From the NCBI RefSeq assembly GCF_000384135.1, contig NZ_KB913028.1, positions 957,351 to 1,021,350 on the forward strand: a stretch of DNA of 64,000 nt. Reading direction: 5' to 3'. Positions 1-64,000 of this stretch are shown piece after piece; position 1 is the stretch's first letter, and each line of letters starts with the position of its first letter. The translations under genes and the position numbers were made by a program. The notes below the pieces were generated by a model. It was not told the DNA's origin and ran no database searches. It worked only from the letters and a program-made list of their open reading frames with translations. Source of the DNA: Succinispira mobilis DSM 6222. GTDB taxonomy: Bacteria; Bacillota; Negativicutes; Acidaminococcales; Succinispiraceae.

Positions 1-2
1 GG

Positions 3-698
3 CAATTAAAAGAAATAAAAATTGTAATGGTAAGTGATATTCATTTGGGCAAGGTTACAGAGCAAGAATTCAGTAGGCAATTAGTGGCGAAGATAAATTC
101 GCTCCAGCCAGATTTAGTTCTTTTAGTCGGTGATATTATTGATTCAGATTTAGAGAGTGTGCAAAGAAAAGAACAACTATTACCGTTTAAAAATATTAAA
201 GCACAGCTAGGTATTTATGGGGTAATGGGAAATCACGAATATATAAGTGGTAATTCGAAAGCTGTTTTACAGCTTTTACAAGCAAATAATATTCAAATTT
301 TGATTGATGAAAAAATTCGATTGAATGAAACTGGGATAGTGTTATTTGGTTTGGATGATGAAAGTCGAGAAAAATTTAAAAATAAAAATTCTATAATTGT
401 CTTAGATAAATTAAATGTTTCAGATTACAATATTGTAATGGATCATCAGCCGAAAAGAATTAAACGCATTAGCGAAATAGTAGGTGTTGATTTATTGCTT
501 AGCGGCCATACACACCGCGGTCAATATTTTCCTAATAATTATATAACACAAAGTATTTATTTAAATGATTGGGGACTAAAAGAAATAAATAAACTTACGA
601 GCATTGTTTCTTGTGGTTATGGAAATTGGTCAGCGCCGTTAAGATTAGGTAGTAAGCCAGAAATAGTAGTAATGAAAATAATAAATAGCACTAAATAA
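3..698 (+). CDS. Metallophosphoesterase (calcineurin-like), 5' end cut off
   Basis: The frame is open to the left window edge, so the true start lies outside; the internal ATG at 27 falls just before the first metal motif and is not a credible start. The motifs of the calcineurin-like two-metal phosphoesterase fold appear in order: SDIHLG, GDIID, GNHE and, near the end, GHTHRGQ. This arrangement matches the YkuE/YaeI-type subfamily, often membrane-anchored by an N-terminal segment that would be in the missing part. The substrate is unknown (lipid-linked or nucleotide phosphates are typical for the family). The gene converges on cheV across a shared terminator. Confidence 0.85.
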   Translation, partial: QLKEIKIVMVSDIHLGKVTEQEFSRQLVAKINSLQPDLVLLVGDIIDSDLESVQRKEQLLPFKNIKAQLGIYGVMGNHEYISGNSKAVLQLLQANNIQILIDEKIRLNETGIVLFGLDDESREKFKNKNSIIVLDKLNVSDYNIVMDHQPKRIKRISEIVGVDLLLSGHTHRGQYFPNNYITQSIYLNDWGLKEINKLTSIVSCGYGNWSAPLRLGSKPEIVVMKIINSTK

Positions 699-716
699 AA
701 TCACTAAACAAGGACT

Positions 717-760
717 AAAAACCAGCACTGCCTATTTTTATAGGTAAGTGCTGGTTTTTT
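717..760. terminator. Bidirectional intrinsic terminator
   Basis: A hairpin with arms reading AAAACCAGCACT and AGTGCTGGTTTT, extended inward by CCTAT/ATAGG, is flanked by A-runs on the left and T-runs on the right. It can end transcription of both the metallophosphoesterase (+) and cheV (-). Confidence 0.85.
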
Positions 761-775
761 ATTAAGCTTGCATAT

Positions 776-1690
776 TTAAAGGATGTTTTTATCAATTGTA
801 GCAATAAGACGATCAATTTCAGGTTTGGATACTTGGTCAGTAGCACCAATTCCTTCACCTTTGCGACGATTTTCCTCATTTATTAAAGATGAGAAAATAA
901 TGATTGGCAATTTTTTTAAGCCCGCGTGTTCTCTAATTCGTTTTATGAGATGATGACCATCCATTTGTGGCATTTCGATATCAGTTATAATCAACTGAAT
1001 TTGAGTGGCGATATCTTCACTCTCGGCTTTTAATTCTAATAGCTTGTTCCAAGCTGCCAAACCGTTATTTTCATAAATTATATTTTTATAGCCGGCTGAA
1101 TGCAAAGTTTCAATAATAAGTTCTTTTAAAAGCGGTGAATCCTCAGCCAAGAGAATCGTTTTATTAGCACGATGTGATTCTTCGCTTACCGTTGGAGTTT
1201 TAACTTCATGGAAATTTCTATTAATTTCAGGATTTGTTTCAGCAATGATTCTTTCAAAATCAAGTAGAATAACCATTTTATCATCTAATTTAATTATCCC
1301 AACAACTAAGTGGGAATTTGCTATTTCAGGAGCTGGCTCCATTTTAGTCCAAGAAATTCTATGAATTCTAAATACATCATCGACTAGAAACCCTGCACGG
1401 TAATTGTTTAGTTCACTAATAATTATTCGTTTTGGATCAGTATTGGTCATTCCTAAACAAGTTGCGAGATTAATTAGAGGAATAACTTTACCACGTAAAG
1501 TGAATACTCCGTCTACAAAAGGATGCGCGCTAGGAATTTGAGTTATATCTACTAAATTAATTACTTCGCGTACTTTAGCGACATTAATGCCATATGTAGT
1601 GTTGCCAATGGAAAATTCAACTATTTCAAATTCATTGGTGCCGGTTTCCAGTAAAATTTGGCTTTTTGATTGGTTGTCGTAATTACTCAT
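776..1690 (-). CDS. cheV: Chemotaxis protein CheV (CheW-REC)
   Basis: A 304-residue protein with an N-terminal CheW-like coupling domain (about residues 20-155) and a C-terminal response-regulator receiver domain (about 175-304). The receiver shows LLAEDSP near its start, the phospho-acceptor Asp in TDIEMPQMDG, and a conserved Lys in the VSKPE segment. CheV couples chemoreceptors to CheA and uses receiver phosphorylation for adaptation. No other chemotaxis gene is in the window, so this is a free-standing cheV. It implies a motile organism. An SD-like AGGATG lies just upstream on the minus strand. Confidence 0.93.
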   Translation of the reverse strand: MSNYDNQSKSQILLETGTNEFEIVEFSIGNTTYGINVAKVREVINLVDITQIPSAHPFVDGVFTLRGKVIPLINLATCLGMTNTDPKRIIISELNNYRAGFLVDDVFRIHRISWTKMEPAPEIANSHLVVGIIKLDDKMVILLDFERIIAETNPEINRNFHEVKTPTVSEESHRANKTILLAEDSPLLKELIIETLHSAGYKNIIYENNGLAAWNKLLELKAESEDIATQIQLIITDIEMPQMDGHHLIKRIREHAGLKKLPIIIFSSLINEENRRKGEGIGATDQVSKPEIDRLIATIDKNIL

Positions 1691-1877
1691 TCAAATCATC
1701 CTTTCGATTAAATTACATCTAATCAATATATATAAGTTAATTATATATTATAATATTGGGAAATACTAGGGCTAGCTAATTAAATAGTCAGGAAAAAAAT
1801 ATAAATTTTTGTTACATTTGTTATTATTTTTTAAAAAAGTACTGGATTTACCTTTAAAGTTATGGTATCATAGATAA

Positions 1878-3377
<1,500 letters not shown>

Positions 3378-3401
3378 TAATTTAAAAAGAAGGTGCCTTT
3401 T

Positions 3402-4181
3402 ATGGCTGGAGAGATCTTATTTGAAATAATAGATGAAAAAATAGCCTTAATTACCTTAAATAGAATGGCAAGCCTAAACTCATTGAATGGTAGTTTAGTT
3501 CAAGAGTTTAACAAGGTATTAGATGAATGTGCGAACAACAAAAAAATACGTAGTGTTATTTTAACTGGTGCGGGAAAGGGTTTCTGTGCTGGAGGCGATT
3601 TAAGTTATTTAGAAAGTTTGCAAGAAGAAAAACAAATAAGTTCATTTATTGCTGATGTGGGCTTATTAGCTGAAAAAATTTATCGTTTGTCTAAGCCAGT
3701 TGTTGCCATGGTTAATGGTGTAGCTGCTGGAGCTGGTTTTAATTTGGCGTTAGCGTGTGACTTGATTTATGCTGCTGATACGGCGCGTTTTTCCCAAAGT
3801 TTTGCAAAAGTAGGACTAATTCCAGATTGTGGGGGGTTATATTTCTTGCAAAAGCAAATCGGACCTTATAAAGCTAAACAATTGATGTTTACTGCGGAGC
3901 TTATAGATTGTGAGCAGGGATACAAACTGGGATTTATTAATAAAGTCTGTAAAGCAGAGTTTTTGTATCGAGAGACGCTAGAATTAGCTAAGAAATTGTC
4001 TAACGGAGCTCCTTTAGCTATAGGTTTGATAAAACAGTATCTTAATGAAGATGGTAAAACTTTAGAAGAAATTCTTGAAATAGAAAAAGAGCAACAGACT
4101 ATTTGTTTAAAAACAGCCGATTTTGGAGAGGGTGTAAGTGCTTTCAAAGAAAAAAGAGAACCTGTTTTTATAGGAAAATAA
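3402..4181 (+). CDS. Enoyl-CoA hydratase/isomerase family protein (PaaG-like)
   Basis: A crotonase-fold enzyme acting on an acyl-CoA. The oxyanion-hole segment GKGFCAGGDL (about residue 55-65) and the NGVAAGAGFNLALACD segment are clear. At the second catalytic region the protein reads GLIPDCGG, with Asp where true hydratases have Glu, which resembles isomerases of the PaaG type more than crotonase. The substrate cannot be told from context. A GTG at 3393 is in frame, but the AGAAGG Shine-Dalgarno at 3388-3393 places initiation at ATG 3402. It follows guaB by 24 bp and is probably co-transcribed. Confidence 0.85.
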   Translation: MAGEILFEIIDEKIALITLNRMASLNSLNGSLVQEFNKVLDECANNKKIRSVILTGAGKGFCAGGDLSYLESLQEEKQISSFIADVGLLAEKIYRLSKPVVAMVNGVAAGAGFNLALACDLIYAADTARFSQSFAKVGLIPDCGGLYFLQKQIGPYKAKQLMFTAELIDCEQGYKLGFINKVCKAEFLYRETLELAKKLSNGAPLAIGLIKQYLNEDGKTLEEILEIEKEQQTICLKTADFGEGVSAFKEKREPVFIGK

Positions 4182-4185
4182 AGAT

Positions 4186-4230
4186 ACTAATGCCACTAGT
4201 AGCAAATTAAATGCTACTAGTGGCATTAGT
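4186..4230. repeat. Perfect 19-bp inverted repeat, 7-nt loop
   Basis: The arm ACTAATGCCACTAGTAGCA (4186-4204) is repeated exactly in inverse at 4212-4230. It directly follows the crotonase-family gene. It could end transcription, but no T-run follows the right arm (GGTATATAAG), so a classical rho-independent terminator is not well supported. It might be a protein-binding palindrome or a processed RNA hairpin. Confidence 0.8.
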
Positions 4231-4273
4231 GGTATATAAGGAAAAATATATATATGTTATTAAATTGCAAGAA

Positions 4274-4302
4274 TTGCTTTCAAAAAATATTTATAGTATA
4301 AT
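4274..4302 (+). promoter_or_regulatory. Candidate promoter P1 of nifJ
   Basis: TTGCTT (4274-4279) and a consensus TATAAT (4297-4302) are separated by 17 bp. Transcription from here would give a leader of about 200 nt before nifJ. A TGTATACA palindrome (4314-4321) and the 10-mer ACAAAATACA (4321-4330) lie just downstream, where a repressor could act; both words recur upstream of gdhA. Confidence 0.6.
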
Positions 4303-4381
4303 GGCATTAGTATTGTATACACAAAATACATAATACAAAATCTGCAAATCCAAAGAACTTTGCTTAATTAGAACAAATTTA

Positions 4382-4410
4382 ATGACAAATATCTAGTAAT
4401 GAAGTATAAT
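4382..4410 (+). promoter_or_regulatory. Candidate promoter P2 of nifJ
   Basis: ATGACA (4382-4387) and TATAAT (4405-4410) are 17 bp apart. The start point would lie near a small palindrome CACTAATTAGTG at 4417-4428. Together with P1 this suggests tandem promoters for pyruvate:ferredoxin oxidoreductase. The rest of the 334-bp gap shows no reading frame of interest. Confidence 0.55.
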
Positions 4411-4482
4411 TATTTACACTAATTAGTGCAGATAATTAGTTTGGATTGTTGAGAAGATTGGTCTCTTAAGTGTTCAAAGTAG

Positions 4483-8025
<3,543 letters not shown>

Positions 8026-8048
8026 AACAAGAATAGTGTAAATGCTTG

Positions 8049-8099
8049 CTGGAGGCTATTCCAATAAAAAAATTTTGGAATAGCTCCAGTTTTTTTTTC
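8049..8099 (+). terminator. Intrinsic terminator of nifJ
   Basis: CTGGAGgCTATTCCAA pairs with TTGGAATAGCTCCAG (one bulged G) and is followed by nine T residues. Confidence 0.9.
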
Positions 8100-8177
8100 G
8101 GGAAAATTACTGCGAAAGTTTTATAATTATGTTAAAATATTTAGGGTGACAATGAATTCAAATTTGATGGAGGTTAT

Positions 8178-9788
8178 ATGCAAACTCATATTTTTGCTTT
8201 TTTAGGTGGCTTAGCATTATTTATTTACGGAATGAAGTTAATGGGGGAAGGATTACAAAAAGCTGCAGGCGATAAAATGCAGCGTTTTTTGAGTGTTTTA
8301 ACCGGAGTGACAGTTGTTGGTGTGTTGGTAGGGACGATAGTTACAGCTGTTATCCAATCTAGTAGTGCAACTACCGTAATGACAGTTGGGCTTGTAAATG
8401 CTGGCTTGCTAACTTTAAAACAAGCTTTCAGTATTATTATGGGAGCCAATATTGGTACGACGATGACGGCTCAGTTAATCGCGTTTAAACTAACCCATTA
8501 TGTGAAACTAATTTTAGCATTAGGCTTTGCCCTTAATTTTATAGCTAAAAACAAAAAGCATAAATATATTGGGCAGGTTATTCTTGGTTTTGGTATTTTG
8601 ATGTTGGGGATGGAAATGATGGGAGATGCAGTTCTGCCATTGAAAGACTATCCTGGTTTTGTGGAGTTTATTAAAAACTTTAACCATCAACCTTTACTAG
8701 GGGTTTTAGTCGGAATTGTTATGACGGTGGTTATTCAATCTAGCAGTGCTACTATTGGGATCTTGATGGCTATGGCTTCCCAGGGATTGGTACCTTTAGA
8801 AGGCGCAATACCTGTTTTATTAGGAGATAATATTGGAACCTGTATTACGGCGATATTAGCAGCAATTGGTACAAATATTACAGCAAGACGTACAGCTTTG
8901 GCGCATGTAATGTTTAATGTAGTAGGTGCTTTTGTATTTATTTTATTTATGGACTACTTTATAAAATTTGTTTTGACAGTTTCACCAACAGGTGATTATG
9001 CTCGACAAATTGCTAATGCACACACGGCATTTAATGTACTTAATGCGTTAATTTTTATTCCTTTTTCAGCAAAGTTTGTTGAGGGAATTTGTCACTTATT
9101 ACCGGGGGAGGAAAAAATTGTTTCGCGCAAACCTCTTTTTTTAGATGAAAATATGCTAGATACTCCACCAATAGCAGTATCATTAGCATCTAAAGAGATA
9201 GTGCGTATGGCTAATTTAGCTAAGGATAATTTGAGTATGGCAATGCAAGCTTTATTTGAACGTGATGAAAAAAAAGCACAGTATGTTTATGAACATGAAC
9301 CAGTAATTGATTCTTTAGAAGAAGAAGTTACTTTATATTTAACCAAAATGTCCGAAGTAGTTATGAGCCAAGAACTTTCAGGTCGCCATACAGCGATGTT
9401 ACATGCTTGTAATGATATTGAGAGAATTGGAGATCACGCAGAAAGTTTAGCAAAACAAGCAAGTTTATTGATTGAAGAAAATAAATCAGTGTTCTCAGAA
9501 GCAGCTTTACAAGAGATGCGGGAGTTAACTGTATTGGTAGAAAAGTGTTATGATTTTGCTATTTCAGCTATGGAATTAGATGATGAAGAAATGGCGAGAA
9601 AATCTTTGGAAGTATCAGATGAAGTGAGAGAGTTGCATCGTAAAATTCGCAAAAATCATATTCATCGTGTAAATGAAAAACAATGTAATCCAGTAGCAGG
9701 ATTTATGTTGATAGAAATGTTGGTAAATTTAAAAAGAATAAGTGATCACTCCCGCAATTTGGCGCAACTTGTCTTGGGGATATTTTAG
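8178..9788 (+). CDS. Na+/phosphate symporter with C-terminal PhoU-like domain
   Basis: A 536-residue membrane transporter. Two inverted Na/Pi-cotransporter repeats carry the family signature QSSSAT twice (near residues 56 and 191), each followed by GANIGT or GDNIGT. Hydrophobic segments fill residues 1-310. The C-terminal part (about 335-536) is helical and PhoU-like. The likely role is sodium-coupled phosphate uptake, the PhoU domain giving regulation; family members with other anion substrates are known. GGAGG precedes the ATG by 4 nt. It stands alone between the nifJ terminator and tig. Confidence 0.9.
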   Translation: MQTHIFAFLGGLALFIYGMKLMGEGLQKAAGDKMQRFLSVLTGVTVVGVLVGTIVTAVIQSSSATTVMTVGLVNAGLLTLKQAFSIIMGANIGTTMTAQLIAFKLTHYVKLILALGFALNFIAKNKKHKYIGQVILGFGILMLGMEMMGDAVLPLKDYPGFVEFIKNFNHQPLLGVLVGIVMTVVIQSSSATIGILMAMASQGLVPLEGAIPVLLGDNIGTCITAILAAIGTNITARRTALAHVMFNVVGAFVFILFMDYFIKFVLTVSPTGDYARQIANAHTAFNVLNALIFIPFSAKFVEGICHLLPGEEKIVSRKPLFLDENMLDTPPIAVSLASKEIVRMANLAKDNLSMAMQALFERDEKKAQYVYEHEPVIDSLEEEVTLYLTKMSEVVMSQELSGRHTAMLHACNDIERIGDHAESLAKQASLLIEENKSVFSEAALQEMRELTVLVEKCYDFAISAMELDDEEMARKSLEVSDEVRELHRKIRKNHIHRVNEKQCNPVAGFMLIEMLVNLKRISDHSRNLAQLVLGIF

Positions 9789-9887
9789 TTGCTTACTTGT
9801 AAAGAATATGTAGATATGTTAAGATATACTGAGTGATTTTTAAAAATTAGTCTTTGATGAAGAGATTTAAGGGGGATTTTTTGAAAA

Positions 9888-11174
9888 ATGAGTAGTGTGA
9901 TGGAAAGAATAGAAAATAACCAAGTGGTTATTACTTTTACCGTGGAAAAAGAAGAAGTGGCAGTAGCTTTTGACAAAGCATTTAAAACTGTTGCTAATAA
10001 AATTAATGTGCCAGGTTTCCGTAAAGGTAAAGCACCTCGTAGTATTTTAGAAAAAAAAGTTGGAAAAGGGCCTATAATTGAAGAAGCGTTTGATTTAGTG
10101 GCAAACAAAAAATATGGTGAGGCACTAAAAGAACATAATTTATACCCAATTGATAACCCTGAAGTTACAGAAATGAATTTTGAAGAAGGTTCTGAAGCTT
10201 CTTTTAAAATTAAAGTTACAGTAAAACCAGAAGCAGAAATGGGTGATTATAAAGGTTTAGTGGTAGATAAAAAGGTAGTAGAAATTACTGATGAGGAAGT
10301 TTCTAAAGCTTTAGCAGATTTGCAAAATTCTCATGCAACAATGAACATTGTAACAGAAGGAAAAACTGAAAAAGGCGATGTTGTAATGATTGACTTTGCT
10401 GGTTCAATAGATGGAGTTCCTTTTAATGGTGGTGAGGGTAAAAGTTATCCACTAGAATTAGGATCAGGTAGTTTTATTCCTGGTTTTGAAGAGCAATTAA
10501 TTGGTTTTGAAACAGGTAGCGAGACTGTTGTTAAAGTTACTTTCCCTGCTGATTATGGTTTGCCAGAACTAGCAGATAAGGCAGCGGAGTTTAAGGTTAC
10601 TATTCATGAAATTAAACGTAAACAATTACCAGAACTAAATGATGACTTTGCTAAAGAAGTTTCTTTTGATAATTTAGAAGCTCTAAAAGCAGATACTTTG
10701 AAAAAATTACAAGAAACAGCAAAGCAAAATGCTGAAAATGAATATAAAGATACTTTAGTAAAAACTGCAGTAGATAATGCTAAAGTTGAAGTACCTAAAG
10801 TAATGATAGATGCTAAAGTTGATAATATGTTGGCAGAATTTGCAATGAGCTTGGAACAACGTGGCTGGAAACTTGAGCAATATCTACAGTACATGGGCAA
10901 ATCTATAGAAGAATTCAAAGAAATGCGCAGAGAAGCAGCAGCAGAACAAGTTAAAACTGAAATAGTTTTGGATACGATTGCGAAATTGGAAGATATAGCG
11001 GTAACTGCAGAAGAAATCGAAGCGGAAATGCAAGTACTAGCAAGCATTCACAATGCTAAATACGAAGATGTTAAGAAAGTTATTGAAGGACAAGGTAATA
11101 TTGGTATGTTAATTACTAATATTATGAGACGTAAATCAGCGGAATTAATAATTAATGCTGCAAAAGCTGAGTAA
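9888..11174 (+). CDS. tig: Trigger factor
   Basis: Ribosome-bound chaperone and peptidyl-prolyl isomerase that meets nascent chains at the exit tunnel. The 428-residue length is normal. The N-terminal ribosome-binding domain has GFRKGKAPRSILEKK; the FKBP-type domain (about 150-235) shows GDVVMIDFAGSIDG and GSGSFIPGFEEQL; the C-terminal chaperone domain is helical and charged. ATG 9888 lies 12 nt after AAGGGGG; an earlier TTG at 9881 is out of frame. It heads the tig-clpP-clpX-lon-engB string. Confidence 0.97.
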   Translation: MSSVMERIENNQVVITFTVEKEEVAVAFDKAFKTVANKINVPGFRKGKAPRSILEKKVGKGPIIEEAFDLVANKKYGEALKEHNLYPIDNPEVTEMNFEEGSEASFKIKVTVKPEAEMGDYKGLVVDKKVVEITDEEVSKALADLQNSHATMNIVTEGKTEKGDVVMIDFAGSIDGVPFNGGEGKSYPLELGSGSFIPGFEEQLIGFETGSETVVKVTFPADYGLPELADKAAEFKVTIHEIKRKQLPELNDDFAKEVSFDNLEALKADTLKKLQETAKQNAENEYKDTLVKTAVDNAKVEVPKVMIDAKVDNMLAEFAMSLEQRGWKLEQYLQYMGKSIEEFKEMRREAAAEQVKTEIVLDTIAKLEDIAVTAEEIEAEMQVLASIHNAKYEDVKKVIEGQGNIGMLITNIMRRKSAELIINAAKAE

Positions 11175-11195
11175 TTGAATTAATTAAGATGGCAT

Positions 11196-11234
11196 AAGAT
11201 TTTCAGATGAGAGGTGCTCTTGTCTGAAAATCTT
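11196..11234. terminator. Stem-loop between tig and clpP (possible attenuator)
   Basis: Twelve-bp arms AAGATTTTCAGA and TCTGAAAATCTT enclose an inner AGAG/CTCT stem. The sequence after it (CTTGCTAATT) is not a clean T-run, so it may be a weak terminator, attenuator or RNA-processing site separating tig from clpP. Confidence 0.5.
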
Positions 11235-11288
11235 CTTGCTAATTAGCAACTTATTTTGTAGACTATAAATTGAAGGTGGTGTTTAAAA

Positions 11289-11891
11289 ATGAATTACGTG
11301 CCAATGGTAGTTGAACAATCAAGTCGTGGCGAAAGAGCTTACGATATTTACTCTAGACTATTAAAAGATAGAATAATTTTTTTAAGTGGACCAGTTAATG
11401 ATGCAATGGCTAATGTAGTAATAGCACAAATGTTGTTTTTAGAGTCTGAAGATCCAGAAAAGGATATTCATGTATATATTAATAGTCCTGGCGGAAGCGT
11501 AACTGCAGGCTTGGCTATTTACGATACTATGCAATATATCAAGCCAGATGTTTCTACAATTTGTATTGGTATGGCCGCGAGCATGGCGGCAATTTTGCTC
11601 ACAGCTGGAGCAAAAGGCAAAAGGTTTGCGTTACCTTATTCGCGAATTATGATTCATCAGCCATTAGGTGGAGCCCAAGGTCAAGCAACTGATATTGAAA
11701 TTCAAGCTCGTGAAATATTAAGATTGCGCGAGGTTGCTAATGAAATCTTGGTTAGACATACAGGACAGCCCTTAGAAAAAATTCAAGTAGATACAGAACG
11801 TGATTACTTTATGTCTAGTACACAAGCTTGTGAGTATGGTATGATAGACAAGGTAGTTACTCGGGAAGCTGTAGAAAAAAAGAGTGTTTAG
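11289..11891 (+). CDS. clpP: ATP-dependent Clp protease proteolytic subunit
   Basis: Serine peptidase that forms the tetradecameric barrel of ClpXP and ClpAP. The 200-residue protein has the oxyanion segment [11 protein letters not shown], the nucleophile Ser in GMAASMAA, the His in MIHQPLGG and the catalytic Asp in ERDYFMS. A GGTGGTGTTT Shine-Dalgarno precedes ATG 11289. Followed after 17 bp by its unfoldase partner clpX. Confidence 0.98.
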
Positions 11892-11908
11892 TTTAGGGGG
11901 CTGATTTG

Positions 11909-13186
11909 ATGGTTAAAGGTAAAGATAAAGAAAACTCACGTATTAGATGCTCGTTTTGTGGAAAATATGAAAGCCAAGTAAAGAAGATATTTTCTGGTGC
12001 TGGGGTTAATATTTGTGATGAATGTGTAGAACTGTGCAATGCTCACATGCGTGATGATGATTATTCTTTAATAGAAGAAAGTAAAAAAATCGATTCGAGC
12101 TTACCAAAGCCGAAAGAAATAAAGGCTATTTTAGATGAGTATGTTATTGGCCAGGAATTAGCAAAAAGAACTTTGGCTGTAGCAGTATATAATCACTATA
12201 AACGGGTGTTTTTCAATAAAGAAGAAAACGATGATATTGAATTGCAAAAATCTAATATTATTATGTTAGGACCAACTGGTTCAGGTAAAACTTTGTTAGC
12301 CCAAACTTTAGCAAAAATTCTTGATGTTCCGTTTGCCATAGCAGATGCTACTAGTTTAACAGAAGCTGGATATGTAGGTGAAGATGTAGAAAATATCTTA
12401 CTGAAATTAATTCAAGCAGCAGACTGGGATATAGAGAGAGCACAGTATGGGATAATATATATAGATGAAATTGATAAAATAAGTAAAAAATCTGAAAATC
12501 CGTCTATAACAAGAGACGTATCTGGCGAAGGTGTTCAACAGGCACTTTTGAAGATTTTAGAAAGTACTGTAGCTAGTGTGCCTCCACAAGGCGGTAGAAA
12601 GCACCCACATCAAGAGTTTTTACAAATAGACACTACGAATATTTTATTTATTTGTGGTGGTGCTTTCTCGGGAATTGAAAAGACAGTAGCAAATCGAATT
12701 GGAAAACAAGGAATTGGGTTTGGGGCTGAGGTTATTGCTCACAAAAAGGATAATCAAGATGAATTAATGAAAAAGGTTGAGCCAGAGGATTTAATTAAAT
12801 ATGGCTTGATCCCAGAATTTGTCGGTCGGTTGCCAGCAGTTGTCGTTTTAGAAGAGCTTTCAGAAGAAGGTTTAGTTTCAGTGCTCGAAGAACCAAAAAA
12901 CGCGCTTGTAAAACAATACAAAAAATTATTAGCAATGGATAATGTGGAATTGGAGTTTACTCAAGAAGCTCTAGTTGCAATTGCTAAAGAGGCTTTAAAG
13001 CGAAAAACAGGTGCTCGTGGTTTGCGGGCAATTATTGAAGATATAATGCGGGATATCATGTTTGAATTACCAACAATGGAGAATGTTGAGAAATGCATAA
13101 TAACAGATAAAGTCGTGCAAAAACAAGAAGAAGTCATTGTTGTTAAAGCGAATGCCAATTCCTTTAAAGAAATTAGTTTTCAATAA
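11909..13186 (+). CDS. clpX: Clp protease ATP-binding subunit ClpX
   Basis: AAA+ unfoldase that delivers substrates to ClpP. The N-terminal C4 zinc-binding domain reads CSFCGK and CDECVELC; Walker A is GPTGSGKT near residue 122; Walker B is [10 protein letters not shown]; the pore loop GYVGED follows. An in-frame TTG at 11906 exists, but ATG 11909 sits 8 nt from the AGGGGG Shine-Dalgarno and is preferred. Length of 425 residues is typical. Confidence 0.98.
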
Positions 13187-13195
13187 AAGCATTTT

Positions 13196-13236
13196 AAAAG
13201 GAAAAAGAGCCTTGCTCTTTTTCCTTTTACTTTTTA
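13196..13236 (+). terminator. Intrinsic terminator after clpX
   Basis: AAAAGGAAAAAGAG and CTCTTTTTCCTTTT form a 14-bp stem with a 5-nt loop, followed by a T-rich run. A TATAAT at 13250-13255 just beyond could start the lon transcript. Confidence 0.85.
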
Positions 13237-13287
13237 ATAAAAATTTTGCTATAATAAGGTATGAAAATTTTTAAGTGAGGAGAAGTT

Positions 13288-15612
13288 ATGACAGATAAAC
13301 CTAAAAATATTTTGCCTGTATTGCCTTTGCGAGGGGTACTGGTTTTTCCTTATATGATGGCTAATTTAGATGTAGGGCGCACTCATTCTATGAAGTCTTT
13401 AGAACGTGCAGCCTTAGAGAATAATAGAATTATTTTGGCAACTCAAAAGTCTTTTCTGGATGAAAACCCTATAAAATCAGGGATATACACCACAGGTGTT
13501 CTAGCAGAAATCAAACAGTTCGTAAAGATGCCGAACAATACAATGAGAGTTTTGGTAGAAGGTCTAAACCGAGTAAAGCTTGGAGAAATATTTGAGTTAG
13601 ATGCTTGCTATTTTACAGATTATCAGGAATTTGAGCCGAGCATTAGAGATGTTTTAGAAGTAGAAGCATTAAGAAAATTAACTTTAGAGTATTTTGAAAA
13701 ATGGGGTAGTGTAAATAATAAAGTTTCACCAGAGGTTTTTATTACAGCCAAAGCGATTGAGGAGCCACAAAGATTTTTTGATTTTATTGTAGGCAATTTA
13801 TTTATTGACATCAAACAAAAACAAGAATTGCTGGAAGAAGAATGTTTGGATATTGCCTTTAACAAAGTATTAGTTATTTTGACGCGCGAGATTGATTTGT
13901 TAGAAATTGCTAAAAAAATATCGCAACAAGTAAAAAAACAAGTTGATAAAAATCAAAAAGAATATTATTTAAAAGAACAGTTAAAAGCAATTAATAAAGA
14001 ACTAAGCGCTGGGGATGAAAGTTTTTCAGAAGTTCGGGAAGAATATAAGAAAAAAATGCGTAAGCTTGTATTTCCTAAAGAAGTGTTAGAAAGAATTAAT
14101 AAAGAATTGGCAAGATTAGAAAAAATGCCTGCAGTAAATATGGAAGGCGCAGTAATTAGGAACTACTTAGACACGCTTATTAATGTTCCTTGGGATAACG
14201 AGAGTATTGATCTTTTGGATATTGAAATTTCTGAAAGAACTTTAGCTGAGGATCACTATGGCTTAGAGAAGGTAAAAGAGCGAATTATAGAATTTTTGGC
14301 TGTGAAAATTTTAACTAAAAGTCTTAAAGGACCGATTTTGTGTTTAGCAGGACCGCCAGGAGTTGGCAAAACTTCTTTAGCAAAGTCTATAGCTAAAGCT
14401 ATGAATAGAAAATTTGTGCGCATGTCATTAGGTGGAGTACGCGATGAAGCCGAAATTAGAGGACATCGGCGTACATATATAGGCGCAATGCCTGGAAGAA
14501 TAGTTCAAGGCTTGATTAATTGCAAAACAAAAAATCCTGTGTTTTTATTAGATGAGATTGATAAAATGAGTAGTGATTTTCGTGGTGATCCAACCGCAGC
14601 GATGTTGGAAGTCTTAGATGCAGAACAAAATAATACTTTTCAAGATCATTATGTAGATTTACCTTTAGATTTATCTAAAGTGTTTTGGATTGTTACAGCT
14701 AATGATATTGGCAATATACCAAGGCCATTACTAGATAGAATGGAAGTAATTAATTTATCAAGTTACACGCAAGAAGAAAAAGTTGCAATTGCTGAAAAAT
14801 ATTTATTGCCTAGAAAAATAGAAGAACATGGACTAACAACTCAACAATTAATATTAAAAGGCAACGTTTTAGAAAGAATAATTAGGGACTATACTAGAGA
14901 AGCCGGAGTTCGTAGTTTAGAGCGATCTATCGCTAAAATTTGCAGAAAAGTTGCCCGCGAGGTCGCACTTAATTCAGAGGCGAAATGCATTATTACGGTG
15001 AGCAACCTAAAAAAATATTTAAGTAAACCCTTATATAATAATAAAGACCGAATTAGAGTAAGCCAACCAGGGCTTGTTAACGGTTTGGCTTGGACTAATT
15101 TTGGAGGAGAAGTTTTAAATGTAGAAGTTCTAGCTACAGCTGGAAAAGGAGAATTATTACTTACTGGTCAATTAGGCGATGTGATGGTTGAATCTGCGAA
15201 AGCAGCCTATTCTTATTTAAAAGCAAATAGTAAAAAATTGAATTTAAATAAAGATTTCCCCAGTAAAATAGACATACATGTACATTTCCCAGCGGGAGCG
15301 ACGCCAAAAGATGGCCCTTCAGCAGGAATTACTATGGCCGTAGCACTGATATCAGCTTTGAAAAATCAAGCAGTAGATCAAGAAATTGCAATGACTGGAG
15401 AAATAACATTATTAGGACGTGTATTAGCAGTAGGGGGTGTAAAAGAAAAAGTCTTAGCTGCATATAGGTATGGTATAGTTAAAGTTTTTTTGCCTAAGGC
15501 TAATATAGATGACTTGGATGAAATTCCTAGGAAAATAAAAAAGCAAATAAAATTTATAGCAGTTGAAAATGTATTTGAAGTTATAAGTGAAATATTTGGA
15601 GGTGAGAGCTAA
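13288..15612 (+). CDS. lon: ATP-dependent protease Lon
   Basis: Cytoplasmic AAA+ serine protease degrading misfolded and regulatory proteins. The 774 residues contain the N-terminal LAN domain beginning [13 protein letters not shown], a coiled-coil middle region, Walker [10 protein letters not shown] near residue 354, Walker [10 protein letters not shown], and the protease domain with the nucleophile Ser in PKDGPSAG near 678 and the paired Lys in GGVKEKVLA near 720. It has its own -10 element after the clpX terminator, and engB begins directly at its stop codon. Confidence 0.98.
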
Positions 15613-16239
15613 TTGAATTTTACATGGGATATAATTAAGGCGAAGTTCATTACTTCAGCTGTTAGAGGCGATCAATATCCAACAGATGATCTGCGTGAGG
15701 TTGCTTTTGTGGGCCGATCAAATGTAGGAAAGTCGTCTTTGATAAATTCTTTGTGTCGACAAAACAAACTGGCTAAAACTAGTAGTTCACCAGGAAAAAC
15801 ACAAACAATAAATTTTTATGAATTACAAGCTAAGGCGGTATTCAATGGCGAAGATGTGCGTCGTGAATTTTATTTGGTAGATTTGCCTGGCTATGGGTTT
15901 GCAAAAGCATCCCGTGATGCTAAAACGCAGTGGTCCGGCTTTATTAGGACGTATTTAACTAGTTCGGATCGTTTAAAACTGGTTTGCCAGTTAATAGATA
16001 TTAGACATCCCCTAATGGAAAGTGATTTAGTGTGTTTTCACTGGCTTATTTCATCTGGATTACCAGTGCAAGTAGTTTTGACTAAATCTGATAAACTATC
16101 TAAACAAAGTGTAGTAGCTCAACATGGAGCTTTAGCTAAAGCATTGGGCTTGGATAAAGATTCCGTAATAGTATATTCTGCAGTTCAAAATACTGGGCGC
16201 TTAGAGCTTATCGATAAATTATCAAAAGCTTTTGTGTAA
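15613..16239 (+). CDS. engB: Ribosome-biogenesis GTP-binding protein EngB/YsxC
   Basis: Essential GTPase of large-subunit assembly. G-motifs are visible: GRSNVGKSS (G1), DLPGYG (G3), TKSDKL (G4) and a YSAV G5-like segment. The start codon is TTG, immediately after the lon TAA; the GGAGGTGAG Shine-Dalgarno lies inside the end of lon, so the two are translationally coupled. 208 residues is near the family norm of about 195. Confidence 0.95.
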   Translation: MNFTWDIIKAKFITSAVRGDQYPTDDLREVAFVGRSNVGKSSLINSLCRQNKLAKTSSSPGKTQTINFYELQAKAVFNGEDVRREFYLVDLPGYGFAKASRDAKTQWSGFIRTYLTSSDRLKLVCQLIDIRHPLMESDLVCFHWLISSGLPVQVVLTKSDKLSKQSVVAQHGALAKALGLDKDSVIVYSAVQNTGRLELIDKLSKAFV

Positions 16240-16259
16240 AGATAAAATTGAGGGATTTT

Positions 16260-17306
16260 ATGCGTAATTTTGTGATAATGTTTTTAGCTTCGGTTTTTTT
16301 GGCGCTATTATTACAAGGGATAGGTATGCCTATCCCTTACTTGCTAGCACCTTTGTTGTTGACTGTTTTTTGTAATATTAAAGGCTATAAATTTAAATGG
16401 CAAATTAAGTGGCGGAACTTAGCTTTGATACCTATAGGTTATGGATTAGGTCGACAAATTGAATGGGCGACTTGTCAAAAAATATTTAATGAATTATGTG
16501 GTATCGGAGCAAGTACTTTTTTTCTAACTACTATTAGTGTGATAATGGCTGTTATTATTAGTCGTAAGACAAGAATTGGTATAGAAAGTAGTTTAATCGG
16601 TAATATGCCAGGTGGATTAACGCAAATGTTACTTTTGAGTGAAGAGTTATCAGGTGTTGATGCAAATGTTGTTACAATCATGCAAACAGTAAGATTAATT
16701 TCTACGATTGTGGTGATACCTTTTATAGTACTAAATTCTTTGTCGAATACTCACGATTTTAGTAGTTTAATTCAAGGTAATGTGCCTAATTTTTTATCTT
16801 TTCCAGAGGCTGTTTTTATGATTGCTACAGTTTTGTTTGGCGTTTTTTTAGCGAGGTTAATAAAAATTCCTACTCCCTATATGTTGGGCGCGCTTTTAAT
16901 AACGGCTGTATTAAATATAGTTTGGCAACCAGTGCCGGAAATTGATCGAACGATATTAAAGGGAGCGCAAATTTTTGTGGGAATTCAGATGGGACAAGCG
17001 GTAGAATTGCCAAAAATAAAAGAATTGCGCCAACATTTACCAATAATAATTAGCTCTTCGGTTGTTGTAATTATAGCTAGCTTTGGCTTAGGCTATTTGT
17101 TGAGATTTTATTATGGTTATGATTTAGCTACTGCATTTTTAGCAACTGCTCCAGGCGGAATAACAGAAATGAGTATTACGGGACTTAACATTGGAGCAGA
17201 TGTTTCTATAATTTTGGCATATCAACTTTTTCGGTTAATATTCATGAGCGCCCTAATGCCAGTGTTATTAAAGGGTTATTTTAATTACAGACATACAACA
17301 GCTTGA
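16260..17306 (+). CDS. AbrB-family integral membrane protein
   Basis: A 348-residue polytopic protein made of two homologous halves. Each half has a PxPYLL/PTPYML entry motif and a PGGLTQM or PGGITEM motif, the hallmark of the AbrB duplication family. Members are often labelled putative ammonia monooxygenase or transporter without biochemical support; the function is unknown. TTG 16248 is in frame, but the GAGGG at 16250-16254 points to ATG 16260. The valS promoter overlaps its stop codon. Confidence 0.85.
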   Translation: MRNFVIMFLASVFLALLLQGIGMPIPYLLAPLLLTVFCNIKGYKFKWQIKWRNLALIPIGYGLGRQIEWATCQKIFNELCGIGASTFFLTTISVIMAVIISRKTRIGIESSLIGNMPGGLTQMLLLSEELSGVDANVVTIMQTVRLISTIVVIPFIVLNSLSNTHDFSSLIQGNVPNFLSFPEAVFMIATVLFGVFLARLIKIPTPYMLGALLITAVLNIVWQPVPEIDRTILKGAQIFVGIQMGQAVELPKIKELRQHLPIIISSSVVVIIASFGLGYLLRFYYGYDLATAFLATAPGGITEMSITGLNIGADVSIILAYQLFRLIFMSALMPVLLKGYFNYRHTTA

Positions 17307-17331
17307 CAATAGTGTCTGCTATTGGTAGAAT
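17303..17331 (+). promoter_or_regulatory. Promoter of the valS T-box leader
   Basis: TTGACA (17303-17308) and TAGAAT (17326-17331) are 17 bp apart. The -35 overlaps the stop codon of the upstream AbrB-type gene. Confidence 0.8.
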
Positions 17332-17339
17332 TAGGACAT

Positions 17340-17600
17340 ATTTATAAGATAAGTGATGATTAGAACAAGTAGCTGATAACTAAGGCTTTTTAGAGAGAAT
17401 ACGCTAGGCTGGGACGTATTTAAGTTTTTTGTCAGTGAAGTAATCTAGGAGCTGGCAATGTGAAGGCGAAAGTTGTGTAGCTTTGCTCGTAAATAGTGCG
17501 TTAAACTATTTGAGAGTCTGCTTTGCAGAAATTTTGGTGGTACCGCGGAAGTTATAAGCTTTCGTCCTAAATTTATTTGGGATGAAGGCTTTTATTTTTT
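17340..17600 (+). promoter_or_regulatory. T-box leader, valine specifier GUA
   Basis: Senses uncharged tRNA-Val to allow transcription of valS. The T-box sequence GGTGGTACCGCGG lies at 17536-17548. Stem I shows AGAGAG at 17392-17397, an apical AATACG/CGTATT stem around a GGCTGGGA loop, and the conserved GAA followed by GTA at 17440-17442, the Val specifier by comparison with the other two leaders here. The terminator pairs AAGCTTTCGTCC (17556-17567) with GGGATGAAGGCTT and ends in a T-run. Confidence 0.95.
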
Positions 17601-17623
17601 TATAATTTTAGGAGGAATTTTAA

Positions 17624-20293
17624 GTGAGTGCAGAAATTAATGAAACCAACATCTCTAAGGTTTATGAGCCTGAACAAGTTGAAAAAAAGTGGTACAAATT
17701 TTGGGAAGAAAACAAGTTGTTTCATCAAGAAGTTGATAGCAATAAAAAGCCATATAGCATTGTAATACCACCACCAAATGTGACTGGACAATTGCATATG
17801 GGGCATGCTTTAGATAATACTTTGCAGGATATTTTAATTAGGTTTCGGCGGATGCAAGGCTATAATACTCTTTGGATGCCAGGAACGGATCATGCAGGGA
17901 TAGCTACGCAAATTAAAGTTGAAGAAGAATTACGCAAATCAGAACAGCTAACTAGATATGATTTGGGAAGAGAGAATTTTATTGAGCGGGTATGGGCTTG
18001 GAAAGAACAGTATGGCAATAGAATTATTAATCAACTAAAATCCTTGGGAGCTTCATGTGATTGGTCGCGAGAACGATTTACAATGGATGAAGGTTGCTCT
18101 AAAGCGGTAAGAGAAGTTTTTGTAAGTTTGTATGAGCAGGGGTTAATTTATCAAGGCTCCAGAATCACTAATTGGTGTGTACGGTGTAACACTGCTTTGA
18201 GTGACATAGAAGTTGAACATGAAGAACAAGCTGCAAAACTTTGGCATGTGCGTTATAAGGTTGTAGGTGAAAATAATGAGTATGTGACAATTGCAACCAC
18301 TAGGCCGGAAACAATTTTAGGTGATACAGCAGTAGCTGTTAATCCTGAAGATGAACGATATCGCCAGGTTATAGGTAAGAAATTACTAGTTCCAATTGTA
18401 AATCGTGAAATACCTATTATTGAAGATAGCTATGTTGATCCTAGCTTTGGAACTGGTGCTGTAAAGGTTACGCCTGCGCATGACCCTAATGATTTCGATA
18501 TGGGCGAGCGACATAAATTAGAACACATTGTTGTTATTGCTCCAGATGGTAAAATGACGGAAATTGCTGGCAAATATCAAGGTCAAGATCGTTATGAGTG
18601 CAGAAAAAACTTAATTGCGGATATTGAAGCACAAGGGGATTTGGTTAAAATAATTGAACATCAAAACTCTGTGGGTCACTGTCAGCGTTGCAATACAGTA
18701 GTTGAACCACTAGTGTCCAAACAATGGTTTGTAAAGATGCAACCTTTAGTTGCAGAACCTTTGGCTTGTGTGCAAGAAGGTGAAATCAAGTTTGTTCCTG
18801 AAAGATTTAGTAAAACATATACTAGTTGGTTAGAAAATATTCGTGACTGGTGCATTTCGCGTCAAATTTGGTGGGGTCATAGAATTCCAGCTTGGTATTG
18901 TTCAGAATGTGGGGAAACAATTGTTTCGAGGGTTGATATAACAAGTTGTCCTAAATGTTCTGCTAAAACAGTAAAACAAGATGAAGATGTTTTAGATACT
19001 TGGTTTAGTTCTGCATTATGGCCTTTTTCTACTATGGGCTGGCCGGAGAATACTCCTGAGTTAAAACAGTTTTATCCTACAAGTGTCTTAGTTACAGGCT
19101 ATGATATTATATTTTTTTGGGTAGCCAGAATGGTTGTAATGGGAAGGAAGTTTATGGAAGAAATCCCGTTTAAACATGTTTTTATTCATGGGTTAGTGCG
19201 TGATAGTCAAGGAAGAAAAATGAGTAAATCTTTAGGTAATGGGATTGATCCGCTAGAGGTAATTGAAAAATATGGTGCAGACACTTTGAGATTTACATTA
19301 ATAACAGGAAATACTCCCGGCAATGATATGCGCTTTTATTGGGAGCGAGTGGAATCTAGCCGTAATTTTGCTAATAAAATTTGGAATGCTTCTCGCTTTA
19401 CCTTAATGAATATACAAGACTATGAGTATCAGCCGCAACTTAGTTTACAATACACTTTGGCAGATAGCTGGATATTGTCGCGCTTAAATACTGTGATAGA
19501 AGAGACTACAAGGCTACTTGAAAATTTCGAATTAGGTGAAGCTGGGAAAAAGATATACGACTTTATCTGGAGTGAATTTTGTGATTGGTATATTGAGTTA
19601 GCGAAAGCGCGGCTTTATAACAAAGAAGATTTGACTGCTCGTTATACGGCACAAACAGTTTTAAAAGAAGTTTTAGGAAAGTCAATGCAATTGTTACATC
19701 CTTTTATGCCTTTTATTACCGAAGAAATTTGGCAGTATGTGGCTAAAGAAAATATTAGTATAATGATTTCTGAATGGCCTGAAGTTAATAAAGAACTTAT
19801 TGTAACTAAAGCTGAAGCAGATATGAATATAATTATGGATAGCATTAAAGCCATTAGAAATATTAGAGCGGAAATGAATATTCCCTTAGGTAAAAAAAAT
19901 ATGGTGATTATCCAGTCTGCAAATCAAGATATTTATAATTTATTAGAAGCAAATCAAGAATATTTTAAGTCTTTAGCGAGCGTGGAGGAATTGGAATTAA
20001 GCTTTATAAATGAAACTAAACCACAAGACTCCGTTTCTGCAATTTTGAATTCAGTAGAAATATATTTACCTCTTAAGGGATTATTAGATGTAGAAAAAGA
20101 AGTACAGCGGCTAAATAAAGAACTGGAAAATATGCAGAAGGAAGTATCACGTTTGGTTGGCAAACTCAATAATGCAGCCTTTTTGGCAAAAGCACCAGAA
20201 GATATTGTTGAAAAAGAGCAAGAAAAATTAAAAGAATATCAAGAAAAATATGCAGCAATAGAAGAGCGAATTAATTATTTTAAAAATTTATAG
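17624..20293 (+). CDS. valS: Valyl-tRNA synthetase
   Basis: Class I aminoacyl-tRNA synthetase charging tRNA-Val. The HIGH-type motif is HMGH in the segment PNVTGQLHMGHA near residue 55; KMSKS is near 532 (GRKMSKSLGNG). An editing domain lies between, and a coiled-coil tRNA-binding arm rich in Glu/Lys/Gln fills the last 60 residues. 889 residues is typical. The start is GTG 17624, 7 nt after GGAGGAA. Controlled by the T-box leader upstream. Confidence 0.98.
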   Translation: MSAEINETNISKVYEPEQVEKKWYKFWEENKLFHQEVDSNKKPYSIVIPPPNVTGQLHMGHALDNTLQDILIRFRRMQGYNTLWMPGTDHAGIATQIKVEEELRKSEQLTRYDLGRENFIERVWAWKEQYGNRIINQLKSLGASCDWSRERFTMDEGCSKAVREVFVSLYEQGLIYQGSRITNWCVRCNTALSDIEVEHEEQAAKLWHVRYKVVGENNEYVTIATTRPETILGDTAVAVNPEDERYRQVIGKKLLVPIVNREIPIIEDSYVDPSFGTGAVKVTPAHDPNDFDMGERHKLEHIVVIAPDGKMTEIAGKYQGQDRYECRKNLIADIEAQGDLVKIIEHQNSVGHCQRCNTVVEPLVSKQWFVKMQPLVAEPLACVQEGEIKFVPERFSKTYTSWLENIRDWCISRQIWWGHRIPAWYCSECGETIVSRVDITSCPKCSAKTVKQDEDVLDTWFSSALWPFSTMGWPENTPELKQFYPTSVLVTGYDIIFFWVARMVVMGRKFMEEIPFKHVFIHGLVRDSQGRKMSKSLGNGIDPLEVIEKYGADTLRFTLITGNTPGNDMRFYWERVESSRNFANKIWNASRFTLMNIQDYEYQPQLSLQYTLADSWILSRLNTVIEETTRLLENFELGEAGKKIYDFIWSEFCDWYIELAKARLYNKEDLTARYTAQTVLKEVLGKSMQLLHPFMPFITEEIWQYVAKENISIMISEWPEVNKELIVTKAEADMNIIMDSIKAIRNIRAEMNIPLGKKNMVIIQSANQDIYNLLEANQEYFKSLASVEELELSFINETKPQDSVSAILNSVEIYLPLKGLLDVEKEVQRLNKELENMQKEVSRLVGKLNNAAFLAKAPEDIVEKEQEKLKEYQEKYAAIEERINYFKNL

Positions 20294-20327
20294 GTTGAGA
20301 GAGCCATGGCAAATCTCTAATTATAGA

Positions 20328-20345
20328 GCGGGACTTAGTGCCCGC
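20328..20345. repeat. GC-rich hairpin after valS
   Basis: GCGGG and CCCGC enclose an 8-nt loop. Nearly the same hairpin (GCGGGACTT-GTGCCCGC core) occurs at 56835-56853 after the BMP lipoproteins. Here the following sequence is CTAAATTTT, a poor T-run, so termination would be partial. Confidence 0.6.
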
Positions 20346-20371
20346 CTAAATTTTCATAAGGAGAGTTTTTT

Positions 20372-21649
20372 ATGAAAAATAGAAACTATGAAGGGGCTTT
20401 AAATAAACTACACAGTTTAGGAGTTTTTGGAATTAAACCAGGTTTGGAAAGAATAAAAATATTACTTAAAAAAATAGGAAACCCCGAGCAGCAAATTAAA
20501 TGCATTCATATTACAGGAACTAATGGTAAAGGTTCCGTAAGCGCTATGTTAGAAGGTATGCTAGTTGCAAGCGGTTATAAAGTGGGAAAATTTACATCAC
20601 CGCATTTGGTAAGCTATAACGAAAGAATGGTAGTTCAAAAACAACAAATAGCAGATCGAGAATTTGCAGATTTAGTTTATGAAATTTGTCATTGTGCAAC
20701 GGACATGACTAAAGATATGCAACCAACTCAATTTGAAGTGTTAACTGCCATGGCTTTTTTGTATTTCGCTAGACAAAAGGTAGACTTAGCTATTATCGAA
20801 GTCGGAATGGGCGGTCTGCTAGATTCAACCAATGTGATTACACCCATATGTTCTATAATTACAAATGTCAGCTTAGATCATATGGATAAATGTGGCGATA
20901 GTATTGAAAAAATAGCTGTTCATAAGGCGGGAATTATAAAGAAGAACATACCGGTAATTACTGCGGCAACCGCAGAAGCCTTAGATATAATACGAGAAAC
21001 TGCAAGTAAGTATCAAGCACCACTTTATATTGCCGGCAAAGATTTTTATTGTCAAGAAATAAGTAAAAGCTTATTAGGCCAAAAAATAAAATATTTTGCA
21101 GGGAAAGAAGCAGTGGAGTTTGAGATAAAATTATTAGGCAAACATCAATTAACTAACTCTGCTGTGGCTATAACTGCATTTAAACTAATAACCAAAGGAC
21201 AAAAAATGCAAGCTATTGCTTCTGGGCTGAAAGAAACAATTTGGAGTGGGAGAGCAGAAATAATAAGTCAAGATCCAGTAATTATTTTGGATGGGGCACA
21301 TAATCCTGCAGGCGCAATTGCTTTACGGGAATTATTAGATGATGAACTTTTACGTGCCAAAAGAAAATGCTTTATTTTGGGTTTTATGCAAGATAAATTA
21401 ATAATAGAAATCGTAAATATTTTATGCAAAAAAGAAGACACAATTATAGTTGTTAATGCTGCCCCTGATTTGTCTAGAGCCGCAAGCCCCGAGCAATTGA
21501 AGCAACTTATCCAGGCTCCTACGATACTAATGCATGATTATCAGCAAGCAATATTAAAAGCAAAAGAAGTAGTTGGCAAAGAAGGTCTTGTTTGTATTGC
21601 TGGTTCGTTATATTTAGTTGGCAATATCAAGAAAACTTTGCTACAATGA
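20372..21649 (+). CDS. folC: Folylpolyglutamate synthase / dihydrofolate synthase
   Basis: Adds glutamates to folates (and possibly L-Glu to dihydropteroate), retaining folate cofactors. A Mur-ligase-fold protein of 425 residues with the P-loop ITGTNGKGSV near residue 50, the omega-loop region KFTSPHLVSYNERM, the GMGGLLDSTN segment and the C-terminal DGAHNPAG motif. GGAG precedes ATG 20372. It is commonly placed next to valS in Firmicutes, as here. Confidence 0.96.
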   Translation: MKNRNYEGALNKLHSLGVFGIKPGLERIKILLKKIGNPEQQIKCIHITGTNGKGSVSAMLEGMLVASGYKVGKFTSPHLVSYNERMVVQKQQIADREFADLVYEICHCATDMTKDMQPTQFEVLTAMAFLYFARQKVDLAIIEVGMGGLLDSTNVITPICSIITNVSLDHMDKCGDSIEKIAVHKAGIIKKNIPVITAATAEALDIIRETASKYQAPLYIAGKDFYCQEISKSLLGQKIKYFAGKEAVEFEIKLLGKHQLTNSAVAITAFKLITKGQKMQAIASGLKETIWSGRAEIISQDPVIILDGAHNPAGAIALRELLDDELLRAKRKCFILGFMQDKLIIEIVNILCKKEDTIIVVNAAPDLSRAASPEQLKQLIQAPTILMHDYQQAILKAKEVVGKEGLVCIAGSLYLVGNIKKTLLQ

Positions 21650-21687
21650 GGATGTAAACTTAAATAAAAACGGGATTAAAGGTGAAT

Positions 21688-22905
21688 ATGTTACAAAATT
21701 TTTATAAAAAAACACAACTATCAGAATACATTACATGGTTATTGTATTGTATTGCTTTTTTGTTGCCATTTGCAGTAGAAATAACTACGGTTTTAATTTA
21801 TATAGCGGCAGGTTTGGCTTTGTATGAGCGAATTAAAAGAAAAAAAATATTTGCAAGTTTATGTAAACACAACTACCTTTTTTGGGCGTGGGCAGTGATT
21901 GCAGGACTGTCGGTGGTTAAATCTGTGAATGTTTCTGCTAGTTTTTATAATTATCAAGTATTGATAACGCAATACTTGAGCGTGTATTTTTTGGGATATT
22001 TCTATATTGATAATAAAGACAAGCTTAAAAAATTGTTTTTGTGCTTTGGGGCAGCGACAGTACTAGTTTCTAGTTATGGGATTTTTCAATATATACAGGG
22101 TATTAGTTTGATGGAGCGTTTAGAATGGATAGATGTTGAACAATTTCCTGAATTAAAGACTAGAGTTTTTTCAACTTTATCTAATCCTAACATTTTAGCT
22201 GCTTATTTGTGTATGTCGATTTGTTTATCAATAGGGTTGATCTTAAATCGCCCCACAAAAATGAGAGAAAAGATGTTTTTATACTTAAGTATTCTTTTGA
22301 GCTTAATTTGTTTGCTATTGACATTTTCGCGCGGCGCATGGTTATCCTTATTTGTTGTTATTGTTATTTTAGGAATGCTTATAAACAAGAGAATTCTGAT
22401 TGTTTTTTTAGTGCTAACAGCAATTGGAACTTTCTTTATGCAGGACTTAATTGTTGACAGACTTATGTCGGTATTAAATCCTACTGACACATCTTCATCT
22501 TTAAGAATTGCTTTTTGGGAAAGTACTGTAGCGATGATAATTGATAATCCTTTATTAGGAGTTGGTTGGGCTGGTTACCAGTATGCCTACCCAGAATATG
22601 ATTTTTTTATAAATGACTCTAATGTAGTAATCTATCATGCACATAATATGTATTTGAATATGCCTGGAGAGATTGGAATTACAGGTGGGCTGATTTATAT
22701 AGCCATGTTTTTTTATTTAATCAAAATACTGCATGAAAAGTATACAGTATTGTCTAGGGATAAAGGATACTTTTTATCTGTTATTAGTTGTACATTTGTG
22801 TTATTATTAATTGGGATAACTGATTATCCGTTATTTAATTTACAGATTTCTTCTATTTTTTGGTTAATTTCAGGTAGTTCTTTAGCTGCGTTAACAAGAA
22901 CATAA
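21688..22905 (+). CDS. O-antigen ligase family membrane protein
   Basis: A polytopic inner-membrane protein of about 405 residues. It has the Wzy_C/O-antigen ligase signature: a long periplasmic loop with NPLLGVGWAGYQY and HAHNMYLN, preceded by TFSRGAWL. Such proteins transfer or polymerise glycans on undecaprenyl or lipid A carriers; the exact substrate is unknown. A GTG at 21682 is in frame but lies within the AAAGGTGA Shine-Dalgarno, so ATG 21688 is chosen. Its presence fits a diderm envelope, though monoderms also carry family members. Confidence 0.8.
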   Translation: MLQNFYKKTQLSEYITWLLYCIAFLLPFAVEITTVLIYIAAGLALYERIKRKKIFASLCKHNYLFWAWAVIAGLSVVKSVNVSASFYNYQVLITQYLSVYFLGYFYIDNKDKLKKLFLCFGAATVLVSSYGIFQYIQGISLMERLEWIDVEQFPELKTRVFSTLSNPNILAAYLCMSICLSIGLILNRPTKMREKMFLYLSILLSLICLLLTFSRGAWLSLFVVIVILGMLINKRILIVFLVLTAIGTFFMQDLIVDRLMSVLNPTDTSSSLRIAFWESTVAMIIDNPLLGVGWAGYQYAYPEYDFFINDSNVVIYHAHNMYLNMPGEIGITGGLIYIAMFFYLIKILHEKYTVLSRDKGYFLSVISCTFVLLLIGITDYPLFNLQISSIFWLISGSSLAALTRT

Positions 22906-22956
22906 TATGCATCTAGTGTTTTCGGAAAAGTGATACATTTTAAAGGGGTGTTTTGT

Positions 22957-23325
22957 TTGTTAAATTTAAGAAAAATACAAGAGATTTTGTCAGCAGAGGT
23001 TTTAATAGGAGCCGAATTGATGGAAACAGAAATACATTCCGCTTGTGGCGCTGATTTAATGAGTGATGTTTTAGCTTTTACCAAAGAAAACACCTTGCTT
23101 TTGACCGGGATGGTTAACTGTCAGGTTATTAGGACCGCAGAAATTAGTGATTTAAGTGCAATTATCTTCGTGCGTGGCAAAGTACCAAGAGAAGAGGTTT
23201 TAGAAGCAGCTCGTGATATAAAAATCCCGATTTTAATAACTAAATATCCAATGTATGAAGCTTGTGGGAAACTATTTGCAGCAGGTTTAGCTGGGTGTTC
23301 ACGAAAAGAGGACAGTATTATATGA
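22957..23325 (+). CDS. DRTGG-domain protein, first gene of hydrogenase operon
   Basis: A small protein of about 122 residues resembling the DRTGG domain found in HPr-kinase-like and phosphotransacetylase-associated proteins: NLRKIQEIL at the start, GADLMSDVLAF, an LLTG strand, then IIFVRGK. The biochemical role is unknown. The frame is open from GTG 22930, but AAAGGGG at 22942-22948 places the start at TTG 22957. The stop overlaps the next ATG (ATGA). A related protein recurs at 25098 in the same operon. Confidence 0.7.
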   Translation: MLNLRKIQEILSAEVLIGAELMETEIHSACGADLMSDVLAFTKENTLLLTGMVNCQVIRTAEISDLSAIIFVRGKVPREEVLEAARDIKIPILITKYPMYEACGKLFAAGLAGCSRKEDSII

Positions 23326-23750
23326 GTGAACAGAGTTTTTGTGTAAAGTTTAATTTAGTTAGTGGGGATTTTGAAAGAGCAGGCGAAGCCTCAAGTAAAA
23401 TAAAAAAAATGTTACAGCAAATTGGAGTGTCTTCAGAAATCATCAGACGCATTGCCATAGGTACTTATGAAGGCGAAATGAATATAATTATTCATTCTAA
23501 TGGCGGAGAAATTCAGGCAGAATTTTATTCAGATTATACAGAAATAACTGTATCTGACTATGGACCAGGGATAGCAGATATTAGTTTAGCGTTGCAAGAA
23601 GGATATTCCACTGCACCTAATTATGTAAGAGAAATGGGTTTTGGAGCTGGAATGGGCTTGCCCAATATGAAACGTTGTGCAGATGATTTTAATATAAAGT
23701 CTGACTTAGGCGTGGGAACAGAAATAAAAATGAAATTTATTCATAAATGA
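23322..23750 (+). CDS. GHKL-type ATP-binding protein (anti-sigma/RsbW-like)
   Basis: A 142-residue protein with a histidine-kinase-type ATPase fold and no dimerisation or transmembrane part. The N-box is GTYEGEMNIIIH, the G1 box DYGPGI, and the G2-like segment GFGAGMGLPNMK. This layout resembles the anti-sigma kinases RsbW and SpoIIAB. No sigma factor or antagonist is encoded nearby. ATG 23322 overlaps the previous stop by 4 bp, with GAGG 10 nt upstream. The partner and target are unknown; the operon suggests control of or assistance to the hydrogenase. Confidence 0.8.
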   Translation: MSEQSFCVKFNLVSGDFERAGEASSKIKKMLQQIGVSSEIIRRIAIGTYEGEMNIIIHSNGGEIQAEFYSDYTEITVSDYGPGIADISLALQEGYSTAPNYVREMGFGAGMGLPNMKRCADDFNIKSDLGVGTEIKMKFIHK

Positions 23751-23771
23751 TATTTAGAGTGGTGAATTTTT

Positions 23772-25091
23772 GTGCAAAAAGAAAGAATGCATTCTGTGGT
23801 TTTGAATCCCAAACTCTGTAAGGGTTGTGTAAACTGTATTAAACACTGTCCGACAGAAGCAATACGTATACGTTCCGGTAAGGCTATAATTATCGAAGAA
23901 AAGTGTATTGATTGTGGAGAATGTATTCGACATTGCCCAAGTCATGCGCAATTAGTAACAACTGATACTTTAGCCGAATTTAAAAACTATAAAGTGAATA
24001 TTGCGATTGTGCCACCAGCTTTATACGCACAATTTCCACCGGATTTGCCACTTGAGGAAATTATACAAGGTTGCTTAAATATTGGCTTTACTGATGTTTA
24101 CGACATGTCACGAAGTTATGAATACGTTTCATTGGCAATCGAAAAATATCTTACGGAAACAGCTAACTTAAGAAAACCGCTTATTTCAACGCATTGTCCA
24201 GTGGTAACGAGATTGATTCAAATGAAGTTTCCTGAACTCATTAAGCAATTACTTCCACTAATGCCAGTAGTAGAAATTGCTGCTATTCAAGCTAGAGCCA
24301 AATTTACTCAGGAACTAAATTTGCGAGCAGAAGATATTGGCATTTGGTTTATTTCTTCTTGTCCGGCCATGGTTACTATGGCTAAAGAATGTAAAAATGA
24401 GATAAATGGTGTGATTAGTGTAGCGAAAATTTACGGGGAAATATTGAAAATTTTATCGGATTGCAAGCAAACTAAAGAAAAAGTAACATCTAGTTCTTAT
24501 GGTTGGGGTTGTTGTGTAGCTGGAGGAAGTGTGAGAGCTACAGGGATAGTGAATTCTTTAGTTGTTGATGGCATTCATGACGTTTTTGATGTTTTGGAAC
24601 AAGTTAGTATCAATAAAATGCCAGATGTTGACTATATTGAATGTTCTTCATGTGCTGGCGGTTGTGTTGGCGGTGTTTTAAATGCTGAAAACAAGTTTGT
24701 AGCAGAAAAAAATATTAAATTAAAAATTCGTCACCAGAGAGATACAGAGGAAAAAAACCGTGAATTAGTACTAAAAAGCAGTATTAAACAAGAAAAATTA
24801 AGTGTAGATATTAATAAAAATGAAAATCTACAGGCCAAAACAGTTATGAAGTTAGATGAAAACATCATTTTAGCTATGAAAAAACTACAAGACATAGAGA
24901 AGATTTTATCGGAATTGCCCGGACTTGATTGCGGTTCTTGTGGAGCACCAAGTTGTCAGAGTTTAGCAGAAGATATTGTACAGGGCAAGGCTTGTGAGTC
25001 TGATTGTGTTTTTAAATTAAGAACTAGAGTAGAAACTTTAGCTGGGGAAATGAAAGAATTGTCTAATAAAATAAATGTAAATAAGGGGTGA
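23772..25091 (+). CDS. [FeFe]-hydrogenase-like Fe-S protein lacking catalytic residues
   Basis: A 439-residue protein: two [4Fe-4S] ferredoxin motifs (CKGCVNCIKHCP, CIDCGECIRHCP) at residues 15-60, a hydrogenase large-subunit-like domain, and a C-terminal Fe-S domain of the RnfB/CODH type (LPGLDCGSCGAPSC). The hydrogenase loops are altered: STHCPV with Cys142, SSCPAM with Cys197, and ECSSCAGGC with Cys294 and Cys298. These align with the four cubane ligands (the 55-residue spacing of the first two equals that in HydA), but the proton-relay Cys is His141 and the Lys/Glu of MPCxxKxxE are absent. A redox or sensory partner is more likely than a hydrogenase. GTG start. Confidence 0.82.
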   Translation: MQKERMHSVVLNPKLCKGCVNCIKHCPTEAIRIRSGKAIIIEEKCIDCGECIRHCPSHAQLVTTDTLAEFKNYKVNIAIVPPALYAQFPPDLPLEEIIQGCLNIGFTDVYDMSRSYEYVSLAIEKYLTETANLRKPLISTHCPVVTRLIQMKFPELIKQLLPLMPVVEIAAIQARAKFTQELNLRAEDIGIWFISSCPAMVTMAKECKNEINGVISVAKIYGEILKILSDCKQTKEKVTSSSYGWGCCVAGGSVRATGIVNSLVVDGIHDVFDVLEQVSINKMPDVDYIECSSCAGGCVGGVLNAENKFVAEKNIKLKIRHQRDTEEKNRELVLKSSIKQEKLSVDINKNENLQAKTVMKLDENIILAMKKLQDIEKILSELPGLDCGSCGAPSCQSLAEDIVQGKACESDCVFKLRTRVETLAGEMKELSNKINVNKG

Positions 25092-25097
25092 TAAAAG

Positions 25098-25445
25098 ATG
25101 CTTTTAGCAACTGTCATAGAAAACTTACAACTACAACAGGTCACTAATTTACCGATTATAGATACCGAAATTGCTGCTGGCTATGTTTCTGATTTATTAA
25201 GCAATGTTATGGGACAAACAGCGGAAAATTATTTGTGGGTAACAATGCAAGGACATCCTAATATTGCCGCAATTGGCTCCTTACTATCTTTAGCAGCAAT
25301 AATAGTTGCAGGTAATGCTAGTATTGATGAAGAAACTTTGAAACGCGCTAATGAAAATCAAGTTTTAATTTTCAAAACAGAGCTTAGTAGTTTCGAGATT
25401 GTGGGCAGGCTATATCAATTAGGTATTAAAGGTCATGTTAAGTAA
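25098..25445 (+). CDS. Second DRTGG-like small protein
   Basis: A 115-residue protein resembling the product of 22957-23325: LLSNVMGQ, a TMQGHPNIAAIG segment, AAIIVAGNASID and an ending with a predicted Rossmann-like beta-alpha unit. It lacks recognisable catalytic residues. Its 3' end overlaps the PHP gene by 11 bp. It is paired with a PHP-domain protein, as the first DRTGG protein is with a GHKL ATPase. The function is unknown. Confidence 0.65.
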   Translation: MLLATVIENLQLQQVTNLPIIDTEIAAGYVSDLLSNVMGQTAENYLWVTMQGHPNIAAIGSLLSLAAIIVAGNASIDEETLKRANENQVLIFKTELSSFEIVGRLYQLGIKGHVK

Positions 25446-26205
25446 ATATTTAGCTGATCTACATGTGCACTCTGCTTTGTCGCCTTGTGCTGAAAAAGAG
25501 ATGACAATTAAAAACATTTTAGAGCTAGCAAGGGATATGGGCCTTCAAATTTTGGCAATCAGCGATCACAATAGCTCGGCAAATGTATTTTCAGCTATAC
25601 AGCTGGCAAAACAATATGGGATAATGTTAATACCTGCAATGGAAGTTGAATCACGCGAAGAGGCACATATATTAACTTTATTCCCTAACTATAAAAGTAT
25701 AGAAGCTTGGCAAAGTATTATCGATACTAAAATGTCAGGCTTAGAAAATGATATAAGAAGATTTGGTCGACAAATAATTTTTGATCAAAACGATCAAATT
25801 GTTGGTGAAGAGTCAAGAATGTTGTTGGGGCCAGTTAAATTATCTGCTCAGGAAATTGTTGAGTTTGTTGGCAATTTGGGCGGGATTTGTATACCGGCCC
25901 ATATAGATAGACCAGCTTTTAGCTTGCTAGGACAACTAGGCTTTATAACCAAAAATCAAGGTTATTTGGCAGTGGAGGTTTCTACTAGAGGGTTTGATAG
26001 AGCTATTCAAGGCGAATTTAGAGCTTTAACAGAAAACTTAGATTTTATATGTAATTCTGATGCACATAACTTAAAACAATTCTTGGAACAAGGCAAAACA
26101 GAGTTTTATCTACAAGAACTGAGTTTTCAAGAGTTTAAACAAGCTTTACAAGCCCAAAATGGCAGATATACTAAAGCTTTAAAAAGTATTTTCAATGAAA
26201 ATTAA
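25435..26205 (+). CDS. PHP-domain metal-dependent phosphoesterase
   Basis: A 256-residue PHP-fold protein. Metal-binding motifs: DLHVHSALSPC near residue 8, SDHN near 43, a Glu in PAMEVESREEAH, the PAHIDRP segment, and a final NSDAH. Relatives are phosphoesterases of the TrpH/YciV type acting on nucleotides or oligonucleotides; the substrate here is unknown. It starts inside the end of the preceding gene, so translation is coupled, and it sits in the middle of the hydrogenase operon. Confidence 0.8.
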   Translation: MLSKYLADLHVHSALSPCAEKEMTIKNILELARDMGLQILAISDHNSSANVFSAIQLAKQYGIMLIPAMEVESREEAHILTLFPNYKSIEAWQSIIDTKMSGLENDIRRFGRQIIFDQNDQIVGEESRMLLGPVKLSAQEIVEFVGNLGGICIPAHIDRPAFSLLGQLGFITKNQGYLAVEVSTRGFDRAIQGEFRALTENLDFICNSDAHNLKQFLEQGKTEFYLQELSFQEFKQALQAQNGRYTKALKSIFNEN

Positions 26206-26222
26206 TATGAGGAGTGGGGTTA

Positions 26223-26717
26223 ATGCAAGAAAAACATCAATGTTGTTGTGCCAATGGCAAAGAGGTTAGTATGCCGCAATTAGACGAGATTTTAGAAAAA
26301 TACGCGGGGAAGAAAGGTGCTTTAATACCAGTACTGCAACAAGCCCAAAATGTCTATGGATATTTATCGAAAGAAGTTTTAGAGTACATAGCGAAAAAAT
26401 TAGAAGTCCCAACTAGTCAAATTTATGGCGTGGTAACATTTTATTCACAATTTCATTTAAATCCGCGTGGTAAAAATATTATTCGGGTGTGTCAAGGCAC
26501 TGCCTGTCATGTCCGTGGGGCTAAAATGATTTTGGAAAAACTTGAAGATGTTTTAGAAATAAAAGCAGGTCAGACTACCAAAGATTTAAAATATACTTTG
26601 GAAACTGTGGCTTGTATTGGTGCTTGTGGCTTAGCTCCAGTTATTATGATTAATGATGACACACATGGACGCTTAACTCCTGATAGTGTTGAAAAAATAT
26701 TAAAGAATTACGAGTAA
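26223..26717 (+). CDS. hydC: Hydrogenase subunit HydC (NuoE-like [2Fe-2S])
   Basis: A thioredoxin-fold [2Fe-2S] subunit of the NAD-linked [FeFe] hydrogenase, homologous to complex I NuoE. The conserved stretch IYGVVTFYSQFHLNPRGK is present, with cluster ligands in CQGTACHVRG and CIGACGLAP. An unusual Cys-rich N-terminus (QCCCANGKE) precedes the domain. GTG 26214 is in frame, but GAGGAG at 26209-26214 places the start at ATG 26223. It passes electrons between HydB and HydA. Confidence 0.9.
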   Translation: MQEKHQCCCANGKEVSMPQLDEILEKYAGKKGALIPVLQQAQNVYGYLSKEVLEYIAKKLEVPTSQIYGVVTFYSQFHLNPRGKNIIRVCQGTACHVRGAKMILEKLEDVLEIKAGQTTKDLKYTLETVACIGACGLAPVIMINDDTHGRLTPDSVEKILKNYE

Positions 26718-26721
26718 AAAA

Positions 26722-27279
26722 ATGCGTGATTTATGTATGCATATTTTAGATTTGGTGCAAAATTGTGTGGAAGCTGCAAGCACAGAAGTCCAAATAATTG
26801 TGAAAGAAGATTTAACGCAAAACTTATTGCAAATTCAAGTAATTGATAATGGTAAGGGAATACCTAAAAAGGTTTTGGTGGATTTAACAAATCCGTTTAC
26901 GACATCTAGAATAACTAGAAAAGTAGGTTTAGGCACATCTCTCTTAGATATGATTTGTAAGCAATCTGGCGGAAAACTCAAAATAACTTCACAAGTTGGT
27001 GTTGGAACTAAAGTAATTGCGGATTTTAAACATGATCATTTAGATCGACCACCTTTGGGGGATTTGGTAGATACTATTAAGGTGATACTGGTTGCTTACT
27101 ATCAAGTAGTTGATTTTCGTTTTGAATATCAGTATGGTGGAGAAAAGTTTACCTTTAACAGTCAAGAGGTTAAAAATGTCTTAGGCAGTGATAGTCAGCT
27201 ATTGGCGCATAAAGAAGTAATAAACTGGATTGACGAATATTTGAATAGTAATATAAATATAATTAAGGGGGCTAAATAA
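26722..27279 (+). CDS. Second GHKL ATP-binding protein in hydrogenase operon
   Basis: A 185-residue soluble protein with HILDLVQNCVEA as N-box, DNGKGIPK as G1 and GLGTSLL as G2, then a C-terminal extension of about 70 residues after the ATPase fold. No phospho-acceptor His domain and no membrane segment are visible. Start ATG 26722 lies 4 bp after hydC; its stop abuts the next ATG. Related genes accompany NuoE/NuoF-type hydrogenase genes in anaerobic Firmicutes as far as I recall, without an assigned role. Confidence 0.78.
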   Translation: MRDLCMHILDLVQNCVEAASTEVQIIVKEDLTQNLLQIQVIDNGKGIPKKVLVDLTNPFTTSRITRKVGLGTSLLDMICKQSGGKLKITSQVGVGTKVIADFKHDHLDRPPLGDLVDTIKVILVAYYQVVDFRFEYQYGGEKFTFNSQEVKNVLGSDSQLLAHKEVINWIDEYLNSNINIIKGAK

Positions 27280-27639
27280 ATGAAAACTCTGGAAGATTTA
27301 CGTAAATTAAGAGAAAAAGTGCAAGCTGAAACTAATCTTAGATATAGTGCTACCACCAAAGTTGTAGTAGGTATGGGAACTTGTGGTATTGCTGCTGGCG
27401 CTAGAGAAGTAATGCTTAAATTTATTGAAAAAATTGCTGAATTAAATATAGAAGATGTTGTCGTACAACAAACAGGGTGTGTAGGAATTTGTGAAAAAGA
27501 AGTTATTGTTGATATTATTCGCACTGGGGAACCTAAAATAACTTATGCCCGTGTTACTCCAGCTGATGTAGAAAATATTTTAAAAGAACATGTTATTGCA
27601 AATAGAATTGTTGAAAGTCTTGTTTTTGCCAAAGAATAG
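27280..27639 (+). CDS. Thioredoxin-like [2Fe-2S] ferredoxin
   Basis: A 119-residue stand-alone thioredoxin-fold ferredoxin. Four cysteines sit in GMGTCGIAAGA, QTGCVGICEK and nearby positions typical of the [2Fe-2S] domain found at the N-terminus of HydB/NuoF-type chains. The start codon directly follows the preceding stop. It is likely an additional electron-transfer subunit of the hydrogenase, equivalent to HndB in the four-subunit NADP-reducing enzyme (inference). Confidence 0.83.
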   Translation: MKTLEDLRKLREKVQAETNLRYSATTKVVVGMGTCGIAAGAREVMLKFIEKIAELNIEDVVVQQTGCVGICEKEVIVDIIRTGEPKITYARVTPADVENILKEHVIANRIVESLVFAKE

Positions 27640-27661
27640 TAACATTTGAGGAGTTGAAAGT

Positions 27662-29452
27662 ATGAAAAACATAAGAGCTCATGTATTAATTTGTGCCGGT
27701 ACTGGATGTGTATCTTCAGGCTCTAAAAAAGTTGAGGCTAAATTTATTGAGCAGCTAGCTGCAAAAGGTTTAGCAGAGGAGATAAAGGTAGTAGAAACAG
27801 GTTGTCATGGTTTTTGCGAAATGGGACCATTGGTTATAATATATCCAGATTCAACTTTTTATTGCCGCGTAACGCCAGAAGATGTTCCTGTAATTATCGA
27901 AGAACATTTGTTAAAAGGAAGAGTAGTAAGCCGATTGCTATATAGAGAACCTCTTTCTCATGAAAATATTCAAAGTTATAGTGATATAAATTTTTATAAA
28001 AAACAAATGCGTTTTGCCTTAGCTAATTGCGGGCACATTAATCCGGAAGATATAAACGAATATATTGCTACTGGTGGCTATGAAGCTCTTGGAAAGGCAT
28101 TAACTCAAATGACTTCGGAACAAGTAGTGGAAGAAGTGAAGTTAGCAGGGTTACGTGGCCGTGGTGGCGGTGGGTTCCCTACTGGCTTAAAGTGGCAGTT
28201 TGCTAAACAATCCCCAGGTGACAAAAAGTATGTGATTTGTAATGCAGACGAGGGTGATCCAGGTGCATTTATGGATCGAAGCCTTTTAGAAGGCGATCCG
28301 CATAGAATTATTGAAGGTATGGCAATTTGCGGTTATGCTATTGGTGCTGATGAAGGTTATATTTATGTGCGGGCGGAATACCCCTTAGCAATAAAACGCT
28401 TAAAAGTGGCTATCGCGCAAGCTGAAGAATTAGGATTATTAGGTGAAAATATTTTTGGCAGTAATTTTAATTTTCAACTGCATATAAAAGAAGGCGCAGG
28501 TGCGTTCGTATGTGGAGAAGAAACAGCTCTAATTGCATCAATTGAAGGCAAACGCGGAATGCCAAGGCCTAGACCTCCTTTCCCTGCTGTGATGGGCTTA
28601 TGGGCTAAACCTACTAATATCAATAATGTTGAAACATTTGCCAATGTCGCTGACATTATTGTTAAAGGCGCTAGCTGGTATGCTAGTATCGGTACGGAAA
28701 AATCAAAAGGTACTAAAGTATTTGCTTTGACTGGAAAGATTAATAATACTGGTCTAGCAGAAGTACCAATGGGCATTACAATGCGTGAAATTATTTATGA
28801 TATCGGTGGGGGCATAAATAATAATAAAAAATTTAAGGCTGTGCAAATCGGAGGCCCGTCAGGTGGTTGTTTACCAGAACACATGTTAGATTTGCCTGTA
28901 GATTACGATTCTCTTATTCAAGCTGGGGCAATGATGGGTTCTGGTGGGCTAGTAGTAATGGATGAAGATACTTGTATGGTAGATGTAGCGAAATTTTTCT
29001 TGAATTTCACACAAACCGAATCATGCGGTAAATGTACTCCTTGCCGTGAAGGTACAAAACGAATGTTAGAGATTTTAATTAGAATAACAGAAGGTGAAGG
29101 CAAGGAAGGCGATATCGAGCTATTAGAAGATTTGGCCTATGCGATAAAAGATACAGCGCTATGTGGTTTGGGGCAAACTGCGCCTAACCCAGTTTTAAGT
29201 ACACTGAAATATTTCCGCCATGAATACGAGGCTCATATTAAAGAAAAACGTTGCCCAGCTGGGGTATGCGCTAAACTTTCTGCTTATGTGATAACCGAGA
29301 AGTGCAAAGGCTGTGGACTTTGTAAAAAAGTCTGTCCAGTATCGGCAATAACTGGGAATATTAAAGAACAACATTTAATCAACTCTGACATTTGTATTAA
29401 ATGTGGAGCTTGTGTAAGTAGATGTCCATTTAAGGCAATCGTGAAAGGTTAA
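27662..29452 (+). CDS. hydB: NAD(P)-binding hydrogenase subunit HydB (NuoF-like)
   Basis: Flavoprotein subunit that exchanges electrons with NAD(H). The 596 residues hold an N-terminal [2Fe-2S] thioredoxin domain (CAGTGCVSSG, GCHGFCEMG), the NuoF FMN/NADH domain with GLRGRGGGGFPTG near 163, an SLBB region, the N3-type cluster ligands ESCGKCTPCREG near 453, and a C-terminal two-cluster ferredoxin (CKGCGLCKKVCP near 548, CIKCGACVSRCP near 578). This matches HydB of electron-bifurcating hydrogenases, so the complex may couple ferredoxin and NADH oxidation to H2 formation. Confidence 0.95.
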   Translation: MKNIRAHVLICAGTGCVSSGSKKVEAKFIEQLAAKGLAEEIKVVETGCHGFCEMGPLVIIYPDSTFYCRVTPEDVPVIIEEHLLKGRVVSRLLYREPLSHENIQSYSDINFYKKQMRFALANCGHINPEDINEYIATGGYEALGKALTQMTSEQVVEEVKLAGLRGRGGGGFPTGLKWQFAKQSPGDKKYVICNADEGDPGAFMDRSLLEGDPHRIIEGMAICGYAIGADEGYIYVRAEYPLAIKRLKVAIAQAEELGLLGENIFGSNFNFQLHIKEGAGAFVCGEETALIASIEGKRGMPRPRPPFPAVMGLWAKPTNINNVETFANVADIIVKGASWYASIGTEKSKGTKVFALTGKINNTGLAEVPMGITMREIIYDIGGGINNNKKFKAVQIGGPSGGCLPEHMLDLPVDYDSLIQAGAMMGSGGLVVMDEDTCMVDVAKFFLNFTQTESCGKCTPCREGTKRMLEILIRITEGEGKEGDIELLEDLAYAIKDTALCGLGQTAPNPVLSTLKYFRHEYEAHIKEKRCPAGVCAKLSAYVITEKCKGCGLCKKVCPVSAITGNIKEQHLINSDICIKCGACVSRCPFKAIVKG

Positions 29453-29465
29453 TGGAGGTGCATTT

Positions 29466-31190
29466 ATGAATAGTAAAGTTAATATTACAATAGATGGTAA
29501 AATAGTTAGTGTATCAAAAGATAAATCTCTGTTAAAAGCCTGTCAGCAAGCAGGCGTAAATGTGCCAAGTCTTTGTTATCATCCAGAACTAAGAACAGAA
29601 GGTTCTTGTAGAGTATGTATGGTGGAAGTAGAAGGGCAAAGGACATTAGTACCTTCTTGCGTTTTTCCTGTTACCGAAGGTATGCAAGTTAGAACTAATA
29701 CACAACGTGTTTTAAAGGCAAGAAAAACAGTTGTGGAATTATTATTAGCAAATCATCCTCAAGATTGTTTAACTTGTCAAAGAAATGGAAATTGTGAATT
29801 ACAAAAAATAGCTGCTGATTTGAATTTGCGTAAAATAAGATTTGAAGGTGAGAAAAAATCATATCCATTGGATAATAATAATCCTTCACTAGTTAGAGAT
29901 ATGGAAAAATGCATTTTGTGTGGTCGTTGTGTAAGAATGTGCGCGGAAAAGCAGGGTATGCATATTTATGGTTTTATTAATCGTGGGTTTGATACTACAG
30001 TTGCACCACCATTTTCTTTGGGGTTAGATAAAGTTGATTGTACATATTGCGGACAATGTGCTACTGTTTGTCCTACGGCTGCTATTGTGGAAAAAGATGA
30101 TACAGAGGCAGTTTTAAAAGTATTAAATGACCCAACGAAGCATGTTGTGGTACAAACTGCACCAGCAACACGTGTAGCCTTAGGTGAAGATTTAGGTTTA
30201 GAAAGAGGAGCTATTGTAACTGGTAAAATGGTTGCAGCCTTAAAACATCTTGGTTTTGACAAGGTATTTGATACGAATTTTTCAGCCGATTTAACAATTA
30301 TGGAAGAAGGCGCAGAATTTATTCACCGCTTAAATAATGGCGGACTACTACCGATGTTCACTTCTTGTAGCCCTGCTTGGGTTAATTGCGTAGAGCTACA
30401 ATACCCTGATTTGATGGGGCATTTATCTACAGCGAAATCTCCACAACAAATGTTTGGAGCAATGGTAAAAAGTTACTATGCTGAAGTAGCCGGAATAGAT
30501 CCTAAAAATATTGTGTCCGTATCAATTATGCCTTGCACCGCAAAAAAAGCAGAAGCCAAAAGGCCAGAAATGAGTGCAGATGGTTATCAAGATGTAGATT
30601 TTGTTTTGACGACAAGGGAATTAGCACGAATGATTAAAGAAAGTGCAATTGATTTTAATTCTTTGGCAGAACAAGAATATGATGCACCGATGGGATTATC
30701 TTCAGGAGCTGGTGTTATCTTTGGAACTACGGGTGGCGTTATGGAGGCAGCTTTACGTACTGTAGTAGAAAAATTAACAGGCAAGCCTCTAGAACGGATT
30801 GTCTTTAATGAAGTACGTGGGCAAAAGCTTATTCGTGAAGCAACTTTGGATGTAGCTGGAACTGCGGTGAAAATAGCGGTAGTCGACACGCTAAAAGAAG
30901 TTAAAAAAATGCTTGAGAAAGTTAGAGCTGGTACGGCTGATTATCATATTATCGAAGTAATGTCTTGTCCAGATGGGTGTATTGGCGGTGGAGGCCAACC
31001 TTATTACAAAGGAAAAGATGTTAGGACTAAGCGCCAGCAAGCTATTTATGATTGTGATGCTGATTGCACAATTAGAAAGTCTCATGAAAATCCAGCGATT
31101 GTAGAAATTTATGAAAAATTCTTAGGTGAACCTCTATCAGAAAAATCTCATAAATATTTACATGTGCATCATTACCAACAAAAACGCTAA
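29466..31190 (+). CDS. hydA: [FeFe] hydrogenase catalytic subunit HydA
   Basis: Catalytic subunit evolving or oxidising H2. Domains in order: [2Fe-2S] (CYHPEL, GSCRVC), His-ligated cluster (HPQDCLTCQRNGNC), two [4Fe-4S] clusters (CILCGRCVRMC, CTYCGQCATVCP), then the H-cluster domain. Loops: L1 TSCSPAW at 299-305, L2 MPCTAKK at 355-361, L3 with Cys501 and Cys505 in ESxxCxxGC form, reading MSCPDGCIGGGG. L1 has Ser302 where the common motif has a second Cys. 574 residues fits the trimeric/tetrameric NAD(P)-linked class. Last gene of the operon. Confidence 0.95.
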   Translation: MNSKVNITIDGKIVSVSKDKSLLKACQQAGVNVPSLCYHPELRTEGSCRVCMVEVEGQRTLVPSCVFPVTEGMQVRTNTQRVLKARKTVVELLLANHPQDCLTCQRNGNCELQKIAADLNLRKIRFEGEKKSYPLDNNNPSLVRDMEKCILCGRCVRMCAEKQGMHIYGFINRGFDTTVAPPFSLGLDKVDCTYCGQCATVCPTAAIVEKDDTEAVLKVLNDPTKHVVVQTAPATRVALGEDLGLERGAIVTGKMVAALKHLGFDKVFDTNFSADLTIMEEGAEFIHRLNNGGLLPMFTSCSPAWVNCVELQYPDLMGHLSTAKSPQQMFGAMVKSYYAEVAGIDPKNIVSVSIMPCTAKKAEAKRPEMSADGYQDVDFVLTTRELARMIKESAIDFNSLAEQEYDAPMGLSSGAGVIFGTTGGVMEAALRTVVEKLTGKPLERIVFNEVRGQKLIREATLDVAGTAVKIAVVDTLKEVKKMLEKVRAGTADYHIIEVMSCPDGCIGGGGQPYYKGKDVRTKRQQAIYDCDADCTIRKSHENPAIVEIYEKFLGEPLSEKSHKYLHVHHYQQKR

Positions 31191-31201
31191 ATAACTATAA
31201 A

Positions 31202-31237
31202 AACAGGACTACCAATGTATAACATGGTAGTCCTGTT
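31202..31237 (+). terminator. Terminator of hydrogenase operon
   Basis: Thirteen-bp arms AACAGGACTACCA and TGGTAGTCCTGTT with a 10-nt loop, followed by AATCTTTATTT. It may serve pckA on the other strand as well. Confidence 0.75.
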
Positions 31238-31277
31238 AATCTTTATTTGACTTATAATTTGCTAAATGGTTTTTAGT

Positions 31278-32819
31278 TTAAATATGTGGCCCGAATTTAG
31301 TCAATTCAGGATTATTGGTTGCATATTTTTGGAAATTTTTGTGAAACATATTAGCTAAATTTTTGGCAGTTTCCAAATAAGCTTCTTTATTTGCCCAAGT
31401 ATTTTCTGGATTTAGTATCTCAGATTTAACGCCAGGACAAGATGTTGGAATTTGCAAATTAAAAACATTATGGTTTTCATAATTAACACTATCTAAAGCG
31501 CCTGATAGTGCGGCAGAAACAATACTGCGAGTATCAGCAATACTAATTCTTTTGCCAGTACCATATTTTCCACCTTGCCAGCCAGTATTTATTAGATATA
31601 CACTAGTTTGATGTTTGTTGATTTTATCTTTTAATAGATTTGCATAAGTTATAGGGTGTAAAGGTAAGAATGGTGAACCAAAACATGCTGAGAAAGTAGC
31701 TTGTGGTTCGGTAATACCACGTTCAGTACCAGCAAGTTTACTAGTATAGCCTGACATAAAATAATACATAGCTTGTTCAGGAGATAATTTAGCTACCGGC
31801 GGTAATACACCAAAGGCATCTGCAGTCAAAAACACAACCGTTGTAGGGATGTTTCCAATCCCAGGATAAATACTGTTAGGAATAGAGTGCACAGAATAAG
31901 CTGCGCGTGTATTTTCAGTTAGTTCATCAGAATCGAAATCGATATGACGATTTTCATCTAAAACAACATTTTCTACAATTGTACCAAACTTTATTGCATC
32001 CCAAATTTGTGGTTCATTTTCTTTTGAGAGATTGATGCATTTAGCGTAACAACCACCTTCAATATTGAAAATTCCATCATCTGTCCAGGCATGTTCATCA
32101 TCACCAATCAAATTTCTGTTTGGATCTGCGGATAAAGTTGTTTTTCCTGTGCCTGAAAGACCAAAAAATAGTGCTACATCACCCTTTTTACCTTGGTTTG
32201 CTGAGCAATGCATGGAAAGAATATTTTGTTTTGGTAAAAGGTAATTGATCACAGAAAAAATTGATTTTTTCATTTCCCCAGCATAATAAGTACCGCCAAT
32301 AATAACAATTTTTTTGGCAAAATTAATTACTACAAATGCTTCGGAATTAGTTCCATCTTGTTCAGGAATCGCTTTGCAACCAGGTGCAACTAAAACAGTG
32401 AAACCTTCTTTGTCAATGCTAGGCCAATTGGTATCGTGCTTACGTAAAAACAATTGTTGGACAAAAATATTTTGCCAAGCAAATTCGTTAACGAACTTTA
32501 CTGGCAGCGTATGCTTTTGATCGGCACCAGCATAGCCTTCAAAAATGAAAATATCTTCACCCTTGTTTTGTAAATAAGCAGTAATTTTTTTGTAAAGTTT
32601 ATTGAAATTTTCTTCGGATATAGGGGCATTATTATCCCACCAAATTTCATGTTCGTTGCTAGCATCTTTTACAATAAACTTATCGTTAGGTGAACGACCA
32701 GTATATTTTCCGGTAGTTACACGCAACGCACCAGTAGATGTAAAAATTCCTTCGCCACGAGTGGTTGAGATTTCGTATAATTTGCTAATTGGTAAATTGA
32801 TATTCTTAGTATTGAACAA
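31278..32819 (-). CDS. pckA: Phosphoenolpyruvate carboxykinase (ATP)
   Basis: Interconverts oxaloacetate + ATP and PEP + CO2 + ADP; in fermenters often run toward C4 acids. The 513-residue ATP-dependent type shows the kinase-1a P-loop GLSGTGKTTLSADP, the RSPNDKF segment with GKYTGRSP near residue 40, the metal site IIGGTYYAGEMKKS, and LIGDDEHAW. A GGGGGC Shine-Dalgarno lies 6 nt before the ATG on the minus strand. Monocistronic; divergent from the HD-domain gene. Confidence 0.97.
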   Translation of the reverse strand: MFNTKNINLPISKLYEISTTRGEGIFTSTGALRVTTGKYTGRSPNDKFIVKDASNEHEIWWDNNAPISEENFNKLYKKITAYLQNKGEDIFIFEGYAGADQKHTLPVKFVNEFAWQNIFVQQLFLRKHDTNWPSIDKEGFTVLVAPGCKAIPEQDGTNSEAFVVINFAKKIVIIGGTYYAGEMKKSIFSVINYLLPKQNILSMHCSANQGKKGDVALFFGLSGTGKTTLSADPNRNLIGDDEHAWTDDGIFNIEGGCYAKCINLSKENEPQIWDAIKFGTIVENVVLDENRHIDFDSDELTENTRAAYSVHSIPNSIYPGIGNIPTTVVFLTADAFGVLPPVAKLSPEQAMYYFMSGYTSKLAGTERGITEPQATFSACFGSPFLPLHPITYANLLKDKINKHQTSVYLINTGWQGGKYGTGKRISIADTRSIVSAALSGALDSVNYENHNVFNLQIPTSCPGVKSEILNPENTWANKEAYLETAKNLANMFHKNFQKYATNNPELTKFGPHI

Positions 32820-33002
32820 AAGAAATGCCCCCTTCAGGTGTTAAGTATATTACATTATTCTTGGAAATAATGTATAAAGTATAACATATATATATCTATT
32901 AGTATACGTTTTTTAAATGTATTTCTTATGTATTTTGCTAAAAGAAATTACAAAGATTATAATAGATATCAAGAACATAAGTAAAAGATAGGCGGTGTTT
33001 AC

Positions 33003-34205
33003 ATGTATAATATAAAATTAGTAAAAATGATTTTTGATGCAGCAAATATTCAACGCTGGAATGATCATAATCGAACGCAATATTTTACGGAATTAGATAA
33101 GCAGGCCCATAAAATGATTATTGCATATGTGTTAGCGAAACATGAAGAAGATGCTGGATTGAATGTTAATTGGCAAAAAATTATTGAAGGGGGAATTTTT
33201 GAATTTTTGCATCGTATTATTTTGACTGATATTAAGCCGCCGGTTTTTCATCTCTTGCAAAAGGAATCGAAATTGCAGATGGATACCTGGGTTTTAGAAC
33301 AGCTAGAACCATTAATAAAAGATATACCTTATGGGTTTAAGGACAAATTTGCACAATATCTGGCAGCTGGGACTAAAGATGTTTTTGAAAAGAAAATTTT
33401 GCAAGCAAGTCACTATTTAGCAACAAAATGGGAGTTTAAATTTATCTATAATCTAAATACAGCTTTATATGGAATTGAAGAAACTAAAAAAGCTATAGAT
33501 TTGGAAATAGAAGAATACTATGATTTAAAAAGTGTGCAGAAGTTAGTCCTTTATAAAAAAGAATATGATTTTATTGATTTAGTTGGACAATTGCGTTTTC
33601 AAAAACGCTGGGCACAAACTCCTAGAATTCCTGAAACCTCTGTTTTAGGTCACATGCTTATTGTGGCTATATTAAGTTATTTTTTCTCTCTAGAGTTGCA
33701 AGTATGTGACAAAAGATTACGGAATAATTTTTATGCAGGCTTATTTCATGATTTGCCCGAAGTTTTGACACGGGATATTATATCTCCCGTAAAAAGATCT
33801 ATAGAAGGTTTAGATTTATTAATTAAAAATATCGAAGAAAAATATATGCAAGAGAAGATATATAATTTATTGCCAGTAAATTGGCATAGTGAAATAAAGT
33901 ATTATACTGAAAATGAATTTAAAAATAAAATAATTAATAATAGCGGTGAAATTGAATATTTAAGCGTTGAGATGTTGGCACAGTATAATAAAAATATTTA
34001 CAATCCGCTAGACGGGGAAATGCTGAAATTTTGCGACAATTTATCGGCGTTGTTAGAAGTTTTAGTGTCGCGTCAGCATGGTGTAACTTCCCAAAAACTT
34101 GAAGATGCGATAGACACAATTAGCAGGCAGTATACAAATCGCAAAATTGAGCATGTGAACTTACAGGAATTAATTGAAAATTTTACTATTGAACTAAAAA
34201 ACTAA
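33003..34205 (+). CDS. HD-domain phosphohydrolase (YfbR-like)
   Basis: A 400-residue soluble protein. The HD metal site is visible: His in GHMLIVAIL (about residue 216), the HD pair in GLFHDLPE (about 253-254) and a later Asp in the C-terminal half. The arrangement resembles 5'-deoxynucleotidases of the YfbR type, but the protein is about twice as long, with an N-terminal half I do not recognise. Substrate unknown. GGCGGTG precedes ATG 33003. Its promoter must share the 180-bp gap with pckA. Confidence 0.75.
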   Translation: MYNIKLVKMIFDAANIQRWNDHNRTQYFTELDKQAHKMIIAYVLAKHEEDAGLNVNWQKIIEGGIFEFLHRIILTDIKPPVFHLLQKESKLQMDTWVLEQLEPLIKDIPYGFKDKFAQYLAAGTKDVFEKKILQASHYLATKWEFKFIYNLNTALYGIEETKKAIDLEIEEYYDLKSVQKLVLYKKEYDFIDLVGQLRFQKRWAQTPRIPETSVLGHMLIVAILSYFFSLELQVCDKRLRNNFYAGLFHDLPEVLTRDIISPVKRSIEGLDLLIKNIEEKYMQEKIYNLLPVNWHSEIKYYTENEFKNKIINNSGEIEYLSVEMLAQYNKNIYNPLDGEMLKFCDNLSALLEVLVSRQHGVTSQKLEDAIDTISRQYTNRKIEHVNLQELIENFTIELKN

Positions 34206-34224
34206 AAAAATAAAAAAACTATAT

Positions 34225-34293
34225 ACAAAATACAAAAACTGCTATATACTAAAAACAAGTAGAGATAAATTACACAATGTATACAATATTGTG
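34225..34293 (+). promoter_or_regulatory. Candidate operator region upstream of gdhA
   Basis: ACAAAATACA (34225-34234) and TGTATACA (34278-34285) match words just downstream of nifJ promoter P1. TGTATACA is inside a larger dyad with arms ACACAAT (34272-34278) and ATTGTGT (34287-34293). GTATAC-centred palindromes are typical of several GntR-type regulators, but the regulator here is unknown. Confidence 0.4.
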
Positions 34294-34399
34294 TTTTTGG
34301 TGGTTCCAAGCTATTAAAAGTGATTTATAGAAAGATAATGTGCTTGAGAGGCAAGGCCTCAAATATAAATAATAAAGGGTATTTTAAGGAGGAAATAAT

Positions 34400-35635
34400 A
34401 TGAGTATTTTTGAAATGGCGAAGATTCCTTTGCAAAAGGCAATCGAAAAAATGGATTTGGATGCTGGTGTTAAAAAATTAATGGAACAACCAGAAAGATC
34501 GATGGAAGTCAGTATTCCCGTTAAAATGGATGATGGCAGAACTGAGGTTTTCACTGGTTACCGTGCACAACATAGTACTGCTGTAGGTCCAGCTAAAGGT
34601 GGGATTCGTTTTCACCCAGATGTATGCTTAGATGAAGTTAAAACATTGAGTTTTTGGATGACTTGCAAATGTTCTGTAGTTGGATTGCCTTATGGTGGCG
34701 GTAAAGGTGGAATTACCGTAGATCCAAGTAAATTGTCCGAAGGTGAACTAGAAAGACTTTCGCGTGGTTATATTCAAAAAATTGCTGCTATTATTGGTGA
34801 AAAACTAGATGTGCCAGCACCAGATGTTAATACTAATGGTAAAATAATGGCTTGGATGGTAGATGAGTACGAAAAAATTGTTGGACATGCAGCACCGGGA
34901 GTTATTACAGGCAAACCTATTATTGTAGGTGGTTCATTAGGAAGGACTGAGGCTACAGGTCGTGGCGTAATGCTTTCAGTTCGTGAAGCTTGTAAAAAAC
35001 TAAATATTGATATTAAACAAGCGACTTGTGCAGTGCAAGGTTTTGGTAATGTGGGAAGTTGGGCTGCAAAACTTATTTATGATTTGGGCGCAAAAATTGT
35101 AGCAATAAGTGATGTACACGGGGCAATTTACTGTGAAGCTGGTTTAAATCCCTATGAAGCGGCCGAGTATCTGGCTAAACACAAAGTTTTAAGTGGCTAC
35201 CCAGGCTCGAAAGATATTAGCAATGCGGAACTATTAACTGCTGATGTTACTATTTTGGTTCCAGCGGCCTTAGAAATGCAAATTACTAAAGAGAATGCAG
35301 AACAAATAAAGGCAAAAATTATATCCGAAGGAGCGAATGGGCCGACAACTCCAGATGCAGATGATATTTTAGCAGCAAAAGGTGTTGTGATTATTCCGGA
35401 TATTTTAGCAAATGCTGGTGGGGTAACTGTTAGTTACTTTGAATGGGTACAAAATTTGAGTGGCTATTATTGGTCAGAAGAAGAAGTAAATGATCGTCAA
35501 GAAAAGTTATTAGTTAAAGCTTTTGAAGATGTTTACACAACGGCTAAACAGTATAATACGACTATGCGGATTGCTGCTTATATTGTGGCGTTAAGAAAAT
35601 TGAAAGATGCTATAAAAGCACGTGGTTGGTGCTAA
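34400..35635 (+). CDS. gdhA: Glutamate dehydrogenase
   Basis: Hexameric NAD(P)-linked enzyme interconverting glutamate and 2-oxoglutarate + NH4. The 411-residue protein has the catalytic PYGGGKGGI segment (Lys near residue 100), the GKGGITVDPSKLS stretch, PAPDVNT, a Rossmann motif GFGNVGSWAAK near 215 and the NAGGVTVSYFEWVQN segment of bacterial GDH. AAGGAGG precedes ATG 34400. It has its own leader with palindromic motifs and a strong terminator, so it is monocistronic. Confidence 0.97.
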   Translation: MSIFEMAKIPLQKAIEKMDLDAGVKKLMEQPERSMEVSIPVKMDDGRTEVFTGYRAQHSTAVGPAKGGIRFHPDVCLDEVKTLSFWMTCKCSVVGLPYGGGKGGITVDPSKLSEGELERLSRGYIQKIAAIIGEKLDVPAPDVNTNGKIMAWMVDEYEKIVGHAAPGVITGKPIIVGGSLGRTEATGRGVMLSVREACKKLNIDIKQATCAVQGFGNVGSWAAKLIYDLGAKIVAISDVHGAIYCEAGLNPYEAAEYLAKHKVLSGYPGSKDISNAELLTADVTILVPAALEMQITKENAEQIKAKIISEGANGPTTPDADDILAAKGVVIIPDILANAGGVTVSYFEWVQNLSGYYWSEEEVNDRQEKLLVKAFEDVYTTAKQYNTTMRIAAYIVALRKLKDAIKARGWC

Positions 35636-35640
35636 AAAAT

Positions 35641-35688
35641 AAAAAAACAGAACTTGGATTAAAGTTTTAATCCAAGTTCTGTTTTTTT
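35641..35688. terminator. Bidirectional terminator after gdhA
   Basis: ACAGAACTTGGATTAAA pairs with TTTAATCCAAGTTCTGT, flanked by A-runs on the left and T-runs on the right. Confidence 0.92.
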
Positions 35689-35693
35689 GTTTT

Positions 35694-36066
35694 TTAAACT
35701 AAAGAATTTAGCCAGTCAATTATTTCTTTATATACATTTTGTGCGAGCAGATTTGGTTGAGAACGATCAAAATCATGTTCCGCCAAATATAGTGTTAATA
35801 GCTTAGCATTAGGTAATTTTTTGCTTAATTGTTTTGATAATCGATAGGGAATATCAGGATCGAGCGTAGCACTTACTAAAAATGTTGGGGGCATATTTAA
35901 GAAAGATGCATTTGACAAAAAAGTGTCGCAATTATTATTAATGTTAAGATATTCCAATTAAGGAAGCGTCAATTACAGGCAATTTGTTGTAATGCTTACT
36001 TGGTGAACTAAAACTTGAATCGTCGAGACTGGCATATCCATACATACTAATTAAGGCTTGGGGAAT
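35694..36066 (-). pseudogene. Alpha/beta-hydrolase remnant (C-terminal part, frameshifted)
   Basis: Two overlapping minus-strand frames give one hydrolase. The first runs leftward from 36069 (IPQALISMYGYASLDDSS) to a stop at 35946-35944. The second (from about 35957) continues with MPPTFLVSATLDPDIP and AEHDFDRSQP, which carry the Asp and His of the catalytic triad of BD-FAE/esterase-type hydrolases. The nucleophile half is missing upstream, where the gene ends at the hairpin 36068-36102. So the gene is both truncated and frameshifted. Confidence 0.8.
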
Positions 36067-36067
36067 T

Positions 36068-36102
36068 AATCACTACCACCCGTTATACGGGTGGTAGTGA
36101 TT
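36068..36102. repeat. 15-bp perfect hairpin at a junction of two broken genes
   Basis: AATCACTACCACCCG (36068-36082), a 5-nt loop TTATA, and the exact inverse (36088-36102). It separates the truncated hydrolase from the truncated PucR gene. Its compact form resembles REP-like or IS200/IS605-end hairpins, but no transposase is nearby. It could be a scar of a mobile element. Confidence 0.85.
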
Positions 36103-36282
36103 GTTTAAATTTTGTAATGCAAAAAAACTGCTAAGTAAAACTTCGCCAGCTCTACCCCAGTTGGCTATATCAGTAGCTTCTAAGATATTAACACTTGTGA
36201 TTTCCTTGTAAGTACCATTTTTGCCGGCTATTAAACTGGCTTTATACATAGATTTCAAGCCGAGAATTTCTTGTACGGTCAT
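36073..36282 (-). pseudogene. PucR-family regulator, N-terminal fragment
   Basis: The first 60 residues match the PucR N-terminal domain: MTVQEILGL start, then NGTYKEITSVNILEATDIANWGR split by normal spacing, and GEVLLSSFFAL. The match stops where the hairpin begins, and the last residues (HYHPYNGW) are coded by hairpin DNA. The helix-turn-helix end is lost. PucR regulators control purine/ureide catabolism; the intact ureide genes lie 1.2 kb away, so this may be their former regulator (inference). Confidence 0.75.
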
Positions 36283-36413
36283 AAATCCTCCCGAGTTATC
36301 CTTAAAGGATAAAAAAAATGTGTATTTTATAAAAATATGCCAATGTTAATGAAAAATAACAATGATATAATAACACTTAGAATATTAACATAAGAAAATG
36401 GAGTTGGCAAATA

Positions 36414-37282
36414 ATGCAGAAGATTTTTATTTTTCCAAACTTCAAAAAAAGCAAGTAAAAAACATTTTAGAGAAGTTGCTCGAATTTTTTTCACGAGAAA
36501 AAATTAAAGTGGTTTTACCTGATAGTTGAGCAAGCTTTTATAATACTCTTGCTTTTAGTACGGAAAAACAACAAGGGTTTCAAAATGTTAGATTGGCTAT
36601 TGCTTTAGGTGGTGATGGTACAATTTTACATTTATTAAAAGAGATTGGGCAATATGAAATTCCAATTTGTGGTATTAATATGGGGCAAGTTGGTTTTTTA
36701 GCGGAATTGAAAATTTCAGATTTGGACGATGTTTTAATTAGACTTTGTCAGTCAAAATATCTTATTGAACAAAGAAAAATGCTTAAACTTGAAGTGTGGA
36801 AGTCTGGAAAAGTGTGTTGGGTTGCTCATGCTCTAAATGATATTGTTTTAGCACGTAATCAAAATTCTCAAATGTTGAGAGTCAATGTTGCGTTTAGTAG
36901 TAGCGAGCAGATAAAGTATCCCGTAGATGGTTTGATATTTTCTACAGCTACTGGTTCTACAGCATATTCTCTTTCTGCGGGAGGTCCAATTGTACATCCT
37001 AATTTAGAAGCAACGGTAATAACACCTATTTGTGCTTATGCTATGTACACTAAACCTTTGGTAATTAGTACAAAAGAAAATCTTTTAGTGCAACTGGCTA
37101 ATAATAGTGGAAGTGGAAGTTTGAGTACTGATGGGATATCTTTAGGGAAAATTAATCGCCAATATACTTTGAAAATAGTAGAGAGTGAATATCAAGCACG
37201 GTTTATTAGATTTAATGAAGCAAACTATTATCCGACTTGGCAAGAACGCTTGCGACGCGGTGAAGCTAGTACTAATTTTTAA
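36414..37282 (+). pseudogene. nadK: NAD kinase with 5' frameshift and nonsense codon
   Basis: The C-terminal 229 codons from 36593 are intact NAD kinase: GGDGT, GINMGQVGFLAEL, ALNDIVLAR, DGLIFSTATGSTAYSLSAGGP and STDGI motifs. Upstream, ATG 36414 (after GGAG at 36400) starts MQKIFIFPNFKK, typical for the family, but the frame breaks at an A7 run (36444-36450); one extra A would restore it. In the restored frame a TGA at 36527-36529 interrupts again (VVLPDS-stop-ASFYN). A truncated protein from TTG 36593 would lack about 60 N-terminal residues. NAD kinase is normally essential, so a second copy or sequencing check is needed. Confidence 0.82.
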
Positions 37283-37305
37283 AACTGATTTTTATCCAAA
37301 TAGTA

Positions 37306-37325
37306 TAAAAAACAATTGTTTTTTA
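37306..37325. repeat. AT-rich 20-bp palindrome
   Basis: TAAAAAACAATTGTTTTTTA is fully self-complementary, between the broken nadK and allE. It could be a weak terminator for nadK or an operator. A TATAAT at 37367-37372 lies downstream as a possible allE -10. Confidence 0.5.
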
Positions 37326-37458
37326 TGATTTTATGCCAATGACAAGGCAAAAATTGAATGCTAAAATATAATCAAATTGTGATTTAACAGAATTTTTACA
37401 TAAGTAAAAAAAACAACAATATTTTAGTAAGGTTGTTGTTAACGAAAGGATGAAGAAA

Positions 37459-38244
37459 ATGAGTTACCTTAATAATGTTATTGGATATCGTAAAGATTTA
37501 TTGAGCAATCGGTCAATTGTTAAAAGAGGAAATTATGCAGTTCTTGAACCAGATGGACTTGTGAAAAATGTTATTTATGGTTTTGAAAATTGTGATATTA
37601 CAATTTTAGCTTCGCCTAAACTTGGGGCTAGTTTTGTAGATTATTTAGTGAACATTAACCCTGAAGGAAAAAATGAAATAGGTTTTGGCTATGAAGGGGT
37701 AGAAACTTTATTTTATTTACTAGAAGGTAGTTTAGTAATTGAAGTTGCGGGGAAGAAACAAGAATTGGTAACGGGAGGGTATGTATATTGCCCGCCTGGG
37801 GTGAAATTATATTTTTGGAATAAGAGCGAGAAACCAGCTAAAGCTTTTATGTATAAGCGTAATTATTGTAAACTGGAAAATTTAGAACCTTATGTAGTGG
37901 TTGGTAACACTGAAAACTTAGAATGGGTTGAATACGAAGGCATGCAAGATGTTTTAATTAAAGATTTTTTACCGAAAGATTTAGCGTTTGATTGTAATTT
38001 TCATATTTTGAGTTTTAAACCAGGCGCATCACATGGTTATTTGGAAACGCATGTGCAGGAGCATGGAGCATATTGTTTAAGTGGACAAGGTATGTATAAT
38101 CTTGATAATGAGTGGATTCCAGTTAAAAAAGGTGATTATATTTTTATGGGCGCGTATTGTCTTCAAGCTTGTTATGCAGTAGGTCGCGAAGAAAATTTTG
38201 CCTACGTATATTCTAAAGATTGCAATCGGGATGCGGAACTTTAA
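37459..38244 (+). CDS. allE: (S)-ureidoglycine aminohydrolase
   Basis: Releases ammonia from (S)-ureidoglycine to form (S)-ureidoglycolate in allantoin catabolism. The bicupin protein of 261 residues closely follows the E. coli AllE (YlbA) pattern: SYLNNVIGYRKDLL start, PKLGASFVDYLV, and the metal site Glu196, His198, His202, Gln236, whose spacing (+2, +6, +40) equals that of the plant Mn enzyme. ATG 37450 overlaps the AAAGG Shine-Dalgarno; ATG 37459 gives a normal 10-nt spacing and the expected N-terminus. First gene of the ureide cluster. Confidence 0.96.
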   Translation: MSYLNNVIGYRKDLLSNRSIVKRGNYAVLEPDGLVKNVIYGFENCDITILASPKLGASFVDYLVNINPEGKNEIGFGYEGVETLFYLLEGSLVIEVAGKKQELVTGGYVYCPPGVKLYFWNKSEKPAKAFMYKRNYCKLENLEPYVVVGNTENLEWVEYEGMQDVLIKDFLPKDLAFDCNFHILSFKPGASHGYLETHVQEHGAYCLSGQGMYNLDNEWIPVKKGDYIFMGAYCLQACYAVGREENFAYVYSKDCNRDAEL

Positions 38245-38293
38245 TTAACAAATATAATTAGCAGATAGAGATAGAGATAGAAGGAGAAAGAAG

Positions 38294-39235
38294 ATGAGCG
38301 AACAATTAGTAATAGCGTTAGGTGGTAATGCCCTAGGAAGTACTCCAACAGAACAGAAACAAGCGGTGCTAGAAGCGGCAAAGCATATAGCTAAGCTGGT
38401 TAAAGAAGGATATAAAATTGTAATTGTGCATGGCAATGGACCGCAAGTAGGCATGATAAATCTAGCCTTTGAGTTAGCGGGCAAAGAAAATAAAAATATA
38501 TCAATTATGCCTTTTGCAGAGTGCTGTGCGATGAGTCAAGGTTATATTGGGTTTCATCTGCAAAATGCGTTGCAGAATACTTTTTATGAAAATGGCTTAA
38601 GTACACATGTGTCGACGGCAATAACCCAGGTTATTGTGGAACGTGAAGATCAAGCCTTTCAAAACTTAACTAAACCTGTGGGCATATTTTATACAGAAGC
38701 TGAGGCGGCACTAATTAGCAAAGAATTAGGCTATACTTTTGTAGAAGATTCAGGGCGAGGATATCGGCGGGTGGTAGCTTCGCCTGAGCCAGTAGATATC
38801 AAAGAGAAAGGTACAATTCGTTGTTTAATGGAAAATGGGGATGTAGTTGTAGCTTGCGGCGGCGGCGGAATCCCGGTATATCGTGAAAACGGTCTAATGC
38901 ACAGCATCGATGCGGTTGTCGACAAAGATAAGGCAGCCGCTAAGTTAGCAGAGGTTATTAATGCCGATACTTTTATTGTTTTAACAGCTGTGCCCAAAGT
39001 AGCAATTAATTTTGGGACACCACAACAAAAATGGTTAGAAACTATTTCTATTGCGGAAGCAAAACAATATATGTTAGAAGGGCATTTCGCACCCGGTTCG
39101 ATGTTGCCAAAGGTGGAAGCAGCAGTTAAATTTGCGGCAAGTCGACCAGGCAGAAAAGCAATTATTACTTCTTTGGAGATGGCTTATGAAGGAGTAACTG
39201 GAAAAAATGGAACAATAATTACTCAAGATATATGA
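38294..39235 (+). CDS. arcC: Carbamate kinase
   Basis: Makes ATP from carbamoyl phosphate and ADP, releasing carbamate (NH3 + CO2). The 313-residue amino-acid-kinase-fold enzyme has ALGGNAL at the start, HGNGPQVG near residue 55, the VACGGGGIPV segment and DKDKAAAKLA. In ureide fermentation the carbamoyl phosphate comes from oxalurate or ureidoglycolate cleavage. GGAGAAAG precedes ATG. Three copies of AGATAG (38263-38280) lie directly upstream of the Shine-Dalgarno. The gap to allE is 49 bp. Confidence 0.96.
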   Translation: MSEQLVIALGGNALGSTPTEQKQAVLEAAKHIAKLVKEGYKIVIVHGNGPQVGMINLAFELAGKENKNISIMPFAECCAMSQGYIGFHLQNALQNTFYENGLSTHVSTAITQVIVEREDQAFQNLTKPVGIFYTEAEAALISKELGYTFVEDSGRGYRRVVASPEPVDIKEKGTIRCLMENGDVVVACGGGGIPVYRENGLMHSIDAVVDKDKAAAKLAEVINADTFIVLTAVPKVAINFGTPQQKWLETISIAEAKQYMLEGHFAPGSMLPKVEAAVKFAASRPGRKAIITSLEMAYEGVTGKNGTIITQDI

Positions 39236-39250
39236 GTGTTAGAATGAATA

Positions 39251-39259
39251 TGCTATAAT
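39251..39259 (+). promoter_or_regulatory. Possible extended -10 promoter before the aminotransferase gene
   Basis: TGCTATAAT is a consensus extended -10. No good -35 is seen (the arcC end lies there). An internal promoter inside the cluster is possible. Confidence 0.4.
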
Positions 39260-39295
39260 CCTGTATAGTATCAAATTTTAGAGAGGAGTGCGAAG

Positions 39296-40528
39296 ATGTA
39301 TAAAGAGTTAAATGTATCTTTAAGAACTATTATGACCCCAGGTCCGGTAGAAGCTGAACCGCGAGTGTTAAAAGCAATGACTACCGCGATATTAGGGCAG
39401 TTTGACCCAGAATTTACAAATATCATGAATAACACGATGGAGATGCTCCGCGAAGTATTTCAAACAAAAAATAAGTGGGCGTTTCCAATAGATGGGACAT
39501 CTCGTGCTGGCTTAGAAGCTGTTTTAGCAAGTGTTATCGAACCAGGTGATGTAGTTTTAGTACCAATATATGGTCGATTTGGACATTTATTGGTAGAAAT
39601 TGCCCAAAGATATGGAGCAAAAGTAGTTACATTAGAAACTGATTGGGGACAGGTTTTTAGTTCGCAGACAGTAGTAAAGGCTATTAAGGAGGTAAAACCT
39701 AAAATAGTCGCTATGGTGCATGGCGAAACTTCTACGGCTTGTATGCAGCCGCTTGCAGAAATTGGCAAAGTATGTCGGCAGCAAGATTCGCTCTTCATTG
39801 TTGATGCTGTAGCTACTTTAGGTGGGGCGATGCTTAAAGTTGATGAATGGTTTATAGATGCCTGTATAGCCGGAACACAAAAATGTTTATCAGTACCTGC
39901 GGGGATGGCGCCAATTACTTTTAATGAGCGCGTAGAAAAAATAATTTTGCAACGCAAAAGAGTTGAGCAAGGTCTGGCTGATACTACAGCTGAGAAGCAG
40001 GATCTAGGCTGTTATATTCGAACTAATTATTTTGATTTAAGTCAATTGATGGATTATTGGAGCCCAGTGCGCTTAAATCATCATACGGAAGCGACGACTA
40101 TGTTATATGGCTTATATGAAGGGTTGCGCTTGGTTTTAGCAGAGGGACTGGAGGCAAGATTTGCCCGCCATAAAAAACATGAACAAGCATTAATAGCAGG
40201 TTTAGAGGCTATGGGTTTAGAAATTTATGGTGATAAAGAATGTAAAATGCCTGTGGTTACAGCGATAAAAATTCCTGAACATGTTGATGGAGAAGCTGTA
40301 AGAGCAATGCTACTTAATGATTTTGAAATCGAAATTGCCAGCTCCTTTGGGCCACTTAAGGGGAAAATTTGGCGAATTGGAACTATGGGTTATAGTTGCA
40401 GAAAGAAAAATATTTTACATGTTTTAGCGGCCTTAGAGGCAGTATTAATCAGACAAAAGGCCAAAATAACAATTGGTGAAGCCGTGCAAGCAGCATTAAA
40501 TAAGTATCAACAATTAGAAAATCAATAA
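39296..40528 (+). CDS. pucG: PucG-type (S)-ureidoglycine-glyoxylate / alanine-glyoxylate aminotransferase
   Basis: A class V PLP aminotransferase of 410 residues. Family features: TPGPVEAEPRVL at the N-terminus, the PIDGTSRAGLEA loop, HGETSTACMQP, the Asp in FIVDAVATLGG and the PLP Lys in GTQKCLSVPAGM. In Bacillus the homologue PucG transfers the amino group of ureidoglycine to glyoxylate, giving oxalurate and glycine. Next to allE and carbamate kinase this is more likely than a plain serine or alanine aminotransferase. Gap of 60 bp from arcC; GAGAGGAG precedes ATG. Confidence 0.88.
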   Translation: MYKELNVSLRTIMTPGPVEAEPRVLKAMTTAILGQFDPEFTNIMNNTMEMLREVFQTKNKWAFPIDGTSRAGLEAVLASVIEPGDVVLVPIYGRFGHLLVEIAQRYGAKVVTLETDWGQVFSSQTVVKAIKEVKPKIVAMVHGETSTACMQPLAEIGKVCRQQDSLFIVDAVATLGGAMLKVDEWFIDACIAGTQKCLSVPAGMAPITFNERVEKIILQRKRVEQGLADTTAEKQDLGCYIRTNYFDLSQLMDYWSPVRLNHHTEATTMLYGLYEGLRLVLAEGLEARFARHKKHEQALIAGLEAMGLEIYGDKECKMPVVTAIKIPEHVDGEAVRAMLLNDFEIEIASSFGPLKGKIWRIGTMGYSCRKKNILHVLAALEAVLIRQKAKITIGEAVQAALNKYQQLENQ

Positions 40529-40555
40529 CAATAAATTTTCTGAAGGAGTACTGAT

Positions 40556-41392
40556 ATGTATAAAATAGTGAGACGTGAAGAATTAAATCCTACCGTTACC
40601 AGTATTGATGTATTGGCACCGCTTATAGCCAAGAAAGCTGAGCCTGGACAGTTTATAATTTTTCGAGTAGATGAAGATGGTGAACGAGTTCCATTGACCA
40701 TTGCTGATTTTGATCGTCAAGCAGGTACAGTGCGGGTAATTTTTCAAATAGTTGGAAAATCTACAGCCAAGTTAAATGCTTTGCAAGAAGGCGACTGTAT
40801 TTGTGATTTTGTAGGTCCATTAGGCGTGGCTTCGCATACTGAAGGTTTGAAAAAAGTCGCAATTGTTGGTGGTGGAGTAGGTTGTGCAATTGCTTTTCCC
40901 GTAGCGAAAAAAATATTTTCGCAAGGCGCTGAAGTTGATGTTATTGCGGGGTTTAGAAATAAGGATTTAGTTATTTTAGAAGAAGAGTTTAGCAACAATA
41001 GTACAAGAATGTTTTTGCTTACAGATGATGGTAGTGCAGGTGAAAAAGGTTTTGTAACTAGTCGCTTAGAAAAACTTTTGCAAGCCGGCGAACAGTATGA
41101 TGAGGTTATTGCGATAGGGCCTTTAGTAATGATGCGAGCTGTGGCGGAATTAACTAAAAAATACTTTATAAAAACGACTGTAAGTATGAATCCGATTATG
41201 ATTGATGGAACAGGGATGTGTGGTGGTTGTCGTTTAACAGTAGGCGGAGAAGTTAAATTTGCTTGTGTAGACGGGCCAGATTTTGATGGGCATCAAGTTG
41301 ATTTTGATGAGGCTATAGCTCGAGCTTCTACTTATAGGGAACAGGAATGTGCTCCAGGACATGAATGTAACCTGTTAAAGGAGGGCAAATAA
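40556..41392 (+). CDS. nfnA: NfnA-type ferredoxin-NADP+ reductase small subunit
   Basis: A 278-residue FAD/[2Fe-2S] protein of the DHOD-B electron-transfer/sulfide dehydrogenase family. It has an N-terminal FAD barrel, an NAD-binding segment IVGGGVGCAIAFP near residue 105, and a C-terminal [2Fe-2S] site with DGTGMCGGCR and a later Cys in KFACVDGPDFDG; the Asp before the first Cys matches NfnA. NfnAB couples reduced ferredoxin and NADH to NADP+ reduction. One bp separates it from nfnB. SudB-like sulfide dehydrogenase is the alternative name. Confidence 0.88.
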   Translation: MYKIVRREELNPTVTSIDVLAPLIAKKAEPGQFIIFRVDEDGERVPLTIADFDRQAGTVRVIFQIVGKSTAKLNALQEGDCICDFVGPLGVASHTEGLKKVAIVGGGVGCAIAFPVAKKIFSQGAEVDVIAGFRNKDLVILEEEFSNNSTRMFLLTDDGSAGEKGFVTSRLEKLLQAGEQYDEVIAIGPLVMMRAVAELTKKYFIKTTVSMNPIMIDGTGMCGGCRLTVGGEVKFACVDGPDFDGHQVDFDEAIARASTYREQECAPGHECNLLKEGK

Positions 41393-41393
41393 T

Positions 41394-42788
41394 ATGGCTA
41401 ATATGAGTTTGCAAGCAGTGGCAATGCCCTTTCAAGATCCCTTAGAAAGAAGTAAAAATTACCAAGAAGTTGCGCTAGGCTATTCCGAAGAACAAGCAAT
41501 GGAAGAAGCTGCGCGGTGCTTAAAATGTAAACATAAACCTTGTGTACAGGGCTGTCCAGTTAGTGTTAATATCCCAGGATTTATTAGTAAAATTCAAGAA
41601 CAAGACTACCTAGCCGCTTATCAAATTTTGCGGGAAAATAATTCTTTACCAGCTGTATGTGGTCGGGTCTGTCCACAAGAAACGCAATGTCAAGCTAAAT
41701 GTGTCCGTGGATTAAAAGGCGAGCCTGTTGCCATTGGCCGTTTAGAAAGATTTGTAGCTGATTGGTATATTGCTAATAATAAGGGACAAGCGGAAACTCC
41801 AGTAAGTAACGGAAAAAAAGTTGCGGTAGTAGGTGCTGGACCAGCAGGACTAACTTGTGCTGGTGATTTAGCTAGTTTAGGTTATGAAGTTACAATATTT
41901 GAAGCCTTACATGTTCCTGGTGGGGTAATGGTATATGGTATTCCTGAATTTAGACTACCGAAAGCCATTGTAAAGGCAGAAATAGAAAATCTTAAACAAT
42001 TAGGTGTGCAGGTATTAACTAATGTAGTTATTGGTAAAACAATTTCTATAGATGAGTTATTGGAAGATGAAGGGTTTAGTGCGGTATTTGTAGGCAGTGG
42101 CGCAGGATTACCGAGTTTCATGAATATTCCTGGGGAGAATTTAAAAGGCGTATATTCGGCTAATGAGTTTTTAACGCGGATAAATTTAATGAAAGCTTAT
42201 CAAGAAAACTCAGCTACACCAATTCAAAAAGTTAAAAATGTGGCTGTAATTGGTGGAGGTAATGTAGCTATGGATGCGGCGCGTTGTGCTAAGCGTCTTG
42301 GGGCGGAAAATGTTTATATAGTATATAGACGTTCTGAAAAAGAGATGCCTGCTCGACATGAAGAAATTGAACATGCTAAAGAAGAAGGAATAATTTTGAA
42401 AGTCTTAAATAATCCTATTGCTATTAAAGGTGATAAACAGGGGTGGGTAACAGCTTTAGAGTGTGTAGAGATGCAACTTGGTGAGCCAGATGCTTCCGGT
42501 AGATGTCGCCCGATTGAAAAAGTTGGCTCCGAGCATTTATTAGAGGTTGATTGCGTAATAATGTCAATAGGAACGAATCCTAATCCGCTTATTATTAGTA
42601 CCACTAAAGGTTTAGAGGCTAATAAATGGGGTTGCATAGTGGCTGAAGAACAAACTGGTAAAACTAGTAAAGAAGCGGTATATGCTGGTGGCGATGCAGT
42701 CACCGGAGCGGCTACTGTTATTTTAGCTATGGGTGCAGGCAAAGCGGCAGCCAAAGCGATTAATGAGTATTTGCATAATAATAGTTAA
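41394..42788 (+). CDS. nfnB: NfnB / GltA-type NADPH oxidoreductase large subunit
   Basis: A 464-residue flavoprotein related to the glutamate synthase small subunit. The N-terminus has two Cys groups for [4Fe-4S] clusters (CLKCKHKPCVQGCP near 42, CGRVCPQETQC near 89). A first dinucleotide site VVGAGPAGLTCAGDLA is near 144, and a second, VIGGGNVAMDAARCAKRLGA, near 285, followed by SIGTNPNP and a C-terminal FAD segment AGGDAVTGAATV. Together with the preceding gene it forms NfnAB. The stand-alone pair without glutamate synthase large subunit argues against GOGAT. Confidence 0.9.
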   Translation: MANMSLQAVAMPFQDPLERSKNYQEVALGYSEEQAMEEAARCLKCKHKPCVQGCPVSVNIPGFISKIQEQDYLAAYQILRENNSLPAVCGRVCPQETQCQAKCVRGLKGEPVAIGRLERFVADWYIANNKGQAETPVSNGKKVAVVGAGPAGLTCAGDLASLGYEVTIFEALHVPGGVMVYGIPEFRLPKAIVKAEIENLKQLGVQVLTNVVIGKTISIDELLEDEGFSAVFVGSGAGLPSFMNIPGENLKGVYSANEFLTRINLMKAYQENSATPIQKVKNVAVIGGGNVAMDAARCAKRLGAENVYIVYRRSEKEMPARHEEIEHAKEEGIILKVLNNPIAIKGDKQGWVTALECVEMQLGEPDASGRCRPIEKVGSEHLLEVDCVIMSIGTNPNPLIISTTKGLEANKWGCIVAEEQTGKTSKEAVYAGGDAVTGAATVILAMGAGKAAAKAINEYLHNNS

Positions 42789-42823
42789 AAATAAACGGCT
42801 TTTATAATCTTGAGTTGGGTACT

Positions 42824-42859
42824 AATTACCGACAAGAGTACTCCTTGTATTTGGTGATT
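42824..42859 (+). terminator. Possible terminator after nfnB
   Basis: AATTACC and GGTGATT (one mismatch) enclose an inner ACAAG/CTTGT stem around AGTACTC. The following TATTTAGAATT is only weakly T-rich. Confidence 0.45.
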
Positions 42860-42955
42860 ATTTAGAATTAAATTTATTAAAAGATTTGCAAAAAGTTGTT
42901 TAGTAAAATTTTAACTAACTGAGAATATTTCTGAAATCACAAATACAGGGAGGAA

Positions 42956-42996
42956 TGAGATGGTATAATAAAATTGTAACAGCACCACTGATATTT
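42956..42996 (+). repeat. IS3 left terminal inverted repeat
   Basis: Starts TGAGATGGT and shares three blocks of 9-10 bp with the right end. A TATAAT-like box inside it (GGTATAATAA, 42962-42971) may drive orfA. Confidence 0.85.
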
Positions 42997-43033
42997 ATGA
43001 TAAAATAATTCATAAGAAAGTGAGGCTATTACA

Positions 43034-43327
43034 ATGGCAGGAATAAAAAAAACTTATACACCAGAATTCAAGAAAAAAATGGTGAAATTAGTCCTTGAAG
43101 AAGGACGTCAAATGAAAAGTGTAAATCAAGAATACAATCTAGGTGAAGGTAGTTTGCGTAAATGGATTCGTGACTACAGTGAAGAATGCGAAACAAATCC
43201 AGAATTAAATAATGAAAAAGAGCAAATGGCGGAAATCTTAAAGTTACGTAAAGAATTAGCTGAAGCCAAAAAGGAAAATGACTTCTTAAAAAAAGCCGCC
43301 GCATTCTTCGCAAAGGAACTAGATTAG
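43034..43327 (+). CDS. IS3 transposase OrfA (helix-turn-helix)
   Basis: A 97-residue protein with the IS3/IS911 OrfA pattern: KKTYTPEFKKKMVKLVLEEG start, a helix-turn-helix, and a C-terminal leucine-zipper coiled coil ILKLRKELAEAKKENDFLK. Near the end the mRNA contains an A7G slippery tract (43288-43295) where -1 frameshifting would join OrfA to OrfB. Confidence 0.93.
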   Translation: MAGIKKTYTPEFKKKMVKLVLEEGRQMKSVNQEYNLGEGSLRKWIRDYSEECETNPELNNEKEQMAEILKLRKELAEAKKENDFLKKAAAFFAKELD

Positions 43328-44178
43328 AAAAATACAAATTCATTGATATTTATAATGAGAAGTTTGGTGTACGATGGTTATTATCAAAGTTCAAAATAAA
43401 ACCTAATGCTTATTATAATTATAAAAAGAATAGAAAAGCTGATTATTATGCCAACAAGTCCAGTATTCAATCTACCATAGAAGATATCTATCACGAGTAT
43501 GCAGGTAGACCTGGTTATCGAATGCTGAGGATTTTTCTCAATAGAAAAAATATTAATATTAGTAATCTAACCGTTCATAAATACATGAAGGAACTAAGCC
43601 TTAATTCTATTGTTATACGCAAAAAACCAAAATATAAAAAAGGTGATTGCCATAAAAAATTTGACAATCTAGTGAAACAAAATTTTACAGTGGATGCCCC
43701 TAATAAAGTGTGGTGTACTGATTTTACCTACATGTGGCTTGAAGATGGAACAAAACGTTATAATTGTACTATCATTGATTTATTCGATCGTTCTCCTGTT
43801 GCTACGCTAAATAGTAATCGTATTAATGCTGAATTGGCAATTGAAACTCTTAAAATAGCATTAAACCATAATAAAATAAAAGACGGATTTATCCTGCATT
43901 CAGACCAAGGTACACAGTTTACTTCTAGAGATTTTACTGATTTTTGCTCTTTACAAAATATCACACAAAGTATGAGTAAAGCAGGGTGTCCTTATAATAA
44001 TGCACCAATGGGAAGTTTTTATGGAACGTTCAAAGCAGACTTCATAAATCATAATAGTTTTGAGAGTGATGAGGCTTTAAATGAGGCAACTTACAATTAT
44101 ATTTGGGTGTATTATAATCATGTTAGACTGCATTCATCAAATGGATACTTGACACCGTTTGAAAAAAGATTTAGTTAA
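43282..44178 (+). CDS. IS3 transposase OrfB (made by -1 frameshift), active site mutated
   Basis: The -1 frame is open from 43282, continues through SRRILRKGTRLEKYKF and ends at 44178; there is no credible independent start before ATG 43522. It is an rve-fold integrase: first Asp in WCTDFTYMW (codon 43720), second Asp in HSDQGTQF (codon 43903). Exactly 35 residues later, where the catalytic Glu of MESF is expected, codon 44011 is GGA (Gly, APMGSFYGT). One transition from GAA would explain this. The transposase is therefore probably inactive. Confidence 0.9.
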   Translation, partial: LLKKSRRILRKGTRLEKYKFIDIYNEKFGVRWLLSKFKIKPNAYYNYKKNRKADYYANKSSIQSTIEDIYHEYAGRPGYRMLRIFLNRKNINISNLTVHKYMKELSLNSIVIRKKPKYKKGDCHKKFDNLVKQNFTVDAPNKVWCTDFTYMWLEDGTKRYNCTIIDLFDRSPVATLNSNRINAELAIETLKIALNHNKIKDGFILHSDQGTQFTSRDFTDFCSLQNITQSMSKAGCPYNNAPMGSFYGTFKADFINHNSFESDEALNEATYNYIWVYYNHVRLHSSNGYLTPFEKRFS

Positions 44179-44184
44179 AGTTGA

Positions 44185-44225
44185 AAATATCAGTGTTTGC
44201 GTTACAATTTGGCTTGACCATCTCA
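44185..44225 (-). repeat. IS3 right terminal inverted repeat
   Basis: Inverse of the left end with the same three conserved blocks; ends ACCATCTCA at 44217-44225. Confidence 0.85.
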
Positions 44226-44226
44226 A

Positions 44227-44322
44227 ATCGTCAAAGAAATATATGATTATCTAGTAAGCGATACAGTGCATTTTAATCGTTATGAAGGTAAAAGTGCCTT
44301 TGCCTCTGACACTTTAGACTAG
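44227..44322 (+). pseudogene. Gene tail next to the IS (unrecognised)
   Basis: Thirty-one open codons run out of the right IS end (IVKEIYDYLVSDTVHFNRY, then EGKSAFASDTLD) to a TAG. The composition looks like real protein rather than intergenic DNA. It may be the 3' end of a gene cut by the IS. To the left of the IS a GGGAGG Shine-Dalgarno (42949-42953 area) lies close to the insertion point. I cannot name the family. Confidence 0.35.
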
Positions 44323-44375
44323 TAAAATGTTGTTATTTATTTTGGCCTCCTCTTAGTAAAAATATATATAAACAC

Positions 44376-44411
44376 AAAAGTTCTCCGCCTAAATTATAGG
44401 TAGAGAACTTT
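44376..44411. terminator. Terminator downstream of ybaK
   Basis: AAAAGTTCTC and GAGAACTTTT with an inner CCTA/TAGG stem; T-rich on both strands outside the arms. Confidence 0.7.
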
Positions 44412-44461
44412 TTGTGCTTTATCTATTTAAAATTACTTTTTACACCAAAAGTATAAAATTT

Positions 44462-44914
44462 TTATTCGATAATATCAATCCAAGTAGCATTGGTTAAGGC
44501 TTGTATTTCGGCGGGCTTCATTTTAATAGCAGAATTAGCAGTTCCAGCTGCGGGATAAACATAAGCAAAGTTGGTAAGGCTTTTATCTAAAAATATCGCA
44601 ACATCTTCAGGTAAAGCAAAAGGACAAACGCCGCCTACGGGATGTCCAGTTACCGCTAAAGTTTCTTCAGGTTTGAGCATTTTAGCTTTGCAGGCAAAAT
44701 AAGCTTTGAATTTTTTATTATCAATGCGGGCTTTGCCAGAAGTTACAATTACAATATTTTTATCTTTGGTTTTAAAAGCTAAAGTTTTAGCTATTAACTC
44801 TGGTGGTTCAGAGAGGGCGGCAGCCGCTAAATCAACGGTGGCGCTGCTTTGATTTAGGTAGATAACCTGTCCAGAAAAATTTTTCTCTTGCAAATACTTT
44901 TCTACTTTACTCAT
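44462..44914 (-). CDS. ybaK: YbaK/EbsC-type aminoacyl-tRNA deacylase
   Basis: A 150-residue YbaK-fold protein that hydrolyses mischarged tRNA (Cys-tRNA-Pro or related). The conserved lysine segment IAKTLAFKTK, the TGHPVGGVCPF motif and the YPAAGTANSAIKM stretch are typical of the free-standing deacylase. It lies downstream of purL but behind a terminator. Substrate specificity cannot be deduced. Confidence 0.9.
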   Translation of the reverse strand: MSKVEKYLQEKNFSGQVIYLNQSSATVDLAAAALSEPPELIAKTLAFKTKDKNIVIVTSGKARIDNKKFKAYFACKAKMLKPEETLAVTGHPVGGVCPFALPEDVAIFLDKSLTNFAYVYPAAGTANSAIKMKPAEIQALTNATWIDIIE

Positions 44915-44942
44915 AATTTCAGCTCCGTCTTTATAAATTTAT

Positions 44943-44974
44943 AAAACTCCTGCTGTTTAAAGAGCAGGAGTTTT
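44943..44974. terminator. Terminator of purL
   Basis: AAAACTCCTGCT and AGCAGGAGTTTT with an 8-nt loop, T-run on the minus strand side. Confidence 0.88.
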
Positions 44975-44985
44975 ATAGTTAGGTT

Positions 44986-47900
44986 TTAGTTGAAATAATT
45001 TACACCTGCTTGGAAAATCAATTGATCTTTATGACCGTGAATGTTTTTCATAATATTTTTGCCAAGGCGTTCAGAATGTCCCATTTTTCCCAATACTCTA
45101 CCATCAGGGCTAGTAATACCTTCGATAGCATACAAAGAACCATTAGGATTAAAGGCTTTATCCATAGTTGGCTGACCTTGTAAGTCAACGTATTGTGTAG
45201 CTACTTGGCCATTTTTAAATAACTGAGCGATTTCAGCTTCGCTAGCATAAAATTTACCTTCGCCGTGCGATAGAGCAATAGAATGAATATCATTTGGTTG
45301 GACAAGTGATAGCCATGGTGAAAGATTAGAAGTTATTTTGGTGCTTGCAACAGTAGAAATATGGCGACCAATATTGTTGTAAGTTAAAGTAGGAGAGTTG
45401 CCATGCATAGGTAAGATTTTGCCGTAAGGTACAAGGCCTAATTTAATCAAGGCTTGAAAACCGTTGCAAATACCTAAAATTAAACCTTGACGATTGTCGA
45501 GCAAGTCGGTTACCGCCTCATTTAAATAGTTATTTCTAAATAGAGCTGCAATGAATTTTCCTGAACCATCTGGTTCGTCACCAGCGCTAAAACCACCAGG
45601 GAACATAAGAATTTGGGAGTTGTTAATAGTTTTAGCTAAATATTGCACACTTTCATTGAGACTAGCAATACTATAATTGCGTATTACCACAGTTTCCACT
45701 GTAGCTCCAGCTAATTCGAAAGCACGTTTGCTATCGTATTCACAATTTGTTCCAGGGAAAACGGGGATAACAACACGAGGTTTGGCAATATTTCCTGGAT
45801 AACAAAGGGGCACAGCTTGAGTATAGATATTATCAATAACGGCGGTTTCTAACGCAGCCTTGGTAGTTGGGAAAATTGGCTCAAGTGTTTGTTGCCAATT
45901 TTCTTTAGCAATGGCTAGAGATATGGTCGTATTATTAATTAAAATATCCGGAGTATTAAGGGTATTACCTAACACCAGATACTCAATATCTTCAAAAAAG
46001 TTTAGGCTATCATTAGCCACTTCTAAAACTAAGCCGCCGATATTAGGCACAAATAAACTATTTAGGTCCAGGACTTCTTTATTAAAAGCAAAACCTAAGT
46101 TGTTACCAAAACACATTTTGCTAATAGTTGCGGCAATTCCCCCTAAACCGACTGTAGCGCTGGCAAGAACTTTATCTGCCAATATAGCCTTGTGTACACA
46201 GTCAAGTTGCTCTTTGTATAGTTTAAAATCAACTACTTCAGCTTCATCGCGAGGACAAGATAGGAAAATAACGCTACTGTTAGCAGTCTTAAATTCATTG
46301 GTCACAACTTTATTAGCGTCGGCAGTACCTACTGCAAAAGAGATTAAGGTTGGAGGAACGTTTTTATCCATAAATGTTCCAGACATACTGTCTTTACCAC
46401 CGATGGCAGGTGTAGCTAACTTTTCTTGCACTAAATAGGCCCCTAATAAAGCCGCAAAAGGTTTGCCCCAAGAGCTTTCATCGGTTAATTTTTCGAAGTA
46501 TTCTTGTAAAGTTAAGCGAATTTTATCAGGGTTAGCACCTAGAGCAACGGCACGAGCAATACTTTCTATTGCGGCATACATGCCCCCATGGAAAGGACTC
46601 CATTTTGCCAAATCAGGATTATAACCACAAGTCATAATGCTAGCAGTTTTCACTTCACCTTTTAAGGCTGGAATTTTAGCTACCATTCCTTCTGCTGGAG
46701 TTAATTGGGTTTGACCACCGAAAGGCATGACCACAGTATTCGCACCTATTGTACTATCAAAGCGTTCCACTAATCCTTTTTGGCTGCATACATTTAAATC
46801 ACGCAGATTAGCCAACCAGGATTCAGTAAGATTAGTTGGATCGGCTTGGAAATTTTGTTCAAAGTAGTTAGTTTCAGTAGGTGGTTTTACAATAATATTA
46901 GTTTTTTGAGCTACACCATTAGTATTTAAAAAATCACGACAAAGATTAACAATATTTTGACCGCGCCAGTTCATAACCAAACGGTTAGTGTTTGTAACTT
47001 TAGCAACTATTGTCGCCTCTAGATTTTCTGCATGGGCGAAATTTATAAAAGCTTCAGCATTATTAGCAGCAACAACAACAGCCATACGTTCTTGCGATTC
47101 TGAAATTGCCAATTCTGTGCCATCTAAACCAGCATATTTTTTGGGAACCATATCTAAATTTATTTCTAAGGAATCAGTTAATTCACCGATAGCAACAGAA
47201 ACACCGCCAGCACCAAAATCGTTACATCGTTTAATTAACTGTGTTACTTTAGAGTTCCTAAACAGCCTTTGAATTTTGCGCTCGGTAGGTGCATTACCTT
47301 TTTGTACTTCGGCGCCACAAGTTGTTAAAGAATCAAGATCATGTTCTTTAGATGAACCTGTTGCGCCACCACAACCGTCGCGCCCTGTTTGACCGCCTAG
47401 TAAAACTACTAAATCGCCTTCCACTGGTGTTTGGCGAATTACAGCACTTTTAGGTGCAGCACCAATTACAGCTCCGACTTCCATACGTTTGGCGACGAAA
47501 TCAGGATGATAATATTCGCGTACATAGCCAGTAGCTAGACCAATCTGATTTCCGTAAGAACTATACCCGCTAGCGGCGCCGATAGTTATTTTGCGTTGTG
47601 GTAATTTCCCCGGCAAAGTTTCACTAATTGGGGCTAAAGGATTGGCCGCACCGGTGATTCTCATAGCTTGATACACGTAGGCTCTGCCAGAAAGTGGATC
47701 GCGAATAGCACCGCCTAAGCAAGTAGCAGCGCCACCAAATGGTTCGATTTCAGTGGGATGGTTATGAGTTTCATTTTTAAACATTACCAACCAATCTTCA
47801 ACTGTATCATCAATTTTCACGGGTACGACAATGCTACAAGCATTTATTTCATCAGAAACATCTAGATCATCTAGTTGACCTTTACTGCGCAAACTTTTCA

Positions 47901-48735
47901 TGCCCATTACAGCGATGTCCATTAAAGTTATTTTACGGTCACTTAGCGCACCATAGACTTGCTCGCGACTGGCTTGGTATTTATCGAAAGCCTCTTGTAC
48001 ACCGCGGTTATATTTATGAGTTATAATATCAATATCTTCAATTTGTGTGTTAAAAGTGGTATGACGACAATGGTCAGACCAGTAAGTGTCGAGAACACGT
48101 ATTTCGGTGATTGTTGGGTCGCGTTGCTCAGAAAGAAAATATTGCTGGCAAAAAGCCACGTCTTCTAGGCTCATAGCTAAAGAATAAGAATTTTTAAATT
48201 CTTGGAGCTGCTCTTTAGACATTTTGGTAAAACCTTGGAGGCTAAGGACATTTTCGGGTTCAGCATGGATTATTTCCAAACTTTCTGGCTTGGTTGAAAT
48301 AGCTTCGCGTGCTTCTACGGGATTTATGCAGTATTTTTTTATTTGAAGAAGTTGTTCTTCTGTAATATTTCCATAAAGCAAATAAACTTTAGCGTAATTA
48401 ACCAGAGGTGGATTTTTTTGCGTAAGAATTTGAATACATTGTGCTGCAGAATCAGCGCGTTGATCATATTGACCAGGTAGGTATTCAACAATGAAAAAAG
48501 TTTCAGTATCTATAGGAAGTTCTTCGTCGTAAACATCGTCTACTGGAGGTTCAGAGAGGACAATACTTTTAGCTAACTGATATTCTTCCGTATTAATACC
48601 AGAAATATCATAGCGATTAATTAATCTTAAGTTTGTTAAAGTTGTAATCCCAAGAGTATTTTGTAAATCAACCAAGAGACTTTTTGCTTCAACAGCAAAA
48701 GCTGGTTTTTTCTCTACAAAAATGCGTTTTACCAT
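44986..48735 (-). CDS. purL: Phosphoribosylformylglycinamidine synthase, single-chain PurL
   Basis: Converts FGAR, ATP and glutamine to FGAM, step four of purine synthesis. The 1249-residue chain fuses the synthetase halves and the glutaminase, unlike the PurL-PurQ-PurS set of many Firmicutes. Early residues include the ADP-site region; NETHNHPTEIEPFGGAATC split over the mid-part marks the synthetase site; the glutaminase spans about 990-1249 with FPGTNCEYDS, the nucleophile Cys in GICNGFQA and the His/Glu in HSERLG-type end. ATG 48735 gives the expected MVKRIFVEKKP start. The Shine-Dalgarno is 33 nt away across a hairpin. Confidence 0.95.
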   Translation of the reverse strand: MVKRIFVEKKPAFAVEAKSLLVDLQNTLGITTLTNLRLINRYDISGINTEEYQLAKSIVLSEPPVDDVYDEELPIDTETFFIVEYLPGQYDQRADSAAQCIQILTQKNPPLVNYAKVYLLYGNITEEQLLQIKKYCINPVEAREAISTKPESLEIIHAEPENVLSLQGFTKMSKEQLQEFKNSYSLAMSLEDVAFCQQYFLSEQRDPTITEIRVLDTYWSDHCRHTTFNTQIEDIDIITHKYNRGVQEAFDKYQASREQVYGALSDRKITLMDIAVMGMKSLRSKGQLDDLDVSDEINACSIVVPVKIDDTVEDWLVMFKNETHNHPTEIEPFGGAATCLGGAIRDPLSGRAYVYQAMRITGAANPLAPISETLPGKLPQRKITIGAASGYSSYGNQIGLATGYVREYYHPDFVAKRMEVGAVIGAAPKSAVIRQTPVEGDLVVLLGGQTGRDGCGGATGSSKEHDLDSLTTCGAEVQKGNAPTERKIQRLFRNSKVTQLIKRCNDFGAGGVSVAIGELTDSLEINLDMVPKKYAGLDGTELAISESQERMAVVVAANNAEAFINFAHAENLEATIVAKVTNTNRLVMNWRGQNIVNLCRDFLNTNGVAQKTNIIVKPPTETNYFEQNFQADPTNLTESWLANLRDLNVCSQKGLVERFDSTIGANTVVMPFGGQTQLTPAEGMVAKIPALKGEVKTASIMTCGYNPDLAKWSPFHGGMYAAIESIARAVALGANPDKIRLTLQEYFEKLTDESSWGKPFAALLGAYLVQEKLATPAIGGKDSMSGTFMDKNVPPTLISFAVGTADANKVVTNEFKTANSSVIFLSCPRDEAEVVDFKLYKEQLDCVHKAILADKVLASATVGLGGIAATISKMCFGNNLGFAFNKEVLDLNSLFVPNIGGLVLEVANDSLNFFEDIEYLVLGNTLNTPDILINNTTISLAIAKENWQQTLEPIFPTTKAALETAVIDNIYTQAVPLCYPGNIAKPRVVIPVFPGTNCEYDSKRAFELAGATVETVVIRNYSIASLNESVQYLAKTINNSQILMFPGGFSAGDEPDGSGKFIAALFRNNYLNEAVTDLLDNRQGLILGICNGFQALIKLGLVPYGKILPMHGNSPTLTYNNIGRHISTVASTKITSNLSPWLSLVQPNDIHSIALSHGEGKFYASEAEIAQLFKNGQVATQYVDLQGQPTMDKAFNPNGSLYAIEGITSPDGRVLGKMGHSERLGKNIMKNIHGHKDQLIFQAGVNYFN

Positions 48736-48741
48736 TAAGTA

Positions 48742-48765
48742 CCGTTATATAAGTTTATATAACGG
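48742..48765 (-). promoter_or_regulatory. Hairpin between Shine-Dalgarno and ATG of purL
   Basis: CCGTTATATAA and TTATATAACGG are exact inverse arms separated by 2 nt. On the minus strand the only good Shine-Dalgarno (AGGTGA, complement of 48769-48774) lies before the hairpin, and ATG 48735 lies after it. Without folding the spacing is 33 nt; with the 24-nt hairpin looped out it is 9 nt. An in-frame TAA inside the hairpin excludes an earlier start. Confidence 0.65.
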
Positions 48766-48815
48766 CTTTCACCTGCCTTTCATATCTGAAAATTTATAAG
48801 AGAATCTCTAGTAAT

Positions 48816-50015
48816 TTAGAATTCTTCATTAATATAATTTGTTTTAGGTGGGAATAATAACTGCAGAATAGCTACATATTTTGGATTAGTAGCTTTAATT
48901 AAATCTTGTCTAATTAAGCTGTCAACTGGATAAGCGCCCAAGTAAAGTTGAGTGAAGGTGCTGATCGACATTTGGATTTGAAATTCGGCTAATTCAGATT
49001 TCTCAACAAAAAGTTTATTGTTAGGCAGAGTTTTTAGAGAAAAAACTGCATTATTTTCTTTAACAAAAGAATCTTCGATTTTGATTGCCAGTTTAATTGC
49101 AATGTTTGGCTCTATAATACAGTTAAGATTAACTAAAGCTTCTTGAACATTGATAATTCTAGCCATCATAAAAGGTGCCAATTGCGGAAAATTAAAGTCA
49201 TCAGCTTGCTTTATATCTAAATTTAGATAAGCCAGATTATCAGGTGTTGCCCGCCATTTGCATAATTTAGTTTGGGTACGATGTTGGTAAACAAAGTTTA
49301 AAAACGTATTTTGACAAGTTGCATCTGCGGTCATTAATTCAGAAATAGTAAAAGCTTCGGAATCAAAATGGTAAAGCAGATATCCTAGCGGCTGTTTGTT
49401 TTTATAAGCAATCAACAAATGGCCGCCTTCGAGAAAATGAACTTTAAGCAGATTTTGGAAATCTAAGTTACTTCTGAGAATGTAGCCATTATAATTAGCT
49501 AAACTTGAGGTGTAGATTTCTTGCAAATCTTGAATAGCACAACTTGCCAAGTCAAACAGTTTAAGTTCAATGGTATTGTCTTTTTGGAAAAAACTTAACT
49601 GCTCTAGTGTTAGATTATAGCGTAAATGATTATGGCAAAAAGCAAAACCATAATGAGTATAAAGTTTGGCAACTATTGGTTTTAGTAAAACGATATAGAT
49701 ATTTTCTGTTTGCAACTTTCTAAAAGTGTAGGCTAATAGTTGGGAAAATGTTCCTAAACCACGAGCTTCAGGCGCAGTAGTTACACCAACAATATAGCGG
49801 GTTGTAACAGGATTATTGTTGATTTGCATTTGATAAGGATTTGCACAAAGCATTGTTAGCAATTTATCTTGAGCAAAATAACCAATAATATTATGCGCTG
49901 TAACATATTCATTAAAGTACCATTGAAAAAAAGGAGTATCTTTTTTTTCAAAAGAATAATCCCATAAGTGTTGCGCTTGAATAAGGTCAGTATTGTTTAG
50001 CAAACGCACTTGCAT
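48816..50015 (-). CDS. Eis-like GNAT acetyltransferase with SCP2-type domain
   Basis: A 399-residue protein with an N-terminal GNAT domain, acetyl-CoA loop VTTAPEARGLGTFSQLL near residue 75, a second GNAT-like half, and a C-terminal sterol-carrier-type domain beginning near 290 (IIEPNIAIKLAI). This is the Eis architecture. Substrates in the family are amines on proteins or aminoglycosides; here unknown. Two bp downstream of the DUF2156 gene, so co-translated. Confidence 0.85.
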   Translation of the reverse strand: MQVRLLNNTDLIQAQHLWDYSFEKKDTPFFQWYFNEYVTAHNIIGYFAQDKLLTMLCANPYQMQINNNPVTTRYIVGVTTAPEARGLGTFSQLLAYTFRKLQTENIYIVLLKPIVAKLYTHYGFAFCHNHLRYNLTLEQLSFFQKDNTIELKLFDLASCAIQDLQEIYTSSLANYNGYILRSNLDFQNLLKVHFLEGGHLLIAYKNKQPLGYLLYHFDSEAFTISELMTADATCQNTFLNFVYQHRTQTKLCKWRATPDNLAYLNLDIKQADDFNFPQLAPFMMARIINVQEALVNLNCIIEPNIAIKLAIKIEDSFVKENNAVFSLKTLPNNKLFVEKSELAEFQIQMSISTFTQLYLGAYPVDSLIRQDLIKATNPKYVAILQLLFPPKTNYINEEF

Positions 50016-50017
50016 GA

Positions 50018-50929
50018 TTAAATCCCCTTTAGTTTTGCAGAATATTTTTCTACCATAAATACAGGATTGTAAGATTCTTTAGCTTTACGCAGGCCTTCAA
50101 GACCCATATCTTCTTCACGATTAATATATTTAATGCTTTGCCAAGCATTGTTGCAAAAATCTTGATTAATTTTAGCGTAAAGACCGCGAATTGCGGGATT
50201 AGCTTTTTCTACATGAATTATAGCAACGTCTTTATTTATCGCTTCACCATAAGTAAAAGCTTCCATTTGCCCATCAATAAAAATAGTCCCTCCTTGAATT
50301 TCTAAGGCTTCTAGATTATTTAGTGATTGATTGATAGCACTCATTTCACAACGAATACTGTGATCACTAGAAATTCCTTTGGCGAGAAACCATTTTCCTA
50401 GAAATTCTTTGCATTGAGGGATCAAATCTGTAGTTAAAGGCAAATATTGATAGTCGGGATATAATTTTAGAAAAGCATTAATATGATTTTTTTTAGAATG
50501 ATACTTGCGACCCGCTAACTTTGCTAAATCTTCACGATTATAGACATAGTCGAAATTATCACGATCGGAAGTTAATTCAAAATTATCCCAAAAACTTTTA
50601 CTAATATCATTTAGAGCGTCTTGGTAAATTCCACGAATTTCACAGGCGGGATTAGCTTTTATTTGAGCTAAGATTAAATCTAAGGCAATATCGATATTGG
50701 CGCCATTTTTGGGAAAAGGCGGTAGAAAAAAATCGATTTCATCACGGCGGACCTTGATTATTAGACAGTTTTCGATTTCTAACCATTTTATATGGTAGCA
50801 TTTACGCCAAGCAAACATATTAGCAAAGGCGCACTCTGAACCAAAGTAAATTTTGTAATTGAAATATTCATCAAAAACAGGTTTGTCTGTAAGTTCTATA
50901 TCTTTAAATAAAATAAAAATCACTCCCAA
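50018..50929 (-). CDS. DUF2156 (LPG-synthase C-terminal-like) protein
   Basis: A soluble protein of about 300 residues with the double-GNAT fold of the DUF2156 family, related to the aminoacyl-transferase domain of MprF. Landmarks: KYHSKKNHINAFLK, a GGTIFIDGQMEAFTYGE segment and INREEDMGLEGLRKAKESY. TTG 50929 has no Shine-Dalgarno; GGGAG lies inside its first codons (50926-50922). The family N-terminus starts near LFKDIELTD, which would fit a rare ATT start at 50914. The true start is thus unsure. First gene of a minus-strand pair with the Eis-like gene. Confidence 0.82.
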   Translation of the reverse strand: MGVIFILFKDIELTDKPVFDEYFNYKIYFGSECAFANMFAWRKCYHIKWLEIENCLIIKVRRDEIDFFLPPFPKNGANIDIALDLILAQIKANPACEIRGIYQDALNDISKSFWDNFELTSDRDNFDYVYNREDLAKLAGRKYHSKKNHINAFLKLYPDYQYLPLTTDLIPQCKEFLGKWFLAKGISSDHSIRCEMSAINQSLNNLEALEIQGGTIFIDGQMEAFTYGEAINKDVAIIHVEKANPAIRGLYAKINQDFCNNAWQSIKYINREEDMGLEGLRKAKESYNPVFMVEKYSAKLKGI

Positions 50930-51175
50930 TTTGTATATACACTATATAAAAAACAATAATGTTTGCAAAATATTATACCATAATAAGCCGATTAATGCTA
51001 ATAACTTAGAAGCAAAATATCAGGTGAAAAAGGAAGAAATTTAGAAGAATATAAACAGCTTATTTGAAAAAATACAGAGGAAAACGGAGTAACTACTGGA
51101 TATTTGAATTTTTAATAATCGCTAAACAAAATTGAATGAAAAACAATTTTGCGAATATAATATTCGGATTTAGGC
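50930..51175. other. Gene-free stretch between DUF2156 gene and serA promoter
   Basis: AT-rich, no supported reading frame. It must hold the minus-strand promoter of the DUF2156 gene. A palindrome CGAATATAATATTCG (51152-51166) lies 9 bp upstream of the serA -35 and could bind a regulator. Confidence 0.5.
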
Positions 51176-51204
51176 TTGACATTTTAGCTAAATGTTATTA
51201 AAAT
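51176..51204 (+). promoter_or_regulatory. Promoter of the serA T-box leader
   Basis: TTGACA (51176-51181) and TAAAAT (51199-51204), spacer 17 bp. Confidence 0.85.
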
Positions 51205-51239
51205 TAAGCTGTAGTTTTAAAAACAGAATATTTAATTCA

Positions 51240-51467
51240 ATGATGGAGAAAAGTAGATGCTAAATTACTTTAAAGAGAGTCAGTGTAAGGTGGAAACTGA
51301 TAAGTAATAGTATCGAATCCGCTCTGGAGATGATAAGTGTTGCAACTTATCCGCAGAAAAAGCGTTAATATTTCATGAGGCTAATATAATACAAAATATT
51401 AGTGAAAAAGGTGGCACCACGGATTTTTATCCCGTCCTTAGTTATAACTAAGGACGGGATTTTTTAT
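51240..51467 (+). promoter_or_regulatory. T-box leader, serine specifier UCC
   Basis: T-box GGTGGCACCACGG at 51410-51422. Stem I: AAGAGAGTCAGT, apical loop GTAAGGTGGAA, ATTACTT/AAGTAAT stem, then GAA followed by TCC at 51318-51320, a Ser codon, then GCTCTGGAG. The terminator is a 14-bp stem TCCCGTCCTTAGTT/AACTAAGGACGGGA (51430-51459) with a T-run. Uncharged tRNA-Ser would switch serA on. Confidence 0.96.
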
Positions 51468-51516
51468 TATTTATATAATGGTAAATTAAAGCTAAATAAA
51501 GAGAGGAGTTAAAAAA

Positions 51517-53091
51517 ATGAAAATCATAGTAACAGAAAAAATCGCGGATAAAGGTATTGAGGTTTTAAAACAAGCTAAGGACGTTCAAGTTGATGTAAGA
51601 TTTGATATTGAAAGAGCGGAGCTTTTGAAGATTATTCCCGAATACGATGCAATTGTAGTAAGAAGTGTGACTAAGATAAACGAAGAGTTCTATCAGCATG
51701 CGACTAATCTTAAAGTAGTAGGTCGTGCTGGTAATGGGGTAGATAATATTGATGTTGAAGGGGCTACTAAACGTGGTATAATAGCGGTAAATACTCCAGA
51801 ATCAAATATTGTTTCGGCAGCAGAACACAGCATTGGCTTGTTATTATCTTCAGCTCGTAATATAACTATGGCTCATGAGCGGATTACCAGTAAAGTTTGG
51901 GATCGTAATGGCTTAAAAGGTTCAGAACTACTAGGTAAAACAGTGGGAATTATTGGCTTGGGTAGAATAGGTGGCTTAGTGGCGACTAGATTAAAAGCTT
52001 TTGATATGAAAATAATTGCTTACGACCCTTATATTGGCGAAGCTCGTTTCCAAAAATATGGAGCAGAAAGATGTGGTACTTTAGATGAATTACTAGCTAA
52101 AGCAGATTTTATTACTGTTCATACTCCGAAGACAGAAGAAACTTTTAATATGATTAGTGATGAACAGTTTAAAAAAGTCAAAAAAGGTGTTCGGGTTGTA
52201 AACTGTGCACGCGGTGGAATTATCAATGAAGATGCACTCGCAAAAGCTTTAAAAGCAGGAATAGTAGGTAGTGCTGGTATAGATGTTTTGGTAGATGAAC
52301 CTAATCCAACGTCACCATTGATTGGTATGGACCATTGTGTGCTTACACCTCATATTGGGGCAGATACAGTTGAAGCGCAAGATAATGTAGGTAAAACCAT
52401 AGCAGAAGAAGTTTTAGCAGCTTTAAGAGGGGAAATAGTGCCAAATGCGGTTAATCTACCAACCTTACAACCACAAGAATTAGGTGTAATGAAAAACTAC
52501 TTGCAATTGGGTGAATTTTTAGGGAAAATATATTATCAATTAGAAAAAGAAGCTATTGATAAAGTTGAAATTATATATCAAGGGCTAGATAAGATTGAAA
52601 CATCAATGTTATCTAGAGCTATTTTAAAAGGCTTGTTCCAACCAATTTTGAAAGAGCGTGTTAACTATGTAAATGCACTTTTGACGGCCGAAGCTCGTGG
52701 TGTGGATGTGATTGAAAGTATTAATAAGACTGCTGACAAGCATCAAAATCTAATTAAATTAAATATTTGTAGTGCAGAAAAAATATTTACGGTAAGCGGT
52801 ACAGTATTTGATAAAACGGAAATTAGAATTTTAGAAATAGATGGTTATAAATTTGATTTAACACCTACGCCATTTATGCTAGTTGCTAAAAATGAGGATA
52901 AGCCAGGAATGATCGGTCAAATTGGGACACTTCTAGGTGCGAGTAAGGTAAATATTGCCACAATGCAAGTTAGTCGTGCCGAGGATTCAGCAATGATGTT
53001 TATGACTGTTGATTCTAATGTAAATAAAGCTACATTGGATCTGTTAAGAGGTTTAGAAGGAATTATTAAGGTAGATTTGGTGAGACTGTAA
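51517..53091 (+). CDS. serA: D-3-phosphoglycerate dehydrogenase
   Basis: First step of serine synthesis, 3-phosphoglycerate to phosphohydroxypyruvate with NAD. The 524-residue long form has the substrate domain with VVGRAGNGVDNID, the NAD-binding GLGRIGGLVA near residue 150, catalytic Arg (NCARGG), Glu (DVLVDEPNP) and His (LTPHIGA), then the intervening ASB domain and a C-terminal ACT domain (KPGMIGQIGTLLG) for serine feedback. GAGAGGAG precedes ATG. Regulated by the Ser T-box, so both tRNA charging and end-product binding act on this step. Confidence 0.98.
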   Translation: MKIIVTEKIADKGIEVLKQAKDVQVDVRFDIERAELLKIIPEYDAIVVRSVTKINEEFYQHATNLKVVGRAGNGVDNIDVEGATKRGIIAVNTPESNIVSAAEHSIGLLLSSARNITMAHERITSKVWDRNGLKGSELLGKTVGIIGLGRIGGLVATRLKAFDMKIIAYDPYIGEARFQKYGAERCGTLDELLAKADFITVHTPKTEETFNMISDEQFKKVKKGVRVVNCARGGIINEDALAKALKAGIVGSAGIDVLVDEPNPTSPLIGMDHCVLTPHIGADTVEAQDNVGKTIAEEVLAALRGEIVPNAVNLPTLQPQELGVMKNYLQLGEFLGKIYYQLEKEAIDKVEIIYQGLDKIETSMLSRAILKGLFQPILKERVNYVNALLTAEARGVDVIESINKTADKHQNLIKLNICSAEKIFTVSGTVFDKTEIRILEIDGYKFDLTPTPFMLVAKNEDKPGMIGQIGTLLGASKVNIATMQVSRAEDSAMMFMTVDSNVNKATLDLLRGLEGIIKVDLVRL

Positions 53092-53112
53092 AATTTAGGA
53101 GGAAATAGTTTG

Positions 53113-54492
53113 ATGTATGATGTAGGAATAATTGGTGGTGGCCCCGCGGCAATTTTTGCAGCTTATGAATTTGTTTTGAAATACCCCAAGATTAAGATAA
53201 TTATGCTTGAGGAAGGGCATGATATTAGAAAACGCAGTTGTCCTATAGCTTTAAAAAAAGTTGAGCAGTGTATTAGTTGTAATCCCTGCAATATCATGCG
53301 CGGTTTTGGCGGTGCAGGAGCATTTTCAGATGGTAAATATAACTTCACCACTGAATTTGGTGGTTGGCTTAATGAATATTTATCAAAGGACGAAGTAATT
53401 GAACTAATCGATTATGTCGATCAACTAAATTTAGAACAAGGTGCTCCAGCTGAATATTTTACTACAAAGAATTCTACTATTTCTCGAAAAGCGCTAGGTC
53501 ATGATCTACACTTATTAAACGCAAAAGTAAGACATCTAGGGACAGAAAATAATCTTAGAATTTTAGAACATATTTCAGATATTCTGAAAGAAAAAATCAC
53601 TTTAATTTGTGATACCAAGGTAGAAACAATTAAAGTTGGCGAGAGTAGTTTTGAATTGTTGACAAATAGCTCTGAATTAGAATCTGTAAACTGCAAGTAT
53701 TTGATTGCCGCGCCAGGGAGAGCTGGTGCGGAATGGTTTAGTCAACAATGTATAAAACTTGGTTTGAACTTGATAAACAATCAAGTTGATGTTGGGGTAA
53801 GAGTAGAAGTGCCAGCAGAAGTTTTTGCACATATTACGGACGAAGTTTACGAAGCTAAATTGGTATATCGCACAAAACAGTATGGCGATTTGGTCAGAAC
53901 TTTCTGTATGAATCCTAATGGTTACGTAGTTGCAGAAAATACAGATGGAATTATTACGGTTAATGGACATAGTTATCGAGATGTAAGTTTACATAGTAAA
54001 AATACTAACTTTGCTCTGTTAGTAAGTAATACGTTTACGGAACCATTTAAAGAACCATTACAATATGGTAAGAAGATAGCTTCGTTTTCCAATATGCTTG
54101 GTGGGGGAGTACTGGTGCAAAGATTCGGTGATTTGATAAAAGGTCGTAGAACTGATGAAAAACGTATGAGCAAAAGTTTTACTAAAGCTACACTAAAAGC
54201 AACTCCTGGTGACTTGAGTTTAGTATTGCCTAAAAGGCATTTGGATAATATTATTGAAATGATTTATGCGTTAGATAATATTGCCCCAGGCATGGCTAAT
54301 GATGATACATTGCTATATGGTGTGGAAGTTAAATTTTATAGTTCACGCTTGGAATTAAGCAATAAGTTAGAAACTAAAATTCCAAATATGTTTGCTATTG
54401 GTGATGGAGCTGGAGTGACACGTGGATTGTCTCAAGCTAGTGCTAGTGGTGTATATGTGGCACGAGAGATAGCAAAGAGAATTTCCCAATAA
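53113..54492 (+). CDS. FAD-dependent oxidoreductase (COG2509-type)
   Basis: A 459-residue flavoprotein with an N-terminal dinucleotide motif GIIGGGPAAIFAAYE, a Cys cluster CISCNPCNIMRGFGGAGAFSDGK (split here as CISCNPC plus GGAGAFSDGK), and a C-terminal FAD contact FAIGDGAGVTRGLSQA. The family is widespread in anaerobes and has no settled function. TTG 53110 and ATG 53113 are adjacent; ATG gives 9 nt to AGGAGG and is preferred. It lies 21 bp after serA and may share its transcript. Confidence 0.85.
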   Translation: MYDVGIIGGGPAAIFAAYEFVLKYPKIKIIMLEEGHDIRKRSCPIALKKVEQCISCNPCNIMRGFGGAGAFSDGKYNFTTEFGGWLNEYLSKDEVIELIDYVDQLNLEQGAPAEYFTTKNSTISRKALGHDLHLLNAKVRHLGTENNLRILEHISDILKEKITLICDTKVETIKVGESSFELLTNSSELESVNCKYLIAAPGRAGAEWFSQQCIKLGLNLINNQVDVGVRVEVPAEVFAHITDEVYEAKLVYRTKQYGDLVRTFCMNPNGYVVAENTDGIITVNGHSYRDVSLHSKNTNFALLVSNTFTEPFKEPLQYGKKIASFSNMLGGGVLVQRFGDLIKGRRTDEKRMSKSFTKATLKATPGDLSLVLPKRHLDNIIEMIYALDNIAPGMANDDTLLYGVEVKFYSSRLELSNKLETKIPNMFAIGDGAGVTRGLSQASASGVYVAREIAKRISQ

Positions 54493-54573
54493 AATTATGT
54501 AACATATTGTACAAACTAAACGAATAGTATATTATATTAATATGTAAATTTTATGTAGGGAGTAGATGTGCAG

Positions 54574-55671
54574 ATGAAAAAATGGGCCAAGGGTTTAGCG
54601 TTTGTATTATTAGCAAGCAGTTTGTTAATGGCTGGTTGCGGCGCTAAAAAAGAAGAAAAACCTAAAGTAGCGGAAAAAACGAAAGTTGCTTTTGTTTTAG
54701 TAAGCCCAGCTAAAGATGGTGGTTGGTCGGAATCACATGAAAATGGCAGAATTTATTTAGAAAAAAACTTGCCTAACGTAGAAACGACAGTTGTAGCTTC
54801 TGTTCCAGAAGGGGCAGATTCAGAACGAGTTATTAGTCAGTTGGCTAGCCAAGGAAATAAAGTTATTTTCACTACTAGTTTTGGGTATATGGATCCAACT
54901 TTAAATGTAGCCAAAAAATTTCCTGACGTAGTATTTATGCATGCTAGTGGCTTTAAATCTGAAAAAAATATGGGTAATTATTTTGGGAGAATTTATGAAG
55001 CACGCTATTTGACAGGAATGGTTGCAGGAAAAGAAACACAAAGTAATGTAATTGGCTATGTGGCTGCTTTCCCAATTCCAGAAGTGGTGCGAGGCATAAA
55101 TGCTTTTACCCTAGGTGTCAAAGCAGTGAATCCGAATGCCAAGGTAAAAGTAATTTGGACTAATACTTGGTATGATCCAGCGAAAGAAAAACAAGCAGCA
55201 CTAAGTTTAATTGATGCAGGTGCCGATATAATAACTCAACATCAAAATACTACTGGACCACAGCAAGCGGCGCAAGAACGTGGCAAATTTGGTATTGGTT
55301 ATAATCTAGATATGAGTGCCGTAGCTCCTAAAGCAGTATTAACATCAGCAATTTGGAATTGGGGTCCTTTTTATAAAAAAGTTGTTGAAGGTGTGCAAAA
55401 TGGAACTTGGAAAATGGAAAACTATTGGGGTGGGATGAAAGATGGTGTTGTAGATATTGCACCTTACGGTCCAATGGTCAAAGAGGATACAAGGAAAATA
55501 GTAGATGCGGCTAAACAAGGAATTAAAGATGGGAAATTAATGATTTTTAAAGGACCATTAAAAGATCAAGAAGGTAATTTAAAAATAGCAGACGGTCAAG
55601 TAATGGCAGATAAAGAGTTATTGAGCTTTGACTGGTTTGTTGAAGGTGTAGAAGGAAATATTGCTAAATAA
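54574..55671 (+). CDS. BMP-family substrate-binding lipoprotein (copy 1)
   Basis: Periplasmic or surface binding protein of the PnrA/Med type. The lipobox is LLMAGC near residue 20 after a Lys-Lys start and hydrophobic core, so it is diacylated and anchored. The mature part has AKDGGWSESHENGR, the GADSERVI segment and IWTNTWYDPAKEKQAALSL (Rossmann halves). Family ligands are purine nucleosides. GTG 54568 is in frame, 5 nt from GGGAG; ATG 54574 gives a standard signal start. Followed by a close paralogue. Confidence 0.9.
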   Translation: MKKWAKGLAFVLLASSLLMAGCGAKKEEKPKVAEKTKVAFVLVSPAKDGGWSESHENGRIYLEKNLPNVETTVVASVPEGADSERVISQLASQGNKVIFTTSFGYMDPTLNVAKKFPDVVFMHASGFKSEKNMGNYFGRIYEARYLTGMVAGKETQSNVIGYVAAFPIPEVVRGINAFTLGVKAVNPNAKVKVIWTNTWYDPAKEKQAALSLIDAGADIITQHQNTTGPQQAAQERGKFGIGYNLDMSAVAPKAVLTSAIWNWGPFYKKVVEGVQNGTWKMENYWGGMKDGVVDIAPYGPMVKEDTRKIVDAAKQGIKDGKLMIFKGPLKDQEGNLKIADGQVMADKELLSFDWFVEGVEGNIAK

Positions 55672-55716
55672 AATAATTATAGAAATATAAAAATAAATTT
55701 AGGAGTGTTAGAAAAC

Positions 55717-56811
55717 ATGAAAAAATTGTTCAAAGGATTTTTAGTGGCTACGTTGCTAGGTAGTATGTTGCTAGCAGGCTGTGGTGGCGAAAAAAAAGCA
55801 GATACTAAACAAGAAAAAACAAAAGTTGCTTTTGTTTATATTGGCTCAGCTAAAGATGGTGGCTGGTCAGAATCGCATGATAATGGCAGAAAATATTTAT
55901 TAGAAAAAGTTCCAAATGTTGAAACAACAGTGGTGGAATCAGTTCCTGCTGGAGCCGATTCAGAACGAGTTATTAACCAATTGGCAGGTCAAGGTAACAA
56001 AATAATTTTCACAACTAGCTTTGGGTTTATGGATCCGACCTTAAACGTAGCTAAGAAATATCCTGACATTGTTTTTATGCATGCAAGTGGCTATAAAACC
56101 GATAAAAACATGGGAAATTATTTTGGAAGAATTTATGAAGCCCGTTATTTGACAGGGATGGTAGCTGGGAAGGAAACAAAATCAAATGTAATTGGTTATG
56201 TAGCTGCGTTCCCGATACCAGAAGTAGTGCGAGGCATAAATGCATTTACATTGGGAGTAAAAGCTGTAAATCCTAATGCCACGGTAAAAGTAATTTGGAC
56301 CAATACTTGGTATGATCCAGCGAAAGAAAAACAGGCAGGTCTCAGTTTGATAGACTCTGGAGCAGATATTATTACACAACATCAAGATACAATGGGAGCA
56401 CAACAAGCCGCTCAAGAACGTGGCAAGTATAGCATTGGTTATAATTTAGATATGGGTAAGGTTCTTCCTAAAACTGTATTAACATCAGCGATTTGGAACT
56501 GGGGTCCTTTTTATAAACAGTTGGTTGAAAATGTTCAAAAAGGAACATGGAAAACAGGTGCGTATTGGGGTTCTATGAAGGATGGAGTAGTAGATATTGC
56601 TCCTTATGGTTCAATGGTACAAGAAGATACTAAAAAAGTGGTGGATTCTGCAAAAGCACAACTGAAAGACGGGAAATTAATAGTATTTAAAGGGCCAATA
56701 AAAGATCAAAAAGGGAACGTTAAAGTTGCTGCTGGAGAAACGATGGCTGATAAAGACCTATTAAGTTTTGATTGGTTTGTTGAAGGCGTAGAAGGTACAG
56801 TTAAAAATTAA
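55717..56811 (+). CDS. BMP-family substrate-binding lipoprotein (copy 2)
   Basis: Tandem duplicate of the previous gene, with the same layout and long identical stretches such as VNPNAxVKVIWTNTWYDPAKEKQ. Lipobox LLAGC. Differences cluster in the signal peptide, around residues 30-60 and in the C-terminal third. AGGAG at 55701-55705 and ATG 55717; GTG 55705 overlaps the Shine-Dalgarno and is rejected. Probably a second receptor for the ABC transporter encoded next. Confidence 0.9.
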   Translation: MKKLFKGFLVATLLGSMLLAGCGGEKKADTKQEKTKVAFVYIGSAKDGGWSESHDNGRKYLLEKVPNVETTVVESVPAGADSERVINQLAGQGNKIIFTTSFGFMDPTLNVAKKYPDIVFMHASGYKTDKNMGNYFGRIYEARYLTGMVAGKETKSNVIGYVAAFPIPEVVRGINAFTLGVKAVNPNATVKVIWTNTWYDPAKEKQAGLSLIDSGADIITQHQDTMGAQQAAQERGKYSIGYNLDMGKVLPKTVLTSAIWNWGPFYKQLVENVQKGTWKTGAYWGSMKDGVVDIAPYGSMVQEDTKKVVDSAKAQLKDGKLIVFKGPIKDQKGNVKVAAGETMADKDLLSFDWFVEGVEGTVKN

Positions 56812-56834
56812 TCCATAAATAAAATATAATTTAG

Positions 56835-56857
56835 GGCGGGACTTGTGCCCGCCTTTT
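56835..56857 (+). terminator. Terminator after BMP lipoproteins
   Basis: GGCGGG and CCCGCC with a 7-nt loop, followed by TTTT. Nearly identical core to the hairpin at 20328-20345. Confidence 0.75.
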
Positions 56858-56978
56858 AATATTTAAAAATGTAAACTAACTCTATTTATTAGCAACTAAA
56901 TGATGTATAATAGTGTAATCAAAAAACTAATAAGTATAGCTTTAATAAATAAAACCATAAAATAACTGGAGGGAATAT

Positions 56979-58508
56979 ATGTCAACGCCTTTGGTAGAGA
57001 TGCGAAATATAACCAAAATATTTCCAGGTGTAGTAGCTAATGATAAGGTTAATTTGATTGTAAAGCAAGGCCAAATACATGCTCTTTTGGGCGAGAATGG
57101 TTCAGGGAAAAGCACGTTAATGAGTATACTCTGTGGTTTATATAATCCAACAGAGGGGGAAATATTAATAAACGGTATGGCTGAGAATTTCTCTAGTCCT
57201 AAAGATGCAATAAAATGTGGAATTGGAATGATTCACCAACATTTTAAACTTATTGATTCGTTTACGGTGTTAGAAAATATATTATTGGGGAAAAAAGATG
57301 CTGGTTTATTGCTTTCACAAAAACAGGTAGAAGCAGATATCATTTTTTTGGCCCGAAAATATGGTTTTAAAATTAATCCCCAGGCTTATATTTGGCAATT
57401 ATCTGTTGGAGAAAAACAACAAGTTGAAATTTTACGGACTTTGTACTATGGTTCTAGAATTTTAATTATGGATGAACCAACAGCAGTGCTAACACCACAG
57501 GAAACACAAGAATTGTTTTCAAATTTGCAAAAAATGGCTCAAGATGGATGTGCGATTATTTTCATTGCGCATAAACTTAATGAGGTAATGCAACTATCAG
57601 ATTGCGTAACAGTTTTACGTTCAGGCAAAGTAACTGGTTATTTAGAAAAAGAACAATTAGATCGTGAAAAACTTGCTAAAATGATGGTTGGCAGAGAAAT
57701 TGCCAATAAATATCAGAAAAATGAAGCACCTTTAGGGGATACTATCCTAGAGTTGCGTAACATAAAAGCGCTCAATGATATGGGTAATTTTGGTTTAAAG
57801 AAATTGGATTTAAAAATTCGAGCTGGAGAAGTATATTGCATTGCAGGTGTATCTGGGAATGGTCAAAAAGAATTAGCTGAGGTTATTGCCGGAATTCGGC
57901 CTATCTATTCAGGTAAAATTTTTATAGAAAATCAAGAATTAGATAAAGTTACGCCAAGAATTATGCTAGATAAAGGCGTAAGCTATGTTCCAGAAGATCG
58001 GTTGGGAATGGGTTTAATTCCTGATATGAATAGTTGTGAGAATATTATTTTGAAAAATTATGAGCAAGAAAAATTTTCGGGAGGGTTTTTACTCAAAACC
58101 GAGGTTATTGAGCAAGAAGCTAAAACGATAGTTAGAGACTATGATGTAAAGCAATCGTCTATATATCAACCTGTAAAAATGATGTCAGGTGGTAATTTGC
58201 AAAAATTACTTTTGGCAAGAGAAATTAAAACTAATCCGAAAATAATGGTAGTGTCTTATCCATCTAGAGGCTTAGATATAGGAGCAATTGAGGCAGTGCA
58301 TAAGTTATTATTGGCGCTTAAAGAAAAAAACACAGCACTAATAATTATATCTGAAGATCTAGAAGAAATTGCAAAGTTGGCAGATACTGTAGGGGTTATT
58401 TTCGAAGGGAAAATATTAGGGGAGTTTGCGGCACAAGATATGGACATTGAAAAAATAGGCTTGTTAATGGCAGGAATCATCTCAGAAAAACAGGAGGTTC
58501 CGGTATAA
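56979..58508 (+). CDS. Nucleoside-type ABC transporter ATPase (two NBDs)
   Basis: A 509-residue protein with tandem nucleotide-binding domains. NBD1: Walker A GENGSGKST near residue 38, signature LSVGEKQQ, Walker B ILIMDEPTAVLTP. NBD2: degenerate Walker A GVSGNGQKEL near 291, signature MSGGNLQK and a Walker B in which the usual Glu is replaced (MVVSYPSRGLD). This layout is that of YufO/NupB-type importers partnered with BMP proteins. GGAGGG precedes ATG. Followed by two permease genes. Confidence 0.93.
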   Translation: MSTPLVEMRNITKIFPGVVANDKVNLIVKQGQIHALLGENGSGKSTLMSILCGLYNPTEGEILINGMAENFSSPKDAIKCGIGMIHQHFKLIDSFTVLENILLGKKDAGLLLSQKQVEADIIFLARKYGFKINPQAYIWQLSVGEKQQVEILRTLYYGSRILIMDEPTAVLTPQETQELFSNLQKMAQDGCAIIFIAHKLNEVMQLSDCVTVLRSGKVTGYLEKEQLDREKLAKMMVGREIANKYQKNEAPLGDTILELRNIKALNDMGNFGLKKLDLKIRAGEVYCIAGVSGNGQKELAEVIAGIRPIYSGKIFIENQELDKVTPRIMLDKGVSYVPEDRLGMGLIPDMNSCENIILKNYEQEKFSGGFLLKTEVIEQEAKTIVRDYDVKQSSIYQPVKMMSGGNLQKLLLAREIKTNPKIMVVSYPSRGLDIGAIEAVHKLLLALKEKNTALIIISEDLEEIAKLADTVGVIFEGKILGEFAAQDMDIEKIGLLMAGIISEKQEVPV

Positions 58509-58510
58509 AT

Positions 58511-59590
58511 ATGCAATTTAAATTAGAAAAACGCTTAGAAAAATCTAAAACATTACAAATTTTGTTGCCAATAATAGCTAGTATTTTGGCACTGGTATTT
58601 TGTGCAATATTTCTATTTTTGACGGATAAAAACCCTATAGATGTTTACAATGCCATGTTTGTAGGGGCTTTAAGTACTCAATACGGCATATCTGAAATTA
58701 TTGTAAAGTTGATTCCACTAACAATTTGCGCTTTAGGGATTGCGGTTGCGTTTAGAATGCAGCTTTGGAATATTGGAGCTGAAGGGCAATTCTATATGGG
58801 AGCTTTAGGTGCTGGATTTGTGGCTTTGAACTTTACGGAATTACCAGCAATTATAATGTTGCCGGCCATGGTACTCGCTAGTATGTTTACAGGTGCAGTT
58901 TGGGGTGGAATAGCAGGTTTTTTACGTAATAAATGGCAAGTTAATGAAATAATTTCTACATTAATGCTAAATTATATTGCAATTTTATCTTTGAATTATT
59001 TGGTGTATGGCGCTTGGAAAGATCCTAAGGGGATGAATTTTCCCGTTTCAGCACCTTTTGTAGATGCAGCGATATTACCAACTTTTGGAACAACAAGGGT
59101 ACATTATGGAATATTTTTTGTAGTTGTTTTTACGGCCCTTCTTTATTTTTTATTTAAAAATTCAAGATGGGGTTATAAAACAAAAGTAATTGGCTTAAAT
59201 CCTGTAGCGGCAAATTATGCCGGGATAGATATTCCCAAAAATATTTTCGCGATTATGTGTATAAGTGGAGCTTTGAGTGGTTTAGCGGGAATGCTAGAGG
59301 TAAGTGGAATTGTTGGTAAAATGCAGTCAGGTATTAGCCCAGGATATGGTTATACTGCTATAATTATTGCTTGGTTAGCAGGGTTGCATCCAATAACGAT
59401 AGTAGGAGTGGCATTTTTATTTTCCGTAATTCAGGTAGGTGGTTTCATGGTACAAACTATGGGTATCAATAGTTCTATTGCAACAATGATTCAGGGCGCA
59501 ATCTTATTTTTTGTAATTGGTGCGGATATTTTTAATAATTATAAATTAGTTCGAATATCTTCAAACAAAGGAGGACAAAAAGATGGATAG
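58511..59590 (+). CDS. ABC transporter permease 1 (BMP/nucleoside type)
   Basis: A 359-residue inner-membrane protein of the BPD_transp_2 family with 8-10 hydrophobic segments. NIGAEGQFYMGALGAGF near residue 95 and GxNPxAAxYAGI (KVIGLNPVAANYAGID) near 232 are the family motifs. Partner of the ATPase and of the next permease. It starts 2 bp after the ATPase stop, with an AGGAGG Shine-Dalgarno inside that gene's end, and its own end overlaps the next start by 8 bp. Confidence 0.93.
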   Translation: MQFKLEKRLEKSKTLQILLPIIASILALVFCAIFLFLTDKNPIDVYNAMFVGALSTQYGISEIIVKLIPLTICALGIAVAFRMQLWNIGAEGQFYMGALGAGFVALNFTELPAIIMLPAMVLASMFTGAVWGGIAGFLRNKWQVNEIISTLMLNYIAILSLNYLVYGAWKDPKGMNFPVSAPFVDAAILPTFGTTRVHYGIFFVVVFTALLYFLFKNSRWGYKTKVIGLNPVAANYAGIDIPKNIFAIMCISGALSGLAGMLEVSGIVGKMQSGISPGYGYTAIIIAWLAGLHPITIVGVAFLFSVIQVGGFMVQTMGINSSIATMIQGAILFFVIGADIFNNYKLVRISSNKGGQKDG

Positions 59591-60512
59591 TGCGTTACTA
59601 ATAGCTATTTTAGCAGCATCCATTACTGCTGGGACTCCTATACTATTTGCTGCTTTAGGGGAGCTAATCACAGAGCGAGCGGGTATTTTAAATCTTGGAG
59701 TAGAAGGGATAATGCTTGTTGGTGCCGTGGCTGGGTTTATCAGTGCCTATGTTACAGCTGATCCATGGGTCGGAATTATAGCAGCAATGATTTTGGGGAT
59801 GCTAATGGCCCTAATACACGCATTCTTAACAATTACACTTCGTGCTAATCAAGTAGTCAGCGGTTTGGCGATTACTTTATTTGGGACGGGGTTGAGTGGA
59901 TATATTGGAAAGAACTATGTTGGCTTAACTTTACCTAAGGCTTTTACAGCTCAGACTATCCCCTTTTTATCAGATATTCCTTTTATTGGAGAGGTTTTTT
60001 TTAAACACGATCCTTTAGTTTATTTAAGTTACATACTAGTGATATTTTTTCATTTTTATTTATACTATACTACTCCAGGCTTGAAATTACGTGCTTTAGG
60101 TGAAAACCCAGGAGCAACAGATGCAATGGGGATAAATGTATTTTTTTTAAGATATTGTTATGTGCTTTTAGGTGGGGGCTTGTGTGGTTTAGCAGGCGCA
60201 TATTTGTCTTTGGCTTATGCTCCAAGTTGGTTAGAAAATATGACTGCCGGTCGAGGCTGGATTGCAGTTGCTTTGGTTATTTTTGCATTATGGAATCCTT
60301 GGCGGGCTTTACTAGGGTCGTATTTGTTTGGCGGCATTGATGCTTTGGGATTTCATCTGCAAGTTCTCGGGGTTCCAATATCAGTATTTTTGTTAAATAT
60401 GTTGCCGTATATTTTCACAATAATTGTTTTAATATTGGTTTTAGTCTATAAAAAAGGGAAAATATCGGCGCCTAGTTCATTAGGTGTAGCTTATAATCGT
60501 GAAGAAAGGTAA
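59583..60512 (+). CDS. ABC transporter permease 2 (BMP/nucleoside type)
   Basis: A 309-residue second permease with the GILNLGVEGIMLVGA motif near residue 35 and LRALGENPGATDAMGI near 170. Overlaps permease 1 by 8 bp (AGGAGG at 59570). With the two upstream lipoproteins this completes an importer likely for purine nucleosides; substrate is inferred from the family only. Confidence 0.93.
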   Translation: MDSALLIAILAASITAGTPILFAALGELITERAGILNLGVEGIMLVGAVAGFISAYVTADPWVGIIAAMILGMLMALIHAFLTITLRANQVVSGLAITLFGTGLSGYIGKNYVGLTLPKAFTAQTIPFLSDIPFIGEVFFKHDPLVYLSYILVIFFHFYLYYTTPGLKLRALGENPGATDAMGINVFFLRYCYVLLGGGLCGLAGAYLSLAYAPSWLENMTAGRGWIAVALVIFALWNPWRALLGSYLFGGIDALGFHLQVLGVPISVFLLNMLPYIFTIIVLILVLVYKKGKISAPSSLGVAYNREER

Positions 60513-60520
60513 AAAAGAAA

Positions 60521-60868
60521 ATGCAATTTTTTTTATTTCTAATTTTTATGTCTTTTGTTTCGTTTGCATTAGCATATATAACCTATGCATTTTTGGTGAA
60601 ATTATTAGGCAACAGTAGCGATCTTAGCCGTTACAGTCAATTATTGGTGATTCCTATTGTTGTTATAGGCTATGACCTTTTACTGGTTACCTCACCTTAT
60701 CGGTATTGGCTAGGAAGTTTACCGATTATAATAATGCTAGCTATATTATTTCATTTTTATGTAATAAAGGGTGGAACGATGTCCACTCCAAATACTCCTC
60801 GTGAAGAATATCAAGGTAATCGTAGCATGAAAAGAGCTAAAAAATTCGCTAAAAGAAAAGGAATTTAA
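60521..60868 (+). CDS. Small membrane protein, unknown
   Basis: A 115-residue protein with three hydrophobic segments (about 2-27, 41-56, 64-83) and a basic C-terminal tail ending in KRAKKFAKRKGI. I do not recognise the family. It begins 9 bp after permease 2 behind GAAAGG, so it probably belongs to the transporter operon. Confidence 0.65.
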   Translation: MQFFLFLIFMSFVSFALAYITYAFLVKLLGNSSDLSRYSQLLVIPIVVIGYDLLLVTSPYRYWLGSLPIIIMLAILFHFYVIKGGTMSTPNTPREEYQGNRSMKRAKKFAKRKGI

Positions 60869-60929
60869 AAATTTTCGTAGAATTATAAAGATAATAGTAT
60901 TAATAGATATTAAAATAGGGGTGATACAT

Positions 60930-61367
60930 ATGTTTAAAAAAATATTAATTCCTGTAGATGGTTCTGAGGCTTCTTGGAATGCCTTAGAATATGCTAAACA
61001 GTTAGCAGAGAAATTTTCTGGCGATTTAGTTATTGTGAATGTAGTACAACCCTATTATAGTGCAAGTTTAGTAGCAATGCCTTTAGACAATGTATTTGCA
61101 GGACAAAATGACAATGCTCTACAAAATGGTGAAATGGTCTTGCAGATAGCTAAAGAAAAAATGGCTAATTTTGTAGGTGATTATGAGTGTCGCTTAGAAA
61201 AGGGACATCCATCGGAAAGAATTTTAGCTATTGCAGGCGAACATTCTTGCGACTCGATAGTTATTGGCAGTCGAGGCCTTAGTGGTGTTGCTGAATTTTT
61301 CTTGGGCAGTGTTAGCTCCAAAGTGTCTGAACATGCAAAAGTACCCGTTGTAATAGTAAAAAGCTAA
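60930..61367 (+). CDS. Universal stress protein (UspA family)
   Basis: A 145-residue Usp fold: KKILIPVDGSEASWNAL at the start, Rossmann-like, and the ATP-binding motif GSRGLSGVAEFFLGSVS near the end (G-2x-G-9x-G[S/T]). Likely an ATP-binding stress protein. GTG 60921 is in frame, but TAGGGGTGA at 60917-60925 places the start at ATG 60930. It stands alone between the transporter operon and the ilv leader. Confidence 0.93.
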   Translation: MFKKILIPVDGSEASWNALEYAKQLAEKFSGDLVIVNVVQPYYSASLVAMPLDNVFAGQNDNALQNGEMVLQIAKEKMANFVGDYECRLEKGHPSERILAIAGEHSCDSIVIGSRGLSGVAEFFLGSVSSKVSEHAKVPVVIVKS

Positions 61368-61405
61368 TGTAAAAAAATAATAAAAAAAAATATTAACAAA
61401 AAGCA

Positions 61406-61434
61406 TTGACAAATATTCAATAAGTTAATATAAT
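61406..61434 (+). promoter_or_regulatory. Consensus promoter of the ilv-leu leader
   Basis: TTGACA (61406-61411) and TATAAT (61429-61434), spacer 17 bp: a perfect sigma-A match. Confidence 0.92.
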
Positions 61435-61469
61435 GTAAAACAAGGTTGTTACCAAAATAATAATATAGT

Positions 61470-61697
61470 AAAAACTTTGAATGGGATTAAAACTTTATCG
61501 ATATTAGAACAGAGAGCTGATGGTTTGGTGTGAATCAGTCTAATAGATATAAGTGAAACTCACCCCAGGAGTTCCTAAATAGGCGTTGCTAGCGTTAATA
61601 GTAGCTTTTGGCACTAAGTTAAAAACTAGGGTGGTACCGCGACATTGTTTTGTTCGCCCCTATCTATGTACGTTGTATGTAGATAGGGGTTTTTATT
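61470..61697 (+). promoter_or_regulatory. T-box leader, leucine specifier CUC
   Basis: T-box AGGGTGGTACCGCG at 61628-61641. Stem I has AGAGAGCTGAT, a GGTTTGGTG apical loop and ATCAG, then GTGAAACTCACC. By alignment with the other two leaders the specifier is CTC (61559-61561, Leu), as in the Bacillus ilv-leu leader; ACT one base left is the alternative. Terminator: CCCCTATCTA/TAGATAGGGG (61657-61689) with a T-run. Confidence 0.93.
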
Positions 61698-61719
61698 TTG
61701 CAAAAAAGGAGAGAGACGC

Positions 61720-62280
61720 ATGGAACAAAATCATATACTTTCTATACTGGTTAGAAATCAACCCGGCGTATTAATGCGTGTAGCGGGAATGTTTTCAAGG
61801 CGAGGCTTCAATATTGACAGTTTAGCAGTAGGTATCACTCAAGTCAGTGAATTATCAAGAATAACGATTTCTATGCGTAGTGACGAAGCTACTCTCGAAC
61901 AGGTGCAAAAACAACTGGCAAAGCTTGTAGAGGTTGAGAAGGTTAAAGTTCTTCCCAAAGATAGTATGACTGCTAGAAATATGGCCCTAATAAAAGTAGC
62001 TAGCGGAGAAAAGCGTTTGGAAATTTTGAAATTAGCTGACGTGTTTCGCGCGAATGTTATTGATGTTACAGGAACAATTTTAATTTTAGAAATTACTGGA
62101 TCTGAAGACAAATTACGAGCTTTTTATGAAGTTATGGACCCATATGGAATTTTAGAGATGGTTCAAACTGGGACAATTGCTTTAGAACGAGGGGAACAAA
62201 CTATCCGTATTGAGGAATCAAAATATGTTTGGCCACAACCAGATAATGAAAAAATTCGAGATGTTTGCATGGTTATCTAA
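61720..62280 (+). CDS. ilvN: Acetolactate synthase small (regulatory) subunit
   Basis: Regulatory subunit of acetohydroxyacid synthase, first common step of branched-chain amino acids. The ACT domain starts HILSILVRNQPGVLMRVAGMFSRRGFNIDSL (split: ILVRNQPGVL, MRVAGMFSRRGFNI); the C-terminal domain has RSDEATL and VIDVTG. 186 residues is slightly longer than the usual 160-170. The catalytic ilvB is not next to it in this window. AGGAGAGAG precedes ATG. First gene behind the Leu T-box. Confidence 0.95.
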   Translation: MEQNHILSILVRNQPGVLMRVAGMFSRRGFNIDSLAVGITQVSELSRITISMRSDEATLEQVQKQLAKLVEVEKVKVLPKDSMTARNMALIKVASGEKRLEILKLADVFRANVIDVTGTILILEITGSEDKLRAFYEVMDPYGILEMVQTGTIALERGEQTIRIEESKYVWPQPDNEKIRDVCMVI

Positions 62281-62283
62281 TAA

Positions 62284-63315
<1,032 letters not shown>

Positions 63316-63345
63316 TAAAAATTTTAAGAGACAAAAATAACTAAA

Positions 63346-63385
63346 AAATAAACCCCTAAAACAGTATTGCGCTAGGGGTTTATTT
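63346..63385 (+). terminator. Hairpin between ilvC and leuA (partial terminator)
   Basis: AAATAAACCCCTA and TAGGGGTTTATTT with a 15-nt loop. The T-run is inside the arm (TTTATTT). leuA follows 55 bp later in the same direction, so read-through may set the ratio of leuA to ilvC. Confidence 0.65.
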
Positions 63386-63440
63386 ATAAGAAAACGAAAA
63401 CAGAAAATTGCGTATTTTCAAAAAAGGAGGCTTGGTTTTA

Positions 63441-64000
63441 ATGAAAAAAATTCAAATTTTAGATACAACTCTTAGAGATGGCGAGCAAACACCTGGAGTA
63501 GCTTTGGGGGCTAGTGAAAAACTAGAAATCGCCCAATGTCTTGCAAAATTAAAAGTAGATGCGATTGAAGCAGGTTTTCCCGTAGCTTCAGCCGGTGATT
63601 TTAAAGCAGTTAGCGCTGTAGCAGAAAAAATAAAGGGTTGTGTAATTAGCGCTTTAGCTCGGGCCAGTGAGCATGATATTGACATTGCACGTGATGCTCT
63701 AAAAAAAGCAGAGCAAGCAAGAATACACACTTTTATTGCGACCAGTGATATTCATATGCAACATAAGTTGAAAATGACACCAGAAGAAGTGCTCCAGGCT
63801 ACGAAAAAAGCTGTCTGTTATGCACGTAACTTTGTTGAGCAAATTGAATTTTCTGCTGAAGATGCTTCGCGCTCTGATTGGGATTTTTTATGTCGAGTTT
63901 ATGAAACCGCTATTGCGGCTGGGGCGACAATTATAAATGTACCAGATACGGTTGGTTATGCAACACCAGAAGAGTTTGGCGGTATGATTAAATATTTGCA
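63441..64000 (+). CDS. leuA: 2-isopropylmalate synthase, 3' end outside the window
   Basis: First committed step to leucine: acetyl-CoA + 2-oxoisovalerate. The first 186 codons are present, with the HMGL-type signature [14 protein letters not shown] at residues 6-19, EAGFPVAS, and the [12 protein letters not shown] segment. AAGGAGG lies 10 nt before ATG 63441. No stop before the right window edge. The regulatory C-terminal LeuA dimer domain cannot be seen. Homocitrate synthase is a less likely reading given ilvN-ilvC before it. Confidence 0.92.

Follow-up and report, generated by a model that had tools for sequence, protein, structure and literature searches.

The leader of purL in Succinispira mobilis DSM 6222 carries a perfect hairpin between a strong Shine-Dalgarno (SD) sequence and the start codon, and the best reading of this arrangement, to which we give a probability of roughly 55%, is a split ribosome-binding site at which translation would be initiated through the distal SD with the hairpin looped out. 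The leader was analyzed within a 64,000-nucleotide stretch of contig NZ_KB913028.1, referred to here as the window. In the proposed mechanism, the strong SD, AGGUGA, sits 33 nt 5' of the purL AUG, 24 nt of the spacer would fold into the hairpin and be looped out on the 30S subunit, and the distal SD would then be effectively 9 nt from the AUG, or 7 nt if a closing G.U pair forms. Most probably, a short inverted repeat was inserted or generated in an ordinary SD-AUG spacer at the junction between purL and the GNAT-family gene that precedes it, and initiation survived this change because the insert folds on itself. We infer that the RNA folds in this way in vivo, that 30S subunits can accommodate the fold and that initiation relies on the distal SD, while recognizing that a structure at this position might obstruct the 30S subunit instead.

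On the minus strand, the leader reads ...GATATGAAAGGC AGGTGA AAG CCGTTATATAA AC TTATATAACGG TACTTA ATG GTAAAACGC..., which matches base for base the layout described in the original prediction (AGGTGA, 3 nt, an 11-bp stem with a 2-nt loop, 6 nt, ATG), and both of the spacings given there, linear and looped out, were reproduced. The SD (48769-48774), a 6-nt match to the anti-SD complement, is separated by AAG (3 nt) from the 24-nt hairpin (48742-48765), whose 11-bp core stem is perfect and free of bulges. Between the hairpin and the ATG lies the 6-nt spacer TACTTA (48736-48741), which contains no SD. The predicted folding energy of the hairpin RNA is -9.8 kcal/mol alone and -12.8 kcal/mol with the closing G.U pair, corresponding to a z-score of about -5 relative to shuffled sequences. 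In a short-window fold, the modeled stem is lengthened by weak UGA/UUA pairs with small internal loops, and in a 156-nt context the SD and AUG are predicted to be partly paired with other bases. A mini-ORF (ATG AAA GGC AGG TGA; 48769-48783, minus strand), the UGA of which forms the 3' end of the purL SD, is probably fortuitous because it lacks an SD of its own.

Several other roles for the hairpin were considered and set aside. Temperature sensing had been raised as a possibility, but the mean pairing probability of the stem is 0.98-0.99 from 20 to 60 °C in the model, and a stem that does not melt and that covers neither the SD nor the AUG is not a plausible RNA thermometer. The companion suggestion of ligand sensing by a riboswitch of known family found no credible Rfam match at the purL leader. 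An intrinsic terminator was likewise rejected, as no T run follows the stem on either strand.

The gene served by this leader encodes a large-type FGAM synthase of 1249 amino acids (44986-48735, minus strand; TIGR01857, 1829 bits), residues 3-1248 of which align to positions 1-1239 of the profile. Its ATG occupies 48735-48733 on the minus strand, and an in-frame TAA within the hairpin (48747-48745), 12 nt upstream, makes it the only possible start near the N-terminus of the TIGR01857 match; the assignment of this start in the original prediction is thus upheld by both the stop codon and the profile, which begins at residue 3. The protein begins MVKRIFVEKK, whereas in most relatives it begins MSxIRRIFVEKK, two residues earlier. 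The gene is intact, single-copy and the only FGAM synthase gene of the genome, and with purF and purH present elsewhere in the genome it should be needed and is presumably expressed. Furthermore, no ATG, GTG or TTG was found at a normal distance 3' of AGGTGA, which excludes an alternative start codon for the distal SD and leaves it without any other gene to serve.

Upstream of purL lie, on the same strand, a GNAT/SCP2 acetyltransferase gene (48816-50015; PF13527/PF17668/PF13530), the adjacency of which to purL is conserved in the order, and an LPG_synthase_C (DUF2156-type) gene (50018-50929; PF09924), the first in the likely operon, with its place in the gene order also conserved in relatives. 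Downstream, a 15-bp terminator-like inverted repeat (44940-44977) occupies the interval between purL and a gene for a YbaK-type Cys-tRNA(Pro) deacylase. Elsewhere in the window, T-box leaders are present on the plus strand at 51231-51442, 17347-17572 and 61468-61664, the first of which precedes an ORF at 51517 resembling D-3-phosphoglycerate dehydrogenase (serA), and a plus-strand ORF at 43522-44178 resembles part of an IS3-type transposase (integrase core).

The strength of the purL SD was compared with SD usage in 337 genes, drawn from the window and a 400-kb sample of the same genome. A standard anti-SD was assumed, an assumption backed by the SD usage of the genome itself; the 16S rRNA was not found by RF00177 or by a 3'-end pattern in this single-contig, 98% complete genome and is masked or unassembled. 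In the zone normally occupied by an SD, 313 of the 337 genes have a match of at least 4 nt to the anti-SD complement, with a median duplex energy of -8.7 kcal/mol, and about 7% of the sampled genes have no clear match. The corresponding zone of purL yields only -3.1 kcal/mol, with no 4-nt match, and is weaker than those of approximately 96% of the 337 genes. The distal SD, on the other hand, forms a duplex of -12.0 kcal/mol in its linear context and of -11.2 kcal/mol in the bridged window, placing it among about the strongest 10% of the genome sample.

Because the pairing partner of AGGUGA is the 5' portion of the anti-SD, its bridged spacing in the GGAGG register is 12 nt, or 10 nt with the G.U pair, compared with 36 nt in linear form. 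The mode of GGAGG-aligned spacing in the genome is 7 nt, with 36, 27 and 11 genes at 10, 11 and 12 nt, respectively. The looped-out spacing, which had been described as ideal, is therefore better regarded as workable but on the long side.

Chance does not readily produce such a leader. After dinucleotide shuffling of 646 leaders, a perfect arm of at least 11 nt was present in 1 of 25,840 40-nt leaders, and shuffling of the purL leader itself gave such an arm in 2 of 20,000 cases. Of the null windows, 0.26% had a bridged SD at least as strong as that of purL (-11.2 kcal/mol). If the two features are independent, the chance of their joint occurrence is about 1e-7 to 3e-7 per gene, and hence well below one such layout is expected per genome. 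Among 698 genes sampled from surveyed stretches that include the window and cover 864 kb (approximately 41% of the genome, in two sets), purL is the only credible case of an SD-hairpin-AUG layout, the two further entries from that survey both reflecting a single wrong start choice in a gene whose SD is normal. Elsewhere in the genome, perfect inverted repeats close to start codons are terminator-like, otherwise lie 5' of the SD, or accompany a doubtful start, and the layout was found in none of 641 genes around the purL loci of other Firmicutes. Nor is the palindrome a mobile or repeated element, since a search allowing up to 3 mismatches found no further copy in the genome, and none was present in the remaining 62 genomes of the order or in IMG/VR.

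A comparison of purL leaders, made at the level of the order with genomes from outside the genus and family of Succinispira, indicates that the split layout is lineage-specific: in all 48 readable leaders the SD is normally spaced, and none has a hairpin near the purL start (stems of at most 6 bp). With a proximal SD in place, these 48 leaders have no need of a hairpin. The order LPG_synthase_C/DUF2156-GNAT-purL, on one strand, recurs in those loci of relatives that could be checked, with a GNAT-purL gap of 17-48 nt versus about 80 nt here. In one family (f3; L153 and L154), the leaders end ...GAGGTGAATATATG or ...GAGGTGTATATATG, with an AGGTG core just 5' of the ATG; these ends are close to the present leader minus its hairpin, which is the layout expected had no insert been acquired. 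The simplest history, as far as the sequences suggest, would be that a small palindrome arose within an ordinary spacer.

The proven split ribosome-binding sites in the literature searched are those of two bacteriophage T4 genes, as summarized in a review that describes such sites as "accommodated" (Nivinskas, 1999; Malys and Nivinskas, 2009; both via PMC3014915). According to that review, a hairpin reduces the SD-AUG spacing from 22 to 5 nt in gene 38 and from 27 to 11 nt in gene 25, and mutations that destabilize the structure reduce initiation in both genes (PMC3014915). As in those genes, the purL SD is too far from the AUG (33 nt, versus 27 and 22 nt in T4), no proximal SD is present, a predicted hairpin lies between the two elements, and the looped distance is workable (9 or 7 nt, versus 11 and 5 nt). 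The purL site also resembles that of gene 25 in its location at an intercistronic junction, and, as for the two T4 genes, whose layout is confined to close relatives, leaders further off are ordinary. It differs from them in belonging to a chromosomal purine-synthesis gene, in its perfect, A/U-rich stem and in being known from the sequence of one genome. The original prediction of hairpin-bridged initiation is supported by the strong distal SD, which has no other start codon to serve, by the lack of a proximal SD in a genome where SDs are nearly universal, by the integrity and single-copy status of the gene and by the T4 precedents, while the mechanism itself is one that we infer.

The most serious alternative, although an unlikely one, is that purL is translated independently of the SD, with the hairpin neutral or damping: ribosomes would load at the A/U-rich, single-stranded region that adjoins the AUG, or after termination of GNAT translation, the distal SD would be a leftover, and the hairpin would do no more than reduce purL expression. 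The roughly 7% of sampled genes that lack a clear SD match are consistent with this possibility, and a chance hairpin, although expected in fewer than one leader per genome, is not impossible. However, few SDs in the genome are stronger than the distal one, and removal of the hairpin brings it into range, a coincidence with a probability of about 0.3%; moreover, purL encodes the sole FGAM synthase of the genome. Reloading after GNAT termination is disfavored by the distance of about 80 nt from the GNAT stop codon to the purL start, a gap too long for efficient translational coupling.

It is improbable that the palindrome acts at the DNA level as part of a promoter for a leaderless purL mRNA starting at or beside the AUG. 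By eye, GTGAAA (4/6) can be recognized 17 nt upstream of a TATAAC (5/6) that belongs to the palindrome, with +1 expected 6-9 nt downstream, that is, at the AUG, but this pair was not listed by a promoter scan, and promoter-like matches occur here at the level of chance (2 found versus 1.5 expected). The conserved DUF2156-GNAT-purL order and the 17-48-nt gaps of relatives suggest co-transcription instead, and most Firmicutes initiate inefficiently on leaderless mRNAs.

Slightly less probable still is that the split site is itself regulated, with the hairpin as a control element and bridging tuned by polyamines, an RNA-binding protein or RNase III. In E. coli, the polyamine-modulon mRNAs for OppA, RMF, RpoE and CpxR have a distant SD that is joined to the AUG by a stem (PMC4191411, PMC7177335), and purL resembles these cellular mRNAs in that its SD and AUG lie at the ends of a stem proposed to join them; in the short-window fold alone, the purL stem is extended by UGA/UUA pairs with small internal loops. 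Unlike the bulged stems of the polyamine modulon, however, the core stem of purL is perfect, its linear distance is 33 nt rather than the 11 nt of rmf (PMC4191411, PMC7177335), and nothing links the leader to any signal. It is similarly doubtful, although again conceivable, that a bacterial housekeeping gene relies entirely on a hairpin-bridged SD for its translation and that purL output is set at this bridge by polyamines, an RNA-binding protein or cleavage by RNase III. Least probable is an operator function, in which a transcription factor, involved for instance in purine or stress control, would bind this perfect 11-bp dyad ahead of a biosynthetic gene. The dyad has no other copy in the genome even with 3 mismatches allowed, does not occur in the 62 further genomes of the order and would fall within a likely operon, and its half-site pattern, CCGTTAT-N10-ATAACGG, is rarer than the reversed control (92 versus 295), which leaves no evident operator family.

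Hairpin-bridged initiation at the distal SD remains the preferred reading, and purL is a good candidate for a cellular representative of a class of ribosome-binding site that is already known but rare. No cellular example of a T4-type split site was found in the literature searched, and because most subscription journals lay outside its scope, no priority is claimed for the purL case. If the reading is correct, it would provide a clean cellular case with a perfect stem, in an intact, single-copy biosynthetic gene, indicating that bacteria tolerate hairpins within the SD-AUG spacer, and both the spacer rules of gene finders and models of translation rate would need a term for looped-out structure. 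The purL case also suggests how split sites may originate, namely through the appearance of a small palindrome in an ordinary spacer.
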